Of a stretch of 64,000 nucleotides of DNA, positions 1 through 64,000 are shown one piece after another. Source of the stretch: Vaginimicrobium propionicum. Its GTDB lineage: Bacteria; Actinomycetota; Actinomycetes; Propionibacteriales; Propionibacteriaceae. The notes below the pieces were generated by a model. The model made no database searches, was not told the origin of the DNA, and saw nothing but the letters and a program-made list of their open reading frames with translations. Location of the stretch: positions 868,001 to 932,000 of the forward strand of contig NZ_LT706985.1 in assembly GCF_900155645.1 (NCBI RefSeq), written 5' to 3'. Both the position numbers and the translations under genes were made by a program. Position 1 is the stretch's first letter; every line of letters begins with the position of its first letter.

Positions 1-2
1 CG

Positions 3-1574
3 TTCAGATATCCAGAAACCGTTGAATTATTGCAGGCTTGTGGGGCGAAAGTTGCCGAATTTGATCCGCTAACAGACCCGCAACTACCAGTCGGCACCCA
101 AGGACTATATTTGGGCGGTGGCTTCCCAGAGGTGTACGCAAGTCAGCTAGCCGAAAATACCAGTCTACGCACTCAAATTGGGCAGGTGGTGCGGGATGGT
201 CTGCCTACAGTAGCCGAATGCGCTGGGCTGCTTTATCTGTGCCGCACTATTGACGGAATAGCTATGGCCAACGCTTTAGATGTTGACGCCCAGATGACGC
301 CAAAACTAAAACTTGGCTATCGGGAGAATGCACCAGAATCTAATTCATTGATTTACCGCATTGGGGAGCCAGTTAGATACCACGAGTTTCATCGAACGCG
401 GATAGTGGGATCCGACCACTTCTATTCCCCGACTTTGCACGCTAGCTATCAACATGTTCATTGGGCTGCCTATCCACAGTTTGCTACCCGACTAGTTGAG
501 GCTGCCGCCGAGTTTTCCCCGTCGCGTATCAACCCAATCCATCGTGAGTCGATAGTGCTTGGTGACCTACGTCACCATGGAGATCAAGACACTGGTGACG
601 GTTTGGTAAACCTGGCAGTAAATGTTCTATCACCGAAACCACCGAAGCTATTGGCTGATGCGCTGCGCGATGATGTTGAAAATTGGTCCGCCTATCCACG
701 TTTTGACGAGGCTAGAGAGGCTATTGCTAAACGTCATCACATAGCTAAAGAAATGATTTTGCCAACAGCTGGGGCGACCGAAGCATTTAACCTTGTCGCG
801 CGCACTTTGTACCCGTCAAAACCGGTCGTTATTCACCCACAATTCTCTGAGCCAGAAAGAGCATTAGCAGCCTTAGGAATCCGGGTTTATCGAGCTATCT
901 CTAAGCCACCCGATTTCGACTTGCCGCCAATAGCTGATTGTTTTGATTTGGTTTGCGTTGGAAACCCGACGAATCCGACTGGAAAACTTTATTCAGCTAA
1001 CCAATTACGCTCACTTCGCAGCTCGAACAGAATCGTTTTAGTTGATGAAGCATTCATGAGTGCCCTGCCAGAAGAGACGGAATCTTTAATCGGCTCAGAT
1101 ATGGCCGGTATCTTGGTTATTCGTTCATTGACGAAAACTTGGTCAATAGCCGGGGTACGTGCCGGTTATCTCGTTGGCGACGCCCAGCTAATTTCTCGTT
1201 GCCAGGAAAACCAATCACCGTGGAGTGTAAGCTCGCCAGCCGCCAAGGTGATGAGCCTGACCGCCAGTACCCAGGCTATTGCTTTTGAGGCGGCTCAATG
1301 CAGTGAAATGGCAGCTAATAGAGCCATCTTAGTAACGGCTTTAAGCCAAGCTGGCTTTGCCCCAATCACCAACGCAGCTACCCCATTCGTTACTTTTGAA
1401 GCCTCCAAGTTGGGGCCGACACCGGCAGCTTCGCTACGCAAAAACGGTTGGGCAGTACGCGACTGCGCATCCTTTCCTGGGTTGGGGCCAAATTGGTTAC
1501 GAGTTGCAGTACGAGAACCTGAAATAAGCCATAATTTCGTTCAAACCTTAGTCAAGCTGACTGAAGAAAGGTAA
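3..1574 (+). CDS. CobB (cobyrinate a,c-diamide synthase) glutaminase domain fused to a CobC/CobD-type PLP aminotransferase, 5' partial
   Basis: The frame is open to the left edge, so the true start and the CobB synthetase domain lie outside. A TTG at 30 could be read as a start but falls inside the conserved YPE..ELL stretch of CobB. The first part is a class I glutamine amidotransferase: LYLGGGFPE, the nucleophile Cys in AECAGLLYL (residue 64 from the TTG) and a YHEFH motif. From about residue 208 a fold-type I aminotransferase follows, with GNPTNPTG and a PLP lysine in SLTKTWS (about residue 369). This half resembles L-threonine-O-3-phosphate decarboxylase, which makes the aminopropanol linker of cobalamin. 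The two activities lie in one reading frame, so this is a fusion. cobT starts 7 bases after the stop. The assignment of the second half to decarboxylase rather than histidinol-phosphate aminotransferase rests on context. Confidence 0.85.
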   Translation, partial: FRYPETVELLQACGAKVAEFDPLTDPQLPVGTQGLYLGGGFPEVYASQLAENTSLRTQIGQVVRDGLPTVAECAGLLYLCRTIDGIAMANALDVDAQMTPKLKLGYRENAPESNSLIYRIGEPVRYHEFHRTRIVGSDHFYSPTLHASYQHVHWAAYPQFATRLVEAAAEFSPSRINPIHRESIVLGDLRHHGDQDTGDGLVNLAVNVLSPKPPKLLADALRDDVENWSAYPRFDEAREAIAKRHHIAKEMILPTAGATEAFNLVARTLYPSKPVVIHPQFSEPERALAALGIRVYRAISKPPDFDLPPIADCFDLVCVGNPTNPTGKLYSANQLRSLRSSNRIVLVDEAFMSALPEETESLIGSDMAGILVIRSLTKTWSIAGVRAGYLVGDAQLISRCQENQSPWSVSSPAAKVMSLTASTQAIAFEAAQCSEMAANRAILVTALSQAGFAPITNAATPFVTFEASKLGPTPAASLRKNGWAVRDCASFPGLGPNWLRVAVREPEISHNFVQTLVKLTEER

Positions 1575-1581
1575 CAAACAA

Positions 1582-2649
1582 ATGAGCCGAAAAATCAGCG
1601 AAACGATAGCTAACATCACGCCCACAGATCAAGAGATTGTTGATCAAGGGTGGGCTTTTCAAGACCAATTGATAAAAGTGCCGCGTTCGCTGGGACGCCT
1701 TGAGGAATTAGGCGTTAAGCTCTGCGCTATTGCTGGCAGTGTTCCCCCGCCGGTGCCGCACCCTGCCCAAGTCGCTGTTTTCGTCGGGGATCATGGGGTG
1801 CAGGCAAATAAGGTCTCACCTTGGCCACAAGACATTACCTGGCAAATGGGAGCCAACGTTGCTACTGGTGGAGCCGCTGTATGCTCGCTAGCTCGGCATG
1901 CAGGTGCTGACGTTAAAGTTTATAACGTTGGCGGGCTAACAGATATTGACGGCGTCATCAACTGCCGAATAGCTGCCGGCACCCGGGACATGTCTACTGA
2001 GCCGGCAATGAGCCACGAGCAAGCCGAGCAGGCAATCGAAATTGGTATCGACGCAGCAAATGACGCTATCGCTAGTGGCCACAAAGCTCTTATCGCTGGT
2101 GAGCTAGGTATCGCTAATACCACCCCAGCTGCAGCGTTGATTAGGGTTTTTACTAAGGCTGGCATAGCAGAGGTGACCGGGCGCGGGGCTGGCGCTAATG
2201 ACGAGATGATGGCTAAGAAACGCAAGCTAATAGCTCAAGCTATTGCTGTCAATCAGGCGATAGCTAAAGAACCATTACATGCGTTAGCTAGCGTCGGCGG
2301 ATTCGAACACGCAGCGATGGTTGGTCTAATGCTTGCCGGAGCGGCAAATCGAGTTCCAGTCATATTGGACGGTGTTATCGCTTGCTCGGCAGCCTTAGTC
2401 GCCCAAGCGATGTGCCCGCAAGTTGTTGACTATTTCATCGCTGGTCATGATGGGAAAGAGCCGGGAATTAGTCAGGCTCTGCAGAAGCTTGACTTAAAAC
2501 CCATACTGTCTCTAAATCTGTGTCTGGGTGAAGGCAGCGGCGCGGTGGCTGCCCTGCCGCTCGTTCAAGCCTCAGCCAAATTGATGCGCGAGATGGCTCA
2601 TTTCGGCGCAGATTCCGGGGTTTGCGGAGACCAAGAGAGCGAAGGCTAA
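1582..2649 (+). CDS. cobT: Nicotinate-nucleotide-dimethylbenzimidazole phosphoribosyltransferase
   Basis: It transfers phosphoribose from nicotinate mononucleotide to dimethylbenzimidazole, making the lower-ligand nucleotide of cobalamin in the cytoplasm. The 355-residue length is normal. Visible motifs are VFVGDHGV, GELGIANTT, GRGAGAND, VGGFEHAAM and AGHDGKEPG. The LNLCLGEGSGA motif places the catalytic glutamate at residue 317, the same number as in the Salmonella enzyme. An AAAGG ribosome site lies before the ATG. It follows the CobB-CobC fusion and precedes cobU in a tight operon. Confidence 0.96.
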   Translation: MSRKISETIANITPTDQEIVDQGWAFQDQLIKVPRSLGRLEELGVKLCAIAGSVPPPVPHPAQVAVFVGDHGVQANKVSPWPQDITWQMGANVATGGAAVCSLARHAGADVKVYNVGGLTDIDGVINCRIAAGTRDMSTEPAMSHEQAEQAIEIGIDAANDAIASGHKALIAGELGIANTTPAAALIRVFTKAGIAEVTGRGAGANDEMMAKKRKLIAQAIAVNQAIAKEPLHALASVGGFEHAAMVGLMLAGAANRVPVILDGVIACSAALVAQAMCPQVVDYFIAGHDGKEPGISQALQKLDLKPILSLNLCLGEGSGAVAALPLVQASAKLMREMAHFGADSGVCGDQESEG

Positions 2650-2652
2650 CCG

Positions 2653-3177
2653 TTGAGATTATTGGTTACTGGCGGGGCACGTAGCGGTAAATCAGTCTAT
2701 GCAGAATCACAGCTGGCAGACTGTGGCCAGGTCGACTATCTTGCCACCTCCCGCAATGATCCTAAAGATATTGAGTGGCAAACCCGCATTGCTGCCCACC
2801 GCGCTAGACGACCAAAACAGTGGCGCACTATTGAGACTATCGATTTAGCCAATGAAATCAGCAAAGAAAGCAACCGAGCGCTATTGATTGACTGTCTGGG
2901 CGTTTGGCTGTCCAGGGTAATGGATGAGGCTGACTATTGGAATACTCAGGATAAGGCGGCTTTAACCCAACAGGTTGACCGGCTCGTCACTTCGCTTTCC
3001 GAAACCACCAGGAACGTGATCTTAGTTACCAACGAAGTGGGCATGTCACTAGTGCCTGCAGATGCTGGTAGTAGGGACTACCGAGACGAACTTGGTCGCC
3101 TAAACGCCAAAGTTGCTGGGGTTTGTGACCGGGTGGTGTTGTGCGTTGCCGGTCAGCCATTAGAAATAAAAGGTTAG
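2653..3177 (+). CDS. cobU: Adenosylcobinamide kinase / adenosylcobinamide-phosphate guanylyltransferase
   Basis: This bifunctional enzyme phosphorylates adenosylcobinamide and then adds GMP to give adenosylcobinamide-GDP. It has an N-terminal P-loop GGARSGKS, LLIDCLGVWLSR, VTNEVGMSLVP and the family motif RDYRDELGRLNAKVA. The 174 residues fit the family. The start is TTG, 3 bases after the cobT stop. The stop is 2 bases before the preferred cobS ATG, so translation is probably coupled. Confidence 0.95.
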   Translation: MRLLVTGGARSGKSVYAESQLADCGQVDYLATSRNDPKDIEWQTRIAAHRARRPKQWRTIETIDLANEISKESNRALLIDCLGVWLSRVMDEADYWNTQDKAALTQQVDRLVTSLSETTRNVILVTNEVGMSLVPADAGSRDYRDELGRLNAKVAGVCDRVVLCVAGQPLEIKG

Positions 3178-3179
3178 TT

Positions 3180-3974
3180 ATGGCTAAAGCACCGGTCACT
3201 AACCCATTCATTACGGCTGTATCGATGTTTACCATTTTGCCCAGCCCTGATGTGGGTATCGTCTCGCGTGAACGCGCTGGTCGAGTGATTGCCTGTCTGC
3301 CCTGGGTTGGCTTACTGCTAGGACTAATAGCAGGTGGGGTTACCTGGTTGATCCAGCAAATCACCACTAACACCTTACTGTCTGCGGTTTGCGGGCTAGC
3401 CATCCTGGCATTGTGCACAGGTTTTATGCATCTTGATGGGCTAGCTGATACTGCTGATGGCCTAGGCTCTCGCAAACCCGCCGAAGAGGCGCTGACAATC
3501 ATGAAACGCTCCGACATCGGACCGATGGGGGTAAGCGCTATGGTCTTAGTGCTTGGCTTAGACGCTGGAGCACTAGCTGGCGCCAATCACACAGCTTGGC
3601 AGCAAATGGGTCTAGTCGTCATTGCCCCCTTGGTGTCGCGACTTATCGTCCTAGTCGCTACCAGAAAGGGGGCAGAAACGGCTAGGCCAGGCGGTTTTGG
3701 TGCACTAGTTGCCGACCTGACTTCGTGGTCGACAATCGTTACCCACACCCTAATCGGGTTGGCTGCGACGATGTGTCTGGCATGGTTGACCGGCGGTTTC
3801 GCTGTTATCTACGCTGTCCTTATCGGGGTGAGTACGCTAGCCGCATGGATTGTCGGTTTCTTTTGGCAACGCCATCTGATAGCCCGCTTCCACGGCTCTA
3901 CTGGGGATACCTTCGGCTCATTGATAGAGATCACTCAGATGACTTTCTTACTGTCTGCAGCACTGTGCTGGTAG
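3180..3974 (+). CDS. cobS: Adenosylcobinamide-GDP ribazoletransferase (cobalamin synthase)
   Basis: This integral membrane enzyme joins adenosylcobinamide-GDP to alpha-ribazole. The signature MHLDGLADTADGL, followed by IMKRSDIGPMGV, is that of CobS; several hydrophobic segments surround it. The frame is open further upstream (to 3141), but the ATG at 3180 has AAAGG before it, sits just after the cobU stop and gives the expected N-terminus, so 264 residues is preferred. It is the last cobalamin gene visible. With CobT and CobU it completes nucleotide-loop assembly, the steps also used for cobinamide salvage. Confidence 0.94.
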   Translation: MAKAPVTNPFITAVSMFTILPSPDVGIVSRERAGRVIACLPWVGLLLGLIAGGVTWLIQQITTNTLLSAVCGLAILALCTGFMHLDGLADTADGLGSRKPAEEALTIMKRSDIGPMGVSAMVLVLGLDAGALAGANHTAWQQMGLVVIAPLVSRLIVLVATRKGAETARPGGFGALVADLTSWSTIVTHTLIGLAATMCLAWLTGGFAVIYAVLIGVSTLAAWIVGFFWQRHLIARFHGSTGDTFGSLIEITQMTFLLSAALCW

Positions 3975-4049
3975 CAACTTTCGCACGAACCTGCTTTACT
4001 GGCGTGGAATTGGCGGGTGTCAGCTCTGGTTTGCTCGTAGGCTAGTCGA

Positions 4050-4337
4050 GTGCAAGATTCCACCCAAGCCAATGCCATAGTCACGGTTACCGGCCTAGAC
4101 CATGTCGGTATTGTCGCTGCCATAGCCGTCGGACTGGCCGAGCTAAATACCAATATCAATAACATCAGCCAAACCTTGATGGACGACTTTTTTACCATGA
4201 TTCTTGAATGCCAGTTCGACCCTAGAGAAGTGAACATCGAGAAAATTCAGGAGCACCTAAACCAGATTGGGAAACGTGAAGCGCTGGTCGTAAAGGTCCA
4301 GTCCGAGGCTATTTTCCACGCTATGCACGAGCTTTAA
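4050..4337 (+). CDS. UPF0237-family ACT-domain protein
   Basis: A single ACT domain of 95 residues ([25 protein letters not shown]..) of the UPF0237 family. ACT domains usually bind amino acids or other small ligands; no ligand is known to me for this family. The GTG start has no Shine-Dalgarno, but a TAGGCT box lies 6 nt before it, so the message may be leaderless. It is followed 4 bases later by a UPF0210 gene; the same pairing occurs in many Gram-positive bacteria, which suggests the ACT protein acts on or senses for the larger one. Confidence 0.85.
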
Positions 4338-4341
4338 GACC

Positions 4342-5694
4342 ATGACACGAATCGAAAATGTGCTAGAAACTGTGGCGATGATTGACGAGTATCGCCTAGA
4401 TATTCGTACCGTCACAATGGGAATTTCTTTATTGGACTGTGCCCACCCTGACGCGCACACCTCTTGCCGTCTCATCTACGACAAAATTACTCGTCAAGCC
4501 AGCCAGCTAGTCGAGAAAGCTACCGGTATCGAACATGAGCTTGGTATACCCATCATCAACAAACGCATATCGGTAACCCCAATAGCTTTGGTGGCGGCAG
4601 CTTGCGGTAAAAAAGATTTAACTTGTTTCGCTCATGCCCTTGATAAGGCAGCAAAAGAAGTTGGGGTTAATTTTATCGGCGGGTTTTCGGCGATCACTGA
4701 TAAGGGCAGCACCCAATCGGATTTGGCTCTGATCGCCTCTATCCCCCAAGCCCTTGCACAAACCGATTTAGTGTGCTCGTCGGTGGCGGTGGGCTCGTCT
4801 CGAGCCGGAATTAATATGAATTCAGTGGCCAGAATGGGACGAGCTATCAAAGAAACTGCCGCTTTGACGCCGAACGGATTTGGTGCCGCCAAGCTAGTGG
4901 TTTTTGCTAATTCGGTGCCAGATAACCCATTCATGGCTGGCGCTTTTCATGGAATTGAGGAGCCTGATTGCGTTGTCAGCGTAGGGGTATCCGGGCCTGG
5001 AGTGATCAAGACTGCTCTAGACCAAGTCCCGAACGCCTCGCTAGGCGAGGTTGCGGAAACTGTAAAAAAGGCAGCCTTCAAGGTGACCAGAATGGGTCAA
5101 TTGGTTGGTTCGATGGCTGCCAGCAGATTGAATGTGCCGTTTGGCATAGTGGACTTGTCGCTAGCGCCTACGCCAGCTGTCGGGGATTCGGTGGCTCAGA
5201 TCTTGGAGTCAATTGGGTTAGCACAAGTTGGCGGTCCTGGCACAACAGCTGCATTAGCCCTGTTGAACGACGCTGTTAAGAAGGGCGGTATGATGGCTTG
5301 TTCGCATGTCGGCGGGCTGTCTGGGTCTTTCATCCCGGTGAGCGAGGACGCGGCAATGATCGCAGCCGTCGAATCTGGATCCCTAAATATCGAGAAGCTC
5401 GAGGCTATGACAGCAATTTGTTCAGTCGGTCTGGACATGATTGCCATCCCTGGCTCAACTACGGCTGAAACCATTTCTGGGATGATCGCTGACGAGGCGG
5501 CCATTGGCGTCATGAATAACAAAACGACGGCGGTGCGGATAATTCCCGTACCCGGCATGGATGTGGGCGATACTGTCGAATTCGGCGGATTATTGGGACG
5601 CGCGCCAATAATGGCAGTTAATACTGCTTCGTGCGAAAAGCTAGTATCCAGGGGCGGACGCATCCCTGCACCAATTCACGCTTTCAAGAATTAG
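4342..5694 (+). CDS. UPF0210 (DUF711) family protein
   Basis: At 450 residues this matches the full length of the UPF0210/DUF711 family, often labelled 'PFL family protein' in databases; its biochemical role is not established. Conserved stretches include the N-terminal [26 protein letters not shown], the [16 protein letters not shown] region, [19 protein letters not shown] and the C-terminal [13 protein letters not shown]. No glycyl-radical loop is apparent. It is probably co-translated with the ACT protein before it. It converges on cdsA with only 6 bases between the stops. Confidence 0.88.
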
Positions 5695-5700
5695 CGGGAT

Positions 5701-6555
5701 TTAGACCAGAAAATACATCAACATCCAAAGCACCGGCAGAGCTGCTAGGAGTGAATCTAGCCTGTCCATGGCTCCACCATGGCCAGGCAGCACTTTACCC
5801 ATATCTTTTAACCCAGCATTGCGCTTTATTATCGACTCAATTAGGTCGCCTAGAGTGCCTGCAACAGACAGCGCGGCACCTATTATTAGCCCCCGCCACC
5901 AATCTGTTTGCAGTAGCCAAACAGCGAAGAAAGCTCCCACTGCAGAGGCGACAACAAGGCCACCAACGAAACCTTCCCACGTTTTTCCAGGGCTAATTGT
6001 TTTAGCCATCTTGTGTTTGCCGATTAAAGAACCGACTGCATAAGCGCCGGTATCTGAGCACGGCACACAAGCGAATAGGAAAAGTAAACGCAGTCCACCA
6101 TCTGGTTGAGCAAGGAGCGTTCCGGCAGTTGTGCCTAAAAGCCCTAGATAGGCAATGGTAAACAATGAGGCTGCCGCGTCTTTGACGAATCTGGTGACAT
6201 CGCGTAGCAGATGAGTGAACAAGGCCACCAGCGTGGTTAGGGCTAATCCAGCGATTTGAGTGGCGAAACCTACTTGCATGTCAACGCAGCTAGTGACCCA
6301 ATAGCTAGCCGCTAAGGTAACTGGCAGTCCCGCTAGAACCGCAGGTTTAGCCCCGCGCATGCCCAAGCGTTCTAGTGCGCTAAGCACTTCGCCAGCACCG
6401 AAAGTTAACGCCACCATCCAAAAAATGATGAATAACCATGGCCAAACCAGCAGACCACTAAGAATGACTGCCAGTAATACGGCGGCAATCCCAATGGCTG
6501 CTGGCAGATTACGACCTGCAGATTTCTTTTCGGTAGCTGGTTTAGGGGTGGTCAA
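5701..6555 (-). CDS. cdsA: Phosphatidate cytidylyltransferase (CDP-diglyceride synthase)
   Basis: It makes CDP-diacylglycerol from CTP and phosphatidic acid, the entry to phospholipid synthesis, in the membrane. The CdsA signature is at the C-terminus: SPGKTWEGFVGGL, then GTLGDLIESIIKRNAGLKDMG..PGHGGAMDRLDS. Multiple membrane segments fill the rest of the 284 residues; the first 15 or so are charged and cytoplasmic-looking. It starts 1 base after frr ends and is the visible last gene of the rpsB operon. Confidence 0.96.
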   Translation of the reverse strand: MTTPKPATEKKSAGRNLPAAIGIAAVLLAVILSGLLVWPWLFIIFWMVALTFGAGEVLSALERLGMRGAKPAVLAGLPVTLAASYWVTSCVDMQVGFATQIAGLALTTLVALFTHLLRDVTRFVKDAAASLFTIAYLGLLGTTAGTLLAQPDGGLRLLFLFACVPCSDTGAYAVGSLIGKHKMAKTISPGKTWEGFVGGLVVASAVGAFFAVWLLQTDWWRGLIIGAALSVAGTLGDLIESIIKRNAGLKDMGKVLPGHGGAMDRLDSLLAALPVLWMLMYFLV

Positions 6556-6556
6556 G

Positions 6557-7114
6557 TTAGACTTCCATCAACTCAGCTTCTTTGGCTTTTAGTAGCGCCT
6601 CAATCTGATCGGTAGCCTTCTTAGTCTCGTCGTCTATCCGTTTTTCGCCGCGTCGAGCTTCGTCCTCACCGATCTCTTTATCTTTTTCGGCTTTCTTGAA
6701 CGCATCCATGGCAGAACGGCGGTGGTTGCGAATCACAACTTTGGCGTCCTCAGCCTTGTCACGAACAACCTTTATCATCGACTTGCGGCGCTCTTCTGTT
6801 AGCTCCGGCAGCACCACGCGGATAGTTGGGCCGTCAATAGCCGGGTTAACACCCAAATCTGAATTGCGAATTGCTTTTTCAATTTCGTTTATGGCATTTC
6901 GGTCGAAGGGGGTAATCAACATGACCCTAGGTTCCGGAGATTGGAAAGTAGCTAGTTGCACCAGAGGTGTTGGTGTGCCGTAATAATCGGCCTGCAGCTG
7001 GTTGAACATTGCCGGGGTGGCGCGTCCGGTACGTACCTGCGTGAAATCTTGTCTTGCGAATTCGATGGCAGAGGCCATCTTTTGCTTAGTATCTTTAACG
7101 ATTCCGTCGATCAT
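6557..7114 (-). CDS. frr: Ribosome recycling factor
   Basis: It splits the post-termination ribosome together with EF-G. The 185 residues cover the family (QDFTQVRTGRATPAMF, PFDRNAINEIEKAI, NHRRSAMDAFKKAEKDKEIGEDE). The reading frame extends 5 codons further to a TTG at 7129, but AAAGG lies 7 bases before the ATG at 7114, and the conserved N-terminus MIDGIVKD starts there. It lies between pyrH and cdsA in the operon. Confidence 0.97.
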   Translation of the reverse strand: MIDGIVKDTKQKMASAIEFARQDFTQVRTGRATPAMFNQLQADYYGTPTPLVQLATFQSPEPRVMLITPFDRNAINEIEKAIRNSDLGVNPAIDGPTIRVVLPELTEERRKSMIKVVRDKAEDAKVVIRNHRRSAMDAFKKAEKDKEIGEDEARRGEKRIDDETKKATDQIEALLKAKEAELMEV

Positions 7115-7156
7115 TTGGTCACCTTTCAAAAACTCTTATTCGTTAAGACTAGCTGG

Positions 7157-7879
7157 TTAAGCGTGGACTAGGGTGCCTATGCCTTCACGGTTAACAGCTC
7201 TAGCGATATTGCCTGGTTGATCGAGTCGGAAAAACACCATATCCAGGTTGTTATCGCGAGCCAGACTGATTGCGGTGGCGTCGGCAACTTTCAGATCTCT
7301 AGTCAAGAACTCGTCGTATGTTAGCTCATCGAATTTTCTCGCGTCCTGATTGGAGCGTGGGTCAGCGTCATAGACCCCGTCTACCCCGTTTTTCGCCATT
7401 AGCAACACGTCAGCACCGATCTCAAGTGCTCTTTGGGCGGCGACCGTGTCAGTAGAGAAATAAGGCATTCCGGTGCCCGCACCAAAGATAACGACACGTC
7501 CTTTTTCTAGGTGCCGCTCGGCACGTCGCGGAATATAGGGTTCGGCCACCTGCCCCATGGTGATAGCTGTTTGGACTCGAGTAGCCACCCCAATTTTCTC
7601 ACAAAAGTCCTGTAGAGCCAGGGCGTTCATCACTGTTCCCAACATTCCGATGTAATCAGCGCGATCCCTATCCATACCGCCTTGGGTTAGTTCGGCTCCT
7701 CTAAAATAATTTCCACCGCCAACAACGACGGCGACCTGAGTACCACCTGTTACCACTTCAGAAATTTCTTTCGCAACCGAAGAAATAATCTTTGGGTCTA
7801 CCCCCAGCTGACCACCGCCAAAGGCTTCCCCAGAAAGTTTCAACAACACTCGGTTATAAGGTTTATGCTCGTCGCCCAT
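7157..7879 (-). CDS. pyrH: Uridylate kinase (UMP kinase)
   Basis: It phosphorylates UMP to UDP in the cytoplasm; the bacterial enzyme belongs to the amino-acid kinase fold. Motifs seen are [49 protein letters not shown] and [16 protein letters not shown]. Its 240 residues are typical. A good AAGGAG site precedes the ATG. It is separated from tsf by a hairpin that may act as a partial terminator. Confidence 0.97.
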
Positions 7880-7918
7880 CGAATTCTCCTTATTGAAATT
7901 ATCTATAGCTATAACAAT

Positions 7919-7947
7919 GGGGCGCCTCGATTTTTTCGAGACGCCCC
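7919..7947 (-). terminator. Hairpin between tsf and pyrH
   Basis: A 12-bp stem with a single G-T type mismatch around a short A/T loop (GGGGCGCCTCGA paired with TCGAGACGCCCC) starts about 12 bases after the tsf stop. On the transcribed strand it is followed by ATTGTTA rather than a strong U run, so it may be an attenuator or RNA-processing and stability element that lowers pyrH expression relative to rpsB-tsf, not a full stop. Confidence 0.65.
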
Positions 7948-7958
7948 ACCATAAATTT

Positions 7959-8768
7959 TTAGTTACCAGCCGAGAAACGAACGAAGCGGGTTATTTTTAC
8001 GCCCGCAGCTTTTGCTAATTGACCGATAGTTTTCTTTTCATCACTTAGCGCAGCTTGTTCAGTCAACACAGTGTCTTTGAAGAACGCGTTAACTCGTCCA
8101 CTAACAATCTTCGGGATAATCTTCTCAGGTTTGCCTTCTTCTTTCGCCGTCTCAGTAGCGATACGCTCTTCTCGCTCCACGACCTCAGCCGGGACGTCCT
8201 CGCGGGTCACGTAATCCGGACGCATGGAGGCAATCTGCAAAGCAACCGAGTGTACGAAGTCTTGGTCGTTGCCCTCGTACTCCACCAGCACACCAACCTG
8301 CGGTGGCAGATCTGGGCTACGGCGGTGGAGATAGACGTGAGTATCACCATCAAAAGTTGCCACCTTGGACAGCTCAATCTTCTCACCAATACGGTTGCGT
8401 AGATCTTCGAGACGAGTCTGGACAGTTTCGCCACCCAGGTCGAGAGCCAACACTTCATCGACGGTATTGGCGTGTGCCTTAGCGGCTGCCTGGACTACTT
8501 GGTCAGCGAGATTAACGAAATCCTCGGATTTTGCGACGAAATCAGTCTCGGAACCGATCTGGATTAAAGTCTTATCGGCGCTAGCCACAAGGCCGTTGTT
8601 GGCGCTGCGGTCAGAACGCTTGGCGGCTTTGGCCGCACCAGCTACTCGTAACGCCTCAATGGCTTTATCGAAATCACCATCAGCAGCGGTGAGCGCTTTC
8701 TTAGCGTCCATCATGCCGGCGCCAGTCGCATCACGCAGCTTCTTAACATCAGCGGCAGTAATTGCCAT
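7959..8768 (-). CDS. tsf: Elongation factor Ts
   Basis: It is the guanine nucleotide exchange factor for EF-Tu. The N-terminal UBA-like domain ([29 protein letters not shown]) and the core motif [14 protein letters not shown] are clear. The 269 residues fit actinobacterial EF-Ts. It follows rpsB with 21 bases between, the near-universal rpsB-tsf pair. Confidence 0.98.
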
Positions 8769-8789
8769 TATCTGTCTGCCCTTTCAGCT

Positions 8790-9746
8790 TTATTTTTCTT
8801 CAGTTTTAGTGTCAGCCTTCGGCTCATCAGCCTTGGCTTCTTCGGCTTTTTCAGCTTTTGTTTCCTTGGCCTTTGGCTCAGCAGATTTCTCGGCCTTTTC
8901 AACCTTTGCGTCGCTAGCTTCCTCAGGCTTATCCTCAACCGTTTTTTCAGCCTTAGCATCTTCGGAGTTCTCGTCCTTAGGCTTGGCTTCTAGCAGTTCA
9001 CGCTCCCAATCTGGCATTGGCTCGGCATCGGCCTGCGGGGAAGCGCTCGCTTCCTTAGACCGGGAAACTAGGCCATCAGCAACAGCATCAGCGATGATAC
9101 GGGTCAACAAGGCTACGGAACGGATGGCGTCGTCGTTACCGGGAATTGGATAGTCGACTTCGTCCGGGTCGCAGTTGGTATCCAGAATGGCGACCACGGG
9201 GATGTGCAGTTTACGGGCTTCATCAATGGCCAGGTGTTCTTTCTTGGTGTCCACTACCCACACCAATTGCGGCAGCCTGGTCAGATCACGGATACCACCC
9301 AAAGACTTCTGTAGCTTCTCTTTTTCGCGGGTCAGCCCTAACAGCTCTTTCTTAGTTAAGCCACCCGGTACGACCGTTTCCAAATCCATTGCCTCAAGCT
9401 CTTTCATCCGAGCAATCCGCTTAGATATGGTCTGGAAGTTGGTCAGCATTCCGCCTAGCCAGCGTTGGTTCACATAGGGCATCCCGACACGAGTAGCCTG
9501 CTCAGCAATAGATTCTTGAGCCTGCTTTTTGGTGCCAACAAACAAGATTTGGCCACCGCGAGCGACAGTCTCTTTCACCTGGGCGTAAGCCTTGTCGATA
9601 TAGGCCAGCGACTGACGAAGATCGATGATGTAAATACCGTTGCGATCATTGAAGATGAAACGCTTCATCTTCGGATTCCAACGACGGGTTTGGTGTCCAA
9701 AATGGACGCCATTCTCAAGCAATTGGCGGGTTGTGACCACGGCCAT
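8790..9746 (-). CDS. rpsB: 30S ribosomal protein S2 with a long charged C-terminal tail
   Basis: The first 240 or so residues are standard uS2 ([71 protein letters not shown]). After about residue 250 a low-complexity tail of roughly 70 residues follows, made mostly of Glu, Lys, Ala and Asp in loose KAEKAEE-like repeats. Such tails occur in some Actinobacteria; this one looks disordered. An AAAGG site precedes the ATG, and a structured leader lies upstream. Confidence 0.97.
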
Positions 9747-9941
9747 AGTATGTCCTTTCGGTTTTGAAACTCGGCGTCTCCGAGTTTCTTCCTGACATGC
9801 CGACGAAATTCACCCAGTAGCCTGGGAACCTCGAATTGTCGTCCGACGCTGGCGTCGTAGACATGTGCGTTGTCGATGGCTGCCTTAACTTAAGACAAGC
9901 TCTCGCGCGTTAATTGTACGGATTCGCCGGCTCGATTCCAA
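9747..9941 (-). promoter_or_regulatory. rpsB operon promoter and structured leader
   Basis: On the minus strand a TTGGAA box (9936-9941) and a TACAAT box (9913-9918) are exactly 17 bases apart, predicting a start near 9906 and a leader of about 160 nt. Within the leader are a perfect 9-bp hairpin (9766-9788, arms GAAACTCGG and CCGAGTTTC) just before the ribosome site, a CCCAG/CTGGG hairpin (9813-9826) and further inverted repeats upstream. In E. coli, S2 represses its own leader; a similar role here is an inference. Confidence 0.7.
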
Positions 9942-9991
9942 CCTGGGGGCGCGCTAAACATTAACCGGAGTGTGCAGCTATGGTCGCGCCT

Positions 9992-10017
9992 GGCAAAATT
10001 TGAGCGCAAATTTTGCC
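9992..10017 (-). terminator. Perfect 11-bp hairpin downstream of the ABC permease gene
   Basis: GGCAAAATTTG, a 4-base loop and CAAATTTTGCC form a perfect stem about 40 bases after the permease stop and about 50 bases upstream of the rpsB promoter. There is no U run on the minus strand, so it is only terminator-like. The rest of the 312-base gap between rpsB and the permease gene holds the rpsB promoter and leader and no gene. Confidence 0.55.
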
Positions 10018-10058
10018 GTTAAGGCGTAGTCAGAAGGCCCCACTCGTCATACGGGGCG

Positions 10059-10802
10059 TCAATTCGCATCCCATCTGAATCCTCGCCAGGCCGACAAACT
10101 CATTGCCGCCGTCCACACGATGCACACCGCCGAGCCCTGCAACACGGAATACTGCAATTGGGCCCCTATTAGGCTGTGCCGCAGCATGTCGCCAACGTAG
10201 GTGTAGGGGAATGCCAGCCCTACGTATTCCACGACTGCGGGCATCATTCGGTACGGCAGAAACAGCCCGCACAGAAACAACAGGCCTACAGGCAAGATTC
10301 CGGCTAGCGCCCCGACAAGCCCAGGATTGTCTGACCGCGAACCGATCAGCAACCCGAGCGGCAGCGTTGACGCCACGCAGAGCACCATCGCCCACACCAG
10401 CATCGCTGGCTCCGTCAATTTAAGCGATCCCGAGATGACCGCGATGAGCCAGATCAGGCAGAATTCCACACCGATCACCAAAACCCTGGCAGGTATCTGC
10501 GCCAAAAGATACTGCGAGCGAGTCACCGGAGTCATCCCAAGACTTCGCAACACGCCGTCCTTACGCAGTTGAGCAATAGGAGCGGCAGTGCCCGTCAGCC
10601 CCAAGGAAAGCGCGGCAAAAATCAGTATCGCAGGCAAACCGAACGCCAACGCGCTGATCCGGCCCTCAGGCTGGGGCAGATCCGGCAGCAACAGAAACAT
10701 CGCGATAAACGACATAGGAAAAACCATGCCCAACCCGGTGGTCATCGGATCACGCAGCAACTCCCTAAAACTCGCCACGCTAAGAGCCCGAATCTGTCTC
10801 AT
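10059..10802 (-). CDS. ABC-2 type transporter permease
   Basis: A 247-residue membrane protein with about six hydrophobic segments, preceded by a short cytoplasmic stretch (RQIRALSVASFRELLRDPMT) as in ABC-2 exporter permeases. The motif LRKDGVLRSLGMTPVTRSQYLLAQ is typical of this family. The ATG at 10802 overlaps the ATPase stop (TGATG) and has AGGAGG just upstream, so it is preferred to the TTG one codon earlier. With its ATPase it should form a small drug- or peptide-type exporter; the substrate cannot be told. The base composition looks GC-richer than the flanking operons. Confidence 0.88.
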   Translation of the reverse strand: MRQIRALSVASFRELLRDPMTTGLGMVFPMSFIAMFLLLPDLPQPEGRISALAFGLPAILIFAALSLGLTGTAAPIAQLRKDGVLRSLGMTPVTRSQYLLAQIPARVLVIGVEFCLIWLIAVISGSLKLTEPAMLVWAMVLCVASTLPLGLLIGSRSDNPGLVGALAGILPVGLLFLCGLFLPYRMMPAVVEYVGLAFPYTYVGDMLRHSLIGAQLQYSVLQGSAVCIVWTAAMSLSAWRGFRWDAN

Positions 10803-11764
10803 CAATCCTCCTCACGTGTCTGCTCATCAAGTTCTTTACCGACCAAGCGCAAGAACACGTCGGAAAGTGATGGGCCAGCAGTCTTAACCCGCTGCGCTCG
10901 GATAGAGCTAGATGCGCGCACCGCAGCCCGGGCGCGCGTCATATCTGAAACCACTAGTCTTACGCTAATCGAAGCACCCACGTGCCTAGTCGAGACCCAA
11001 ATCACTCCCGGAAGATTCTCCAAGCTGGCAGCCTTAACCCGGCTGGTCGTCTTGAACGAAATACTGCCCTGGCCTGCGTAACGCTCCAACAAATCGCTGA
11101 CGCCGCCCTCAGCCACAACTTTCCCAGCGTCCATAATCACAATTCGGTCGCACAAAGCTTCGGCTTCGTCCATCATCTGGGTTGCCATAACCACCGCACC
11201 CCTGCCAGCGCGCTGCCTGATTACGTCCCACACCTGCTCGCGCGCCAACGGATCAAGCCCGACCGTCGGTTCGTCAAAGGCGACTATCTCCGTGTCCCCG
11301 ATAAGCGCCAAAGCCAACCGCAATCGTTGCTGTTGGCCACCCGATAAGGTTTTAACCCGCGCCTTACGCTTCGTTCCCAAATCAACCAGAGAAATAACCT
11401 CATCCACCTGGCGCGGACGCGGATAAAACGATGCCCACAATTCCAGGCTCTCTGTCACCGATAAATGCTTAAACAAGGAAGACCCCTGCGGCTGCAGACT
11501 CATCCGCCTGGCGCATTCCTCCCGCTGCTTCACCGGCGAAAACCCACACACCGAAATATCGCCTTCATCCAGGCGTCGCGCACCCATTAACGACTCAATC
11601 AGCGTCGTCTTACCAGCGCCGTTCACGCCGAGAAGCCCAACCACCTCACCAGGAAAAACCTCAAGGTCAATCCCAGCCAAGGCAGTGACCTGCCCATAGC
11701 GTTTGATTGCCCCTGAGACACAGATGAGTGGCTCTCGTGGAGCTGCGTCCGAACTATTTCCCAC
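10802..11764 (-). CDS. ABC transporter ATP-binding protein (exporter type)
   Basis: It powers the adjacent ABC-2 permease. It carries Walker A GVNGAGKTT, Q-loop LQPQGSS, signature LSGGQQQRLRLAL, Walker B IVAFDEPTVGLDP and an H-loop replaced by ATQMMDEAEAL (Gln in place of the usual His). A C-terminal extension of about 90 residues follows the nucleotide-binding domain, as in drug and bacteriocin exporters. The GTG start has no Shine-Dalgarno; TATCAT lies 6 bases upstream, which fits a leaderless message. The pair sits between rpsB and the M23 peptidase, genes that are neighbours in many Actinobacteria, so it is probably an insertion. Confidence 0.9.
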   Translation of the reverse strand: MGNSSDAAPREPLICVSGAIKRYGQVTALAGIDLEVFPGEVVGLLGVNGAGKTTLIESLMGARRLDEGDISVCGFSPVKQREECARRMSLQPQGSSLFKHLSVTESLELWASFYPRPRQVDEVISLVDLGTKRKARVKTLSGGQQQRLRLALALIGDTEIVAFDEPTVGLDPLAREQVWDVIRQRAGRGAVVMATQMMDEAEALCDRIVIMDAGKVVAEGGVSDLLERYAGQGSISFKTTSRVKAASLENLPGVIWVSTRHVGASISVRLVVSDMTRARAAVRASSSIRAQRVKTAGPSLSDVFLRLVGKELDEQTREED

Positions 11765-11904
11765 AGAGAAATGATACCGTGTACCGATTCGATCCCTTGA
11801 CCTATGACTTAGCTGAGACTAGGAATGATCACGCTTCCGCAGTCGAAAAATATCTCACGAAAGGACAGATTAAAGTTGTCCGAATTGGCTGAGATGTTGT
11901 CTGC

Positions 11905-11940
11905 CTGACACGAGGGATAACGGACAAACATAATGCGCAC
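11905..11940 (+). promoter_or_regulatory. Promoter for a leaderless M23 peptidase mRNA
   Basis: CTGACA (11905-11910) and CATAAT (11929-11934) are 18 bases apart. The GTG start at 11941 is 6 bases after the -10 box, so transcription should begin on the start codon itself. No Shine-Dalgarno is present. Confidence 0.65.
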
Positions 11941-12633
11941 GTGAGCGAGAATAATCAGCAAGTCCAGGTCAGACGAAGCCTTTGGCTGTCTATCAGCAGC
12001 GCGTGGGTGGCTAAATTGCGTTCGTCAAAACCGGGAGTGCGTTTCTTAATCACTGTTTTGGTGATGGCAGCCGCATTTTTGCTGTTGCCTGACCCGAAAT
12101 GTGCACTGGCTGCTCCTGGCCGGGTTCCACCCTTGCCAGGGCAGCTTTTGCGCGCCTTCGATGCCCCTCAACCGGATTGGTTGTCGGGTCATCGAGGAGT
12201 CGATATTGCTGGGCTGACCGGTGAAACCGTCCGATCAGTAAGCGCGGGAACGGTCACCTACGTTGGCGTTATAGCTGGGGTAGGGATAATTTCCATCACT
12301 CACCCAGATGGCACCCGCGCCACTTATCAGCCGGTGGAGGCCACCGCGTCCTTAGGGGCACAGGTGGCTGCCGGTCAACCTATTGGAGTATTGCTAGAGG
12401 GGCACCCAGGCTGCCACCAGGCTTGTCTACATTGGGGCATAAAAGCCGGCAAACGTTACCTTGACCCGCAAAAGTGGCTAATAGAAGGCACTGCCGAGCG
12501 CGTCCGATTACTTCCTCTAGACGCTAAACCTCATGCCAAACCATCAGATATGGATCAAGAGCAGCTGGCTCCTGGCTCGCAATCGGTAGCCGACCAGGAG
12601 CCAGCTTTCAAGCCCGCGGATGAGCCTGCTTGA
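11941..12633 (+). CDS. Secreted or membrane-anchored M23-family peptidase-like protein
   Basis: A hydrophobic segment at residues 34-58 (a signal peptide or anchor after a long basic N-region) is followed by a LytM/M23 domain (SGHRGVDIAGLTGE..VSAGTVTYVG..LHWGIK). The zinc ligands can be seen: His and Asp of HRGVD and the second position of the C-terminal motif. That motif reads CLHWG, not HLH, so the usual catalytic His is a Cys; the same form occurs in actinobacterial relatives next to rpsB. It may bind rather than cut peptidoglycan. The last 26 bases overlap convergent xerC, and a hairpin lies in its 3' coding end. Confidence 0.85.
   Translation: MSENNQQVQVRRSLWLSISSAWVAKLRSSKPGVRFLITVLVMAAAFLLLPDPKCALAAPGRVPPLPGQLLRAFDAPQPDWLSGHRGVDIAGLTGETVRSVSAGTVTYVGVIAGVGIISITHPDGTRATYQPVEATASLGAQVAAGQPIGVLLEGHPGCHQACLHWGIKAGKRYLDPQKWLIEGTAERVRLLPLDAKPHAKPSDMDQEQLAPGSQSVADQEPAFKPADEPA
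12563..12606. terminator. Hairpin inside overlapping 3' ends of M23 gene and xerC
   Basis: AGCTGGCTCCTGG (12563-12575) pairs perfectly with CCAGGAGCCAGCT (12594-12606) around an 18-base loop. It lies within the last codons of the M23 gene and just beyond the xerC stop, so one hairpin could end both convergent messages. Confidence 0.6.
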
Positions 12634-13516
12634 AAGCTGCCACTAGCCGCTCATTCGTGACGTGAGTATAAATCTGTGTAGTGGCCAGCGAGGAGTGCCC
12701 AAGCATCTCTTGAACGCTGCGCAAGTCAGCCCCGCCAACGAGCAGGTGGGTGGCCATGGCATGCCGCAAACCGTGGGGCCCAATATCGGGAGCTTGCGGA
12801 ACAGCTTTCATCGCCTCATGGACGATGCGTCTAACCACCCTAGGGTCGATTCGGGCTCCGCGCGCACCTAGGAACAACGCATTTGAGCTCTCATCGTTAG
12901 CCAACTCTGCACGCCGACCTAACCAACGCTCAATTGCGTCTAAAGCGGGATCCCCAATTGGCACTGATCGCTCCTTGTTGCCTTTGCCTAGCACTCTCAA
13001 AGTCAGATGAGTGTGGTCGATATCGCCGATGTCTAGGCCACAAAGCTCGCTAACTCTGATACCTGAGCTATAAAGCACCTCAAGGATCGCCTCATTACGC
13101 CAAGCTATCGGCGTCGCTTCCTCTCCGGCAGCAGAAATCGCTGCCTCCAACATCGTTGCGACCTCAGACTGCGAAACCACTTGCGGAAGACGCTTAGCCT
13201 TTTTAGGGGTTTTTAAGCCGGCTGCCGGGTCACTAGCCAGCTGCCCAGTAGCTACCAGCCAACGGAAAAATACTCGCACTGCACCAGTACGCCGAGCCAA
13301 AGTGGCAGAGCTCGCCCCTAATTGACGCATTTGACCTAGCCAGGAGCGTAAATCTGCGATGGTTAGCTGGTCGAAAGAACTAATGTACTCTTGATCAAGA
13401 AAATCCAAAAGGATCATCAAATCAGAGCGATAGCTGGCAACTGTATGTTCCGAACGCGCCAATCTAAGCCGCTGATCGCGGCTAAACGCTTCTACTATCT
13501 CGCTCATTGTTGCCAC
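12608..13516 (-). CDS. xerC: Site-specific tyrosine recombinase XerC
   Basis: It resolves chromosome dimers at dif with XerD. The N-terminal SAM-like domain (FSRDQRLRLARSEHTVASYRSDL) precedes the catalytic domain: Arg in SSGIRVSELCGL, Lys in LGKGNKERSVP, HGLRHAMATHLL, GHSSLATTQIY with Tyr at about residue 283. The length of 302 is normal. The start may be the GTG at 13516 or the ATG three codons later (13507); neither has a clear ribosome site. It converges on the M23 gene and overlaps it by 26 bases. Confidence 0.94.
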   Translation of the reverse strand: MATMSEIVEAFSRDQRLRLARSEHTVASYRSDLMILLDFLDQEYISSFDQLTIADLRSWLGQMRQLGASSATLARRTGAVRVFFRWLVATGQLASDPAAGLKTPKKAKRLPQVVSQSEVATMLEAAISAAGEEATPIAWRNEAILEVLYSSGIRVSELCGLDIGDIDHTHLTLRVLGKGNKERSVPIGDPALDAIERWLGRRAELANDESSNALFLGARGARIDPRVVRRIVHEAMKAVPQAPDIGPHGLRHAMATHLLVGGADLRSVQEMLGHSSLATTQIYTHVTNERLVAAFKQAHPRA

Positions 13517-13618
13517 GTCTTTATGACACCAGAGAGTTAGCCATCCTAGTAGCTGAAACGCCGAAACGGCTAGAGTAGTTGGTCAGCAGATCATCCAGGT
13601 CAGGTTAAGGAGCAACTA

Positions 13619-14203
13619 ATGCCGTCACCGAAAGAATGGGCAGAAAAAGGCAAGGTTCGCAGAATCACTCGATGGAGTGAACCGGTGATGCACCAGAAGA
13701 CCCGACCAGTAGAGAAATTCGATGACGAACTTCACACATTAGTGGCTGACATGTTCGCCACCATGCTGGCGGCTGACGGTGTCGGGTTAGCAGGTCCACA
13801 AGTGGATGTGGATCTGGCTATTTTCACTTACTACTGCCCCGATGGGGATGATGTCATGCAATCTGGCGTAGTTTGCAATCCTGTCATCATTCTGCCTGAA
13901 GGCAAAGATCGGCAATTAAATACGGTTGAAGAAGGATGCCTTAGCTGGCCTGGGGCATATCAGTCTTTAGCCCGCACCGATATGGCTGTCTGCGAGGGAG
14001 TAGACGAGAATGGGCAACCGGTGCGTATCGAGGCTACCGGGCTACTGGCGCGCTGCGTCCAACACGAGACCGACCACTTAAACGGCACCGTTTTTGGTGA
14101 TCGGCTATCTACTAGAGCCAGACGAGAATTGGATAAGAAACAGGCTGCAGCGAATCACTTATATCCTGATGACTGGCCGCTAAGTCCTAAAACGTTAGTC
14201 TAA
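13619..14203 (+). CDS. def: Peptide deformylase
   Basis: It removes the N-formyl group from nascent proteins. All three metal and active-site motifs are visible: GVGLAGPQVD (G-motif), EEGCLSWPG (metal Cys) and QHETDHLNG (HExxH). The 194 residues include an N-terminal extension of about 20 residues before RRITRWSEPVM. An AAGGAG site lies 7 bases before the ATG. It probably starts an operon with the malic enzyme gene 4 bases downstream. Confidence 0.95.
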   Translation: MPSPKEWAEKGKVRRITRWSEPVMHQKTRPVEKFDDELHTLVADMFATMLAADGVGLAGPQVDVDLAIFTYYCPDGDDVMQSGVVCNPVIILPEGKDRQLNTVEEGCLSWPGAYQSLARTDMAVCEGVDENGQPVRIEATGLLARCVQHETDHLNGTVFGDRLSTRARRELDKKQAAANHLYPDDWPLSPKTLV

Positions 14204-14207
14204 GTTC

Positions 14208-15929
14208 ATGGCCAAGAATTTTGAGTTCGTCACTCGCGGCAACAAAGAGGTTGTGCGGGTAGCTATCCGTGGACGAGACGTTTTAAGTGACCCGATGATT
14301 AACTTCGGCACGTCATTTACTCAAGAGCAGCGTCGCCAGCTCGGACTCGTTGGCCTGCTGCCCAGGGGCGTAATGACTATGGACGAACAGATTAGACGGG
14401 TCCATAAACAATTCCAGTCTGAACCATCAGATTTAGCTAAATACAATTACTTAAATGCAATGCGGGATCGCAATGAGTTCTTGTTTTATCGGTTGATTAG
14501 CGAAAACATCGAAGAGATGATGCCGATTGTTTATACGCCCACAATCGGAGCTGCTATTCAGGAATACTCTCACTGGTTCCACAAGCCGCGCGGCATATAT
14601 TTAAGCATTGATGACCAGGACTTAATGGAAGAGTCATTACTGGCCGATAGAGCAGCTCCTGAGGATATTGATCTTATAGTGGTCACTGATTCCGAGGGCA
14701 TCCTAGGCATCGGTGATCAAGGGGTCGGCGGAGTAGCTATCACCGTTGGAAAATTGTCTCTCTACACTGCTGGCGGTGGCATCCACCCCCACCGTGCGCT
14801 ACCAGTCGTACTAGACACTGGTACGGATAATCTCGATTTATTAAACGACCCAGCCTATATTGGGGTGCCGCACCCAAGAGTGCGTGGCAAGGCTTATGAC
14901 GAATTCATCGCTAAATTCGTTGATTGCGTTCAGCGGCTATTCCCCAACGCTATGTTGCACTGGGAAGATTTCGCAGCGGCCAATGCCACCCGCATTTTGG
15001 AGCGCTACCGTAACGAAATTTGCACATTCAACGATGATATTCAAGGTACAGCCGCCGTAGTCGTGGCCGCCGTTCTATCTGCCATGCGCTCAAGTAAAGT
15101 CAGGCTACAAGACCAGCGGATTGTGGTTCACGGGGCAGGTAGCGCCGGTATCGGTATCGTTAATCAACTTCTTGAAGTGATGGTTGAACGCCTTGGCATG
15201 GATCCTAAGGTTGCCAGATCACGCTTTTGGGGTTTGTCATCTAAAGGTTTATTAGTTGATGATGGCCAGCTTCGCGACTTCCAGAAACCATTCGCACGCC
15301 GACGTGAAGAACTGGTTGATTGGCGGGTAGAAAATCCCAAGCACATAACTTTGGCTGAGGTTGTCGACAATGTTCATCCGACCATAATGATTGGCACTTC
15401 CGCACAAGCTGGAGCCTTCACTCGTCCAATCATCGAGACTATGGCTGCACATGTGGAGCGTCCGATAATAATGCCACTGTCGAACCCTACTCCACGTGCT
15501 GAAGCTACCCCGCAACAACTTCTCGAATGGACTAACGGTAAAGCGTTAATAGCTACCGGCTCCCCGTTCGAGCCAGTACAATTTGCTGGCAATAACTACC
15601 ACATTGCCCAAGCTAATAATGCTCTGGTATTCCCAGGAATCGGGCTTGGGGTGATTGTTTGCCGCGCGTCTCGGATCACTCCTCGAATGATTGCCGCAGC
15701 TTCCGCCGCCGTAGCTGACGCGGTCACTGACCGAAAGATGGGTGCATCTTTGTTGCCAGCCATTCACCAATTGCGTTCCATTTCCGCCCGAGTAGCTATA
15801 GCAGTCATAAAAGCAGCTCAAGCTGAGGGCTTGGATAGGCAACCAGTAGATAGCCCTATTGAGTCGGTTTATAGAGCCATGTGGAAGCCTATTTATCCCG
15901 AAATTGAGGTCGTGGATTCACTAGATTAA
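14208..15929 (+). CDS. NAD-dependent malic enzyme
   Basis: It oxidatively decarboxylates malate to pyruvate. The 573-residue length and motifs fit the large (SfcA/MaeA) class: RNEFLFYRLISENIEEMMPIVYTPTIG, RGIYLS, VTDSEGILGIGDQGVGG, FNDDIQGTAAV, VVHGAGSAGIGI and PLSNPTPRAEATP. Malolactic enzymes are close relatives and cannot be excluded by eye. The SBF-like transporter gene follows 22 bases later, but whether it moves a substrate for this enzyme is unknown. Confidence 0.92.
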   Translation: MAKNFEFVTRGNKEVVRVAIRGRDVLSDPMINFGTSFTQEQRRQLGLVGLLPRGVMTMDEQIRRVHKQFQSEPSDLAKYNYLNAMRDRNEFLFYRLISENIEEMMPIVYTPTIGAAIQEYSHWFHKPRGIYLSIDDQDLMEESLLADRAAPEDIDLIVVTDSEGILGIGDQGVGGVAITVGKLSLYTAGGGIHPHRALPVVLDTGTDNLDLLNDPAYIGVPHPRVRGKAYDEFIAKFVDCVQRLFPNAMLHWEDFAAANATRILERYRNEICTFNDDIQGTAAVVVAAVLSAMRSSKVRLQDQRIVVHGAGSAGIGIVNQLLEVMVERLGMDPKVARSRFWGLSSKGLLVDDGQLRDFQKPFARRREELVDWRVENPKHITLAEVVDNVHPTIMIGTSAQAGAFTRPIIETMAAHVERPIIMPLSNPTPRAEATPQQLLEWTNGKALIATGSPFEPVQFAGNNYHIAQANNALVFPGIGLGVIVCRASRITPRMIAAASAAVADAVTDRKMGASLLPAIHQLRSISARVAIAVIKAAQAEGLDRQPVDSPIESVYRAMWKPIYPEIEVVDSLD

Positions 15930-15951
15930 CCCTTGTGCCTACACTGGCTCG

Positions 15952-16944
15952 GTGGCGCATCACAAGTTACCATTCGACTGGTTCTTAGTTGGCATCATCG
16001 TATTTGCTTTGCTAGGCAGTTTTTTGCCCGCTCCTACGACGTTTATGCCTGCTGTCGATTGGACGGCAAAAATCATGATTGGGGTGCTGTTCTTCCTTTA
16101 TGGGGTACGGCTACGCCCTGACCAAACAATTACCGGGCTGAAACATTGGCGCCTCCATGCAACCATCTTGAGCTATACCTACATTCTGTTTCCTCTGCTG
16201 GGGTTATTGATTGGTTTGGCCAGCCCAACAATCATTAGCCCAGAAACTTACCGGGGGCTGTTATGGATCTGTCTATTGCCCTCTACCGTCCAATCGTCAA
16301 TCAACTTCACATCGATAGCTAGAGGAAACGTAGCGGGAGCGATAGTCTCTGCATCCACTTCTAATCTGCTTGGGGTATTTATTACCCCACTACTAGCGCT
16401 GGCTCTTATGGGAACTACCGGCCTACACGTGGCACCTTCGTCAATTCTCGATATCGGCGCCCAGATTCTGCTTCCATTTGTTTTGGGTCAACTTTCTAGA
16501 CGTTGGACGGCTGACTTCGTTTACCGGCACCCGAAACTGAAATATTTCGACCAGGCCTCTATTTTCGTGGTGGTTTACCGAGCATTTTCCCAAGGTATGC
16601 ACGAAGGGATTTGGCAACGCACTTCGCTGCCGGATCTATTAATCATTGTGCTTTTCACGTTAGCGATTTTGGCTTTTACGCTGTGGGCAACCTGGTGGGG
16701 TGCTGGACTACTCGGGTTTTCACGCGCTGACCAGATAGCAATCCAATTTTGCGGCTCGAAGAAATCCCTTGCCACCGGCGTTCCAATGGCTTCGGTGATA
16801 TTCGCTAGCTCGGGTGTTGGCTTAATAGTGTTACCGCTAATGATTTTTCATCAAGTTCAACTGATGGCCTGCGGAGCATTAGCTAGCCATTATTCACGCA
16901 AATCCGAAGAATGGCACCAAGTGAGGGGAAGAAAGAATCAGTAA
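15952..16944 (+). CDS. SBF-like (bile acid:sodium symporter superfamily) membrane transporter
   Basis: A 330-residue protein with about nine to ten hydrophobic segments. The pattern WTAKIMIGVLFFLYGVRLRPDQ, LLPSTVQSSINFTSIARGNVAGA and FCGSKKSLATGVPMASVIF is typical of the SBF-like family (YfeH / SLC10A7 type). The substrate is not known. The GTG start has TACACT 6 bases before it and no Shine-Dalgarno. It converges on an ABC ATPase gene and overlaps it by 7 bases. Confidence 0.82.
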   Translation: MAHHKLPFDWFLVGIIVFALLGSFLPAPTTFMPAVDWTAKIMIGVLFFLYGVRLRPDQTITGLKHWRLHATILSYTYILFPLLGLLIGLASPTIISPETYRGLLWICLLPSTVQSSINFTSIARGNVAGAIVSASTSNLLGVFITPLLALALMGTTGLHVAPSSILDIGAQILLPFVLGQLSRRWTADFVYRHPKLKYFDQASIFVVVYRAFSQGMHEGIWQRTSLPDLLIIVLFTLAILAFTLWATWWGAGLLGFSRADQIAIQFCGSKKSLATGVPMASVIFASSGVGLIVLPLMIFHQVQLMACGALASHYSRKSEEWHQVRGRKNQ

Positions 16945-17750
16945 TTGACCTCGGCTCGAGCTGCACGTGCAGCTCGAGCACTCCACCGACCGTCCTCCTC
17001 ATGAAAGACTCGCAGCGGCATCTGGAATGCCTTACTCATGAACTCGTCGGTGAGCACCTGATCAATGGGGCCGGCAGCAATCTTTTTGCCTCCACTCAAC
17101 AGCAACACATGGGTGATACCTGCCGGCACTTCTTCGAGATGGTGAGTCACTAATACTGTTGCTGGTGCTTTGGGGTCGGTAAATAGCGCAGACAGCGTGG
17201 CAACCAAGATTTCTCGTCCAGCTAAATCAAGACCGCCACCTGGCTCATCTAAGAGCAGCAATTCCGGGTCGCACATCAGCGCCCTAGCAATTTCGACGCG
17301 CTTAGCTTCACCTTCGCTCAAAGTGGAATATGTGCGTTCAGCCAATTTGTCTATTCTCAGCGCACTCATCAGTTGATTTGCGCGATCATAATCAAAATCT
17401 TCGTAGTCTTCGCGCCAACGCCCAATAACCCCGTAGGCAGACGAGATCACTACATCACGCACCCGCTCCCTAGGAGGAATGCGCGATGATAGCGCTGCTG
17501 AAGAAACCCCGATACGTGGACGTAACTCAAATACGTCAACAGCGCCTAGGTACTCCCCCAGCAGCGAGACGACACCCATAGTTGGGTGCATTTGGGCGGC
17601 CAGCAACTGCAATAGCGTAGTTTTGCCCGCACCATTAGGGCCGATGACTAGCCACCGTTGACCCTCCGAAATCACTAAGTCGATATGGTCAAGAATGGTC
17701 GTGTTACCACGTCGAACACTAACTTCGGCTAATTCCGCTACCGCTGCCAT
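16938..17750 (-). CDS. ABC transporter ATP-binding protein, stand-alone
   Basis: A 270-residue nucleotide-binding protein: Walker A GPNGAGKTTLL, a variant signature LSEGEAKRVEIARAL, Walker B LLLLDEPGGGLD and H-loop VTHHLEEVP. No permease lies next to it, as in the YlmA-type ATPases of Gram-positive bacteria. Its tail RAARAARAE is encoded by a 26-bp perfect palindrome. The ATG is preceded by TAGATT at 7 bases and no Shine-Dalgarno, so a leaderless message is likely. Confidence 0.88.
   Translation of the reverse strand: MAAVAELAEVSVRRGNTTILDHIDLVISEGQRWLVIGPNGAGKTTLLQLLAAQMHPTMGVVSLLGEYLGAVDVFELRPRIGVSSAALSSRIPPRERVRDVVISSAYGVIGRWREDYEDFDYDRANQLMSALRIDKLAERTYSTLSEGEAKRVEIARALMCDPELLLLDEPGGGLDLAGREILVATLSALFTDPKAPATVLVTHHLEEVPAGITHVLLLSGGKKIAAGPIDQVLTDEFMSKAFQMPLRVFHEEDGRWSARAARAARAEVNY
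16954..16979. terminator. 26-bp perfect palindrome at a convergent gene end
   Basis: GCTCGAGCTGCAC followed directly by its reverse complement lies in the last codons of the ABC ATPase gene and 10 bases beyond the stop of the SBF-like transporter. It can form a strong hairpin in either transcript and probably ends both. Confidence 0.6.
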
Positions 17751-17825
17751 AAGGTTGAATCTATCTAATCTTTAGCCTTGATGTTGGGCCTCCACGCCAA
17801 GCGAACCCTAGATATTATGCGCTTG

Positions 17826-18599
17826 TTATGCGCCAGTGGAGCCTAAACCCCCATCAACGTGAATCATCTCGCCAGTGGTGGCTGGGAAAAGATCCGATAG
17901 TAGCGCGCATACTGATTTCGCTACCGGGTAGGCATTAGTGGCGTCCCAACCTAGCGGGGCACGTTTAGCCCAAACAGCATTGAAATCAATTTCTCCAGGA
18001 ATAGCTTTCTTAGCCATGGTGTCGATGGGGCCGGCAGCTACAAGATTGCAGCGAATATTTTCGCGCCCCAGATAGCGGGCAAGGTACCTGCTAGTTGATT
18101 CCAGAGCCGATTTCGCTACTCCCATCCAGTCATAGGACGGCCAGCTAACGGTGTTGTCAAAAGTCAGCCCGACGATTGAGGAACCACTCGTCAGTAGGGG
18201 TTTCACCGCCATGGTCAAGGATTTCAGTGAGAAAGCTGAGGTTTGCAGAGCCACGGCGACATCGTCCCATTGAGTGCTAAGGAATGCCCCGCCCAAGGCT
18301 CGCTGCGGGTTAGCATAGGCGATGGAATGAACTACCCCATCCAGGTGATCGAAACCATGGTCTCGAAGATCTTGAGCAACATTAGCTAACGCTTCATCAT
18401 CGGTAACGTCTAAAGCAATAACCTCGGGTACAGGGTTCAGCTTCTTCACTACCCTGCCAGTCAGCCGCGTCGCTCTCGGGATATTAGATACGATTACTGA
18501 CGCGCCTTGTTGCTGGGCGAAGTCAGCCACAGCATAGGCAATCGAGGTGTACATGGTCACACCGGTGACCAGGATATTTTTTCCTTCTAGGATGCCCAT
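17826..18599 (-). CDS. fabI: Enoyl-[acyl-carrier-protein] reductase, InhA-like
   Basis: It carries out the last reduction of each fatty-acid elongation cycle using NADH. The N-terminus MGILEGKNILVTGVTMYTSIAYAVA matches the actinobacterial FabI/InhA branch of the SDR family. The catalytic Tyr and Lys lie in SYDWMGVAKSALES, and DGGLGSTGA closes the 257 residues. It follows fabG with only 3 bases between, the same order as mabA-inhA in mycobacteria. Confidence 0.93.
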   Translation of the reverse strand: MGILEGKNILVTGVTMYTSIAYAVADFAQQQGASVIVSNIPRATRLTGRVVKKLNPVPEVIALDVTDDEALANVAQDLRDHGFDHLDGVVHSIAYANPQRALGGAFLSTQWDDVAVALQTSAFSLKSLTMAVKPLLTSGSSIVGLTFDNTVSWPSYDWMGVAKSALESTSRYLARYLGRENIRCNLVAAGPIDTMAKKAIPGEIDFNAVWAKRAPLGWDATNAYPVAKSVCALLSDLFPATTGEMIHVDGGLGSTGA

Positions 18600-18602
18600 T
18601 TT

Positions 18603-19316
18603 TTAATGCCCCATTCCTATCCCGCCGTCTACTGGGATGACAGCGCCAGTGATGTAGCTGGATTCGTCTGCGGCCAAAAACTTCACCGCGTTAGCTACGT
18701 CCTCAACCTGACCAAAACGCCCAGCCGGGATACGTTTAGCGTAGTCAGCACGCACCTCTTCGCTTAGGTCGGCTGTCATATCGGTGTCGATGAAACCTGG
18801 GGCGATGACGTTGACAGTGATTCCTCGACCAGCAATTTCACGGCTTAGCGAGCGCGCTAAACCAATCAACCCCGCTTTGGACGCAGCATAGTTAATTTGG
18901 CCTGGTGAACCTAACATTGCAACCACCGACCCCATCAGCACAATGCGCCCGAAACGGGCTTTGAGCATAGGACGCAGCACCCGCTTTATGACGCGATAGG
19001 TGCCAGTCAAGTTAACGTCAATAACCTTCGCCCAGTCGTCCTCGCTCATGCGCAAAGCTAACGTATCTCGGGTGACGCCAGCGTTAGCTACTAACACCTC
19101 AACAGGTCCCAGCAGGTTTTCTACCTGTTTTATCGCAGCTTCCACCTGATTTGGGTCAGTAATGTCGCAGGCTAGCCCAAGCACCTTGTCCGGGGCTTTG
19201 CCTGAGCCAGATATTCCGGCCACCTGGTAGCCCAACTCGGCTAGCGTACTGGCCACGCAAGCGCCGATTCCTCGACTAGCCCCAGTAACCAGCGCCACAC
19301 GGGATTTTTCTTCCAT
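18603..19316 (-). CDS. fabG: 3-oxoacyl-[acyl-carrier-protein] reductase
   Basis: It reduces 3-oxoacyl-ACP with NADPH in fatty-acid synthesis. SDR motifs are all present: TGASRGIGA, NAGVTRD, the catalytic Ser in GSVVAMLG, YAASKAG, and the C-terminal GAVIPVDGGIGMGH. The 237 residues are typical. TAGTCT lies 6 bases before the ATG with no Shine-Dalgarno, so the fabG-fabI message may be leaderless. Confidence 0.94.
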   Translation of the reverse strand: MEEKSRVALVTGASRGIGACVASTLAELGYQVAGISGSGKAPDKVLGLACDITDPNQVEAAIKQVENLLGPVEVLVANAGVTRDTLALRMSEDDWAKVIDVNLTGTYRVIKRVLRPMLKARFGRIVLMGSVVAMLGSPGQINYAASKAGLIGLARSLSREIAGRGITVNVIAPGFIDTDMTADLSEEVRADYAKRIPAGRFGQVEDVANAVKFLAADESSYITGAVIPVDGGIGMGH

Positions 19317-19349
19317 AGGCTGAGACTAACTCGATAACGCTTGAAGCTG

Positions 19350-19375
19350 GCGGGTTAAGTCCACCAAAAACCCGC
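19350..19375 (-). terminator. Hairpin after the dicarboxylate-type symporter gene
   Basis: GCGGGTT and AACCCGC form a 7-bp stem about 30 bases after the symporter stop and just ahead of the fabG promoter region. It is a modest terminator candidate. Confidence 0.5.
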
Positions 19376-19404
19376 ACGCTTTGTTGTTGGAAAATGGTGA
19401 TTCG

Positions 19405-20613
19405 CTACTCGACTGGCTCGGTGACCGCCTGTTTCGCCCTACGTTCGGAGCGTGTGACTAGCACATCGGTTATCATCGACAACGCCCCGTCGCCAGTGAC
19501 GTTGGTGGCCGTACCGAAGGAATCGATAGCAATATAGGTGGCTATCATCAACCCAACCTGTGCGTCATTAAAGCCGAGCATGGAAGCCAAAATTCCGGCA
19601 GCAGTCATGATAGCTCCACCCGGCACGCCAGGTGCTGCCACCATAGTGATACCTAGCATGAAGATGAAGCCAACGATTAAGCCTGGCTGAATACTCATGC
19701 CCGAAATCATCATGACTGCTAAAGCGAAAGTGGTGATTTTGACGGTAGAGCCAGCCAAGTGAATAGTTGCGAATAGCGGGATAGTAAACGCCGACACGTG
19801 GTCGCTGACCCCAATCTTGCGGGCTTGACGCAAAGTGACGGGAATCGTTGCAGCCGACGAGGAAGTGCCCAATGCAGTCGCATATGCCGGCAACATATCA
19901 CGCAGCATCTTCAACGGATTCTTATGCGAAACCGCACCGGCGATTGAATACTGGATGAGCAGCATGACCACCGTGAGTATGAATACGTAGACTACGACAC
20001 CCAAGAAATTAACGATGACACTGTAGACGTCACCAACCTTTGTCATATTCAAGAAAATGCCGAAAATATAGAGCGGCAACAACGGAATAATTATCTTGGT
20101 GATCACCATATTTACAATTTCACGCAACTCAATAAACCCATTGAGGATGGTCTTGCCCTTTAGGCGAGTGATACCAACACCGATAACAAAGGCCGATACT
20201 AGTGCGCTCATGACAGTAAGCAACGGTGGCATTTCAAGTACGAAATAAGGCTTTAGCAGCGTGTCTTCAGGGTTTTCTAAACTGCCCACTGTGCCGGGAG
20301 TAACCAGATGCGGCAGCACAATCATTGACAGCCCGAAAGCCATGAACCCAGCAAACAGGGTAGACCCGTAGGCGATTCCGGTGGTGACAGCTAACCATCG
20401 GCCGGCGGCTTTACCTAGTTCAGATATTCCAGGGGTGATTAACCCGATAATTATCAACGGAATGAGGAAGTTTAAGAAATTTCCGAAAATACCGTTAAAC
20501 GTAACAAAAACCCGCACAATTGGGGTCGGCAAAAACAATCCGAACCCGATACCTAGCAATATTGCGATTAGAATTCTGGGTAATAAGCCCATACGAAATC
20601 GTTGTTTTGACAC
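19405..20613 (-). CDS. Dicarboxylate/amino acid:cation symporter (DAACS family)
   Basis: A 402-residue transporter with the GltPh/DctA fold: an N-terminal scaffold (LLPRILIAILLGIGFGLFLP, FLNFLIPLIIIGLITPGI), then the transport domain with the serine-rich re-entrant loop GTSSSAATIPVTLR and a second loop around AAPGVPGGAIMTAAGI. The usual NMxRT-type motif reads DSFGTATNVTGDG, so the substrate may differ from glutamate or C4-dicarboxylates. The GTG start is 7 bases after TAAACT (20621-20626), with TTTATG 18 bases further up. Confidence 0.88.
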   Translation of the reverse strand: MSKQRFRMGLLPRILIAILLGIGFGLFLPTPIVRVFVTFNGIFGNFLNFLIPLIIIGLITPGISELGKAAGRWLAVTTGIAYGSTLFAGFMAFGLSMIVLPHLVTPGTVGSLENPEDTLLKPYFVLEMPPLLTVMSALVSAFVIGVGITRLKGKTILNGFIELREIVNMVITKIIIPLLPLYIFGIFLNMTKVGDVYSVIVNFLGVVVYVFILTVVMLLIQYSIAGAVSHKNPLKMLRDMLPAYATALGTSSSAATIPVTLRQARKIGVSDHVSAFTIPLFATIHLAGSTVKITTFALAVMMISGMSIQPGLIVGFIFMLGITMVAAPGVPGGAIMTAAGILASMLGFNDAQVGLMIATYIAIDSFGTATNVTGDGALSMITDVLVTRSERRAKQAVTEPVE

Positions 20614-20662
20614 TCGCTGAAGTTTAGTAGCTTTTCAAGCTAGGCATAAACGTTCTAAAAGT

Positions 20663-22255
20663 TTAAGACAGCTCGATGAGATCAGCATAGGAGTCGTCCC
20701 ATAAATCCTCTACCCCATCAGGCAGGACGATAACTTTTTCTGGTTCTAGCGCTTTAACAGCACCCACATCGTGGGTCACCAGAACAATAGCGCCGCGATA
20801 ATTACGGATAGCCTCTAGGACTTGCTCACGGCTAGCTGGATCCAAGTTATTTGTTGGCTCATCTAATAGCAGCACGTTGGCCGCGCTAACTACTAGGCAA
20901 GCTAACGCTAGCCGAGTTTTTTCACCCCCCGATAGCACTTTGGCTGCTTTGTTATCGTCATCGCCAGTAAATAAGAAAGAGCCAAGTATCTTGCGAGCAT
21001 CAGTTTCGGTTAATTCACCAGCGGCACGCATCATATTTTCTAGGACAGTTTCATTGCTGCGCAGCAAATCATGTTCTTGGGCGAAATAGCCAAGCTTTAA
21101 GCCGTGACCGTATTTCACTTCGCCAATATCTGGGGCTTCGATTTTCATCAACAACCTAAGTAAGGTTGTTTTGCCAGCACCATTTAGCCCCAAAACAACT
21201 ACTCTGGTGCCTCGATCAATAGCGATGTCAACCCCAGCGAACACCTCAAGCGAGCCGTAAAACTTCGTTAACTCGGTGCCCATTATCGGCGTTTTCCCAC
21301 ATGGCGCCGGGTCAGGGAATTTAATTTTTGCCACCTTCTCGGTTTGCCTAATTGGTTCAACCGATTCCAGCAGCCGGTCAGCTCTCCTAACCATATTTTG
21401 TGCAGCTACCGCCTTAGTAGCTTTGGCTCCTAGCTTTTCAGCCTGCATTTTGAGTTGCTGTGCCTTGCGTTGTGCATTGGCTAGCTCGCGTTTACGGCGT
21501 TTTTCGTCATCAGAGCGTTGGACGAGATAGTTCTTCCATGTCATGGAATATTGGTCAAGAACAGCTCGACTAGCGTCTAAGTGAAAAACCTTATTAACGG
21601 TATTACCCAACAAGCTAACGTCATGGGAAATCATTAATACCCCGCCGGGATAGGTCTTCAAATGCTCACGCAGCCAAACAATGGAATCAGCATCTAAGTG
21701 GTTAGTAGGCTCATCTAGAAGCAGGGTGTCGGCACCCGAAAATAGTATCCGCGCTAATTCGACACGCCGGCGCTGGCCACCCGAAAGCTCATGCAAGGGC
21801 TGCTCTAATACCCGCTCTGGCAAGCCTAAATTAGCGGTTATCTTGGCAGCTTCAGATTCTGCCGCATATCCTCCAGCCGTCAAGAACTCAGCGTCGACCT
21901 GAGCGTAGGCTTCCATGGCTTTCTCATCGCCACCAGTTTCAGCAATACGTTTCTCACATCTACGCAGCCGGTTATAGATATTTTGCAGATTACGAGCCGA
22001 CAAAATACGAGCTTTAGCGCTCATCTGCAAATCAGTTTCGCGCGGGTCTTGGGGCAAGTAACCTATAGTTCCGTTGCGCGAAATTTGGCCTGAAGTAGCT
22101 AACCCCTCGCCAGCAAGGATCCTCATGGTGGTGGTTTTGCCGGCACCGTTTCGTCCTACGAAACCAATCTTGTCCCCAGGGTTTACCCGAAAAGTCGTTG
22201 GCGCTAACAGACGACGTGCGCCAATCCAAACCTCAAGGTTAGTTGCCTGTAACAA
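20663..22255 (-). CDS. ABC-F family ATP-binding protein
   Basis: Two nucleotide-binding domains in 530 residues and no membrane segment, the ABC-F arrangement. NBD1 has GRNGAGKTT, LSGGQRRRVELARIL and LLLDEPTNHLD; NBD2 has GLNGAGKTT, LSGGEKTRLALA and LLLDEPTNNLD. A basic linker rich in Arg, Lys and Ala (about residues 250-300) separates them. ABC-F proteins work on the ribosome (EttA-like translation factors or antibiotic-resistance proteins); which one this is cannot be told. The TTG start follows a GGAGG site. Confidence 0.93.
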   Translation of the reverse strand: MLQATNLEVWIGARRLLAPTTFRVNPGDKIGFVGRNGAGKTTTMRILAGEGLATSGQISRNGTIGYLPQDPRETDLQMSAKARILSARNLQNIYNRLRRCEKRIAETGGDEKAMEAYAQVDAEFLTAGGYAAESEAAKITANLGLPERVLEQPLHELSGGQRRRVELARILFSGADTLLLDEPTNHLDADSIVWLREHLKTYPGGVLMISHDVSLLGNTVNKVFHLDASRAVLDQYSMTWKNYLVQRSDDEKRRKRELANAQRKAQQLKMQAEKLGAKATKAVAAQNMVRRADRLLESVEPIRQTEKVAKIKFPDPAPCGKTPIMGTELTKFYGSLEVFAGVDIAIDRGTRVVVLGLNGAGKTTLLRLLMKIEAPDIGEVKYGHGLKLGYFAQEHDLLRSNETVLENMMRAAGELTETDARKILGSFLFTGDDDNKAAKVLSGGEKTRLALACLVVSAANVLLLDEPTNNLDPASREQVLEAIRNYRGAIVLVTHDVGAVKALEPEKVIVLPDGVEDLWDDSYADLIELS

Positions 22256-22364
22256 GAGCCCTCCAAAACTGCATATCGGCGCCGAAAATAATAATCGTTA
22301 ATCGGCTATCCTCCTAGTTGGCTAACAAACGCTTAGCTCTAGGCAGCCCGATACCAGTCAAGCG

Positions 22365-22757
22365 CTAAATCATGAACCCAATGGCACGCAATTGCTCGCG
22401 GCCATCCTCGCTAACTCGCTCTAGCGTCCATGGTGGCATCCATACCCAGTTAACCGTCGTGGAACTTGCTAAACCTGATAATGCTTGACGGCACGATTCT
22501 TCCAAATAATCAGTTAGTGGGCAGGCTGGGCTAGTCAAAGTCATGTCTATAGTGACATTTAGTTCATCGTCAATATCTACCCCGTAGACCAGACCAAGAT
22601 CGACAATATTGACCATCAACTCGGGGTCTACAACGTCTCTCAACGCCTCGAACAACACCAGCTCTTTTTCTGCCAGGCTAGCTTCGGCCCAAGTTTTACC
22701 AGGATGGTCGTCAAAGTCGTCACGCACCAGATCAGACGGTCTAACCTCTTCGTTCAC
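22365..22757 (-). CDS. sufT: SUF-associated DUF59/MIP18-type assembly factor (SufT-like)
   Basis: The 130-residue protein contains the MIP18/PaaD-like domain (ALRDVVDPELMVNIVDLGLVYGVDI, TLTSPACPLTDYLEESC). It is the last gene of the SUF operon, overlapping sufU by 4 bases, and by analogy with SufT helps mature or deliver Fe-S clusters. The cysteine in SPACPLTD is the conserved one. Confidence 0.88.
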   Translation of the reverse strand: MNEEVRPSDLVRDDFDDHPGKTWAEASLAEKELVLFEALRDVVDPELMVNIVDLGLVYGVDIDDELNVTIDMTLTSPACPLTDYLEESCRQALSGLASSTTVNWVWMPPWTLERVSEDGREQLRAIGFMI

Positions 22758-23200
22758 TTTTCCTCCTCAGCTAGGGCACGAGCGGCTGCATCACGAAGCG
22801 CAGACCAACCAAGCATGGCGCACTTAACTCGGCCAGGAAATTGAGCAACCCCTTGAAAAGCGATGCCATCTTCTAAAACGTCCTCGTCGCCAGCTATCTG
22901 TCCTTGGCCTTCCATCATTTCTTTGAAAACATCGTAGAGTTTCATGGCTTCGGTAACGGTTTTTCCAATAACCAGGTCGCTCATTATCGAGGTGGACGCC
23001 TGCGAAATCGAGCACCCCTCAGCCTCGTAGCTCACATCGGCGATGGTTTCACCGTCCAAGTTGACTCTAAGTTTCAGTTCGTCACCGCAAGTTGGATTCA
23101 CGTGCTCAACTTCAGCACCAAAAGGTTCCCGCAACCCACTGTGATGTTTTTCGTAATAGTGATCCAAGATGATGTCTTGATAAAGCTGCTCTACGCTCAT
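22754..23200 (-). CDS. sufU: SufU-type Fe-S assembly sulfur acceptor
   Basis: The 148-residue IscU-like protein takes persulfide sulfur from SufS. The ligands can be seen: Cys and Asp in TCGDE, Cys in AEGCSISQAS, and Cys in RVKCAMLGW. The 20-residue insert relative to IscU that marks SufU is present. It overlaps sufS by 4 bases (ATGA) and lies before sufT. Confidence 0.94.
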   Translation of the reverse strand: MSVEQLYQDIILDHYYEKHHSGLREPFGAEVEHVNPTCGDELKLRVNLDGETIADVSYEAEGCSISQASTSIMSDLVIGKTVTEAMKLYDVFKEMMEGQGQIAGDEDVLEDGIAFQGVAQFPGRVKCAMLGWSALRDAAARALAEEEK

Positions 23201-24447
23201 CGTCTCCTCCTTTTGCAGAAGAAATCCCTAGTCCAAGCGAGTGCGTCGATGAAAATATCGATCTCTTGCTTGGTGGTGTACAAATAAGCCGAGGCTCGGG
23301 TACTTGATTGGACACCGTAGCGACGATGCAGGGGCTCGGCACAGTGATGCCCGCCACGTACTGCCACTCCCCGCGAATCTAGCAGTTGCATAACATCGTG
23401 AGGGTGGACACCATCTAAAGTAAATGCAACGGCTGAACCACGGTCAGTATTTGGACAGGTGGAACCCAACACCTGCACGCCGTCAATACTCGCTAGCCCG
23501 TCTAATAGGTAGCTAGTGATTTGACGTTCATGCTTAGCTACTGCATCCATGCCAACACTGTTCAGGTAATCGATGGCTGCCCCTAGCCCGACGGCTTGCG
23601 CGATCGGCGGGGTGCCAGCCTCAAATCTGGCTGGAGGTTGAGCAAAAGTTGATTTTTCCATGGCCACTTTAGCGATCATTTCGCCCCCACCTAGGAAGGG
23701 TGGCAGCTCGGCCAGCAGATCGTAACGTCCCCAAAGCACGCCAATACCCGTAGGGGCAAGCATTTTGTGGCCAGTGAATGCCAACATATCTGCCCCTAGA
23801 CCAGCGGCATCGCACGGACGCTGCGGCACCCCTTGGGAACCATCCACAACCACAACTGCCCCAACTTGGTGAGCTTTGGCCGCAATCTTGGCTATTGGGT
23901 TGACGGTGCCAAGGACATTTGATACCCACGTTAGAGCAACAACTTTGGTATTTTCATTGATTAGGTTTTCGGCCTCAGCTTTTTCTAAATCAAGATGGCC
24001 GTCATCATCCACGTCGAACCAGCGCAGTTTTGCGCCAACCCGTTGGGTGGCTAACTGCCAGCTCACCAGATTCGAGTGGTGTTCCATAACGGAGATAACC
24101 ACCTCATCGTCCTGGCTAAGCCCCTGGCATAGACAATTGGCTGCCAGATTTAACGCTTCGGAGGCGTTCTTGGTGAAAATGACTTCACTGGCATCGCCAG
24201 CATGAATGAAATCCGCTACTTTTTTACGAGCACCCTCATAAGCCATAGTGGCCTCAGCACCAAGCTGGTGCATAGCGCGTGCAACATTCGCATTGTGTCT
24301 AGCGTAGTGGCTGGTCACAGCCTCAATAACCGAAAGCGGTTTTTGTGAGGTATTGGCGGAATCCAAGTAGACCAGCGGGTGCCCATTGATCTGACGGCTA
24401 AGGATTGGGAAATCAGCCCGGATGCGTTCAACATCCAACTCACTCAC
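23197..24447 (-). CDS. sufS: Cysteine desulfurase SufS
   Basis: This PLP enzyme removes sulfur from cysteine for cluster assembly. The internal aldimine lysine is in FTGHKMLAPTGIGVLWG; the persulfide cysteine is in RGGHHCAEPLHRR near residue 370. The N-terminus VERIRADFPILSR and the 416-residue length are typical of group II desulfurases. It overlaps sufC by 4 bases. Confidence 0.96.
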   Translation of the reverse strand: MSELDVERIRADFPILSRQINGHPLVYLDSANTSQKPLSVIEAVTSHYARHNANVARAMHQLGAEATMAYEGARKKVADFIHAGDASEVIFTKNASEALNLAANCLCQGLSQDDEVVISVMEHHSNLVSWQLATQRVGAKLRWFDVDDDGHLDLEKAEAENLINENTKVVALTWVSNVLGTVNPIAKIAAKAHQVGAVVVVDGSQGVPQRPCDAAGLGADMLAFTGHKMLAPTGIGVLWGRYDLLAELPPFLGGGEMIAKVAMEKSTFAQPPARFEAGTPPIAQAVGLGAAIDYLNSVGMDAVAKHERQITSYLLDGLASIDGVQVLGSTCPNTDRGSAVAFTLDGVHPHDVMQLLDSRGVAVRGGHHCAEPLHRRYGVQSSTRASAYLYTTKQEIDIFIDALAWTRDFFCKRRRR

Positions 24448-25205
24448 GACCTGGCCACCTTAAGGTATTTGTCATAGCCGTCACGCTCCAGCTCGTCAGC
24501 TAATTCCTTGCCACCTTCTTTAATAACGTGCCCGTCCACGAAAACATGAACATGCGTAGGGGTTACATAGTTGAGGATGCGCGTGTAGTGAGTAATCAAT
24601 ATCAGCCCGCGATCCCCTTGAGCCGCAAACTTATTGACCCCCTCGGCAACAGTACGAATAGCATCAATGTCAAGGCCGGAGTCAATCTCGTCCAGGACGG
24701 CCACCAGCGGGTTGAGTAATTCCAACTGGACGATTTCACCGCGTTTCTTCTCACCGCCAGAAAACCCTTCATTGATAGAACGGGAAGCGAAATCAGGGTC
24801 TAGGTGCATAGCTTCCAATGAATCTTTAACGATTTTTGGCCAAGTACGAACCTTTGGTGCTGCCCCATCCAAAGCAGTCTTAGCAGTGCGCAGGAAGTTA
24901 GACATCGAAACTCCAGGCACTTCGACGGGGTATTGCATAGCTAGAAATAGGCCGGCTCGAGCTCGCTCGTCAACACTCAGTTCGGTTAACTCAATATCAT
25001 TGAGCCTAACCGAACCCGAGGTGATGTGATATTTGGAATGCCCCGCCAGCGCATAAGCCAAAGTTGATTTACCGGAACCATTTGGCCCCATGATGGCATG
25101 AATCTCGCCGGCATTGATACACAGGTCGACACCGTTGAGAATCTGCTTGGCACCATTTTCGGTCTCAACCTCTGCCACCAAATCTTTAATTTCCAGAATT
25201 GCCAT
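24444..25205 (-). CDS. sufC: Fe-S assembly ATPase SufC
   Basis: It is the ABC-type ATPase of the SufBCD scaffold. Walker A GPNGSGKSTLAYALAGH, signature FSGGEKKRGEIVQL, Walker B AVLDEIDSGLDIDA and LITHYTRIL are all SufC hallmarks. The 253 residues are standard. It lies between the Rieske-like gene (16 bases away) and sufS. Confidence 0.97.
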   Translation of the reverse strand: MAILEIKDLVAEVETENGAKQILNGVDLCINAGEIHAIMGPNGSGKSTLAYALAGHSKYHITSGSVRLNDIELTELSVDERARAGLFLAMQYPVEVPGVSMSNFLRTAKTALDGAAPKVRTWPKIVKDSLEAMHLDPDFASRSINEGFSGGEKKRGEIVQLELLNPLVAVLDEIDSGLDIDAIRTVAEGVNKFAAQGDRGLILITHYTRILNYVTPTHVHVFVDGHVIKEGGKELADELERDGYDKYLKVARS

Positions 25206-25221
25206 TATCGTTGCTCCAATT

Positions 25222-25566
25222 TTATTTCAATGCAGTCGTTTTCGGATTCGAGACGTCAACACTGATCTGTTCACCCTCGATTTTTACCGGATAGACAGGC
25301 ACAGCTTGAATAGCTGGCAGGTTCAAAGCGGTGCCAGTACGCAAGTCGAAACGCGAACCGTGTACCCAACACTCAATGCAGCCATCTTCAACGAGCCCTT
25401 CAGATAGCGAAACGCGAGCGTGTGAACATAAATCACGGATAGCAAAAATCTCACCATCACTTGCAACGATGGCCACTTGAATCTCTTGACCATCGTCGTC
25501 CAACAATGTCACTGGCAGTGGATCCTCACTAAGCTCAGCTAGCGTGGCTGCTGGCCTGAAACTCAT
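25222..25566 (-). CDS. Rieske-type 2Fe-2S ferredoxin of the SUF operon
   Basis: A 114-residue soluble Rieske domain. The cluster ligands are visible as CSH in DLCSHARVSLS and CxxH in CWVHGSRFDLRTG. Non-haem ferredoxins of this kind are a regular part of actinobacterial SUF operons between sufD and sufC; their exact role is not settled. It overlaps sufD by 4 bases. Confidence 0.93.
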   Translation of the reverse strand: MSFRPAATLAELSEDPLPVTLLDDDGQEIQVAIVASDGEIFAIRDLCSHARVSLSEGLVEDGCIECWVHGSRFDLRTGTALNLPAIQAVPVYPVKIEGEQISVDVSNPKTTALK

Positions 25567-26741
25567 AGATCCTCCTGAGCCAAAATTTGTTCTTTAGCCA
25601 GACCCTCAACAGCCATCAGCTCGTGGTTTAGTGCTTCTACAAGCCTTGATTGCACTTGCGGGACGCGGATGCGCCGAATCAAATCTAGGAAGAAACCCTC
25701 AACTATCAACCGACGCGCTTTATCCTCTGGAATACCTCGGCTGCGCAGATAGAACAATTGTTCGTCATCAAAGCGTCCAGTTGAGGAAGAGTGGCCAGCA
25801 CCTTTTATCTCGCCGGTTTCAATTTCCAAATTAGGCACCGAATCAGCTTGGCAACCCTCAGTTAACACCAGGTTGCGATTGGTCTCGTAGGTTTCAATAT
25901 TCTTGGCCGCCGCGCGAATCAGGACGTCACCAATCCAAACAGAATGGGCACCGTTGCCTTGTAGTGCACCACGATAATCGGCGTGCGAATAAGTATTCGC
26001 AGCCGTATGGTCGATAAAGATTCTGTGCTCAACGTGACGGGCGCCATCCACAAAATACAGCCCGAATTGTTCTAGTCGCCCACCCTCGCCAGCGTAGGTA
26101 GCTCGTTCTACCTGACGTATTAGGTCACCACCGATTGAGGCTTGGATTAACCGTACCTGAGCGTCGCGTCCGACTAGGGTCGAGATCTGCCCACCGTGTA
26201 GGCTGCCAGCGTTCCAGTCTTGGAGACTAACAAAATTAACTTGTGCCCCATCACCAACATGCAATTCAACCTTGGACGCCAACTGACCTGCCCCAAGAAA
26301 ACGCATAACGATGGTTGCTTGAGCATTAGCCCCGACTTCAATAATCATGTGAGCATCTAGGCGTTCATGCTGACCTGTTAAGTCGAAAATTAGCGGATCA
26401 GCCAGTACCGTATTTTCGGCCACCGTTACTAAAGTTGCTTGTCTGGATTGCCCAGCAACCCAGGCCACCAAATCAACTGGAGCATCACAGCTAGCCTTAA
26501 TGGCTTCATTTTGGCTAATCAGGCTGATATTGACGCCCGATTGCTCATTAATTTGCCAATCCGTAAAGCACTCGCCAGCAGAAAACAGTGGCTTGAGTGT
26601 TTCAATTGGGCTGAAACGCCAGACCTCTTCCCTACCGTTTGGTTCCTGATGGTCAGCCTTATCCCAAGATGGTTTAGGGTGCAGATGCGACTTTAGCTTC
26701 GGTCGGCTAATCAACCCTTTAGGCAGCGTATTAGTCAACAT
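25563..26741 (-). CDS. sufD: Fe-S assembly scaffold protein SufD
   Basis: It is a beta-helix partner of SufB in the SufBC2D complex. The C-terminal core ILIRAAAKNIETYETNRNLVLTEGCQADSVPNLEIETGEIKGAGHSSSTG is diagnostic, and FYLRSRGIPEDKARRLIVEGF completes it. The 392 residues are typical. An AAAGGAG site precedes the ATG. It is 44 bases downstream of sufB. Confidence 0.95.
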   Translation of the reverse strand: MLTNTLPKGLISRPKLKSHLHPKPSWDKADHQEPNGREEVWRFSPIETLKPLFSAGECFTDWQINEQSGVNISLISQNEAIKASCDAPVDLVAWVAGQSRQATLVTVAENTVLADPLIFDLTGQHERLDAHMIIEVGANAQATIVMRFLGAGQLASKVELHVGDGAQVNFVSLQDWNAGSLHGGQISTLVGRDAQVRLIQASIGGDLIRQVERATYAGEGGRLEQFGLYFVDGARHVEHRIFIDHTAANTYSHADYRGALQGNGAHSVWIGDVLIRAAAKNIETYETNRNLVLTEGCQADSVPNLEIETGEIKGAGHSSSTGRFDDEQLFYLRSRGIPEDKARRLIVEGFFLDLIRRIRVPQVQSRLVEALNHELMAVEGLAKEQILAQEDL

Positions 26742-26785
26742 ATCTCCTTTAAATTGCGTAGTCCAGGCAAAGTCGAGGCTCGGTG

Positions 26786-28222
26786 CTATCCGACAGCCCC
26801 TTCCATCTGCAAGGCAATCAGGCGGTTAAGTTCTAGGGCATATTCCATCGGCAACTCGCGGGCAATTGGCTCTACGAAACCGCGCACAATCAACGCACTA
26901 GCTTCGTCTTCACTCAGTCCGCGTTGCATTAGGTAGAACAGTTGATCTTCGCTAATACGCGAGATCGTTGCCTCATGAGCCATAGAGGCATCCTCTTCTT
27001 GAACATCCACGTAGGGATAAGTGTCAGTTCGCGACACATCGTCTACTAATAGCGCATCACATTTGACGCTAGATGCCGCATGCAAAGCACCCGGCTCTAC
27101 CCGCACTAGGCCACGATAGGAGGAACGTCCACCCGAACGGGAAATTGATTTCGAGACGATATTCGACGAAGTGTGCGGGGCACAGTGAACCATTTTCGCG
27201 CCCGTATCTTGATGCTGACCTTCACCAGCAAAAGCAACTGACAAGGCTTCACCTTTTGCATATGGGCCAAGCAGCCAACAGGCTGGGTATTTCATATTCA
27301 GTTTTGACCCAATATTGCCGTCCACCCATTCCATTTGGCCACCTTCTTCAACCGTGGCTCGCTGAGTAACTAAATTAAGCACGTTATTAGACCAATTCTG
27401 GACGGTGGTGTAGCGCACCCTGGCGTTCTTTTTGACGATAATTTCGACGATTGCGGCGTGCAGTGAATCTGATTTATAGATCGGCGCCGTACAACCTTCA
27501 ACATAGTGAACGTATGAACCTTCATCAGCAATGATTAGGGTGCGCTCGAATTGGCCAAGATTTTCGGTATTCATGCGGAAATATGCCTGCAATGGGATCT
27601 GCACGTGAACGCCTTTAGGCACATAGATGAATGACCCACCAGACCATACCGCCGTATTCAGAGCAGCGAACTTATTGTCTCCAGCCGGCACTACGGTGCC
27701 GAAATACTCCTGGAATATCTCCTCGTGTTCACGCAAAGCCGTATCAGTGTCTAAGAAAATAACGCCCTGTTTAGCTAGCTCGTCGTTGATTTTGTTGTAG
27801 ACCACTTCGGACTCGTATTGGGCAGCGATACCGGCTACCAGACGGGCTTTTTCTGCCTCTGGAATCCCCAAGCGGTCGTAAGTATTTTTAATATCTGACG
27901 GCAATTCTTCCCAAGTTTGGGCTTGACGATCTACTGAACGGACAAAGTATTTGATGGAGTCGAAATCTATCTCACTTAAGTCGGCACCCCAGGTAGGCAG
28001 CGGCTTCTTATCGAATAGTTTTAGCCCTTTTAGGCGACGCTTTAGCATCCACTCTGGCTCTTGCTTGATCGCAGAAATATATCGGACGACGCGCTCGGAT
28101 AATCCGCGTTCGGCGGCTGCTCCAGCCAAATCCGTATCATGCCACCCGTACTGATATCCGCTAGAAAACTCCGCAATGGTTTCTGCTTGGGCGCGCAGCT
28201 TTTCCTCAACTGTCTGAGCCAT
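26786..28222 (-). CDS. sufB: Fe-S assembly scaffold protein SufB
   Basis: It is the site of cluster assembly in SufBC2D. It has [28 protein letters not shown], the long [19 protein letters not shown] core and the C-terminal [20 protein letters not shown] and [13 protein letters not shown]. The length is 478 from the ATG at 28222. That ATG overlaps the sufR stop (TGATG), so it is preferred to the TTG one codon earlier. SufR and SufB are probably translationally coupled. Confidence 0.97.
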
Positions 28223-28965
28223 CAATTACCTTCCGAATATCTTGATTTAGCTATCGTGGGAGCAGCTTTAGCGCTTGCACCATGATCGACGATATGCAAT
28301 TGGCAGCGTCGGCCACCCTCAGCGATGGTATCTACTCGCTCAACTTGACTGCCAATCAGCTGGGCTAGAAGTTTAGTTTCAGCTTCGCAAAGCTCGGGAA
28401 AATCGCTAGCCACAGATACGACCGGGCAATGGTATTGATAGACGTCACCTTGGTCAGCGTCACTGCGCCAGCTAGCTCGGTATCCGTCCTTATTTAAGGC
28501 TTGGGCTAAAGCTTGCCAAGGTTTCAACTCCGGCGATTCAGCCCGCAATCTGCGATAGCTGGCCGCCACCGAGTCGAGTCTCTTCTTAGCTATCCCCTGC
28601 AATCCTTTAGCCCCAGTCAACGCAATCAGCTCTGCTATGGCGCTTTTTGCTAACTCGTCCGTAGCTTGTTCAAAGCATCGCCTACCTGCCAACGTCAACT
28701 GATAACGCTGAGGGGGTCGTCCTCGACGAAGATTTTGATTATCTATTCTCGCTAATTCGATGCTGCCATCCGCAGCTAACGCCTGGATGTGGCGCCTAAC
28801 GCCGGCGCTAGTTATCCCTAGCCTATTAGCTAACTCAGGAGCGCTCAATGGACCATCTAAGAGCAATAACTCTAAAACTCTTTGCCTGGTTGACCCTTCA
28901 TCAATAGCTTTTAGACGGCTTTCACTCCCGCTACTAAGCGGAGTTTCGGCTGCCAGGATTTTCAC
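28222..28965 (-). CDS. sufR: SufR-family Fe-S-sensing repressor of the suf operon
   Basis: The 247-residue regulator has an N-terminal winged helix ([41 protein letters not shown]) and C-terminal cluster ligands spaced C-x12-C-x27-C (YHCPVV.., ELCEAE, GRRCQL), as in SufR. The family represses suf and itself when a 4Fe-4S cluster is bound. The GTG start lies inside a CAAC-N6-GTTG palindrome, which is evidence for autoregulation. It is the first gene of the operon. Confidence 0.93.
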
Positions 28966-28984
28966 AACTTCAATGTTGCCAAAA
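28959..28984. promoter_or_regulatory. SufR operator at the sufR start codon
   Basis: TTTT, 2 bases, CAAC, 6 bases, GTTG, 2 bases, AAAA form an interrupted perfect palindrome. The CAAC-N6-GTTG core is the motif reported for cyanobacterial SufR. It covers the GTG start (28963-28965) and a possible -10 (CAACAT, with TTTGCT 17 bases up on the minus strand), so bound SufR should block initiation directly. Confidence 0.75.
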
Positions 28985-29025
28985 GATTTTGAAATAGCAA
29001 ATGGAATTAGCGACCACCAAATTCG

Positions 29026-29859
29026 TCAATAAAGGACGGTAGCTAACTCCCCTATCTGCTCAAAGCCGACTTGATCGTACATTTTCCTAGCACGAATATT
29101 GAAATCATTAACATAGAGACTAACTAAGCGAAAACGGGTCAAACACAGATTGACTACTGACGCCATGGCTGGTGCTGACAACCCGTGTGCGCGCAACCGT
29201 GGGTCTAGCCAGACTCCTTGAATCTGGCAGTAGTCACGATATTGACAGCCAATATTTGCGGTGAACCAAACATGACGCCGGTGGGTTGCACCAAAAGCTC
29301 TTTTATTGCTGATCAGAAAACGCACATAAGACTGGTAGCTGCCACCGCCACTTAGCGGGCTGATTCCAACCTCTTCGGTGTACATCTTTACTGAGGATTC
29401 AAAATAGGGGCGCCAATGGCGCATCTTGATATAACCGACGCGCGGGTCTGGTGCGATATTCGCGGGTTTGCCGATGGCCAGTAACGGTTGGTGGGCGCGC
29501 ATATCCCGACATCGCTGCCAAGCAGTCGGCCAGCGTCTAACCAACTCGTTGTACAGCAAGGCAACGTTGTTGGCGCTACCCATAATGGCTGACGAGATTC
29601 TTACCGGGCCGATACAACGAACGAACGCATCTAGCATTTCCTCGTTTATCGCCTGACCGTCACTCGCCACTACCAGGTTTGAACCCAGGCTGAGTACGCC
29701 TATTAACCGCTCATCTTGCCAATATCCATAGGTTGGCCTTGCCGAGTCACCCAATGAAATCCGCGATAACAAGTAGATATTTTCGCTTGGGCGGCGCTCA
29801 AGCATTCGTATGGCTTGCCCCACATGTTCGCGTCGAATCAAGTCCAGCCCATCAACCAT
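29026..29859 (-). CDS. GNAT acetyltransferase with N-terminal DUF4081
   Basis: The 277-residue protein has an N-terminal DUF4081-type half (HVGQAIRMLERRPSENIYLLSRI..) and a C-terminal GNAT domain with VWLDPRLRAHGLSAPAMASVVNLCL (acetyl-CoA loop) and SLYVNDFNIRARKMYDQVGFEQIG. It is found directly after ispG in many Actinobacteria, but its acceptor is unknown. Its ATG overlaps the ispG stop (TGATG). Confidence 0.87.
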   Translation of the reverse strand: MVDGLDLIRREHVGQAIRMLERRPSENIYLLSRISLGDSARPTYGYWQDERLIGVLSLGSNLVVASDGQAINEEMLDAFVRCIGPVRISSAIMGSANNVALLYNELVRRWPTAWQRCRDMRAHQPLLAIGKPANIAPDPRVGYIKMRHWRPYFESSVKMYTEEVGISPLSGGGSYQSYVRFLISNKRAFGATHRRHVWFTANIGCQYRDYCQIQGVWLDPRLRAHGLSAPAMASVVNLCLTRFRLVSLYVNDFNIRARKMYDQVGFEQIGELATVLY

Positions 29860-31001
29860 CAGCTAACCAAGATCTGCGGGGAACCACCAGCTTGCATAGT
29901 GGCAGCAATATCGTTGGCATAGGCAATCAGTGTGGCAACGATTTCATCCTCAGGGACGGTCTTGACGACCTTTCCTTTAACGAAAATCTGTCCTTTGCCG
30001 TTGCCGGAAGCAACTCCTAAGTCCGCCTCGCGAGCTTCGCCCGGACCATTGACGACGCAACCCATGACAGCTACTCGAATGGGGACGCTTAGCTCACCTA
30101 GACCTTCACTGACGCGCTTGGCTAACTCATAGACGTTTACCTGGGCGCGACCGCAACTTGGGCAGGAGACAATCTCGAATTTTCTAGGGCGCAAGTTAAG
30201 CATCTCAAGTATCTTGGCACCAACTTTGACTTCTTCTACGGGCGGCTCGGACAAAGAGACGCGAATAGTGTCGCCGATACCTTCGGCTAGCAACGCGCCA
30301 AAGGCTAATGCAGATTTGATTGTTCCTTGGAAAGCCGGACCGGCCTCCGTCACTCCTAGATGAAGCGGGTAGTCACAGGCTGCGGATAGTTTGCGGTATG
30401 CCTCAACCATTATCACCGGGTCATGATGTTTTACTGAGATGGCGAAGTCGTAGAAACCGACATCTTCAAAAAGTTTGGCTTCTTGAAGAGCTGATTCAAC
30501 GAGCGCACCCGCCGGATCAGTTTCGTAGCGATCCTTCAGCCGGGCATCTAGCGAACCAGCATTGACGCCGATACGCAGCGAAGTTCCGTGGCGGTGCGCT
30601 GAATCAGCGATTTGGGTAATTTGGTCATCAAATTTCTTGATATTGCCAGGGTTGACGCGCACGCCTGCACAACCTGCTTCAATGGCAGCGAAAACATATT
30701 TCGGCTGAAAATGAATGTCGGCGATTACCGGGATGGGCGATTTTGCGGCTATAGCCGGTAGCGCATCCGCATCGTCCTGACTGGGGACGGCAACTCTGAT
30801 GATGTCGCAGCCAGCGGCGGTTAATTCCGCAATTTGACGTAGCGTGGCACCGACATCGCTAGTCAGCGTGGTTGTCATCGATTGGACGGTGATAGGTGCG
30901 TCACCACCAACCCACAGGTTGCCAAGTTTGACTTTGCGGGTTTTACGACGGGTTGCTAACACGCGCGGTTTCGCTGCTGGAATACCTAAATTGATACTCA
31001 T
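29859..31001 (-). CDS. ispG: 4-hydroxy-3-methylbut-2-en-1-yl diphosphate synthase (flavodoxin)
   Basis: It is the penultimate MEP-pathway enzyme, with a 4Fe-4S cluster. The cluster cysteines are in [16 protein letters not shown] and [17 protein letters not shown]. The N-terminal barrel has VQSMTTT and [11 protein letters not shown]. The open frame reaches 31022, but GAGGA lies just before the ATG at 31001, and the homologous N-terminus starts there (380 residues). It follows dxr by 33 bases; the RseP-type protease usually between them is absent. Confidence 0.96.
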
Positions 31002-31034
31002 CAAGTCCTCACTATGCACCAAGATGTGTTAAGT

Positions 31035-32231
31035 CTATGAGCCAACAATTTCGCTAGCCCGCTCACGTGCCCATTCATCGGCCGCCAACACCGCACTTAG
31101 ACTAATGTGTTCATCATCTACATGGCCGTTAACAAGGTGTTCTTCCAGAATTTTTTCAATCGTATCGACGATATCTAGAAATCCAATTTGTCCGGCACAA
31201 AATGCGTCGACGCAAACCTCATTAGCCCCGTTATAAACGGCTGGTGCGCTGCCACCAGCTTTTCCGGCACGCCGAGCTATTTCGACGGCTGGGAAAGTGG
31301 CGTCATCTACCGGCTCAAAAGTCCAGGTGGCTGCTTGACTCCAGTCGAAGGCGCCAGCCGAATTTTCAAGCCGATTAGGCCAGGTCAGCGCTAATCCGAT
31401 GGGAAGACGCATATCGGGCGGTGATGCTTGAAAAATCATCGCACCATCGAAGAATTCCACTCCGGAATGGACAGCAGACTGCGGGTGTACCACCACTTGA
31501 ATCTGCTCATAATCCACCCCATATAGCAAGGCAGCTTCTATTAGCTCTAAGCCTTTATTAACTAAAGTGGCGGAATTAATAGTTATTACTCGTCCCATAT
31601 TCCAGGTTGGGTGGGCCAGCGCGTCTGAGACCGTAACGTTTTTTAATTCCTGACGGCTTTTGCCACGAAACGGGCCACCGGAAGCAGTCAAAATAAGTTT
31701 TTTAACTTCGCAAGCTCGTCCCCCACGCAAACTCTGTGCGAAGGCGGAATGCTCAGAATCAACTGCAATCAATTGACCAGGCTGGGCTGCATTCATTACC
31801 AGTTTTCCACCAATAACTAAGGATTCTTTATTGGCTAAAGCTAACTGACTGCCAGCTTTAAGAGTGGCTAAAGTGGCAAACAATCCAGCAGCACCAGTAA
31901 TGGCGTTGAGCACAATGTCAGTTTTTATGGCAGCTAATTTTTCTGCACTGCCAATCCCTGCCAAAATTTCAGGGATACGCATTTCAGGGCTAGTTAAGCC
32001 GGCAGCGATACCGCACTGTTCATAAGCAACCAAGAAATCGTCAACTTTAGTCTCATCTTCGATTGCCACTTTTAAGGGAGAAAATTCAAAGACCTGCTCG
32101 GCTAGCAGCTTTGGGTTAGAACCTGCAGCAGCTAGCCCATCGACTATGAACTCACCTCGCCGCTTGCCGATAACGTCAAGGGTTTGAGTGCCAATCGATC
32201 CAGTTGAACCTAAAACTACAACGCTCTTCAC
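31035..32231 (-). CDS. dxr: 1-deoxy-D-xylulose 5-phosphate reductoisomerase
   Basis: It is the first committed MEP-pathway step. NADPH site VVLGSTGSIGTQTLDVI, ALANKESLVIGGKLV, VDSEHSAFAQSL, LTASGGPFRG, HPTWNMGRVITINSATLVNKGLELIEA and HPQSAVHSGVEF are all present in 398 residues. The start is GTG. It lies between the zinc-ribbon gene and ispG. Confidence 0.97.
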   Translation of the reverse strand: MKSVVVLGSTGSIGTQTLDVIGKRRGEFIVDGLAAAGSNPKLLAEQVFEFSPLKVAIEDETKVDDFLVAYEQCGIAAGLTSPEMRIPEILAGIGSAEKLAAIKTDIVLNAITGAAGLFATLATLKAGSQLALANKESLVIGGKLVMNAAQPGQLIAVDSEHSAFAQSLRGGRACEVKKLILTASGGPFRGKSRQELKNVTVSDALAHPTWNMGRVITINSATLVNKGLELIEAALLYGVDYEQIQVVVHPQSAVHSGVEFFDGAMIFQASPPDMRLPIGLALTWPNRLENSAGAFDWSQAATWTFEPVDDATFPAVEIARRAGKAGGSAPAVYNGANEVCVDAFCAGQIGFLDIVDTIEKILEEHLVNGHVDDEHISLSAVLAADEWARERASEIVGS

Positions 32232-32266
32232 AATTACCTAGTGTGTCATGTTGGCTATCTGGCTAG

Positions 32267-32986
32267 TTACTCACGCACCAGAATTCGTCCACATTCTTGG
32301 CAGCGAAGTACTTGGTTTGCTGGGGCTTGAAGTAGTTGTTTTTGCCCAGCAACATCCATTTCTAGGCCACAACCTTGACAGCGTCCAGCCTTAAAAATGG
32401 CTGCCCCGGTGATATTTCTTTCAGCTACTCGCTCATAAATTTTAAGTAGGTCTGCTGGCACATTCTTTGCTGCCCGTTCACGCTGTGCACGATTTTGTTT
32501 GAATTCGGTAGCTAATTTGCTAGCTTGTTCATCTCTTTCAGCTACCAGTTCGCGCATTTTAGACTCAATTTCGCCACGTCGAGTTTGACAAGTTTCAGCT
32601 TCAGCGCTGCGTTCTTCTAACTCCACTTCAACATTTAATTGTTGTTCCTCAAGCTCAGCTATTCGAGCTTTTAAGTGCTCAGTCTCTTGAAGTAAAGATT
32701 GAAGTTGTTTATGAGCCAAATTGGTATCAGCTAGCTTCTCGTTTCTTTTTAGCCTTTCGGTGGCAGGCGTCAAATCGCTAAGAATACGCTTCAACTCGAC
32801 CTTGGCGTCTGAGACAGCCGTGTTAGCTTTAACCCCATCCTCCATGATCTGGCTACGTGTTTCCGATAATTCTTTTAATTTCGCTAACACTGGAAGGGTC
32901 TTAACTTGGTGTTTTAGGCTACTTGCCTGCTGGTCTAGAGCTGCTATATCTATCAATACGCGCTGGGCGTCGGGTTCTGCCTGCAT
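32267..32986 (-). CDS. Coiled-coil protein with C4 zinc ribbon
   Basis: A long helical coiled coil (about residues 10-170, rich in Glu, Leu, Lys and Gln heptads) is followed by a zinc ribbon with CQGC and CQEC in the last 40 residues, the DUF164 / zf-RING_7 architecture. Its function is not known. The frame continues to a TTG at 33013, but homologues start at the equivalent of MQAEPDAQRVLIDIAALD (ATG at 32986). TAAACT lies 7 bases before that ATG, fitting a leaderless message. It is probably co-transcribed with dxr. Confidence 0.85.
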   Translation of the reverse strand: MQAEPDAQRVLIDIAALDQQASSLKHQVKTLPVLAKLKELSETRSQIMEDGVKANTAVSDAKVELKRILSDLTPATERLKRNEKLADTNLAHKQLQSLLQETEHLKARIAELEEQQLNVEVELEERSAEAETCQTRRGEIESKMRELVAERDEQASKLATEFKQNRAQRERAAKNVPADLLKIYERVAERNITGAAIFKAGRCQGCGLEMDVAGQKQLLQAPANQVLRCQECGRILVRE

Positions 32987-33066
32987 GAGGGGCAGTTTAA
33001 TAGTTCTCGCCAACTGTTGCTGGCAGGCCTAGAATCTTTAGCAGTTGCATTAGTGGAGGAATATCA

Positions 33067-34512
33067 ATGAGTGAAAAGGTGACCAACCGCCAAAGCCAGT
33101 TTTCAGATGCGTTCAAGAAGTTCATTTGCCAAGATTGGCAGCCTTATCCCACGAAACTTCCTGACCCAATTGCTGGAGCTAAAAACGCTAAGGCTCACCG
33201 CAACCAACTTTCCAAGTTATTCCCTGGCGAACGTTTAATCATTCCAGCTGGCCACTTGGTTACTCGAAACAATGATTGTGACTACCGTTTTCGTCCTGAT
33301 TCAGCCTTTACTTGGTTGACCGGGTTGGGCACGGACAGGCAGCCAGATTCTGTTTTGGTGATGGAGCCTGCACCCGGCGGCCACGAGGCAACTCTCTACT
33401 TCCACCCGCGTGTGCCTAGAACCGACGAAGAGTTTTACGCTGACCCAAGATATGGCGAAATGTGGGTTGGCCAACGTGAATCGCTAGAAGAAATGTCTAG
33501 TTTGGGCGCTATCAAGACTGCAGCTATCGACGAACTTGAGATGGCTTTGCGAAATGCAGCATCTACTACCCCAACCAGAATCTTGCGCGAACCATCACCT
33601 AAACTGGCTGACCAGGTTGATCAATGGCGTGGTAGAGGCGATAAAGAAGACGCTGACTTCGCTCAGACCCTATCTGAATTGCGTCTAATAAAAGATGATT
33701 TCGAGGTGAATCAATTAGTGGCAGCTTGCGAGGCCACTGCTGCTGGGTTCGAGGCGGTGGTGCGCGAACTAGCTAATGGCGTAAAGAATGGTCGCGGGGA
33801 GCGCTGGGTTGAGGGCGTATTTGGTTTATATGCTCGTCACCGCGGCAATGCGGTTGGTTATGACACCATTGCGGCTAGCGGCGACCACGCCAACACTTTG
33901 CACTGGATAGTCAACGATGGCGACTTACGTGATGGCGAGTTGCTATTACTAGACGCTGGGGTGGAATTAGACTCGTTATATACCGCTGATGTGACGCGTA
34001 CTATGCCAATCAACGGTAAGTTCACCCCCGCGCAACGCCAGGTTTATGATGCCGTATTTGAAGCCCAATCTGCCGGTATTGAGGCAGCCCGTGCTGGCGC
34101 AATATTTACTGACGTTCACGATGCAGCAGTACGCGTTATTGCCGAAAAACTATCTGACTGGGGCATCTTGCCAGTGTCAGTTGACGAAGCGCTAAGCCAA
34201 GAGGGTGGCCAGTGGCGACGCTGGATGGTTCACGGAACCAGCCATCACCTGGGCTTAGACGTCCATGATTGTGCTAAGGCTCGCCGCGAGGTTTACCGCG
34301 GTGGCCAGCTGAAACCAGGCATGGTGATTACCGTTGAGCCCGGCATCTATTTCAAGTCTACTGATTTGTTGGTGCCTGAAGAATTGCGCGGGATTGGGGT
34401 GCGAATCGAGGACGATATCCTTATCACTGATTCAGCCGCGCGTATTCTTTCAGACCAGCTACCGCGCTCTTCTACTGATGTAGAAGCATGGATGTCTAGG
34501 GTTCGCAGTTAG
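33067..34512 (+). CDS. pepP: Xaa-Pro aminopeptidase (aminopeptidase P), M24B family
   Basis: It removes N-terminal residues before proline. The N-terminal creatinase-like domain holds DCDYRFRPDSAFTWLTG. The metal-binding catalytic domain shows LLLDAGVELDSLYTADVTRT (two Asp), HGTSHHLGLDVHD (His), VITVEPGIYF (Glu) and RIEDDILIT (Glu). The 481 residues are typical of actinobacterial PepP. A GGAGGA site lies before the ATG. It overlaps the convergent stress-protein gene by 17 bases. Confidence 0.95.
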   Translation: MSEKVTNRQSQFSDAFKKFICQDWQPYPTKLPDPIAGAKNAKAHRNQLSKLFPGERLIIPAGHLVTRNNDCDYRFRPDSAFTWLTGLGTDRQPDSVLVMEPAPGGHEATLYFHPRVPRTDEEFYADPRYGEMWVGQRESLEEMSSLGAIKTAAIDELEMALRNAASTTPTRILREPSPKLADQVDQWRGRGDKEDADFAQTLSELRLIKDDFEVNQLVAACEATAAGFEAVVRELANGVKNGRGERWVEGVFGLYARHRGNAVGYDTIAASGDHANTLHWIVNDGDLRDGELLLLDAGVELDSLYTADVTRTMPINGKFTPAQRQVYDAVFEAQSAGIEAARAGAIFTDVHDAAVRVIAEKLSDWGILPVSVDEALSQEGGQWRRWMVHGTSHHLGLDVHDCAKARREVYRGGQLKPGMVITVEPGIYFKSTDLLVPEELRGIGVRIEDDILITDSAARILSDQLPRSSTDVEAWMSRVRS

Positions 34513-35194
34513 GACGCGGATCGAAAGTTTGCGGTTGAGCACCATCCTGCCAGTCATCATCTGATGAGCGGCTAGCCCTTCTAGGTGCCTGCTCATCTCC
34601 TGCTTGGGTATCTACGGTTTGCTGCTCGGCGCTTTCATGCTGATAGGGTGCTCGCTCTAGCCGGGGCGAGTCGCCAGCAAGTAGCGTGCGCGCCTGATAG
34701 GCGTGACTAGATTCAACCACGATCTCATAGTGCGTGGCGACGATCTGGGTAGTGGAAGTGAAGTCGCGTTGTCGCCCAGTGAACTGATAAGCAAAAGAGC
34801 TAGTCAAAATGTTAATTATCAGAAATATCACAACTGCACTAATTAGCGTTGTCGTCCCGCCGTTTGGCCAGAACAGGCTCATCAAGATCCCGAATCCCAG
34901 ACCCCAAACCAGCCCTTGCACAGCAGCTAGCCCGATGACCCGTCCCCAGGTAAGTCGCCCAGTGACTTTCTCAAAAGACCTCAAATCGGTGCCAACGATT
35001 GCGCAACGCTGCACCGGGAACTGGCGGTCAGACAGGTAATCAACCGCTCGCTGGGCGTCTTCATAATCGTCATATATGGCAACCGCAGTAGCGTTCTTTA
35101 TCTGTTCGATGCTGCCTCTGACTTGTTTTTGCATTCCACTCCAATCATCTACCACCAATGATATTTGGTTAACCTGTGTCTTTGCTGTGTTCAT
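34496..35194 (-). CDS. GSP17M-like general stress membrane protein
   Basis: The 232-residue protein has an N-terminal alpha/beta domain (TAVAIYDDYEDAQRAVDYLSDRQFPVQRCAIVGTDLRSFEKVTGRLTWGR) like general stress protein 17M, two membrane helices (about residues 86-107 and 112-136) and a polar, probably disordered C-terminal tail rich in Glu, Gln, Arg and Ser. It is divergent from the PRC-MgtE_N-CBS gene 44 bases away, as in other Actinobacteria. The role is unknown. Confidence 0.8.
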   Translation of the reverse strand: MNTAKTQVNQISLVVDDWSGMQKQVRGSIEQIKNATAVAIYDDYEDAQRAVDYLSDRQFPVQRCAIVGTDLRSFEKVTGRLTWGRVIGLAAVQGLVWGLGFGILMSLFWPNGGTTTLISAVVIFLIINILTSSFAYQFTGRQRDFTSTTQIVATHYEIVVESSHAYQARTLLAGDSPRLERAPYQHESAEQQTVDTQAGDEQAPRRASRSSDDDWQDGAQPQTFDPRPNCEP

Positions 35195-35238
35195 TCACCG
35201 AATTCATCAACACCTAGCTAGACGGTTAATATGTCGTC

Positions 35239-36534
35239 GTGGGCATGTCACCAGCAGTTTTCATAAGCAGAATCCGCGGTCTTGCCGTGCTCGACGCTCG
35301 CGGGGAAGAGATCGGCAAGGTACGTGATGCAGTGGTTCAGGCCAGGGTCGGGAAAAACCCTAGGGTTCGCGGTCTTGTCGTAGAGCTGTTTGCCCGACGA
35401 CAAATTTTTATGCCAATGATTCGGGTTCGTTATGTGGACGCCACCCAGATCGTTGTGGGCGGCCAGGTGGATACACGTCGTTTCGAACGCCGCGCTAGTG
35501 AAGTGTTAGTTGTAGAAGATCTTTTTGACCGCGTCGTGCAGCGCATCGTTGATGGTAAGGCAGAAAAAGCGGCCGTCTACGATGTAGCAATGTCTCGGGT
35601 ACGTAATCGCGACTGGGCGCTAACTGAAATGGCGATTCGTCCGATTTTAGGGAAAAGATTTGGGCTAACCCAATACGGGACAGTGATTATTAGGCCATGG
35701 ACAGAAATCGCCCAATACGTGTGGACTGATCGTCAATCAGTTGACTCTAAAATCGCTGAATTATCAGACATGCACCCGGCAGACGCCGCAAGAGAATTAC
35801 ACGATATGGAACCGGAGCGTCGTTCAGAAGTCGTTCACGCTCTCGACGACGCGTTCTTGGCTGACGCTTTTCAAGAATTACCGAACGACGAGCAGGTTGA
35901 CCTATTGAAGACCTTGGAAGTCGAGCGAGCAGCTGACGTATTGGAAGAGATGGATCCCGATGATGCCGCCGATTTGCTGAACGATTTGCCTGATGGATTG
36001 GCCGAGGATTTACTGGGCCGAATGCAGCCTGAGGAGGCCGCTGACGTCCGAAATTTGTTGAAATATGAAGAGCTTACAGCTGGCGGCATGATGACCCCAG
36101 AGCCGGTAGTCATGGGGGCGGACGATACTGTGGCTGAGGCACTAGCAAAAGTGCGCAATGCAGAACTGACCCCGGCGTTAGCCTCGATGGTATTCATCAC
36201 CCGCCCACCTCACGACACACCGTCGGGCAGGTATATTGGCGCCGTCCATATTCAGCGTTTGCTGCGTGAGCCACCTAGTTTGATGGCGTCCAGAATGATT
36301 GACGAAGATATCGAACCAATTTCGCCCGACTTAGATTTGTACCAATTGAGTAGGTATTTTGCCACCTACAATCTGGTTATTGCCCCAGTTGTCAACGAGC
36401 ACCAACAACTGGTTGGAGCGGTTACCGTTGATGACCTACTGGATCATATGCTGCCCCCAGACTGGCGTGGTGAACAGATGGATGGCGAAGAAGACACACA
36501 AGATGTTATTCATTCGGAGGTGAAAGATGGCTGA
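35239..36534 (+). CDS. Soluble PRC-barrel / MgtE N-domain / CBS-pair protein
   Basis: In order: two PRC-barrel-like repeats (RIRGLAVLDARGEEIGKVRDAV.. and a second near residues 95-160), the MgtE intracellular helical domain (HPADAARELHDMEPERRSEVVHALDD.. through EEAADVRNLL) and a CBS pair (MMTPEPVVMGADDTVAEAL.. to GAVTVDDLLDHML). The MgtE membrane domain is missing, so it cannot be a transporter; Mg2+ or nucleotide sensing is the likely role. The GTG start has TAATAT 6 bases before it, with TTCATC 18 bases further up, so it is probably leaderless. The next gene overlaps it by 8 bases. Confidence 0.88.
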   Translation: MGMSPAVFISRIRGLAVLDARGEEIGKVRDAVVQARVGKNPRVRGLVVELFARRQIFMPMIRVRYVDATQIVVGGQVDTRRFERRASEVLVVEDLFDRVVQRIVDGKAEKAAVYDVAMSRVRNRDWALTEMAIRPILGKRFGLTQYGTVIIRPWTEIAQYVWTDRQSVDSKIAELSDMHPADAARELHDMEPERRSEVVHALDDAFLADAFQELPNDEQVDLLKTLEVERAADVLEEMDPDDAADLLNDLPDGLAEDLLGRMQPEEAADVRNLLKYEELTAGGMMTPEPVVMGADDTVAEALAKVRNAELTPALASMVFITRPPHDTPSGRYIGAVHIQRLLREPPSLMASRMIDEDIEPISPDLDLYQLSRYFATYNLVIAPVVNEHQQLVGAVTVDDLLDHMLPPDWRGEQMDGEEDTQDVIHSEVKDG

Positions 36535-37015
36535 CACCCAACGCCTAGATACTCCTGGACGCTCACGAGGTTGGGGTCCGAAGCTAAGACTCGGCCCGGA
36601 TGCTTTCGGTCAATTCGCTGAGTGGATTGCCAGATATTTGGGCTCTCCCTCTTTCATTATCTGGATGACGGTCTTTATCATTCTGTGGATTTTGTGGAAT
36701 ACCGTTACCCCCTGGCAATTCGACGAGGCACCCTCGTTCATCATGTTGACGCTGATGCTGTCAATTGAGGCGGCCTATTCTGCGCCCTTACTGTTGTTGG
36801 CGCAAAATAGGCAGGAGGAACGGGACCGACGCAGCATGGAGGATGACCGTCGAGTGGCCGCCCAAAGCAGAGCAGACATGGACTTTTTAGCCCGCGAAAT
36901 CGCCTCACTGCGTTCCAGCGTTGGTGAGTTAGCTAGCCGCGATTTCGTCCGTACTGAGATTAGAGACCAACTACGCGAACTGCTAGAAGAATTAGACCGC
37001 GCTGATAAGGATTAA
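36527..37015 (+). CDS. DUF1003 membrane protein
   Basis: The 162-residue protein has a polar N-terminus, two membrane helices (about residues 43-61 and 69-90, with the conserved FDEAPSFIMLTLMLSIEAAYSAPLLLLAQNRQ) and a charged C-terminal coiled coil starting ERDRRSMEDDRR. This is the whole DUF1003 family pattern; the function is unknown. A GGAGG site inside the end of the previous gene serves its ATG, so the two products are co-translated. Confidence 0.88.
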   Translation: MADTQRLDTPGRSRGWGPKLRLGPDAFGQFAEWIARYLGSPSFIIWMTVFIILWILWNTVTPWQFDEAPSFIMLTLMLSIEAAYSAPLLLLAQNRQEERDRRSMEDDRRVAAQSRADMDFLAREIASLRSSVGELASRDFVRTEIRDQLRELLEELDRADKD

Positions 37016-37184
37016 CTAATTTTTTATTGGCTGGCTCAACGAAATCGCTCTCGCACATGTGCAACAGATTTGAAAATTTTTCCTAACCACAGATTCTGCT
37101 GCCTATTTTTCGACCCAAACCAAAATCGCGCCAATAACGTGTAGCCAGCAACCTGATTATGACTCACCGGGTAGAAATGAAGAT

Positions 37185-38357
37185 GTGAGCTTAAAAGAAG
37201 ATGTGGTTAAAGCGCTAGGTCAAGTTAAAGACCCAGAGATTAATTTGCCAATCACCGAACTAGATATGGTTCAAGATCTTCAGGTCAGTGATGATGGTGC
37301 GGTCGAATTAACTATTTTGTTGACGATACCTGGTTGCCCTATGCAGTCCACCATAGAGTCCGATGTTCGCCAAGCGGTGCTGGACGTATCGAAAGTAACA
37401 TCGGTTAAGGTCAACATTTCAGCAATGAACGATGAACAGCGTGAAGCATTACGCAACCGGCTTCGAGGCAGCCAACCAACCCGAGAAATCCAATTCAATA
37501 AATCTGGTTCGCTGACTCGCGTAATAGCGGTGGCCTCGGGGAAAGGCGGGGTGGGTAAAAGCTCCGTCACCGTGAATCTGGCGATGGCGTTGGCGCGGAT
37601 GGGACGCAAAGTTGGTCTCTTGGACGCCGATATCTATGGGCACTCTATTCCGGATTTGCTTGGTATCCCTGACGCTAAACCGACGGTATTAAACGACATG
37701 ATTATGCCGGTACCCGTCACAATCACCGCCACTGACGGCGTTGAAGCTCAGGTGCGCGTAATCTCGATGGGAATGCTGAAAGAGCGCCGCGACCAGGTGA
37801 TTGCTTGGCGCGGCCCGATCCTAGACAGAGCTTTAACCCAGTTGTTAACCGATGTATTTTGGGGCGATTTGGACTATTTCTTGATTGATCTACCGCCTGG
37901 CACTGGAGACGTTGCGATGAGCGTAGGCCAAAAACTACCTGGCTCCGAAATGATTGTGGTAACTACTCCGCAGTCTTCAGTGGCTGAGGTTAGTGAACGC
38001 GCTGGCACGATGGCGTCAATGCTAAAACAAGACGTCATCGGAGTGGTAGAGAATATGAGTTGGCTGGAAACTTGTTGCCCCCACTGTGGCCAAAGTCACC
38101 GAGTGGAACTATTTGGTTGCGGCGGTGGTATTGAAGTCGCAGACGCTTTGAGCGACAGATTTGCTCGGCAAGTCCCGTTGCTAGCTCAAATTCCGATGGA
38201 TCAGATGGTTGCAGCTGGCGGGGAAAAGGGGCTGCCGGTGGTCTTGGGAGCGCCTCAGCAGGCCTGCGGATCAGCCTTCATTGAGCTTGCAAACCGCCTT
38301 GATAAAACGAAACAGAGCGTCATCGGCAAACCACTAAACCTTGGCATTAAAGACTAA
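37185..38357 (+). CDS. Mrp/NBP35 family ATPase with N-terminal MIP18 domain
   Basis: Residues 1-90 are a MIP18/DUF59 domain (ALGQVKDPEINLPITELDMVQDL, LTIPGCPMQSTIESDVRQAV). From about residue 108 comes the deviant Walker A P-loop SGKGGVGKSSVTVNLA, then LLDADIYGHSIPDLLG, LIDLPPGTGDVAMSV and the CPHC motif of the bridging cluster site. The family carries and inserts Fe-S clusters. The start is GTG. The 169 bases before it hold no gene. It ends at a strong palindromic terminator shared with rpmB. Confidence 0.93.
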   Translation: MSLKEDVVKALGQVKDPEINLPITELDMVQDLQVSDDGAVELTILLTIPGCPMQSTIESDVRQAVLDVSKVTSVKVNISAMNDEQREALRNRLRGSQPTREIQFNKSGSLTRVIAVASGKGGVGKSSVTVNLAMALARMGRKVGLLDADIYGHSIPDLLGIPDAKPTVLNDMIMPVPVTITATDGVEAQVRVISMGMLKERRDQVIAWRGPILDRALTQLLTDVFWGDLDYFLIDLPPGTGDVAMSVGQKLPGSEMIVVTTPQSSVAEVSERAGTMASMLKQDVIGVVENMSWLETCCPHCGQSHRVELFGCGGGIEVADALSDRFARQVPLLAQIPMDQMVAAGGEKGLPVVLGAPQQACGSAFIELANRLDKTKQSVIGKPLNLGIKD

Positions 38358-38371
38358 ATAAGCAAAAATTA

Positions 38372-38395
38372 ACCCGCCCCAGATCTGGGGCGGGT
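38372..38395. terminator. Bidirectional terminator between mrp-type gene and rpmB
   Basis: A 24-bp perfect palindrome (ACCCGCCCCAGA and its complement). On the minus strand it is followed by TTAATTTTTGC, a good U run for ending rpmB; on the plus strand the tail is weak. Confidence 0.85.
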
Positions 38396-38411
38396 CTAAC
38401 CGAATCTTTAA

Positions 38412-38597
38412 CTAACGCGTAACGCGGCCAGCTTTAATGCAGCTAGCGCAAACGTTAACACGCTGGCGGTGGCCATTGATAACCGCACGCACACGCTGGA
38501 TATTCGGGTTCCAACGCCTGGGGGTCTTCTTCTTTGACCAGGGGACATTGTGGCCGAAGCCCGGCCCCTTACCGCAAATTTGACACACGGCAGCCAT
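38412..38597 (-). CDS. rpmB: 50S ribosomal protein L28
   Basis: The 61-residue bL28: CQICGKGPGFGHNVPWSKKKTPRRWNPNIQRV and the second cysteine pair CASCIKAGRV. Both CxxC pairs are kept, so this is the zinc-binding (C+) form. An AAGGAG site precedes the ATG. An overlapping frame of similar length is a shadow. Confidence 0.97.
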   Translation of the reverse strand: MAAVCQICGKGPGFGHNVPWSKKKTPRRWNPNIQRVRAVINGHRQRVNVCASCIKAGRVTR

Positions 38598-38727
38598 GGG
38601 AACACTCCTTGCAGCGAAAATTATTTAGTCGCAAGCGCCCGTAAAGACGCAACTCGGCAAGCATATCTGGCAAGCGTCGATGATTCAAATACACAGCAAC
38701 CAAGCAACACCAACAGGCAACGCGGTT

Positions 38728-39015
38728 TTAAGCCGACACTTTGACTTGCAGTTGCAGACCGAGCGCATCGAATATTTTCGCAATCGTCTGCCAAGATGGG
38801 TTTCCGTCTTGCGATAGTGATTTATACAAAGACTCGCGCCCCACTCCCGCCTGCCTAGCGATAGCGCTCATGCCTCGCGATCTGGCAACATCACCAAGTG
38901 CCGCTTGCAGAATTGCCGGATCTGACTCTTCAAACGCCGCATTAAGGTAGGCCACGATGTCATCTTTAGTTTCAAGGTATTGGCTGGCGTCCCAGGTGCT
39001 AATTGTCACTGCCAT
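38728..39015 (-). CDS. HTH antitoxin of a HigBA-like toxin-antitoxin pair
   Basis: The 95-residue protein has a C-terminal helix-turn-helix (GMSAIARQAGVGRESLYKSLSQDGNPSWQTIAKIFDALGLQL), matching the addiction-module antidote family (COG3636 type). The N-terminus (TWDASQYLETKDDIVAYLNAAFEE) would neutralise the toxin. It follows the toxin gene and overlaps it by 10 bases. By family behaviour it should repress its own promoter. Confidence 0.92.
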   Translation of the reverse strand: MAVTISTWDASQYLETKDDIVAYLNAAFEESDPAILQAALGDVARSRGMSAIARQAGVGRESLYKSLSQDGNPSWQTIAKIFDALGLQLQVKVSA

Positions 39016-39320
39016 TTCCCCTCCTCAACAATTTCTGCCGCAAGTTTCTTGGCTTGCTCAATATCGCGTCGCTGGCTCGATTTGTCTCCCCCAACGACAA
39101 GAAGCATAATTTCTTTACCCTTCACCATGTAATAGAGCCGATATCCATGACCTGTGTGGACACGCAGCTCATAGACACCATCGCCGACAGATTTAACATC
39201 GCCGACAACCTCATCGGCTACCCGACACCGTTGCAGTGCGATATTAATACGAGCTTTACCTCGTACATCTTTCAGCCTGCGGAACCAACGAACATACACG
39301 TCCGTTTGTTTTATCTCCAC
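39006..39320 (-). CDS. RelE/HigB-type toxin (addiction-module killer protein)
   Basis: The 104-residue protein has the fold signature of the RelE superfamily: VYVRWFRRLKDVRGKARINIALQRC, GDVKSVGDGVYELRVHTGHGYRLYYM, and MLLVVGGDKSSQRRDIEQAKKLA. Members cleave mRNA on the ribosome. The toxin is first in the operon, as in higBA. The GTG start is 6 bases after TACAAT with no Shine-Dalgarno, so the mRNA is probably leaderless. Weak toxin initiation would suit such a system. Confidence 0.92.
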   Translation of the reverse strand: MEIKQTDVYVRWFRRLKDVRGKARINIALQRCRVADEVVGDVKSVGDGVYELRVHTGHGYRLYYMVKGKEIMLLVVGGDKSSQRRDIEQAKKLAAEIVEEGKWQ

Positions 39321-39355
39321 CCATCAATTGTATCTTTCAAGATACGTCTTGCCAA
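39321..39355 (-). promoter_or_regulatory. Toxin-antitoxin promoter with embedded operator
   Basis: Minus-strand TTGGCA (39350-39355) and TACAAT (39327-39332) are exactly 17 bases apart; the toxin GTG begins 6 bases after the -10. An inverted repeat GTATCTT-2-AAGATAC (39330-39345) fills most of the spacer and touches the -10, a natural site for the antitoxin to repress. Confidence 0.78.
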
Positions 39356-39633
39356 GTGCTCGGCACCCTTCACACACACTTGAAAAACTATTGAGAACAA
39401 CCACTTGCCGCAACTAAAAAATAAGAGTGACCTACGCACAGCCGCTCAAACAGCCATTAAATAATGACATTGGGACAGCTTGACGGTTACCCTGGTAGGC
39501 ATTGGTGCTTTACAACAGTTACCCGGGCTGGCATGCCTGCGCGGCAATTGGATAACGACTCTTGTAGCAGATTACAAACTAGCTGAAATGCTGCTTACCT
39601 AAACAAGATAACTAATATTGGATAGAGGCAATA
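39356..39633. other. Intergenic region upstream of the GH3 gene
   Basis: No gene is seen here. A TAATAT box near 39612-39617 and an AGAGG site before the ATG at 39634 are weak signals for beta-glucosidase expression. No convincing regulator-binding palindrome was found. Confidence 0.4.
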
Positions 39634-41904
39634 ATGTTTACTGTTTCACAAATTCCAGAAATAATTTCCCAATTAACGCTTGAAGAAAAAGCATCATTAT
39701 TATCTGGCGAAGATTTCTGGCATACGCAGGCTATTGAGCGCCTCAACATACCAGCATTAATGGTCTCTGACGGACCACACGGTCTGCGTAAACAAGATAC
39801 AGACACAGACCACCTTGGCTTAAACACTTCGGTTCCAGCCACTTGCTTCCCAACTGCAGCCGGGCTGGCATCAAGCTGGAATCCAGAGTTACTTACAGAA
39901 ATTGGTGAAGCCCTAGCCGAAGAGGCTAAGGCACAAAATGTCGGCGTTATCCTAGGACCCGGCGTCAACCTAAAACGATCCCCACTATGCGGACGTAATT
40001 TTGAATACTTTTCTGAAGACCCACTCCTTACAGCTACATTAGCTAGTTCGCTCATAAACGGAATCCAGAGTAAAGGTGTTGGAACTTCACTAAAGCACTT
40101 CGCTGTTAATAATCAAGAATCAGATCGTATGCGCGTTAACGCCATTGTTGACGAGCGCACACTTTACGAGCTTTACCTATCCGTCTTCGAACGAATCGTT
40201 AAAAGCAGTCAGCCAGCAACAATAATGTGCTCATACAATCGCATTAACAATTGTTTCTCGTCTGACAATCGGTGGCTGCTGACCGAGGTACTACGCGATG
40301 ATTGGGATTTCCAAGGTCTCGTTGTAACTGACTGGGGAGCCGTCCATGATCGTCCAGTTGGAGTTCACGCTGGCCTTGATCTGGAAATGCCTTCATCTAA
40401 TGGCCTAAACGATAAGAAGATCGTTGAAGCTGTCAAGGCCAATAAACTATCTGAAGAAGACGTTAACCGCGCGGTCGAGCGAGTCTTGTCCCTAATTGCC
40501 AAGTACGGCCAAAACTCTGAAACCACAAGCACTTTCAACGTTGATGATCACCACGAGCTTGCTGCCATTGCCGCTACCCAATCAGCCGTGTTGCTAACCA
40601 ACGACGATGCTTTGCCCCTGCCCAACTTGGACGACGCAGTCGTAATCGGTGAAATGGCGAGAACGCCACGTTACCAAGGCGCTGGATCCTCGCAAGTAAA
40701 CCCGACAAAGATGACTAGCCCACTAGATGCGTTACGGGCACGAAAACCAGACATCGAATTTGCTCCGGGCTACTGCTTGGAAGCGTCATCAAGTAATGAA
40801 ACCACTGACTCATCTCTAATAGCTGACGCCGCCAAGCTAGCGACAAATAAAATTGCATTGTTATTCATCGGTTTACCTGCCTCCTACGAATCGGAAGGAT
40901 TTGACCGGACGGATATTTCTCTACCGGATAGTCATCTGCGCCTAATAGATGCTGTGCGCAACACAGCCAAAAAAGTTATTGTCCTGCTAAGCAACGGTTC
41001 TGCTATTGAAACAAGAACTTGGCAATCCAAAGCAGATGCGATCCTTGAACTATGGTTGCCAGGTCAAGCTGGCGGTGAAGGTGCGGCACGGCTGATAACG
41101 GGTGAGGCATCGCCTTCCGGCCGACTATCTGAAGGATTTGCCGAAAAATTATCAGATCATCCAGCTCAACTAAATTTCCCCGGCGAAAACAGCGAAGTCC
41201 GCTACGGGGAGGGTCTGTTCATCGGCTACCGAGCCTTTGACAAGATGGAGAAATCTGTAAGTTTCCCGTTCGGGCATGGTTTAACATACACAAGATTTGA
41301 TTACCGCAATTTTGAGGTAAAAACGAATGAGATAACCGAGGATTCTCATGAAGACGATGTTGCGATTTCAGCCACAATCACGATTAAAAACACCGGTAAC
41401 CGAGCTGGCGTGGCCCTGCCTCAGCTGTACGTAGGGTACTTGGATTCGAAAGTCGTGCGTCCTGTGCGGGAACTTCGAGCATTCGATCGGATTCTCCTTA
41501 AACCCAACGAATCAAAAACTGTAACGATGACAGTTAGCGTCCGCGAACTATCATTCTGGAATGTCGAATCTCATAAATTCCAAGTTGAGCCTGGAACCAT
41601 ACAGGTTGAAATTGGTGAATCTTCACGTGATATCAAAGCACGAGAGACGGTTACTATCACTGCACCAGCATTGACGCCAAAGTTGTCAGCATCGGCAACA
41701 TTGAGCCAATGGAAGGCAGTGCCTGAGGCCTGGGCTGAACTCTCCGAAGCTCTAGGTGACCTGGGCGAATCAATGACTAAGGCCGACCCTAATGACGTGA
41801 CTTTCGCCATTCTAAGGGATATGCCAGTCGACAGGATTCCACTGATCTTCCCTGATGGGCTAACACCTCAAAGGCTGCATGAATTAGTACAAAAATGGAG
41901 CTAA
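39634..41904 (+). CDS. Beta-glucosidase, glycoside hydrolase family 3
   Basis: A 756-residue GH3 enzyme without a signal peptide, so probably cytoplasmic, hydrolysing imported beta-glucosides. Domain 1 (residues about 10-300) has the catalytic nucleophile Asp in LVVTDWGAVHD, KHFAVNNQESDRM and MVSDGPHGLR. Domain 2 follows (ESEGFDRTDISLPDSHLRL, ELWLPGQAGGEGAARLITGEASPSGRLSEGF). A fibronectin-like C-terminal domain comes next (NTGNRAGVALPQLYVGYLDSKVVRPVRELRAF), with a further tail of about 90 residues after it. Its composition looks AT-richer than the core genes, so transfer is possible. No sugar transporter or regulator is next to it. Confidence 0.93.
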   Translation: MFTVSQIPEIISQLTLEEKASLLSGEDFWHTQAIERLNIPALMVSDGPHGLRKQDTDTDHLGLNTSVPATCFPTAAGLASSWNPELLTEIGEALAEEAKAQNVGVILGPGVNLKRSPLCGRNFEYFSEDPLLTATLASSLINGIQSKGVGTSLKHFAVNNQESDRMRVNAIVDERTLYELYLSVFERIVKSSQPATIMCSYNRINNCFSSDNRWLLTEVLRDDWDFQGLVVTDWGAVHDRPVGVHAGLDLEMPSSNGLNDKKIVEAVKANKLSEEDVNRAVERVLSLIAKYGQNSETTSTFNVDDHHELAAIAATQSAVLLTNDDALPLPNLDDAVVIGEMARTPRYQGAGSSQVNPTKMTSPLDALRARKPDIEFAPGYCLEASSSNETTDSSLIADAAKLATNKIALLFIGLPASYESEGFDRTDISLPDSHLRLIDAVRNTAKKVIVLLSNGSAIETRTWQSKADAILELWLPGQAGGEGAARLITGEASPSGRLSEGFAEKLSDHPAQLNFPGENSEVRYGEGLFIGYRAFDKMEKSVSFPFGHGLTYTRFDYRNFEVKTNEITEDSHEDDVAISATITIKNTGNRAGVALPQLYVGYLDSKVVRPVRELRAFDRILLKPNESKTVTMTVSVRELSFWNVESHKFQVEPGTIQVEIGESSRDIKARETVTITAPALTPKLSASATLSQWKAVPEAWAELSEALGDLGESMTKADPNDVTFAILRDMPVDRIPLIFPDGLTPQRLHELVQKWS

Positions 41905-41931
41905 AAGGCATATCGCGTTAGCGGCACCCTG

Positions 41932-41971
41932 ATTACCCTCGCTTTTCCTATTGGCTTAAAGCGAGGGTAAT
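41932..41971. terminator. Bidirectional terminator between GH3 gene and rnj
   Basis: ATTACCCTCGCTTT and AAAGCGAGGGTAAT form a perfect 14-bp stem with a 12-base loop, between two convergent genes. Confidence 0.85.
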
Positions 41972-42005
41972 AGGTAATAAACAATCTAAGGCTTGTAAGA
42001 CCGAC

Positions 42006-43685
42006 CTAAACCCCAATAACCACTGGGACGATCATCGGACGCTGGTTGAAAGACTTGGAAACCCAACGTCCCACAATCCTGCGGGCGGTTTGCTGCAAGC
42101 GGAAGGTATCGTCCTGACCCTCATCGAGGGCGATTTGAATACCGTCCCGAATCTGCTCAGTAACTTCGTCAAACACTGTGGGATCTTCCAAGAAGCCACG
42201 AGCTGAAACATCTGGACCAGCCACTATAGAACGCGCCTTAATGTTGACCGCGACAACAATGGAGATGAATCCTTCTTCGCCTAGGATACGTCGGTCTGTT
42301 AGCGAAGATTCGCTAATATCGCCGACGGTAGAACCGTCCACAAAAATATAGGACGCATCAACACAACCAACTTTTTTGAGTTTTCCATCAACTAAATCAA
42401 TGACATCCCCGTCGGTTATCACCTGAATATTCTCTTTAGCAACACCAGTAGCCTCAGCTAATTTGGCATTCGCTACCAAGTGACGTACCTCGCCATGAAT
42501 CGGGATGGCGTTACGCGGTGCCACCACGTTATAGGTGTACAGCAATTCGCCAGCACTGGCGTGCCCCGAAACGTGGACGAAAGCGTTGCCCTTATGTACC
42601 ACGTTGGCGCCTAACCTGGTCAACCCGTTAATAACACGGTAGACAGAATTCTCGTTGCCGGGGATCAGTGAGCTAGCCAATAACACAGTGTCGCCTGGCT
42701 CGACTTTAAGCACGGGGTGCTCACGGTTAGCAACCCTAGACAAAGCCGACAACGGCTCGCCTTGAGAACCCGTACAAATAACCACCACTTGATCCACCGG
42801 ATAATCATTGATGGATTTCAACTCGATCAGCGTGCCCGCCGGAACATTCAAGAATCCAAGCTCTTGAGCGATTGCCATATTGCGCACCATTGATCGCCCG
42901 ATGTAGGCGACTTTGCGCCCATTAGCTACCGCGAGATTCAAAATTTGTTGCACTCGGTGGACGTGAGAGGCAAAACACGCCACGATCAACCGCTGTTTTG
43001 AGGTTGCAAACACCCGCTCTAAAGCAGGAACAATATCTTTTTCGCTACGCGTAAAGCCGGGCACTTCCGCATTGGTGGAATCAGCCATAAGCACATCCAC
43101 ACCTTCATCACCCAGCCTGGCGAAACCACGCAAATCAGTGATACGCCCATCAAGTGGCAACTGATCCATCTTGTAATCGCCGGTGTAGAGCACATTGCCA
43201 GCGTCAGTTCTGATAGCTAGAGCAAGAGCGTCTGGGATTGAGTGATTAACCGCAAAAAACTCTATTCCATACTCGCCTAATTCGAGCTTATCCCCCTCAG
43301 CAACCACGTTAAGGAAGGCATCAGACAGGCGATGCTCCCGTAATTTGGCTGCCACCAAGGCCAAAGTCAGTTTTGAACCATATACCGGAATATCCTCGCG
43401 CTTACGCAACAAATATGGGACAGCTCCGATATGGTCTTCATGCCCGTGGGTCAGTATCAGAGCGACAACATCATCTAGACGGTCAAATAAATAATCCAAC
43501 CCCGGCAGGATTAAATCGACACCAGGCTGTTCGTTCTCAGGAAATAACACACCGCAATCAACGAGCAACAATTTGCCGTTGATCTCAAAGCAGGTCATAT
43601 TGCGTCCGACATCGCCTAGACCGCCCAATGGGATTATTCGTAAATTACCAGGTGCCAGTTCAGGAGGGGTTTCTAGAGCATTCAT
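42006..43685 (-). CDS. rnj: Ribonuclease J
   Basis: A metallo-beta-lactamase/beta-CASP nuclease for mRNA decay and rRNA maturation. The metal motif HGHEDHIGA, VDCGVLFPE, YTGDYKMDQ and the beta-CASP region (CTGSQGEPLSAL, HVSGHASAGEL, IPIHGEVRHL) are clear. The frame is open to 43850, but the conserved N-terminus begins at MNALETPPELAPGNLRIIPLGGLGDVGRN (ATG at 43685, 559 residues); the upstream part covers the divergent GNAT gene. TACAAT lies 9 bases before the ATG with no Shine-Dalgarno. Confidence 0.95.
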   Translation of the reverse strand: MNALETPPELAPGNLRIIPLGGLGDVGRNMTCFEINGKLLLVDCGVLFPENEQPGVDLILPGLDYLFDRLDDVVALILTHGHEDHIGAVPYLLRKREDIPVYGSKLTLALVAAKLREHRLSDAFLNVVAEGDKLELGEYGIEFFAVNHSIPDALALAIRTDAGNVLYTGDYKMDQLPLDGRITDLRGFARLGDEGVDVLMADSTNAEVPGFTRSEKDIVPALERVFATSKQRLIVACFASHVHRVQQILNLAVANGRKVAYIGRSMVRNMAIAQELGFLNVPAGTLIELKSINDYPVDQVVVICTGSQGEPLSALSRVANREHPVLKVEPGDTVLLASSLIPGNENSVYRVINGLTRLGANVVHKGNAFVHVSGHASAGELLYTYNVVAPRNAIPIHGEVRHLVANAKLAEATGVAKENIQVITDGDVIDLVDGKLKKVGCVDASYIFVDGSTVGDISESSLTDRRILGEEGFISIVVAVNIKARSIVAGPDVSARGFLEDPTVFDEVTEQIRDGIQIALDEGQDDTFRLQQTARRIVGRWVSKSFNQRPMIVPVVIGV

Positions 43686-43733
43686 CGCAAACCCATTGTA
43701 CTGAACTCCCCAGTCATTCACTAGAATCAAACC

Positions 43734-44252
43734 GTGACTAGACATCCGGCGACCGTGAGACTGGCTTTGGCTGGCCAGGCGGGTGCCATCGCCCAGCTCC
43801 AACTCAACTCTTATAAATCTCAACCTAGCGTGGCCGATTGGGCAGCACACCTTGATTTAGGCGAGATGACCCAAGCCTGGATTCAAGCCATTAACCGCCC
43901 TCCACTTGCCACTTTCCGAGTATTAGTGGCATTAAACGAAGACGGCAAGGTGGTTGGGTTTTCCGCTATTGGCCCATCCGACGACCCGGACGCGGCACCA
44001 ACAGATGCCCTAGTGGCAGAGTTTTGCGTCGCAAAACTAGGTGCCGGTCATGAAGATCGGCTATTAAACGCCATCATCGACACTTTACGAGCCGACGGTT
44101 TCGAGCGAGCAACCTGGTGGCTGCTGACTACGGACGACCTACTCAGAGCTTGGCTAGAAGAGACCGGATGGCTAGCGGACGGTGCACACCGCAGCCTCGG
44201 CAACGAGGAGGCCGCAGTGATTCGTCAAATAAGGTTACACACCAGTATCTAA
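43734..44252 (+). CDS. GNAT-family N-acetyltransferase
   Basis: The 172-residue protein has a GNAT fold: ATVRLALAGQAGAIAQLQLNSY at the N-terminus, LVALNEDGKVVGFSAIGPSDD in the middle strands, LVAEFCVAKLGAGHEDRLLNAIIDTLRADGF in the acetyl-CoA region and ATWWLLTTDDLLRAWLEETGW at the end. The acceptor is unknown. The GTG is 6 bases after TAGAAT without a Shine-Dalgarno, so it is probably leaderless. Only 48 bases separate it from the divergent rnj start, and the two promoters must overlap. Confidence 0.8.
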   Translation: MTRHPATVRLALAGQAGAIAQLQLNSYKSQPSVADWAAHLDLGEMTQAWIQAINRPPLATFRVLVALNEDGKVVGFSAIGPSDDPDAAPTDALVAEFCVAKLGAGHEDRLLNAIIDTLRADGFERATWWLLTTDDLLRAWLEETGWLADGAHRSLGNEEAAVIRQIRLHTSI

Positions 44253-44266
44253 GCCGATGACCTCAG

Positions 44267-45010
44267 CTAGTCATCACCAATCCCCAACAGTTCATCAATA
44301 CCTATGGTTAGCCCAGGGCGGTTTTGGATAGCTCTTACGGCGGCAATAATGCCCGGCATATATGAGCTACGGTCGAAAGAATCATCGCGTATCAGCAGTT
44401 GTTCGCCTGGATTGCCGAGGATAACTTCTTGATGAGCAAATAAACCTTGAGAACGTACAGCGTGAACGTTTACCCCAGCTATCACCGCTCCCCTAGCACC
44501 GTTAGGATCAATTTCGGTAGCGTCGGGCATCGCCGGAGCTTTGGCGGCTTGTCTAGCTGCAGAAATCTTTTTCGCCGTAGCAGCGGCTGTGCCACTGGGA
44601 GCGTCCAACTTCCGCGGATGATGCATTTCGATAACTTCTACGGACTCGAAGAAAGGTGCTGCTTTGGCAGCAAAGCTCATCATGAGTACCGCAGCGATAG
44701 AAAAATTGGCGGCGATTAGGGCGTTGGCTTGGCTCTTAGCTAGCCAAGCGCGCACTTGGTCATATTTAGCGTCGTCGAAGCCGGTGGTGCCCACCACAAC
44801 GTGAATATCGTGCTCCAGACACCATTTGATGTTGTCCATCACTACGCTTGGTGTGGTGAAATCTATGGCGACATTTGCAGCTAAACTAGCTTGCCTATCG
44901 TCTCCAGCGTCCAAGGCCGCCACCAGTTCTAAGCCGTCAGCCTCATCGACCGCCTGGCAAATTCTTGAACCCATACGGCCTTTTGCCCCAAAAACTGCAA
45001 CCTTTATCAT
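44267..45010 (-). CDS. dapB: 4-hydroxy-tetrahydrodipicolinate reductase
   Basis: It reduces HTPA to tetrahydrodipicolinate for lysine and meso-diaminopimelate. The nucleotide site VFGAKGRMGSRI, VVGTTGFDD, NFSIAAVLM and the substrate motif MHHPRKLDAPSGTA are present in 247 residues. A GGAG site precedes the ATG. It converges on the GNAT gene 14 bases away. Confidence 0.97.
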   Translation of the reverse strand: MIKVAVFGAKGRMGSRICQAVDEADGLELVAALDAGDDRQASLAANVAIDFTTPSVVMDNIKWCLEHDIHVVVGTTGFDDAKYDQVRAWLAKSQANALIAANFSIAAVLMMSFAAKAAPFFESVEVIEMHHPRKLDAPSGTAAATAKKISAARQAAKAPAMPDATEIDPNGARGAVIAGVNVHAVRSQGLFAHQEVILGNPGEQLLIRDDSFDRSSYMPGIIAAVRAIQNRPGLTIGIDELLGIGDD

Positions 45011-45078
45011 TAAAAACTCCTTGCCACTATCAGCATGTGGTCAACTTTAGCCCGGCTGAAACCACGTATCGTTGACCT

Positions 45079-45993
45079 ATGAGATTCGCGCGCTGTAGTT
45101 TCTGCTTGCTATTGATATTTCTACTGGCTTCCTGCGCCAAACCCGGCGTTGACGACCAGTCTGGCTCAAAAACACCAACGCCCTCAGCTTCAACTCAAGG
45201 CGAGTGGAATGGCGAGATGGCGGCACAGGCTTATAACAATGCCCATCAGGTAGCCGAAGCTGACCTAGTGGAATCCGTCGAGATAACCTCCGGTGCTTTG
45301 AACGCCGTCTTTGACAAGCAAAACGACCGCATCCTGGTTACCGTAACTATGAGTGACGATGGCACACTCGAAGCCGTCAAAAACGAAGCTTCAGGTAAAA
45401 AGCAAGAAACTATGAAAGCTGACACCGTCAACGTGGCTGGGCTTTTCGAAAAGTACTGGCAAGCCTCGCACTGCCCACAAGCGTTGGGCGGCATGACGAT
45501 TAAAAATAATGCTTTTGATTTAGCTACTGTCGAGGTACCCTATTGCGGCGACCAACAAATGTTAAGCCGCACTTTCCTTATGAGTGATGGAGTCGAATTA
45601 GGGACGAGGGATCTAAGCCAAGCTGATGTGCTAGCGACCGAATTTGCTAAATTAACCGGGAAATTACCCGAAAATATTCAAGGCTTCCAGATCAGCGTTA
45701 ACCCAAATTCTTATACACCTCCACAAACGCGCTACAGCTATAAAAACGATGGCGAATCTGAGCAGCTAATTATTAGCAACAAAGTTGAAGTGACATCGAA
45801 TAAAGGTGGCGAGCCGGACAGCTTTCCACTGGCCGATCTAAATGCCGAAGATATTGCATCTTGCCTTGTAAAAGCTGGAATAGACGGGGACAAAAATTGG
45901 ACTTTCCAAGTTGTCGCCAATAATGGCGAGATTAACTACGTCATTACTCAGGACACCACTCAAAGATTTCAGAAAGGCTGCCAACCGAAGTAA
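45079..45993 (+). CDS. Predicted lipoprotein of unknown function
   Basis: A signal peptide with a lipobox (LLASC, Cys at residue 19) heads a 304-residue secreted protein. A Thr/Pro/Ser-rich linker follows, then a domain with paired cysteines (ASHC, PYCG, ASCLV, KGCQPK) that could form disulfides. I do not recognise the family. The ATG is 6 bases after TATCGT with no Shine-Dalgarno, pointing to a leaderless message. Its terminator was split by the IS element immediately downstream. Confidence 0.75.
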   Translation: MRFARCSFCLLLIFLLASCAKPGVDDQSGSKTPTPSASTQGEWNGEMAAQAYNNAHQVAEADLVESVEITSGALNAVFDKQNDRILVTVTMSDDGTLEAVKNEASGKKQETMKADTVNVAGLFEKYWQASHCPQALGGMTIKNNAFDLATVEVPYCGDQQMLSRTFLMSDGVELGTRDLSQADVLATEFAKLTGKLPENIQGFQISVNPNSYTPPQTRYSYKNDGESEQLIISNKVEVTSNKGGEPDSFPLADLNAEDIASCLVKAGIDGDKNWTFQVVANNGEINYVITQDTTQRFQKGCQPK

Positions 45994-46007
45994 CTTTAAG
46001 AATAAAT

Positions 46008-46022
46008 AAATTGGGCGCGGAA
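46008..46022. repeat. Left arm of a terminator split by the IS element
   Basis: AAATTGGGCGCGGAA here is the exact reverse complement of the 15 bases at 47475-47489 beyond the IS. Joined without the IS, the two arms form a 15-bp stem with a small A/T loop between the convergent lipoprotein gene and pnp. Confidence 0.85.
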
Positions 46023-46068
46023 ATGAACTGCTCCCCGTTTGTTGGACAGTTAAATCGTAGCCTGTTTG

Positions 46069-46872
46069 TTAGGCTGCAAGGGTCTGATTTCGGTATTGTG
46101 CCGGGGTCAGGCCCTTGAGTCGTTCTTGGATGCGTTCGTTGTTGTACCAGGTGATGTACTGGTCGAGTTTGGATAGGAAATCTTCGATTGTGTCGAAGAT
46201 GGATGGGTAGTAGAACTCGGTTTTGAGGTGGGAGAAGAAGTTCTCGGCTAGGGAGTTGTCGTAGCAGTTGCCTTTCCTGGACATAGACTGGATAGCGCCG
46301 ATCTTGGCCAGTTGGTTTTTCCATGAGGAGTGTTGGTAGTGGAAACCTTGATCGGTGTGCATGATCAGTCCGCGTTCGGGGTGTTGCTTCGCGATCGCGT
46401 CTTTCAGGCTTGCTGCTGATAGTGACGTGGTCGGAGCCAATCCTACCCGGTGGGCGATTACTTGATGATCGTAGAGGTCGATGATCGGCGAAAGGTAGAC
46501 CTTACGGCCTGCGAGGCGGAACTCGGTGATATCACTAACCCATTTACGGTTCGGCTTATGAGCGACAAAGTCTCGTTTTAGGACGTTGTCAGCGATGTTA
46601 CTGACCGTGCCACGATAGGAGTTATAGCGACGCTTGGGACGTGTAATACAGGTCAGGCCTTCGCGTTTCATGAGTTTAGCGACGAGTTTGTTAGATACTC
46701 GCCAGCCGTCCTTCATCAGCACGAGACGGATCCGCCGGTGTCCATAGTGGCCTTTGGCATGTTCAAAAACACCACGAATCGCTTGGGCAAGATCTTCATG
46801 TTTATCAACGCGCCCAAGCCGGGCTTGATGGTAATAAAAAGTTGATCGGGCAAGACCAGCAATAGACAACAA
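46069..46872 (-). CDS. IS3-family transposase OrfB (DDE integrase domain)
   Basis: The catalytic triad can be placed: Asp in WVSDITEF, Asp in MHTDQGFHY and Glu in NSLAENFFSHLKTE; HTH_21 (GHYGHRRIRLVLMKDG) precedes it. The frame is -1 relative to orfA and stays open upstream through LDEQRALTRARVVVSLKSR, so it is probably made as an OrfAB fusion by -1 frameshifting at AAAAG (46955-46959). The ATG at 46872 is only a frame marker. Confidence 0.93.
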   Translation of the reverse strand: MLSIAGLARSTFYYHQARLGRVDKHEDLAQAIRGVFEHAKGHYGHRRIRLVLMKDGWRVSNKLVAKLMKREGLTCITRPKRRYNSYRGTVSNIADNVLKRDFVAHKPNRKWVSDITEFRLAGRKVYLSPIIDLYDHQVIAHRVGLAPTTSLSAASLKDAIAKQHPERGLIMHTDQGFHYQHSSWKNQLAKIGAIQSMSRKGNCYDNSLAENFFSHLKTEFYYPSIFDTIEDFLSKLDQYITWYNNERIQERLKGLTPAQYRNQTLAA

Positions 46873-46922
46873 ATCAGCAAGGCTATAGCGGGACTTGAGT
46901 GAAACTACGACCCTGGCACGGG

Positions 46923-47408
46923 TTAGTGCTCGTTGTTCATCAAGTCCCTTAATGCTTTTAGGTAAGCATTCTCAGCCTCCAGATACTTCACGCGACGCTT
47001 GAGCCCATCAATCTCGCTCACCGCCCGACCCGGCTCATCAGGATCCTTCTTTGGTCTTCCCTTCGGTTTCGGGCGTAGTCCATCTTCACCTTTATCCCGA
47101 TAGGCTCTGACCCACACATCTAAGGCTCTCGGGGATGACAACCCTAAATCTTTCGCGATTGCAGGCTTAGACTCCCCATCCAAAAAACGCTGGACAGCCG
47201 CACACTTAACCTCGAAGGGATACACAGATTTACTGGCCTTTTCCACAAGAGCAAGACTGCCATGAATCCGCCAACGATCCCACAAGTTCCGCGACGACTT
47301 TTTACCACACCCCACAATACGAGCGGCACTTTCACAGCCATAACCTGCCTTAAACAACTCCACCAAACGCGCGCGCTGCTCAAATGTAATCTTCGAGCTC
47401 AACCGCAT
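46923..47408 (-). CDS. IS3-family transposase OrfA
   Basis: The 161-residue protein has two helix-turn-helix segments (FEQRARLVELFKAGYGCESAARIVGCG and CAAVQRFLDGESKPAIAKDLGLSSPRALDVWV) and a C-terminal leucine-zipper-like helix (SEIDGLKRRVKYLEAENAYLKAL). It binds the IS ends. Its last codons overlap the upstream extension of orfB, where an AAAAG slippery site lies. Confidence 0.92.
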   Translation of the reverse strand: MRLSSKITFEQRARLVELFKAGYGCESAARIVGCGKKSSRNLWDRWRIHGSLALVEKASKSVYPFEVKCAAVQRFLDGESKPAIAKDLGLSSPRALDVWVRAYRDKGEDGLRPKPKGRPKKDPDEPGRAVSEIDGLKRRVKYLEAENAYLKALRDLMNNEH

Positions 47409-47474
47409 AGAAACACTCCCCGAAAGAAAGAACCAAATTAACTAGTCCAACTTTCGGGGAGCAGTTCAAAATTA

Positions 47475-47490
47475 TTCCGCGCCCAATTTT
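47475..47490. repeat. Right arm of the terminator split by the IS element
   Basis: TTCCGCGCCCAATTTT matches the left arm at 46008-46022 in reverse complement. It lies 14 bases after the pnp stop on pnp's strand. With the IS between the arms the hairpin is unlikely to form in either transcript. Confidence 0.85.
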
Positions 47491-47503
47491 GGTTATTCAC
47501 AAG

Positions 47504-49711
47504 TTAGTCGTCACTAGCTTCGTCTTCTTCAAGAACCGGCACCAGCGACAGCTTGCCACGGTCGTCAATCTCGTTGATTTCGACCTGCAATTTCTGACCG
47601 ACAGACAGAATGTCCTCTACTTGCTCAACACGCTTGCCATCATTGAGCTGGCGCATCTTGGAAATGTGTAGCAGACCATCCTTGCCAGGTAGTAACGAAA
47701 TAAAAGCACCGAAATTGGTGATCTTAACTACTGTGCCCAAATAACGCTCGCCCTTTTCCGGCATCGTCGGGTTAGCAATAGCGTTTATCTGAGTTCGCGC
47801 AGCTTCAGCAGAGTCACCATTGGAGGCGCCGATGAATACTGTGCCGTCCTCTTCGATAGAGATATTGGCGCCAGTATCATCTTGAATCTGGTTGATTACC
47901 TTGCCCTTAGGCCCGATCACTTCACCGATCTTGTCCACCGGGATATGGACGGCAATGATGCGCGGGGCGGTCGCAGCCATCTCATCTGGCTCAGAAATAG
48001 CATCGTTCATGACACCCAAGATGGCCAATCTAGCCTCTTTGGCTTGCATGAGAGCCTGCGCCAACACATCGGCAGGAATACCGTTGAGCTTCGTATCAAG
48101 CTGTAAAGCGGTGATGTAGTCCTTGGTACCCGCCACCTTAAAGTCCATGTCGCCAAGAGCGTCCTCGGCACCTAGAATGTCAGTCAACGCCAAGTATTTC
48201 GTTTCAGAATCAACGGTTTCGCTCATTAGACCCATAGCGATACCAGCTACTGGTTGACGCATCGGTACACCAGAGTTCATTAACGCCAACGATGAGGCAC
48301 ACACTGAACCCATAGAAGTTGAACCGTTAGAGCCAATAGCCATGGAGACCTCACGAATGGCATAAGGGAACTCTTCACGGCTTGGCAGCATGGGCACGAT
48401 GGCGCGCTCGGCTAAAGCACCATGACCAACCTCGCGACGCTTCGGGGAACCAACTCGACCAGTTTCGCCAGTCGAATAAGGCGGCATCTCATACTGATGC
48501 ATATAACGTTTAGAGGTAACTGGGCTCAAAGTGTCAAGCTTCTGCTCCATTTCGAGCATATTTAGCGTGGTAATACCCATAACCTGAGTTTCGCCGCGCT
48601 GGAATAGCGAAGAGCCGTGCACACGGGGAATAATTCCGACCTGAGCTGAGAGCGGACGAATATCCTTCGGCCCACGCCCGTCGATGCGTATCCCCTCATT
48701 GAGGACGCGAGAGCGCACGATCTTCTTCTGGATAGCCTTGAACGCCGCAGCAATCTCGTTTTCCCGATCCTCGAATGCCTCATCGTCAATCATTTGGTCA
48801 ATGATTTTAGTTTTCAGCTCTTTTTCTTGAGTCTGGCGATCTAGCTTGTCAGCAACCTGCATAATCTTGTCGAGTTCGGCATAAGCCAATTTCTCAACCT
48901 CAGCATAAACGTCGTCCTCGTAGTCCTTGAACACCGGGAATGGGTAGGTTTCTTTAGAAACTTGTTCAGCTAATTCCGCCTGCGCATCGCAAAGCGCTTT
49001 GATGAACGGTTTCGCGGCTTCTAATCCACCAGCAACAACATCCTCAGTAGGCGCTTTCTGACCGGCACGGACGTTATCCCAAGTTGCCTCGGTACCGCCA
49101 GCTTCGACCATCATTACGGCAATGTCGCCGTCAGGAAGCACCCGGCCGGCAACAACCATAGAAAATGTGGCGGCCAGCTCTTGTTCGTGAGTTGGGAATG
49201 CTACCCACTGATCTTCGATTAGTGAAACCCGCACCCCACCAATTGGGCCAGAGAACGGCAGACCAGCAATCTGAGTAGACATTGAAGCAGCATTGATAGC
49301 TACCACGTCGTACTCAACCTTCGGGTTCAAAGCTAGAACGCTAACAACTACCTGGACCTCATTGCGTAGCCCCTTAACGAAAGCTGGACGCAATGGACGG
49401 TCAATTAACCGGCAAGCCAAAATAGCGTTCTCTGACGGCCGTCCCTCGCGGCGGAAGAAAGAGCCGGGGATACGGCCGACGGCGAACATTTTTTCTTCCA
49501 CATCTACGGTTAGCGGAAAGAAGTCGATTGCTTCACGCGGCGATTTTTGTGCAGTAGTAGCTGACAACAACATGGTGTCGCCATCCAAGTAGACGGCGGC
49601 AGCCCCATCAGCCTGCTGGGCTAGCAGTCCGGTCTCGAACCGCACTACGTGCTTACCAAATTTGCCATTGTCGATAATGGCTTCCGAAAATTTTATTTCG
49701 GGTCCCTCCAT
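47504..49711 (-). CDS. pnp: Polyribonucleotide nucleotidyltransferase
   Basis: A phosphorolytic 3'-5' exoribonuclease of 735 residues. It has two RNase PH domains ([87 protein letters not shown]), a KH domain ([23 protein letters not shown]) and an S1 domain ([28 protein letters not shown]). AAGGAG precedes the ATG. It is downstream of rpsO. Its 3' region is changed by the IS insertion. Confidence 0.98.
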
Positions 49712-49849
49712 GGGTGCTCCTTATTTTTATTCTCATTTAGGCACCTAGGTCGGTCTTCGATCGAGGCCAACGGGAATTAAAGCCCGGCAGCCACTACCGA
49801 GGACCAAACCTAACGATCCCAAACAGTGTCTCTGTATATAGTTAAAACA

Positions 49850-49899
49850 TGGCGAAAACACGCCAATGGGGAGCGACCAACAAATGTAGCCACTCCCCA
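49850..49899 (-). terminator. Tandem hairpins between rpsO and pnp
   Basis: GGGGAG/CTCCCC arms (49867-49899) lie 15 bases after the rpsO stop and are followed on the minus strand by a TGGCG/CGCCA hairpin (49850-49865) and TGTTTTAAC. Together they look like a terminator or RNase processing site; a TATATA box beyond (49836-49841) could be a pnp promoter. Confidence 0.6.
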
Positions 49900-49913
49900 C
49901 AAATCTCAGCCGA

Positions 49914-50177
49914 TCAACGGCGCAGACCTAAACGCTTAATAAGCGAACGGTAGTGCTCAATATCTTCTTGAGCAACATAGTTCAGCAGGCGACGACGCTT
50001 ACCAACCATTAACATCAATCCACGGCTTGAATGGTGGTCACCTTTGTGAACTTTCAAGTGTTCAGTCAAGTGCGCAATACGCTTTGACAACAAGGCAATC
50101 TGCACGTCAGGAGAACCAGTGTCGCCCTCGTGTGTCGCGTACTCTTCAATGATCTTCTTCTTTTCAGCAGGATCCAT
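49914..50177 (-). CDS. rpsO: 30S ribosomal protein S15
   Basis: The 87-residue uS15: [64 protein letters not shown] lies upstream of the ATG. The order ribF-rpsO-pnp is the usual one. Confidence 0.98.
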
Positions 50178-50310
50178 AGTTAGGGCTGCTCTCCTTCCGG
50201 ATACTCGTTGCGCGGCGCAACCGATTGCTACGTGCGCTGGTTGCTCTTGGGCTTCCGCGGCCGATCTAACGGCGATTGCTGAGTTTATCAGGCAAAAATT
50301 GGCTAACGAA
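50178..50310 (-). promoter_or_regulatory. Putative rpsO promoter and leader
   Basis: Minus-strand TTCGTT (50305-50310) and TAAACT (50282-50287) are 17 bases apart, giving a leader of roughly 100 nt that holds a GTTGCG/CGCAAC hairpin (50207-50221) shortly before the ribosome site. S15 regulates its own mRNA in several bacteria; whether it does so here is inference. Confidence 0.5.
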
Positions 50311-50332
50311 ATCGCACGGCAACGCTGAGGCT

Positions 50333-51223
50333 TTAGGCGCCTAAGGTTTCCCGGGCATTTTGGACATCCACACTCATCTGAGCCACTAGGTCATCAACAG
50401 ATTCAAAAGTGACGACACCACGCAATTTCTTGATGAACTCAACGCTGATTCTTGCACCGTAAAGAGCAAGGTCATCGCGGTCTAGCACATAAGATTCGAC
50501 CCGACGTTCCATGCCGCCGAAAGTTGGATTGGTGCCAACCGAGATAGCAGCCGTCATACGCGTACCCGGCTCATCGAGCATTCTTACCCAACCGGCATAA
50601 ACACCGTCACTTGGTACGGCATATTCTGCCCCAAGATGCAGGTTGGCTGTTGGGAAACCCAGTAGGCGTCCGCGCTGATCGCCAACCACTACTAGGCCAC
50701 TCACCTGAAAATTACGACCAAGATTTTCTCCAGCAAGTTTGACGTCACCAACAGCTAGCGCCTCACGAATAACGCTTGAACTGACAGCTAACCCGCCAGA
50801 TGTTGTAAGCGCAGCCTCATCCACGAGATAGCCGTCAGCCAATTGACGCAAGTTGTCTGGGCTGCCGGCAGCTCCCTTGCCGAAACGGAAATTTTGCCCA
50901 ACAACTACAACGCCAGGCCGCAACGGTTCGATAATCGTGCGCACAAAACGCTCTGGCAACCAATCAGCAATTTGACGGGTGAAATGGATCACGCGTACTT
51001 GATCTACACCAGCTTCCCGCAACAACTCGATTCGCTCATCTAGATTGCACAACAATTTCGGTGCTTTATCGGGGGTCAGAACGCTCATCGGGTGCGGCCA
51101 AAATGTCACCGCAATAACCGGCAAATCGCCATTTTGTGCATGAAGCTTAGCCTTGTTGATAAGCGTTCGATGCCCCACATGAACACCATCAAAGTTGCCT
51201 ATCACAACCACGCTTTGCCCCAT
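50333..51223 (-). CDS. ribF: Bifunctional riboflavin kinase / FAD synthetase
   Basis: It makes FMN and FAD. The N-terminal adenylyltransferase domain shows [14 protein letters not shown] and the C-terminal kinase domain GFPTANL and [10 protein letters not shown]...VESYVLD. The 296 residues lack the 15-20 residues most actinobacterial RibF proteins have before the first beta strand; the ATG at 51223 with GGCAGG upstream still appears to be the start. It lies between truB and rpsO, separated from truB by marC. Confidence 0.95.
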
Positions 51224-51344
51224 GACACCTGCCTTAATGCCTTTGACCAGGGTCTAGCATAAGCGCGAGCGCTATATAGGGCAAAAACTTATCGACTAGG
51301 CAACGACTAAGTAGTTTCGGCTTTCATGCGATAACCTGGCGGGC

Positions 51345-51944
51345 GTGCATGTGGCAGATGTGGTGATTTCTAACGCGGTCGTTTTCCTCTTGATCATGGA
51401 TCCGCTAGGCAACGTGCCGCTTTTTTTGGCGGCGCTACGTCACACTGCCCACGAACGTCGCCGTCGCATTCTCGTTCGTGAGCTGCTAATCGCTTTCGCG
51501 ATCATGGTGCTTTTCCTCTTCGGTGGCCAGGGATTTATGACGCTATTCCAGATCAGCCAATCAGCGCTAACCACCGCTGGCGGAGTGATTTTGATGCTGA
51601 TTGCGCTGCGCATGATCTTCCCCTCACCAACTGCCAACCTAAAAGAAGCTATCGACGACGAACCCTTCATCGTCCCGTTAGCCGTGCCATACGTTGCTGG
51701 CCCCAGCCTATTAGCGATGGAAATCGTTGCAGTATCTAGAGAACCAGATTTTTTGCCATGGCTTCTTTTGGCACTGTTTGCGGCCTGGTTGCTGAGCGCC
51801 TTGGCGTTGTATTTCTCCTCCGCCCTTAACCAAATTCTTGGCGAAAAAACTTTGACTGCAGTTGAACGCCTGATGGGTATGGTCTTGGTGATTGTGGCCA
51901 CCCAAATGACATTAGACGGGATAGCCGAGTACTTCAGCCTCTAG
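51345..51944 (+). CDS. MarC-family membrane protein
   Basis: The 199-residue protein has six predicted membrane helices, and LLIMDPLGNVPLFLA is the MarC (UPF0056) signature. The transported compound is unknown; the name does not imply antibiotic resistance. The GTG is 7 bases after TAACCT, without a Shine-Dalgarno. It is inserted on the opposite strand between ribF and truB, which are usually adjacent, and ends 4 bases from the truB stop. Confidence 0.88.
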   Translation: MHVADVVISNAVVFLLIMDPLGNVPLFLAALRHTAHERRRRILVRELLIAFAIMVLFLFGGQGFMTLFQISQSALTTAGGVILMLIALRMIFPSPTANLKEAIDDEPFIVPLAVPYVAGPSLLAMEIVAVSREPDFLPWLLLALFAAWLLSALALYFSSALNQILGEKTLTAVERLMGMVLVIVATQMTLDGIAEYFSL

Positions 51945-51948
51945 TGAT

Positions 51949-52824
51949 TCAGCAAAAAACCGCTACTGGGCGCGCAATTTGCCCATCTGGACGGTAGATG
52001 GCCAACAATTGAGCATCTGATCCGATTAACCCAGTAATAGGCTCGTCTAGACTTAGATTTAGCGCTCTACCGAAACTGATGTCTTTAGCCATTTCATCAT
52101 CGACCGATCTCACCGAGAAACTGAGCCTGGCAGTATCTGCCATCGATAACATTTTTGCCTGACTGACATCGTCCAAACAGGTGGCGTCTTTAATCTGATA
52201 TTTCCCAATCCGGGTACGACGTAAGCTGGTCAGATGACCACCAACCCCTAGCTTGATTCCCAAGTCACGAGCAAGGGCACGCACATAGGTACCCGAGCTA
52301 ACGCTCACTGCGACTTTTAAGTCAAGATAGTCATCAACGGTTTGACTGTTCAGAATATCGAATTGAGTGACGATCACTGGCCGAGGCTCCAACTTGACGT
52401 CCTCCCCCGCTCTGACGCGGGTATAAGCTCTTTTGCCGTCCACTTTTACTGCTGAAACAGCGGAAGGCACTTGCATGATTTGACCAGTTAATTCCCCGAT
52501 AGCTGTTTTAATAGCTTCGAGACTCAACCCGCTAGCTTTGGCGCCTGAGATAGGCTCACCTTCAACATCATCAGTGGTGGTGGCCATGCCTAACCTGATG
52601 GTCGCTACATAGTCCTTGTCATGAAGGGCTAAATGCCCAAGCAATCGAGTAGCTTTGCCCACCCCGATAAGCAGCACGCCGGTGGCCATGGGATCCAGAG
52701 TGCCGGCATGGCCGACTTTCTGCTTTGTGCGTCTCGTGTCGAAAGCCCGTCGGATCACCCCAACCACTTGCTGGCTGGTTAATCCGGCGGGCTTATCAAC
52801 GATTAGTAAACCGTCAGCGTTCAT
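51949..52824 (-). CDS. truB: tRNA pseudouridine(55) synthase
   Basis: It makes pseudouridine 55 in the T loop. The catalytic Asp is in GHAGTLDPMATGVL; DKPAGLTSQQVV, KDYVATIRLG and SSGTYVRALARDLG are also seen. The frame is open to 52908, but the ATG at 52824 begins the conserved MNADGLLIVDKP and overlaps the rbfA stop by 11 bases, giving 291 residues. Confidence 0.95.
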   Translation of the reverse strand: MNADGLLIVDKPAGLTSQQVVGVIRRAFDTRRTKQKVGHAGTLDPMATGVLLIGVGKATRLLGHLALHDKDYVATIRLGMATTTDDVEGEPISGAKASGLSLEAIKTAIGELTGQIMQVPSAVSAVKVDGKRAYTRVRAGEDVKLEPRPVIVTQFDILNSQTVDDYLDLKVAVSVSSGTYVRALARDLGIKLGVGGHLTSLRRTRIGKYQIKDATCLDDVSQAKMLSMADTARLSFSVRSVDDEMAKDISFGRALNLSLDEPITGLIGSDAQLLAIYRPDGQIARPVAVFC

Positions 52825-53254
52825 CGCTTCGATAGGGGTTTGATTCCCCCGCGAAATCGCCGCCCCGCTTTCTGGCACGCTCGGCATCTTCCAGGCGCAC
52901 ACGGTCAAGTAATTCCTCTATTTTGCGGGCAGAATCTTGGGAGGCATCCTCGACGAAGGTCAATGTCGGAGTGAACTTCATGCCCAGTTTCTTGGAGACT
53001 GTGGTGCGCAACATTCCCTTAGCGGATTCCAAAGCTGCAACTGTATCGGTTTTTCCGTCTAGTGCATCAGCTTCGCGCCCGTCAAGGGAAGAGCCCATGG
53101 TGGTATAAAAAACTGTGGCCTCTCGAGCATCACCGCTTAATCTGACGTCAGTGATCGTCACGAAACCCAGCCGAGGGTCTTTTACCCGCGACTGCAACAT
53201 TCTGGCGATAATTTCGTGAATCTGGTCTTCCAGCTTTGCGATTCGTGGGTTCAT
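52814..53254 (-). CDS. rbfA: Ribosome-binding factor A
   Basis: A small KH-like factor for 30S maturation. MNPRIAKLEDQIHEIIARMLQSRVKDPRLGFVTITDVRLSGD and FYTTMG are typical. AAGGAGG lies before the ATG at 53254, so the extra 19 codons of open frame are excluded (146 residues). It lies 10 bases after infB. Confidence 0.96.
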   Translation of the reverse strand: MNPRIAKLEDQIHEIIARMLQSRVKDPRLGFVTITDVRLSGDAREATVFYTTMGSSLDGREADALDGKTDTVAALESAKGMLRTTVSKKLGMKFTPTLTFVEDASQDSARKIEELLDRVRLEDAERARKRGGDFAGESNPYRSDER

Positions 53255-53264
53255 ATAGTCCTCC

Positions 53265-56045
53265 TTAATCGCGCGGCTTTTCGACCATCTCGTAACACTC
53301 AATGGTGTCACCGATCTGAATGTCGTTGTAGTTCAGCAATGTGGCGCCGCACTCATATCCCTCACGTACCTCAGTTACATCGTCCTTTTCACGACGCAGC
53401 GAGTTGATAGAGGTTTCTTGGACGACCACACCGTCACGAATCAGTCGAGCCTTAGCATTACGACGAATGATGCCGTCTTCAACCATGCAACCAGCAATAT
53501 TTCCGAACTTGGACGAACGGAAAATTTCGCGGATTTCAGCTTGGCCAAGGGTACGTTCCTCGTAAATCGGCTTCAACATGCCCTTAAGGGCAGCCTCGAT
53601 TTCATTGATCGCATCGTAGATGACCGAGTAGTAGCGAATATCGACATTCTCTTCGCTGGCCAACCGCGCAGCTTGCACGGTAGGACGAACGTTAAAGCCA
53701 ATAATCACCGCATGTGGGGTGGAGGCGGCAGCCAAAGACACGTTCGTCTCTGTAATGGCGCCCACACCACGATCGATGACACGCAAGCTGACTTCGTCAT
53801 CCACCTCAATCTTCATCAAGGAGTCTTCCAAAGCCTCAACGGAACCGGCACCGTCACCCTTAAGAATAAGAGTGAGCTCACTGGTCTCGCCGCGAGAAAG
53901 CTCATCGAACAGCTCGTCTAGGGTCTTGCGTCTGCTGGACGCCGCCTGCTGGGCTTGACGTCTACGAGCTTCACGCTGGTCAGCGATCTGGCGGGCAACT
54001 CTATCATCGTCAACGACAAGGAAAGAATCGCCAGCGCCTGGCACAGAGGTTAGTCCCAAAACCTGAACAGGCATTGACGGCCCGGCCTCATCCACCTGCT
54101 CACCTTTATCGTCAATCAAGGCACGCACTCGACCATAAGCTGAACCAGCAACTATGGATTCACCCTTACGTAAGCTGCCCCGCTGGATAAGGACGGTAGC
54201 TACTGGGCCGCGACCTTGATCCAAGTGAGCCTCAATAGCAACACCCTGAGCATCCATATCCGGGTTGGCACGCAAATCTAGAGCGGCGTCGGCAGTGAGC
54301 ACAATCGCCTCTAATAAGTCGTCCAAGCCTTCGCGGGTGATCGCCGAGACGTCAACGAACATAGTGTCGCCGCCGTACTCTTCTGGTGTCAGACCGAATT
54401 CCATTAACTGACCACGCACCTTCTGCGGGTCGGCAGCTGGTTTATCAATCTTGTTGACGGCGACCACGATTGGCACATCTGCTGCTTTAGCGTGGTTCAT
54501 CGCCTCAATAGTTTGCGGCATCACACCATCATCGGCAGCTACCACTAAGACAGCGATATCTGTCGATTTCGCACCCCGGGCACGCATCTGGGTGAACGCT
54601 TCGTGACCAGGGGTATCAATAAAGGTTATTGGGCGAGTTTCGCCGTCGACCGTCGTTTCGATTTGGTAGGCACCAATTGACTGGGTGATACCGCCAGCCT
54701 CGCCAGCCTGAACGTCAGAGTGACGTAGCGCATCTAGTAACTTCGTCTTGCCATGGTCAACGTGACCCATGACAGTCACCACTGGTGGGCGCGGTGCTAA
54801 ATCTGACTCGTCGCCCTCGTCCTCACCAAATTCAAGATCAAAGCTTTCTAGCAGCTCACGATCTTCATCTTCTGGGCTAACCACGTCAATGTTGTAGTTA
54901 AGTTCGTTGCCCAGAATTTCTAAGGTTTCGTCAGGCACCGACTGGGTGGCGGTAATCATCTCACCCATATTGAAAAGCACCTGCACTAATTGTGCTGGCT
55001 CAACATTGATCTTTTCGGCCAGATCTGTCAAGGACGAACCACGTCGCAGTCGAATAGTTTGGCCTTCACCTTGACGAATGCGCACCCCGCCAATGACGGG
55101 AGCTTGCATTTCGTCAAACTCTTGTCTGCGCTGCTTCTTTGACTTCCTTCCACGTTTGGAAGTGCCGCGGCCGAAAGCACCTTGCGTTGAGCCACGACCG
55201 CCTCGTCCACGCGCGGGCGCACCTGGACGGGGGAAACCGCCTGGCATACCAGAATTGTTGCCGCGACCACGACCACCACCGCGACCGCGACCACCTCCGC
55301 CAGTGCCAGCACGTCCCAAGCCAGCATTAGCTCGCTTGGGCATCATCGCCGGATTCGGCTTGGGCATCCCAGAGGTACCGCCCGGACGAGGCATACTACT
55401 TGTGCCGCCGTGTGGACGATGTTCTCCTGAGCGTCCTGGACGTGGCGAACCTGGACGTTGACCACGCCTAGTGGGCGCGCTTGATGACATGAAGGGGTTA
55501 TTGCCTGGCCTGGGCGTGCTAGGACGGCGCGGTTGGCCAACTTTAGCTGCCCCAGCCCGAGCTGTATTCGGGGTGGGACGCGGACCTGGCCTAGGAGTAG
55601 GCTTAGGCGAACTCGTCTCAGCCGAAGGTTTGGCCGGGGCTGCCTTGGGGCGCGGAGCCGGTTTCGCAGTAGAAGGCACAGTCCCCATCTGCGATGGGCG
55701 CGGCGCATTATTTGTCATGCGCGGCCCAGGCTTTGGAGCTACAGCTTTCGGCGCTGGTTTAGGAATAGGTTTGCTAGATTCCACCGGAGCATTCGTTTTT
55801 CCAGGCGTAGGTGCCTTACGAGCTTTCGGTTTCGCTTTTTCGCCAGTTTTCTGCTCGGCCGGCTCATCGGCGGATTGGGCGGCTAATTCCTGCTTAACTT
55901 TCTCGGTGACGCGACGCACCACCGGAGTCTCAATCGTTGAGGACGCAGAACGAACGAACTCGCCAATTTCGTTCAGTTTGGCTAGTAACTGCTTGCTTTC
56001 GAGTCCGAGCTGCTTTGCTAGCTCGTAGACGCGGACCTTGGCCAC
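53265..56045 (-). CDS. infB: Translation initiation factor IF-2
   Basis: A 926-residue GTPase that places initiator tRNA on the 30S subunit. The N-terminal IF2_N motif ([25 protein letters not shown]) is followed by about 250 residues rich in Pro, Ala, Arg and Gly with RGGRGR-like runs, a second IF2_N, and the G domain near residue 424 ([26 protein letters not shown]). Domains II-IV follow. The GTG start has GGGAG upstream. The opposite strand of the Gly/Arg part yields long shadow frames. Confidence 0.97.
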
Positions 56046-56279
56046 TGATCTCCCTTTTTGGCCCTACGTCATATACGAGAGCCCCTAGTTGGTTGTCTTG
56101 CTCATTTCGGCATACTCATCGAGTGTTCATGAGCGCTAGCCCACTTTCTTGTTTCACAGCCGGTTGGCTGTGGCTATTGAGCGGTGTTAGGCGCACGCGG
56201 TTGCGCACACGAAGATCCATTTTACGCGCAAAGGGGTAATTCAGCCAACCGAGCTAAAACCGAAGTGAAATTCGCTAAT

Positions 56280-57251
56280 TTATTGGGTCGCGGTGTCTGG
56301 TTTAATATCAATTCGCCAACCGGTAAGTCTGGCCGCTAGCCGAGCATTCTGGCCGTCTCTGCCGATAGCTAAACTCAACTGATAGTCAGGCACGATTGCC
56401 CTGGCAGCTCTAGCTTGTGGATCGATAACCGTCACTTCTGACACCTTTGCTGGCGATAGTGCATTGGCAACAAACTCGGCCGGATCTTCACTCCAGTCGA
56501 CAATGTCTATTTTCTCGTTACCCAACTCGTTAGTTACTGCCCGCACTCTAGCGCCCATCGGCCCAATACAAGCACCCTTAGCGTTTATTTCCTTATGCTC
56601 GGAGTAAACCGCAATCTTGGAGCGATGCCCAGCCTCTCTGGCGATTGCCTTTATCTCGATTAGTCCCTGGGCGATTTCCGGCACTTCCAATTGGAAAAGT
56701 TTCTTAACCAGATTCGGGTGGGTACGGCTGACGATCACTTGCGGGCCGGTGGCTTCCCGACGTACCGCAACCACATAAACCCTCAAGCGGCGTCCATGAC
56801 GGTAATCTTCGCCCGGAGCTTGTTCTGCCAACGGCATAAAGGCTTCGATAGAGCCAAGATCTACTCGCACGGTACGAGAGTCACGGTCTTGCTGAATTAC
56901 ACCGACCAGAATGTCTCCTTCAGCGGCAGAAAACTTACCATACTTCTGCTCGTCCTCAGCTTCACGAATCCGCTGGAAAATTACCTGACGGGCGGTAGCC
57001 GCTGCGACCCGGCCGAAATCTTCTGGCATATCCTCAGATTCGCCTAAGCTATTGCCTTCTTCATCAAGCTCCGGAACTAATACACTGACCCGCCCAGTTT
57101 TGCGATTGAGCTCAACTCTGGCACCTGGCTTTGGAGCCTCGGACTTGTTATAGGCATTCAATAACGCATCTTCTAGGGTTGAGACGAGATAGTCGAGTGG
57201 AATGTCTTTATCCCGCTCGATAGCTCTTAGAGCTGCCATGTCGATATTCAT
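56280..57251 (-). CDS. nusA: Transcription termination/antitermination protein NusA
   Basis: The 323 residues cover the N-terminal RNA polymerase-binding domain, S1 ([37 protein letters not shown]) and two KH domains ([39 protein letters not shown]). The acidic C-terminal repeats of proteobacteria are absent, as usual in Actinobacteria. AAGGAG precedes the ATG. It follows rimP. The YlxR gene normally next is missing from the 234 bases before infB. Confidence 0.96.
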
Positions 57252-57271
57252 TGTTCTCCTTAACGACCGAG

Positions 57272-57781
57272 CTAGCGGTTCATCTCGACTTGCACAACCG
57301 CTTTGGTGATGTCTGCATAGTTGATGGCAACATCTGCCAACTGCTCCTTAGCCTTAGCACCTGGTTTGGTGCCGGGCTCGGCATGAGGTGTCAATGTGAC
57401 CGCGTCGTCGTTGGCCGAGACTATCCGCCCCAGGATCTCACCTTTGCCTAGCGAATTAGATTCGACCAACAGCAATCGCACCAAACGGCCAACATTGCGT
57501 CGAAAGTGTGCGGATTTCGTCAGCGGTTTGGAAACGCCACGACTAGAAACCTCAAGAGTGTAGGGGGTATTCATCAAGTCGCACTCATCTAAGGCTTTAG
57601 AGATTTTCCTAGTCAAATCCGATATTTGATCTAGATCCGGGCCTTTACCTTCTGGCCCGTCACCGTCAACACTGATTTTAACTACCCGCGTCCTACCAGC
57701 GTTAACTACTTTAAGCTCATCTAGTTCAAGGTTTTCCTGCGCCAAAATTGGGCTAACCAGCTGAGTCAGATCGTCGTTCAT
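57272..57781 (-). CDS. rimP: Ribosome maturation factor RimP
   Basis: A 30S assembly factor of 169 residues: [34 protein letters not shown], then [47 protein letters not shown] lies before the ATG. It starts the rimP-nusA-infB-rbfA-truB run. Confidence 0.96.
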
Positions 57782-57892
57782 GGCGTTCAGGTCCTTTTAT
57801 GTCATAAATTTTTAATGCCACCGCCAGGCAGCTTGCCTTCATTTTACTAGCGAGACGGTAGAAGTTCTAAGTTAAAGCGCTAGCTTAGACGA

Positions 57893-58813
57893 GTGAACTA
57901 TCGACGTTTAGCTATCGGGTTGCTGGTTTTAGGTTTGCTTGCACTGTGGGGATGCACCCCAAGCCCGGTGATAGTAGATTCACACGACCCTAAACCGGCA
58001 CCTTCGCTTAGCGATAATAGACGCCAGGGGGTAGCTAGAGAAACTGAGCTTGCCGCAATGGCTAATCAGCTGGCCACTACCACCCCGGAACCTTATACAG
58101 CTATCGCGAAATTCCATGAGCAAAGAGCCATTGTCTTAGCCCAGCCTGACCCGTTGGGCGGCGAACAAGCTGACCACACACCTATTGAGCCCTTACCGAG
58201 CCCCACTTATGCCACGGTTAGCGTAGACGATTTCGAGCAGGCTGAGACACTAGCCAGCCAACAATATGCACAGCTGCTTAATGTTGAGGATCCATCGGAA
58301 GCATTGCTTTGGGCTTCTCTGTCAGCAGCTTCCAAAATAATCTCTAGCGGCGGTTCCACCCCAGCGCTCCCCACTGCCGTCCCGTCGAGGCTAGAACCAG
58401 GCAGCTACTCGCAGGCTCTAGACGTGTTATTTAACCGTCAAGAAGCGTTGATTTACGGTTTGGAGTCGATGATCGGAACCCAAGAATACGATCACCCGTT
58501 AACCGCAGACATGATTAACCGGGTAAGTCAAGTTTCTCTGGCGCGTGATGAAACGGTAAAAATGCTTACTTCCGCTAAAGCTAGCGCCTCCCCTGCCCCA
58601 GCCCATTTTGATCTACCTGGGGATTTAAATGACGTTAGTCAACACCAAGCAATCTGGGCTCAACTGGAACAAGCCGTAGCGGAGGCTTGGGCAAGGGTTT
58701 TTGTAACCACTGAACCAAGTGATAGACAGGCAGCTTTCGATGCTATGTGCCAGTGTTATCAGCATTTCAGTCAACTATCTGGCCAATTTCCTTCCTGGCC
58801 GGGTTGGCGTTAA
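57893..58813 (+). CDS. DUF4439-type lipoprotein with ferritin-like helices
   Basis: A signal peptide with a lipobox (LALWGC, Cys at residue 21) precedes a 306-residue, mostly helical protein. Its place between rimP and proS is that of the DUF4439 ferritin-like lipoproteins of Actinobacteria; the helices (residues 50-100 and 130-300) fit, though I see no clear di-iron motif. The function is unknown. The GTG is 6 bases after TAGCTT with no Shine-Dalgarno, so it is probably leaderless. It overlaps convergent proS by 4 bases. Confidence 0.78.
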
Positions 58814-60582
58814 GAACGCACCTGCTTACACACCTCGCCTACAGCCTGCGCTAGTGGCACTGGCTGCTGGTTAAGTGTGGCACGATCACGCACCTCGACA
58901 AGCCCATCCTTTAAGAGCTTGCCAACTACTACTGCAGTGGGCACTCCGAGCAGTTCATAATCCGCAAATTTGACACCTGGAGAGGCTTTTCTGTCATCCA
59001 ACAGGACGCTAAATCCCTGGTCAGAAAGCTGCTTGGCAATCTGATTAGCAGTATCAGTGATTTCGTCGCCTTTGCCAGTAGCTAACACCATAACGTCGAA
59101 TGGAGCCACCTCGCGAGGCCAGCATAAACCTTTGTCATCACAAGTTGATTCAGCTATCGCAGCAACGGCTCTGGATACTCCAATACCGTAGCTGCCCATC
59201 GTCACCGTAACGAGTTTGCCGTTGTTGTCTAGAACTTTAAGATCCAGTGCCTCAGCATATTTGCGACCAAGCTGGAAAATATGCCCCATCTCAATACCAC
59301 GAGCCAGATGCAGCGGCCCGGAGCCATCCGGAGCCGGATCACCTTCGCGAATCTCGGCCACATCAATCCGACCGTCTGCATGGAAGTCACGACCAGCAAC
59401 CAAGTGGTAGACGTGTTGTTGGGAGTGGTTTGCGCCCGTAACCCACTCAGTGCCGTCCCCGACACGCGGGTCAAGTAAATAGCGCACTTTGGCTCCGGCT
59501 TCTTCACCTAGCCACTGTTGGCCGTCCCGATTAGGGCCGATATAGCCTTTTACTAACCCTGGATAGCGTTCAAAATCGGCGTCAGTGAATGGCTCTGCCT
59601 CAGCTGGGGACAAAGCTGCCTCTAAGCGTTTTTCATCTATTTCACGGTCTCCTGGCAAACCGATGACCAGTGGGGCACGCTGGCCATCTGGTTGTTTGAC
59701 CATGAAAACCACATTTTTCAGTGTGTCGCTAGCCTGCCAAGCCCGATCTGCGCGTTTCATCACCTGGTTTGATAATGCCACCAAAGAATCAATGGTTGGC
59801 ACATCTGGGGTGTCGATAACTTGCGGCGCGGGAACATTGCTAGCGTCAATCGGGGCACTTACGGGGAATGAAACAGCTTCCACGTTTGCTTGAAACCCGC
59901 CGTCAGATCGCACGAAGGTATCTTCTCCGTAAGGCGAAACAGCCAGGAACTCTTCAGATTTAGATCCGCCCATAGCGCCCGCATTGGCGCGCACAATCAC
60001 GTAATCGAAACCTAACCTATTGAAAATCCGAATATAGGCTTCACGGTGTTTAGCGTAGGCAGCATCTAGACCTTCATCGTCCACGTCAAAAGAGTAGGAA
60101 TCTTTCATGACGAATTCGCGCCCACGCAGCACACCGGCACGCGGCCTAGCCTCGTCACGGTATTTCGTCTGAATTTGGTAGATCACCAGCGGCAAATCTT
60201 TATAAGAGCGGTATAAATCCTTGACCACCAGCGTGAACATCTCTTCGTGGGTCGGCCCAAGCAGCAAGTCTGCGTCTCGCCGATCTTTCAATTTGAATAG
60301 CGTCTGACCATATTCGCTCCACCGATTCGTCTGCTCATAAGGTTCCTTCGGCAACAGCGCAGGAAACAGCATCTCCTGGGCGCCAATGGCGTCCATTTCA
60401 TCGCGCACAATTTGCTCAACCTTGCGCAAAACTTTCAGACCCAGCGGCAACCATGTATAAATTCCAGGAGCGACGCGACGAATATATCCGCCACGCACTA
60501 ACAGCTTGTGGCTGGGCAGCTCAGCATCAGCAGGGTCGTCACGCAAAGTTCTAACGAATAGCTCAGACATGCGAGTAATCAA
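58810..60582 (-). CDS. proS: Prolyl-tRNA synthetase
   Basis: A class II synthetase of 590 residues of the bacterial type with the editing insertion. Motif 1 region [36 protein letters not shown], motif 2 [28 protein letters not shown], the insertion domain (residues about 230-400) and motif 3 [13 protein letters not shown] are present. The TTG at 60582 has GGAG at good spacing, and MITRMSELF matches relatives, so it is preferred to the ATG four codons later. Confidence 0.97.
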
Positions 60583-60666
60583 CGTCGCTCCTAGAAACTA
60601 GATTGTTCACCCACCAGGTTAGCGGTTTGGTCTAATCAGCCATAAAAAGCATTAACCCACCCCCAA

Positions 60667-60727
60667 TTACAGTTTGAAACTCTTAAGGGATAATGTCTTG
60701 GCTGACTAATCAGTTAAAGGAGGAAGT
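60667..60727 (+). promoter_or_regulatory. Putative hppA promoter
   Basis: TTACAG (60667-60672) and TAATGT (60691-60696) are 18 bases apart; an AGGAGG site precedes the GTG at 60728. The expected leader is about 25 nt. Confidence 0.5.
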
Positions 60728-63232
60728 GTGACAGCCCCCGTGAAGCGCCACACCAAATTAAAAGCTACGGCAGCAGCACTGCTGCCTTTATTATTGGGAT
60801 TATCTGGATGTTCTGGTGGATCATCGACTCCAACATCCGGAGGGGGCGAGGCGAATTTGAAATTACCCCCACTAGATTCGGTTTCGTTCTTCGGCGGAAC
60901 CATCAACGGACACAACCTGCTACTCATCGGCTTAGTTGTGTGTCTGCTCGGGCTAGGCTTCGGCGTCTATAACTACTCCAAGCTGCGCAACCTCCCGGTA
61001 CACAAGTCAATGCTCGAAGTGTCTGAATTGATTTACCAGACCTGTCGGACATATCTGGCTCAGCAGCTAAAGTTCTTGGGACTATTGTGGGTATTCATCG
61101 CCATAGTGGTCTTTATCTACTACCAGTTCCTAGTCGGCTTCCAAACCTGGCGAGTGCTAGTCATTCTGCTATTTAGCCTAATCGGCATGCTAGGTTCAGC
61201 CTTCGTCGCGTGGTTCGGTATTCGCGTTAACACTTTCGCTAATTCACGTTCAGCCTTCGCTGCCTTGCGCGGCAAGCCCTACCCAACTCACGATATTCCC
61301 TTGTCAGCTGGCATGAGCGTGGGCATGGTGTTAATCAGCGTTGAGCTGTTCATGATGCTTTTCATCATGCTTTTCTTGCCTGGTGAATTAGCTGGTGTGT
61401 GCTTCATCGGTTTCGCTATCGGCGAATCTCTAGGTGCTTCAGCACTACGTATAGCTGGCGGTATCTTCACCAAGATCGCCGACATTGGCGCCGACCTGAT
61501 GAAAATCGTTTTCAAGATCAAAGAGGACGACGCCCGCAACCCCGGCGTTATTGCCGACTGCACTGGCGATAACGCCGGCGACTCGGTTGGCCCATCGGCT
61601 GATGGTTTTGAAACCTATGGTGTCACGGGTGTTGCGCTGATCACTTTCGTCCTGCTAGCCGTCCACGACCCGCACATGCAAGTACAACTGCTGGTATGGA
61701 TTTTTGCCATCCGCACAGTGATGCTCATCGGCTCTCTAATCTCCTACTTCGTGATTCGCGCCTTCACTAAGGCTCGTCACGAAAACGATGCCGAAATGGA
61801 CTTCGAGCAGCCGCTAACTAATCTGGTATGGCTGACCAGCGTAATTTGCATCATCTTGACGGTGATCCTCAGCACCTTGATGATTGGCGATCTCGGCAAC
61901 GGCATGTGGTGGAAACTGTCCGTTATTATCTCTTGCGGCACTTTGGCTGGTGCTCTCATCCCCGAGCTAGTTAAGGTCTTTACTTCTACCAAGTCGCGTC
62001 ATGTGAGAGAAGTAGTGGTTTCTGGACACCAAGGTGGCTCTTCACTAGACATCTTGTCCGGCGTAGTAGCTGGTAACTTCTCCGCCTTCTGGATTGGCCT
62101 GGCGATCGTCGCGCTAATGGGTGTCGCGTCAGTGGTTTCCTCACTGGGGCTTAGTGATTTCATGGTGGCACCGGCGGTGTTCGCATTCGGCCTGGTAGCT
62201 TTCGGCTTCCTAGGTATGGGGCCAGTAACTATTGCTGTTGACTCCTATGGGCCAGTTACTGACAATGCTCAATCTGTCTACGAATTGTCCACTATCGAAG
62301 ACATTGACGGCATCGAGGATGAGATCAAGAAGGATTTCGGATTCGACGTCAAGTGGGAGAACGCTAAGCGCTTCCTAGAGGAGAACGATGGTGCTGGTAA
62401 CACCTTCAAGGCGACCGCTAAGCCGGTACTCATCGGCACCGCGGTAGTGGGCGCTACCACCATGATTTTCTCGATCATTATGACGCTGACAGATCGTGAC
62501 CCATTTGGCACAATGGGCATGAACCTGTCGTTGTTAAACCCTGGTCTATTGCTTGGCTTAATCACCGGCGGTTGCATTGTCTACTGGTTCTCCGGCGCAT
62601 CAATGCAAGCTGTTACTACCGGCGCCTACCGAGCGGTCGAGTTTATTAAAGCGAACATCAAATTGGATGGTATTACCAAGGCTTCGGCTGCCGACTCGAA
62701 ACGAGTTGTCCAGATTTGCACGCAATATGCACAAAAAGGCATGTTGAATATCTTCCTTGGCGTATTCTTCTCAACTTTGGCATTCGCTTTCATTGACCAA
62801 TGGTTCTTCATCGGTTATTTGATTTCGATAGCTATCTTCGGACTTTTCCAAGCTATCTATATGGCTAATGCTGGTGGCTCCTGGGACAACGCCAAGAAGA
62901 TTGTTGAAGTTGATCTAGACGCTAAAGGCACTGCACTTCACGATGCAGCTGTCGTTGGTGACACTGTTGGTGACCCATTCAAGGACACCAGCTCGGTTTC
63001 TCTTAACCCAATCATCAAGTTCTCTACGCTATTTGGGTTACTAGCCGTTGAGTTGGCAGTGTCCTTGCGTGCAGATAATCCTGTCTTGGTTGGCGTTTGC
63101 GCACTGGTTTTCCTCCTCGTGGCATTGTTCTACGTCTACCGTTCCTTCTATGGAATGCGTACCGGCCTTGATTTGGACGAGGTTGCCAAGGCGCTAGAGA
63201 AAGAAAAGGAATCGCTTCCAGAGCTGAACTGA
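60728..63232 (+). CDS. hppA: Membrane-bound proton-pumping pyrophosphatase, divergent type with lipobox
   Basis: It couples pyrophosphate hydrolysis to ion pumping. At 834 residues with about 16 membrane helices it is longer than the common type (about 700). The catalytic region reads DIGADLMKIVFKIKEDDARNPGVIADCTGDNAGDSVGPSADGFETYG (about residues 240-300). The helix 12 motif GNTFKA has Lys near residue 561, the residue linked to K+ independence, which points to H+ transport. Residues 1-28 form a signal peptide with a perfect lipobox LSGC, then a Gly/Ser/Thr linker; lipidation is possible. A 18-bp stem terminator follows. Confidence 0.92.
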   Translation: MTAPVKRHTKLKATAAALLPLLLGLSGCSGGSSTPTSGGGEANLKLPPLDSVSFFGGTINGHNLLLIGLVVCLLGLGFGVYNYSKLRNLPVHKSMLEVSELIYQTCRTYLAQQLKFLGLLWVFIAIVVFIYYQFLVGFQTWRVLVILLFSLIGMLGSAFVAWFGIRVNTFANSRSAFAALRGKPYPTHDIPLSAGMSVGMVLISVELFMMLFIMLFLPGELAGVCFIGFAIGESLGASALRIAGGIFTKIADIGADLMKIVFKIKEDDARNPGVIADCTGDNAGDSVGPSADGFETYGVTGVALITFVLLAVHDPHMQVQLLVWIFAIRTVMLIGSLISYFVIRAFTKARHENDAEMDFEQPLTNLVWLTSVICIILTVILSTLMIGDLGNGMWWKLSVIISCGTLAGALIPELVKVFTSTKSRHVREVVVSGHQGGSSLDILSGVVAGNFSAFWIGLAIVALMGVASVVSSLGLSDFMVAPAVFAFGLVAFGFLGMGPVTIAVDSYGPVTDNAQSVYELSTIEDIDGIEDEIKKDFGFDVKWENAKRFLEENDGAGNTFKATAKPVLIGTAVVGATTMIFSIIMTLTDRDPFGTMGMNLSLLNPGLLLGLITGGCIVYWFSGASMQAVTTGAYRAVEFIKANIKLDGITKASAADSKRVVQICTQYAQKGMLNIFLGVFFSTLAFAFIDQWFFIGYLISIAIFGLFQAIYMANAGGSWDNAKKIVEVDLDAKGTALHDAAVVGDTVGDPFKDTSSVSLNPIIKFSTLFGLLAVELAVSLRADNPVLVGVCALVFLLVALFYVYRSFYGMRTGLDLDEVAKALEKEKESLPELN

Positions 63233-63262
63233 TAGAGCGGTTTGGCTCAAGAGCTAAGAACA

Positions 63263-63303
63263 GCGTTGGGGTTTAGGCAATAGCATTGCCTAAACCCCAA
63301 CGC
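63263..63303 (+). terminator. Rho-independent terminator after hppA
   Basis: A perfect 18-bp stem (GCGTTGGGGTTTAGGCAA and its complement) with loop TAGCA is followed by TTTATTAAT. It is the strongest terminator in the window. Confidence 0.93.
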
Positions 63304-63436
63304 TTTATTAATGCTGCGGGTCATCTATATATCAAAAAGACTGCCATGTTTATTTTTATTCATCGAAAAACTGGCCTATCCAACTCAATTTTTTTTAATC
63401 ACGCAAAAGGTGTCACTAACAGATAAGTTTGTGCGT

Positions 63437-64000
63437 ATGGGTTTTGAGATTGGTATCAAAGACGCCCAAGCTCCGCTAGTTATCGGATTGGACGTCGGAT
63501 CAACCGCCAGCCGAGGAATGCTTTACGATGCAGCTGGCCGGCCCGCCGGGTCACGGTCAAAAAAGCCGCATTCATTCACGACCAACCGTGATGGCACCTC
63601 CGCGATCGACGCCGATCAAGTAGTCGACGAGCTAAGCGAGATTATCTGCGATTTAATTAAAGAAGCTAAGGGTCGTCGCATTCAAGGAGTTAGCCTTGAC
63701 ACATTTTCTAGCTCACTAGTTGGGGTAGATAAATCCGGCAATGCCATCACCCCGTGCTTTACCTACGCGGACTCCCGTTGTGCAAGCCAAGTAAAAAGTC
63801 TGCGCGACGAATTGGATGAAGACGAACTGCAGCAGCGCACCGGAGCCAGACTCCATTCTTCCTATTTGCCAGCACGTTTTAGGTGGCTGAGACAAGAGTG
63901 TCCAGACCTTTTTGAAAAGGCGGATCGCTGGATAGCGTTAGGGGCTTATGTATTCCTTAAACTCACAGGAGAGGCCGTAATCGGCACCTCAGCAGCAGCT
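63437..64000 (+). CDS. FGGY-family carbohydrate kinase, 3' partial
   Basis: The frame runs off the right edge after 188 codons. The ATP-binding phosphate-1 motif VIGLDVGSTASRGMLYDAAGR, GVSLDTFSSSLVGVD and TYADSRCASQV are those of the FGGY kinases (gluconokinase or xylulokinase-like); the substrate cannot be fixed from this part. TAAGTT lies 7 bases before the ATG and no Shine-Dalgarno is seen. A GTG two codons earlier is an alternative start. Confidence 0.85.
   Translation, partial: MGFEIGIKDAQAPLVIGLDVGSTASRGMLYDAAGRPAGSRSKKPHSFTTNRDGTSAIDADQVVDELSEIICDLIKEAKGRRIQGVSLDTFSSSLVGVDKSGNAITPCFTYADSRCASQVKSLRDELDEDELQQRTGARLHSSYLPARFRWLRQECPDLFEKADRWIALGAYVFLKLTGEAVIGTSAAA

Follow-up and report, generated by a model that had tools for sequence, protein, structure and literature searches.

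A predicted SufR operator joined to a proposed promoter and the start codon of sufR in Vaginimicrobium propionicum

Is the palindrome that covers the start codon of sufR, the first gene of a suf cluster, the operator by which SufR controls its own synthesis? The question arises within a 64,000-nucleotide stretch of DNA from Vaginimicrobium propionicum, which as a whole is called the window in the following (GC content 51%). The palindrome occupies positions 28959-28984 (26 bp, TTTTCACAACTTCAATGTTGCCAAAA on the plus strand; 9 of 13 pairs are complementary) and reads TTTTGG-CAAC-ATTGAA-GTTG-TG-AAAA on the coding minus strand. Its core CAAC-ATTGAA-GTTG (28965..28978, minus strand) is an inverted repeat CAAC-N6-GTTG with 0 mismatches. 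The final base of the minus-strand GTTG, G28965, is at the same time the first base of the sufR start codon GTG (28963..28965, minus strand), the sole ATG, GTG or TTG that the sufR frame contains from the upstream stop to the helix-turn-helix region. On re-reading, the coordinates and letters that a preliminary description had given for the palindrome over this GTG were found to be correct.

We consider it probable (roughly 85%) that this box is the SufR operator lying over SufR's own promoter, that sufR is leaderless and that holo-SufR represses sufR-B-D-Rieske-C-S-U-T. In this analysis the reading is based on sequence, gene order, conservation, the position of the symmetry axis, promoter-like spacing and the lack of a Shine-Dalgarno sequence. 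SufR binding, repression, cluster dependence, the transcription start and the extent of the transcript are predicted by orthology.

The suf cluster and its predicted regulator

In line with the eight-gene operon of the preliminary description, sufR heads a cluster of eight co-directional genes in the order sufR-B-D-Rieske-C-S-U-T, all on the minus strand and either overlapping or separated by gaps of at most 44 nt. The sufR gene (28222..28965, 247 aa) is followed by sufB (26786..28222), sufD (25563..26741), a gene for a Rieske-type ferredoxin (25222..25566), sufC (24444..25205), sufS (23197..24447), sufU (22754..23200) and a sufT-like (DUF59) gene (22365..22757). Matches above the respective cut-offs were obtained for sufB (TIGR01980), sufC (TIGR01978), sufS (TIGR01979), sufU (TIGR01994) and sufD (TIGR01981, 225.2 bits at a cut-off of 222). 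The ferredoxin gene exceeded the cut-off of the Pfam Rieske family and the sufT-like gene that of Pfam PF01883, with NCBIfam matches of the former and TIGR02945 and TIGR03406 matches of the latter below cut-off.

A co-directional DUF4081/GNAT gene and ispG lie 60 nt upstream of the cluster (29026-32231), preceded by a gene that we take to be dxr. IspG is itself an Fe-S enzyme. In flanks of up to 2.5 kb, this pair adjoins sufR at the window's own locus only, out of 110 loci. The scan for terminator-like sites reported none in the 60-nt gap, and read-through from the GNAT and ispG genes could blunt SufR control.

The sufR product has winged-helix matches and carries cysteines C180, C193 and C221. 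Against TIGR02702, the cyanobacterial equivalog model, it scored 86.6 bits over residues 25-222, a nearly full-length match. As the curated cut-off is 178.8 bits, the protein is not filed under this family; among 14 control genomes 12 contained a TIGR02702 match and 1 exceeded the cut-off. In the 2.01-Mb genome the protein matched only itself. The best profile matches to solved structures (17 matches, E from 4.8e-6) span the helix-turn-helix part only. The three cysteines are spaced C180-x12-C193-x27-C221 and are invariant in 14 aligned sequences, which is the pattern expected for a predicted [4Fe-4S] cluster. Most relatives have C-x3-C-x12-C-x27-C, with the window's SufR carrying a Tyr at the position of the first Cys. 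Just the last three Cys are found in 5 of 30 loci (L016, L017, L018, L025, L034).

For one sequence taken alone, the palindrome is not beyond chance and is weak evidence. The window contains three CAAC-N6-GTTG cores, where shuffling gave a mean of 1.17 (sd 1.00) and at least three in 6 of 100 shuffles. Across the genome there are 64 cores versus 51 for the reversed control pattern. When the local 100 bp were shuffled 2000 times by mononucleotides, an equally good palindrome arose at some position in 160 cases. Motif counts were therefore rejected as evidence, and the cores in ispG (30908) and at 14240 were taken as chance occurrences. Of the 63 other genomic core sites 48 lie deep within open reading frames (ORFs), 2 are intermediate and 13 are near a 5' end or uncovered, i.e. 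closer than 60 nt to an ORF's 5' end or without a covering ORF of at least 70 aa. We also rejected a wider SufR regulon, since at none of the 7 of these 13 candidate sites inspected by eye was an Fe-S gene recognised. The sequence ACANTNNNGTTGTGA occurs without mismatch at the sufR site only; with up to one mismatch it was found at 16 places in the genome versus 26 for the reversed control, i.e. without enrichment. At one further site (L007 1501-1514, genome position 77382) CAAC-N6-GTTG ends 2 nt before the possible start of a solute-binding-protein-like gene. A divergent GntR-type-regulator-like gene is its neighbour, and the site is perhaps the operator of that regulator. What makes the box at sufR real, in our judgement, is that it lies on the start codon and is conserved among relatives.

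Conservation of the box among relatives

To follow the box across relatives, a same-class set (the class being inferred as Actinomycetia) of 105 genomes from 46 genera was used, all with a SufR match. It comprises 56 of 57 relatives, the window's genome included, plus 49 further same-class genomes from a 396-genome sample of the phylum. Of the 57, G024 had no SufR match and was dropped; in one family (f11) the threshold was not reached by any SufR match in at least 8 same-class genomes. In 101 of the 105 genomes (42 genera) the last base of the box opens an in-frame GTG. Of 80 loci from named records, which overlap with this set (e.g. L080 and L021), 74 conform. The gene directly downstream of sufR is sufB in all 110 loci tested. 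The alignment of sufR upstream regions that the preliminary description had proposed as a check has thus placed the box on the GTG, and the lack of conservation that it had named as counting against an operator was not found. Identical placement in this many genomes and named loci also makes a chance palindrome very improbable, even though the genomic core counts, the 48 of 63 other cores deep in ORFs and the success of local shuffles would all fit chance.

Since the score by which the box was picked includes the start codon, the scoring was repeated without the start-codon letters. To this end the pattern ACA.T...GTT (-11 to -1, counted from the G of the GTG) was used, taking its best match within about 300 nt and sharing out ties. 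The best match coincided with an in-frame start in 94.0 of the 105 genomes versus 1.1 expected from random placement. Twenty shuffled versions of the pattern gave 6.1 on average and at most 48.1 (one of the 20). This test is not independent because the pattern was drawn from inspecting these same loci.

The four non-conforming genomes (G018, G189, G315, G410) are the sole representatives sampled of their genera. In G315 a perfect CAAC-N6-GTTG is kept, the GTG is gone and GGAGG stands ahead of a later ATG. In G018 a decayed box is retained and the start seems to have moved. Among the named loci six do not conform. Four of them, three from Tessaracoccus (L081, L083, L096) and one from a Propionibacteriaceae record (L120), are without the GTTG-GTG junction and have GGAGG ahead of a later start which, judged from these sequences, would be a natural change from a leaderless to a leadered sufR. 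In the other two (L084, L141) the box is retained but out of the sufR frame. Two records labelled Spirochaetaceae (L087) and Bacillus sp. AZ43 (L153) contain an actinobacterial-type sufR with the box; the contigs have probably been given a wrong label or placed in a wrong bin.

Outside the class, 40 of the 70 genomes with matches were examined, including 11 of 13 from family f21, and the start-overlapping arrangement was found in 0 of these 40 loci. In family f21 a CAAC-N6-GTTG with at most one mismatch precedes the protein match by 78-185 nt in 10 of 11 loci, being exact in 4 of them; at L183, L187, L193 and L209 the core follows just 3' of a TACTAT-like sequence. The other 29 loci contained 0 exact cores and 6 with one mismatch, about background by rough arithmetic. 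All seven outside-class loci checked for gene order read sufR-sufB-sufD-Rieske-sufC. In seven loci outside the class (L178, L180, L186, L191, L210, L214, L215) a half-site T[TC]NC[AG]CAAC was seen upstream of sufR, in several cases just 5' of a TAGACT-like -10 and without a clear second half-site.

Symmetry of the box, proposed promoter and mechanism

Which letters of the box are kept was determined from an information profile built on 42 genomes, each from a different genus. The profile climbs at -20 and drops past +7, such that the conserved composite box, a predicted SufR operator with outer TT/AA arms, extends over 28959..28985 (minus strand). A-11, the TT at -2/-1 and the GTG are invariant in 42 of 42 genera, the GTG being present in all 101 conforming genomes. 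Favoured are T-7 (38 genera), G-3 (37), A-9 and G-6 (36 each) and C-10 (28). At +4, +5 and +6 an A is found in 37, 42 and 39 genera, respectively. Upstream an AT block runs from -20 to -16, with T-18 in 39 genera. The CAAC half is the variable part: C-13 occurs in 17 of 42 genera, and an exact CAAC-N6-GTTG is placed at the start codon in 29 of the 101 genomes (11 of 42 genera).

The best symmetry axis of the profile, at -6.5, coincides with the CAAC-N6-GTTG dyad. Here a fraction of 0.469 is complementary, compared to a median of 0.244 and 0.381 for the next centre. Thus the motif named in the preliminary description holds in so far as the core is exact in the window and forms the best dyad, whereas the strict CAAC half is not conserved. 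The TTTT/AAAA arms proposed there are partly conserved: complementarity is found for the outer pairs -18/+6 (36 of 42 genera) and -17/+5 (26), but rarely for -19/+7 (14) and -16/+4 (6), nor is it frequent at -14/+2 (10). For the M. tuberculosis SufR, Anand reportedly gave the motif ACACT-N5-TGTGA in 2021. The box matches this motif in 26 of the 101 genomes, and its relaxed form ACANT-N5-TGTGA in 69, the window's among them. A literature search for the M. tuberculosis motif gave nothing relevant among the matches listed.

The second codon is AAA in 90 of 101 genomes, while further along the same sufR stretches 29 AAA stand against 245 AAG. In a control of 37 coupled gene starts, Lys at codon 2 was encoded by 2 AAA and 1 AAG, and the wobble base was A or T in 9 of 37. 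A-rich second codons can also aid translation. We did not rely on the AAA codon as proof of an operator arm, given the small control (37 starts) and the other explanations for A-rich codons.

The preliminary description had also placed the palindrome close to a promoter, and the overlap with the start codon is indeed accompanied by a plausible one. A proposed -10 element AACATT (28972..28977, minus strand; -12 to -7) lies within the left operator half and contains the conserved A-11 and T-7. A proposed -35 element TTGCTA (28995..29000, minus strand) is separated from it by a 17-nt spacer. The layout in the window is hence TTGCTA-N17-AACATT-N6-G, and a TTG starting between -38 and -34 is present in 34 of 42 genera. 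Symmetry explains T-7 in just 4 of 42 genera, and its conservation is attributed to the -10 element. A generic sigma-70 scan did not report the proposed sufR promoter; AACATT matches the -10 consensus poorly. A Shine-Dalgarno-like 4-mer at -18 to -4 occurs in 1 of 101 genomes. The sufR mRNA is best read as leaderless, with transcription predicted to start on G28965. According to excerpts of PMC8780764, there is a strong preference for AUG among the leaderless genes of S. avermitilis, which makes the constant GTG of sufR notable.

Such a layout could also mean that the box is kept mainly as core promoter and leaderless start (-10, start site and GTG AAA), with SufR binding elsewhere or loosely. 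Promoter and start codon would account for the strongest columns, including A-11, T-7, GTG and AAA, and the looseness of the CAAC half points the same way. However, neither a -10 element nor a start codon needs the TT at -2/-1, the G-3 or the AT block, and the best dyad falls on CAAC-N6-GTTG. The core survives in G315 despite the lost GTG, and in L084 and L141 the box is kept out of frame. In addition, the orthologous site of S. avermitilis is bound by SufR, according to excerpts of PMC11995493. We therefore regard a purely promoter-based origin of the box as unlikely. Still less likely is an operator of another regulator, e.g. an iron or redox repressor of the IdeR/DtxR type or OxyR. Excerpts of the literature mention a predicted DtxR control of sufR in C. 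pseudotuberculosis (PMC6701010) and an OxyR control of suf in C. glutamicum (PMC11995493), but the symmetric core is identical to the one reported for SufR, and sufR with sufB directly downstream accompanies it throughout the loci tested.

Together, the placement on the start, the dyad and the bound S. avermitilis site indicate that the palindrome is very probably the SufR operator, as first proposed. For this operator the following mechanism can be envisaged. RNA polymerase would use the -35 TTGCTA (29000-28995) and the -10 AACATT (28977-28972) and initiate at G28965. The sufR mRNA would have no leader, because the GTG begins at this same proposed transcription start. A [4Fe-4S]-SufR dimer would occupy TT-N3-CAAC-N6-GTTG-N3-AA with its centre between -7 and -6, where it would cover the -10 element and the start site and stop initiation. 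Once clusters become scarce or damaged, apo-SufR would dissociate, such that sufR-B-D-Rieske-C-S-U-T could be transcribed. Repression by holo-SufR and derepression by apo-SufR are described in excerpts of PMC10848736.

Known SufR systems

The preliminary description had taken the core to suggest an operator shared across phyla. This is borne out in that SufR of S. avermitilis also binds CAAC-N6-GTTG, but it is not new: a SufR operator of this form had been published for actinobacteria in 2020 (PMC11995493, citing Cheng 2020; excerpts). What the present sequences appear to add is that a single box, common to most relatives examined, unites promoter, operator and start codon. Among the open-access papers listed, to which the principal SufR papers on Streptomyces and M. 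tuberculosis do not belong, none described operator, -10, start site and GTG as fused throughout a class; Cheng 2020 may well remark on the start codon.

A wider reading, to which we give even chances, is that operator, -10 element, transcription start, start codon and codon 2 form a single class-wide unit of 27 bp. The GTG would be locked since the operator needs a G at +1, and the operator would predate the class, with promoter and start codon having slid across it. Outside the class, as in family f21, its half-sites would have stayed at suf operons, with promoter and start in a different register. The SufR sites of Streptomyces and Corynebacterium and that reported for Mycobacterium, each described on its own, would then be one and the same site. 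If true, a single base would take part in DNA binding and be the start of both transcription and translation. The findings locate a predicted feedback switch of Fe-S cluster assembly in V. propionicum. They also suggest that this switch, its promoter and the opening codons of the repressor gene evolve together as a unit.

The systems compared below are taken from excerpts of the cited papers. In cyanobacteria the [4Fe-4S] form of SufR binds CAAC-N6-GTTG (Shen 2007 as described in PMC8593673 and PMC13421787), as predicted for the window; this side of the likeness is known from papers only. Unlike in the window, the cyanobacterial sufR is divergent from sufBCDS, with two sites of unequal affinity (PMC6034842), and the cysteines of its product follow C-X12-C-X13-C-X14-C (PMC8593673) rather than C-x12-C-x27-C.

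In C. glutamicum a GAAC-N6-GTTG at the main start TSS1 of sufR resembles the site of the window, and the SufR cysteines 175, 188 and 216 have the same spacing as C180, C193 and C221 (PMC11995493). That sufR differs in having two further upstream starts, a promoter inside the gene and a ribosome binding site, so that it is not leaderless. Against the present reading, mutating the -10 within the motif lowered expression and gave no rise (PMC11995493). Further promoters within the suf cluster are described for both C. glutamicum and M. tuberculosis (PMC11995493, PMC6034842), the latter with a possible separate transcription start of sufB (PMC6034842). For the window, the tight repression of all eight genes put forward in the preliminary description is a conjecture.

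The M. tuberculosis SufR, Rv1460, resembles what is predicted for the window, being autorepressed and encoded by a leaderless gene that heads the suf operon (PMC6034842). Its mapped transcription start is at the re-annotated start codon such that there is no 5' UTR, and the protein represses its own promoter. A ChIP-seq site counts against the present reading in that it lies 20 bp upstream of the start codon and not over it, the peaks being coarse. Cysteines 203, 216 and 244 again have the spacing of C180, C193 and C221 (PMC6034842).

The sufRBDCSU cluster of S. avermitilis resembles the window in carrying CAAC-N6-GTTG at sufR (PMC11995493, citing Cheng 2020). The operator is demonstrated there and predicted here, and the six-base spacers differ. 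In both cases the first half of the motif overlaps the -10 element, AACAAT in S. avermitilis and AACATT in the window, and the last G of the motif, which is the transcription start in S. avermitilis, is the first base of the GTG here.
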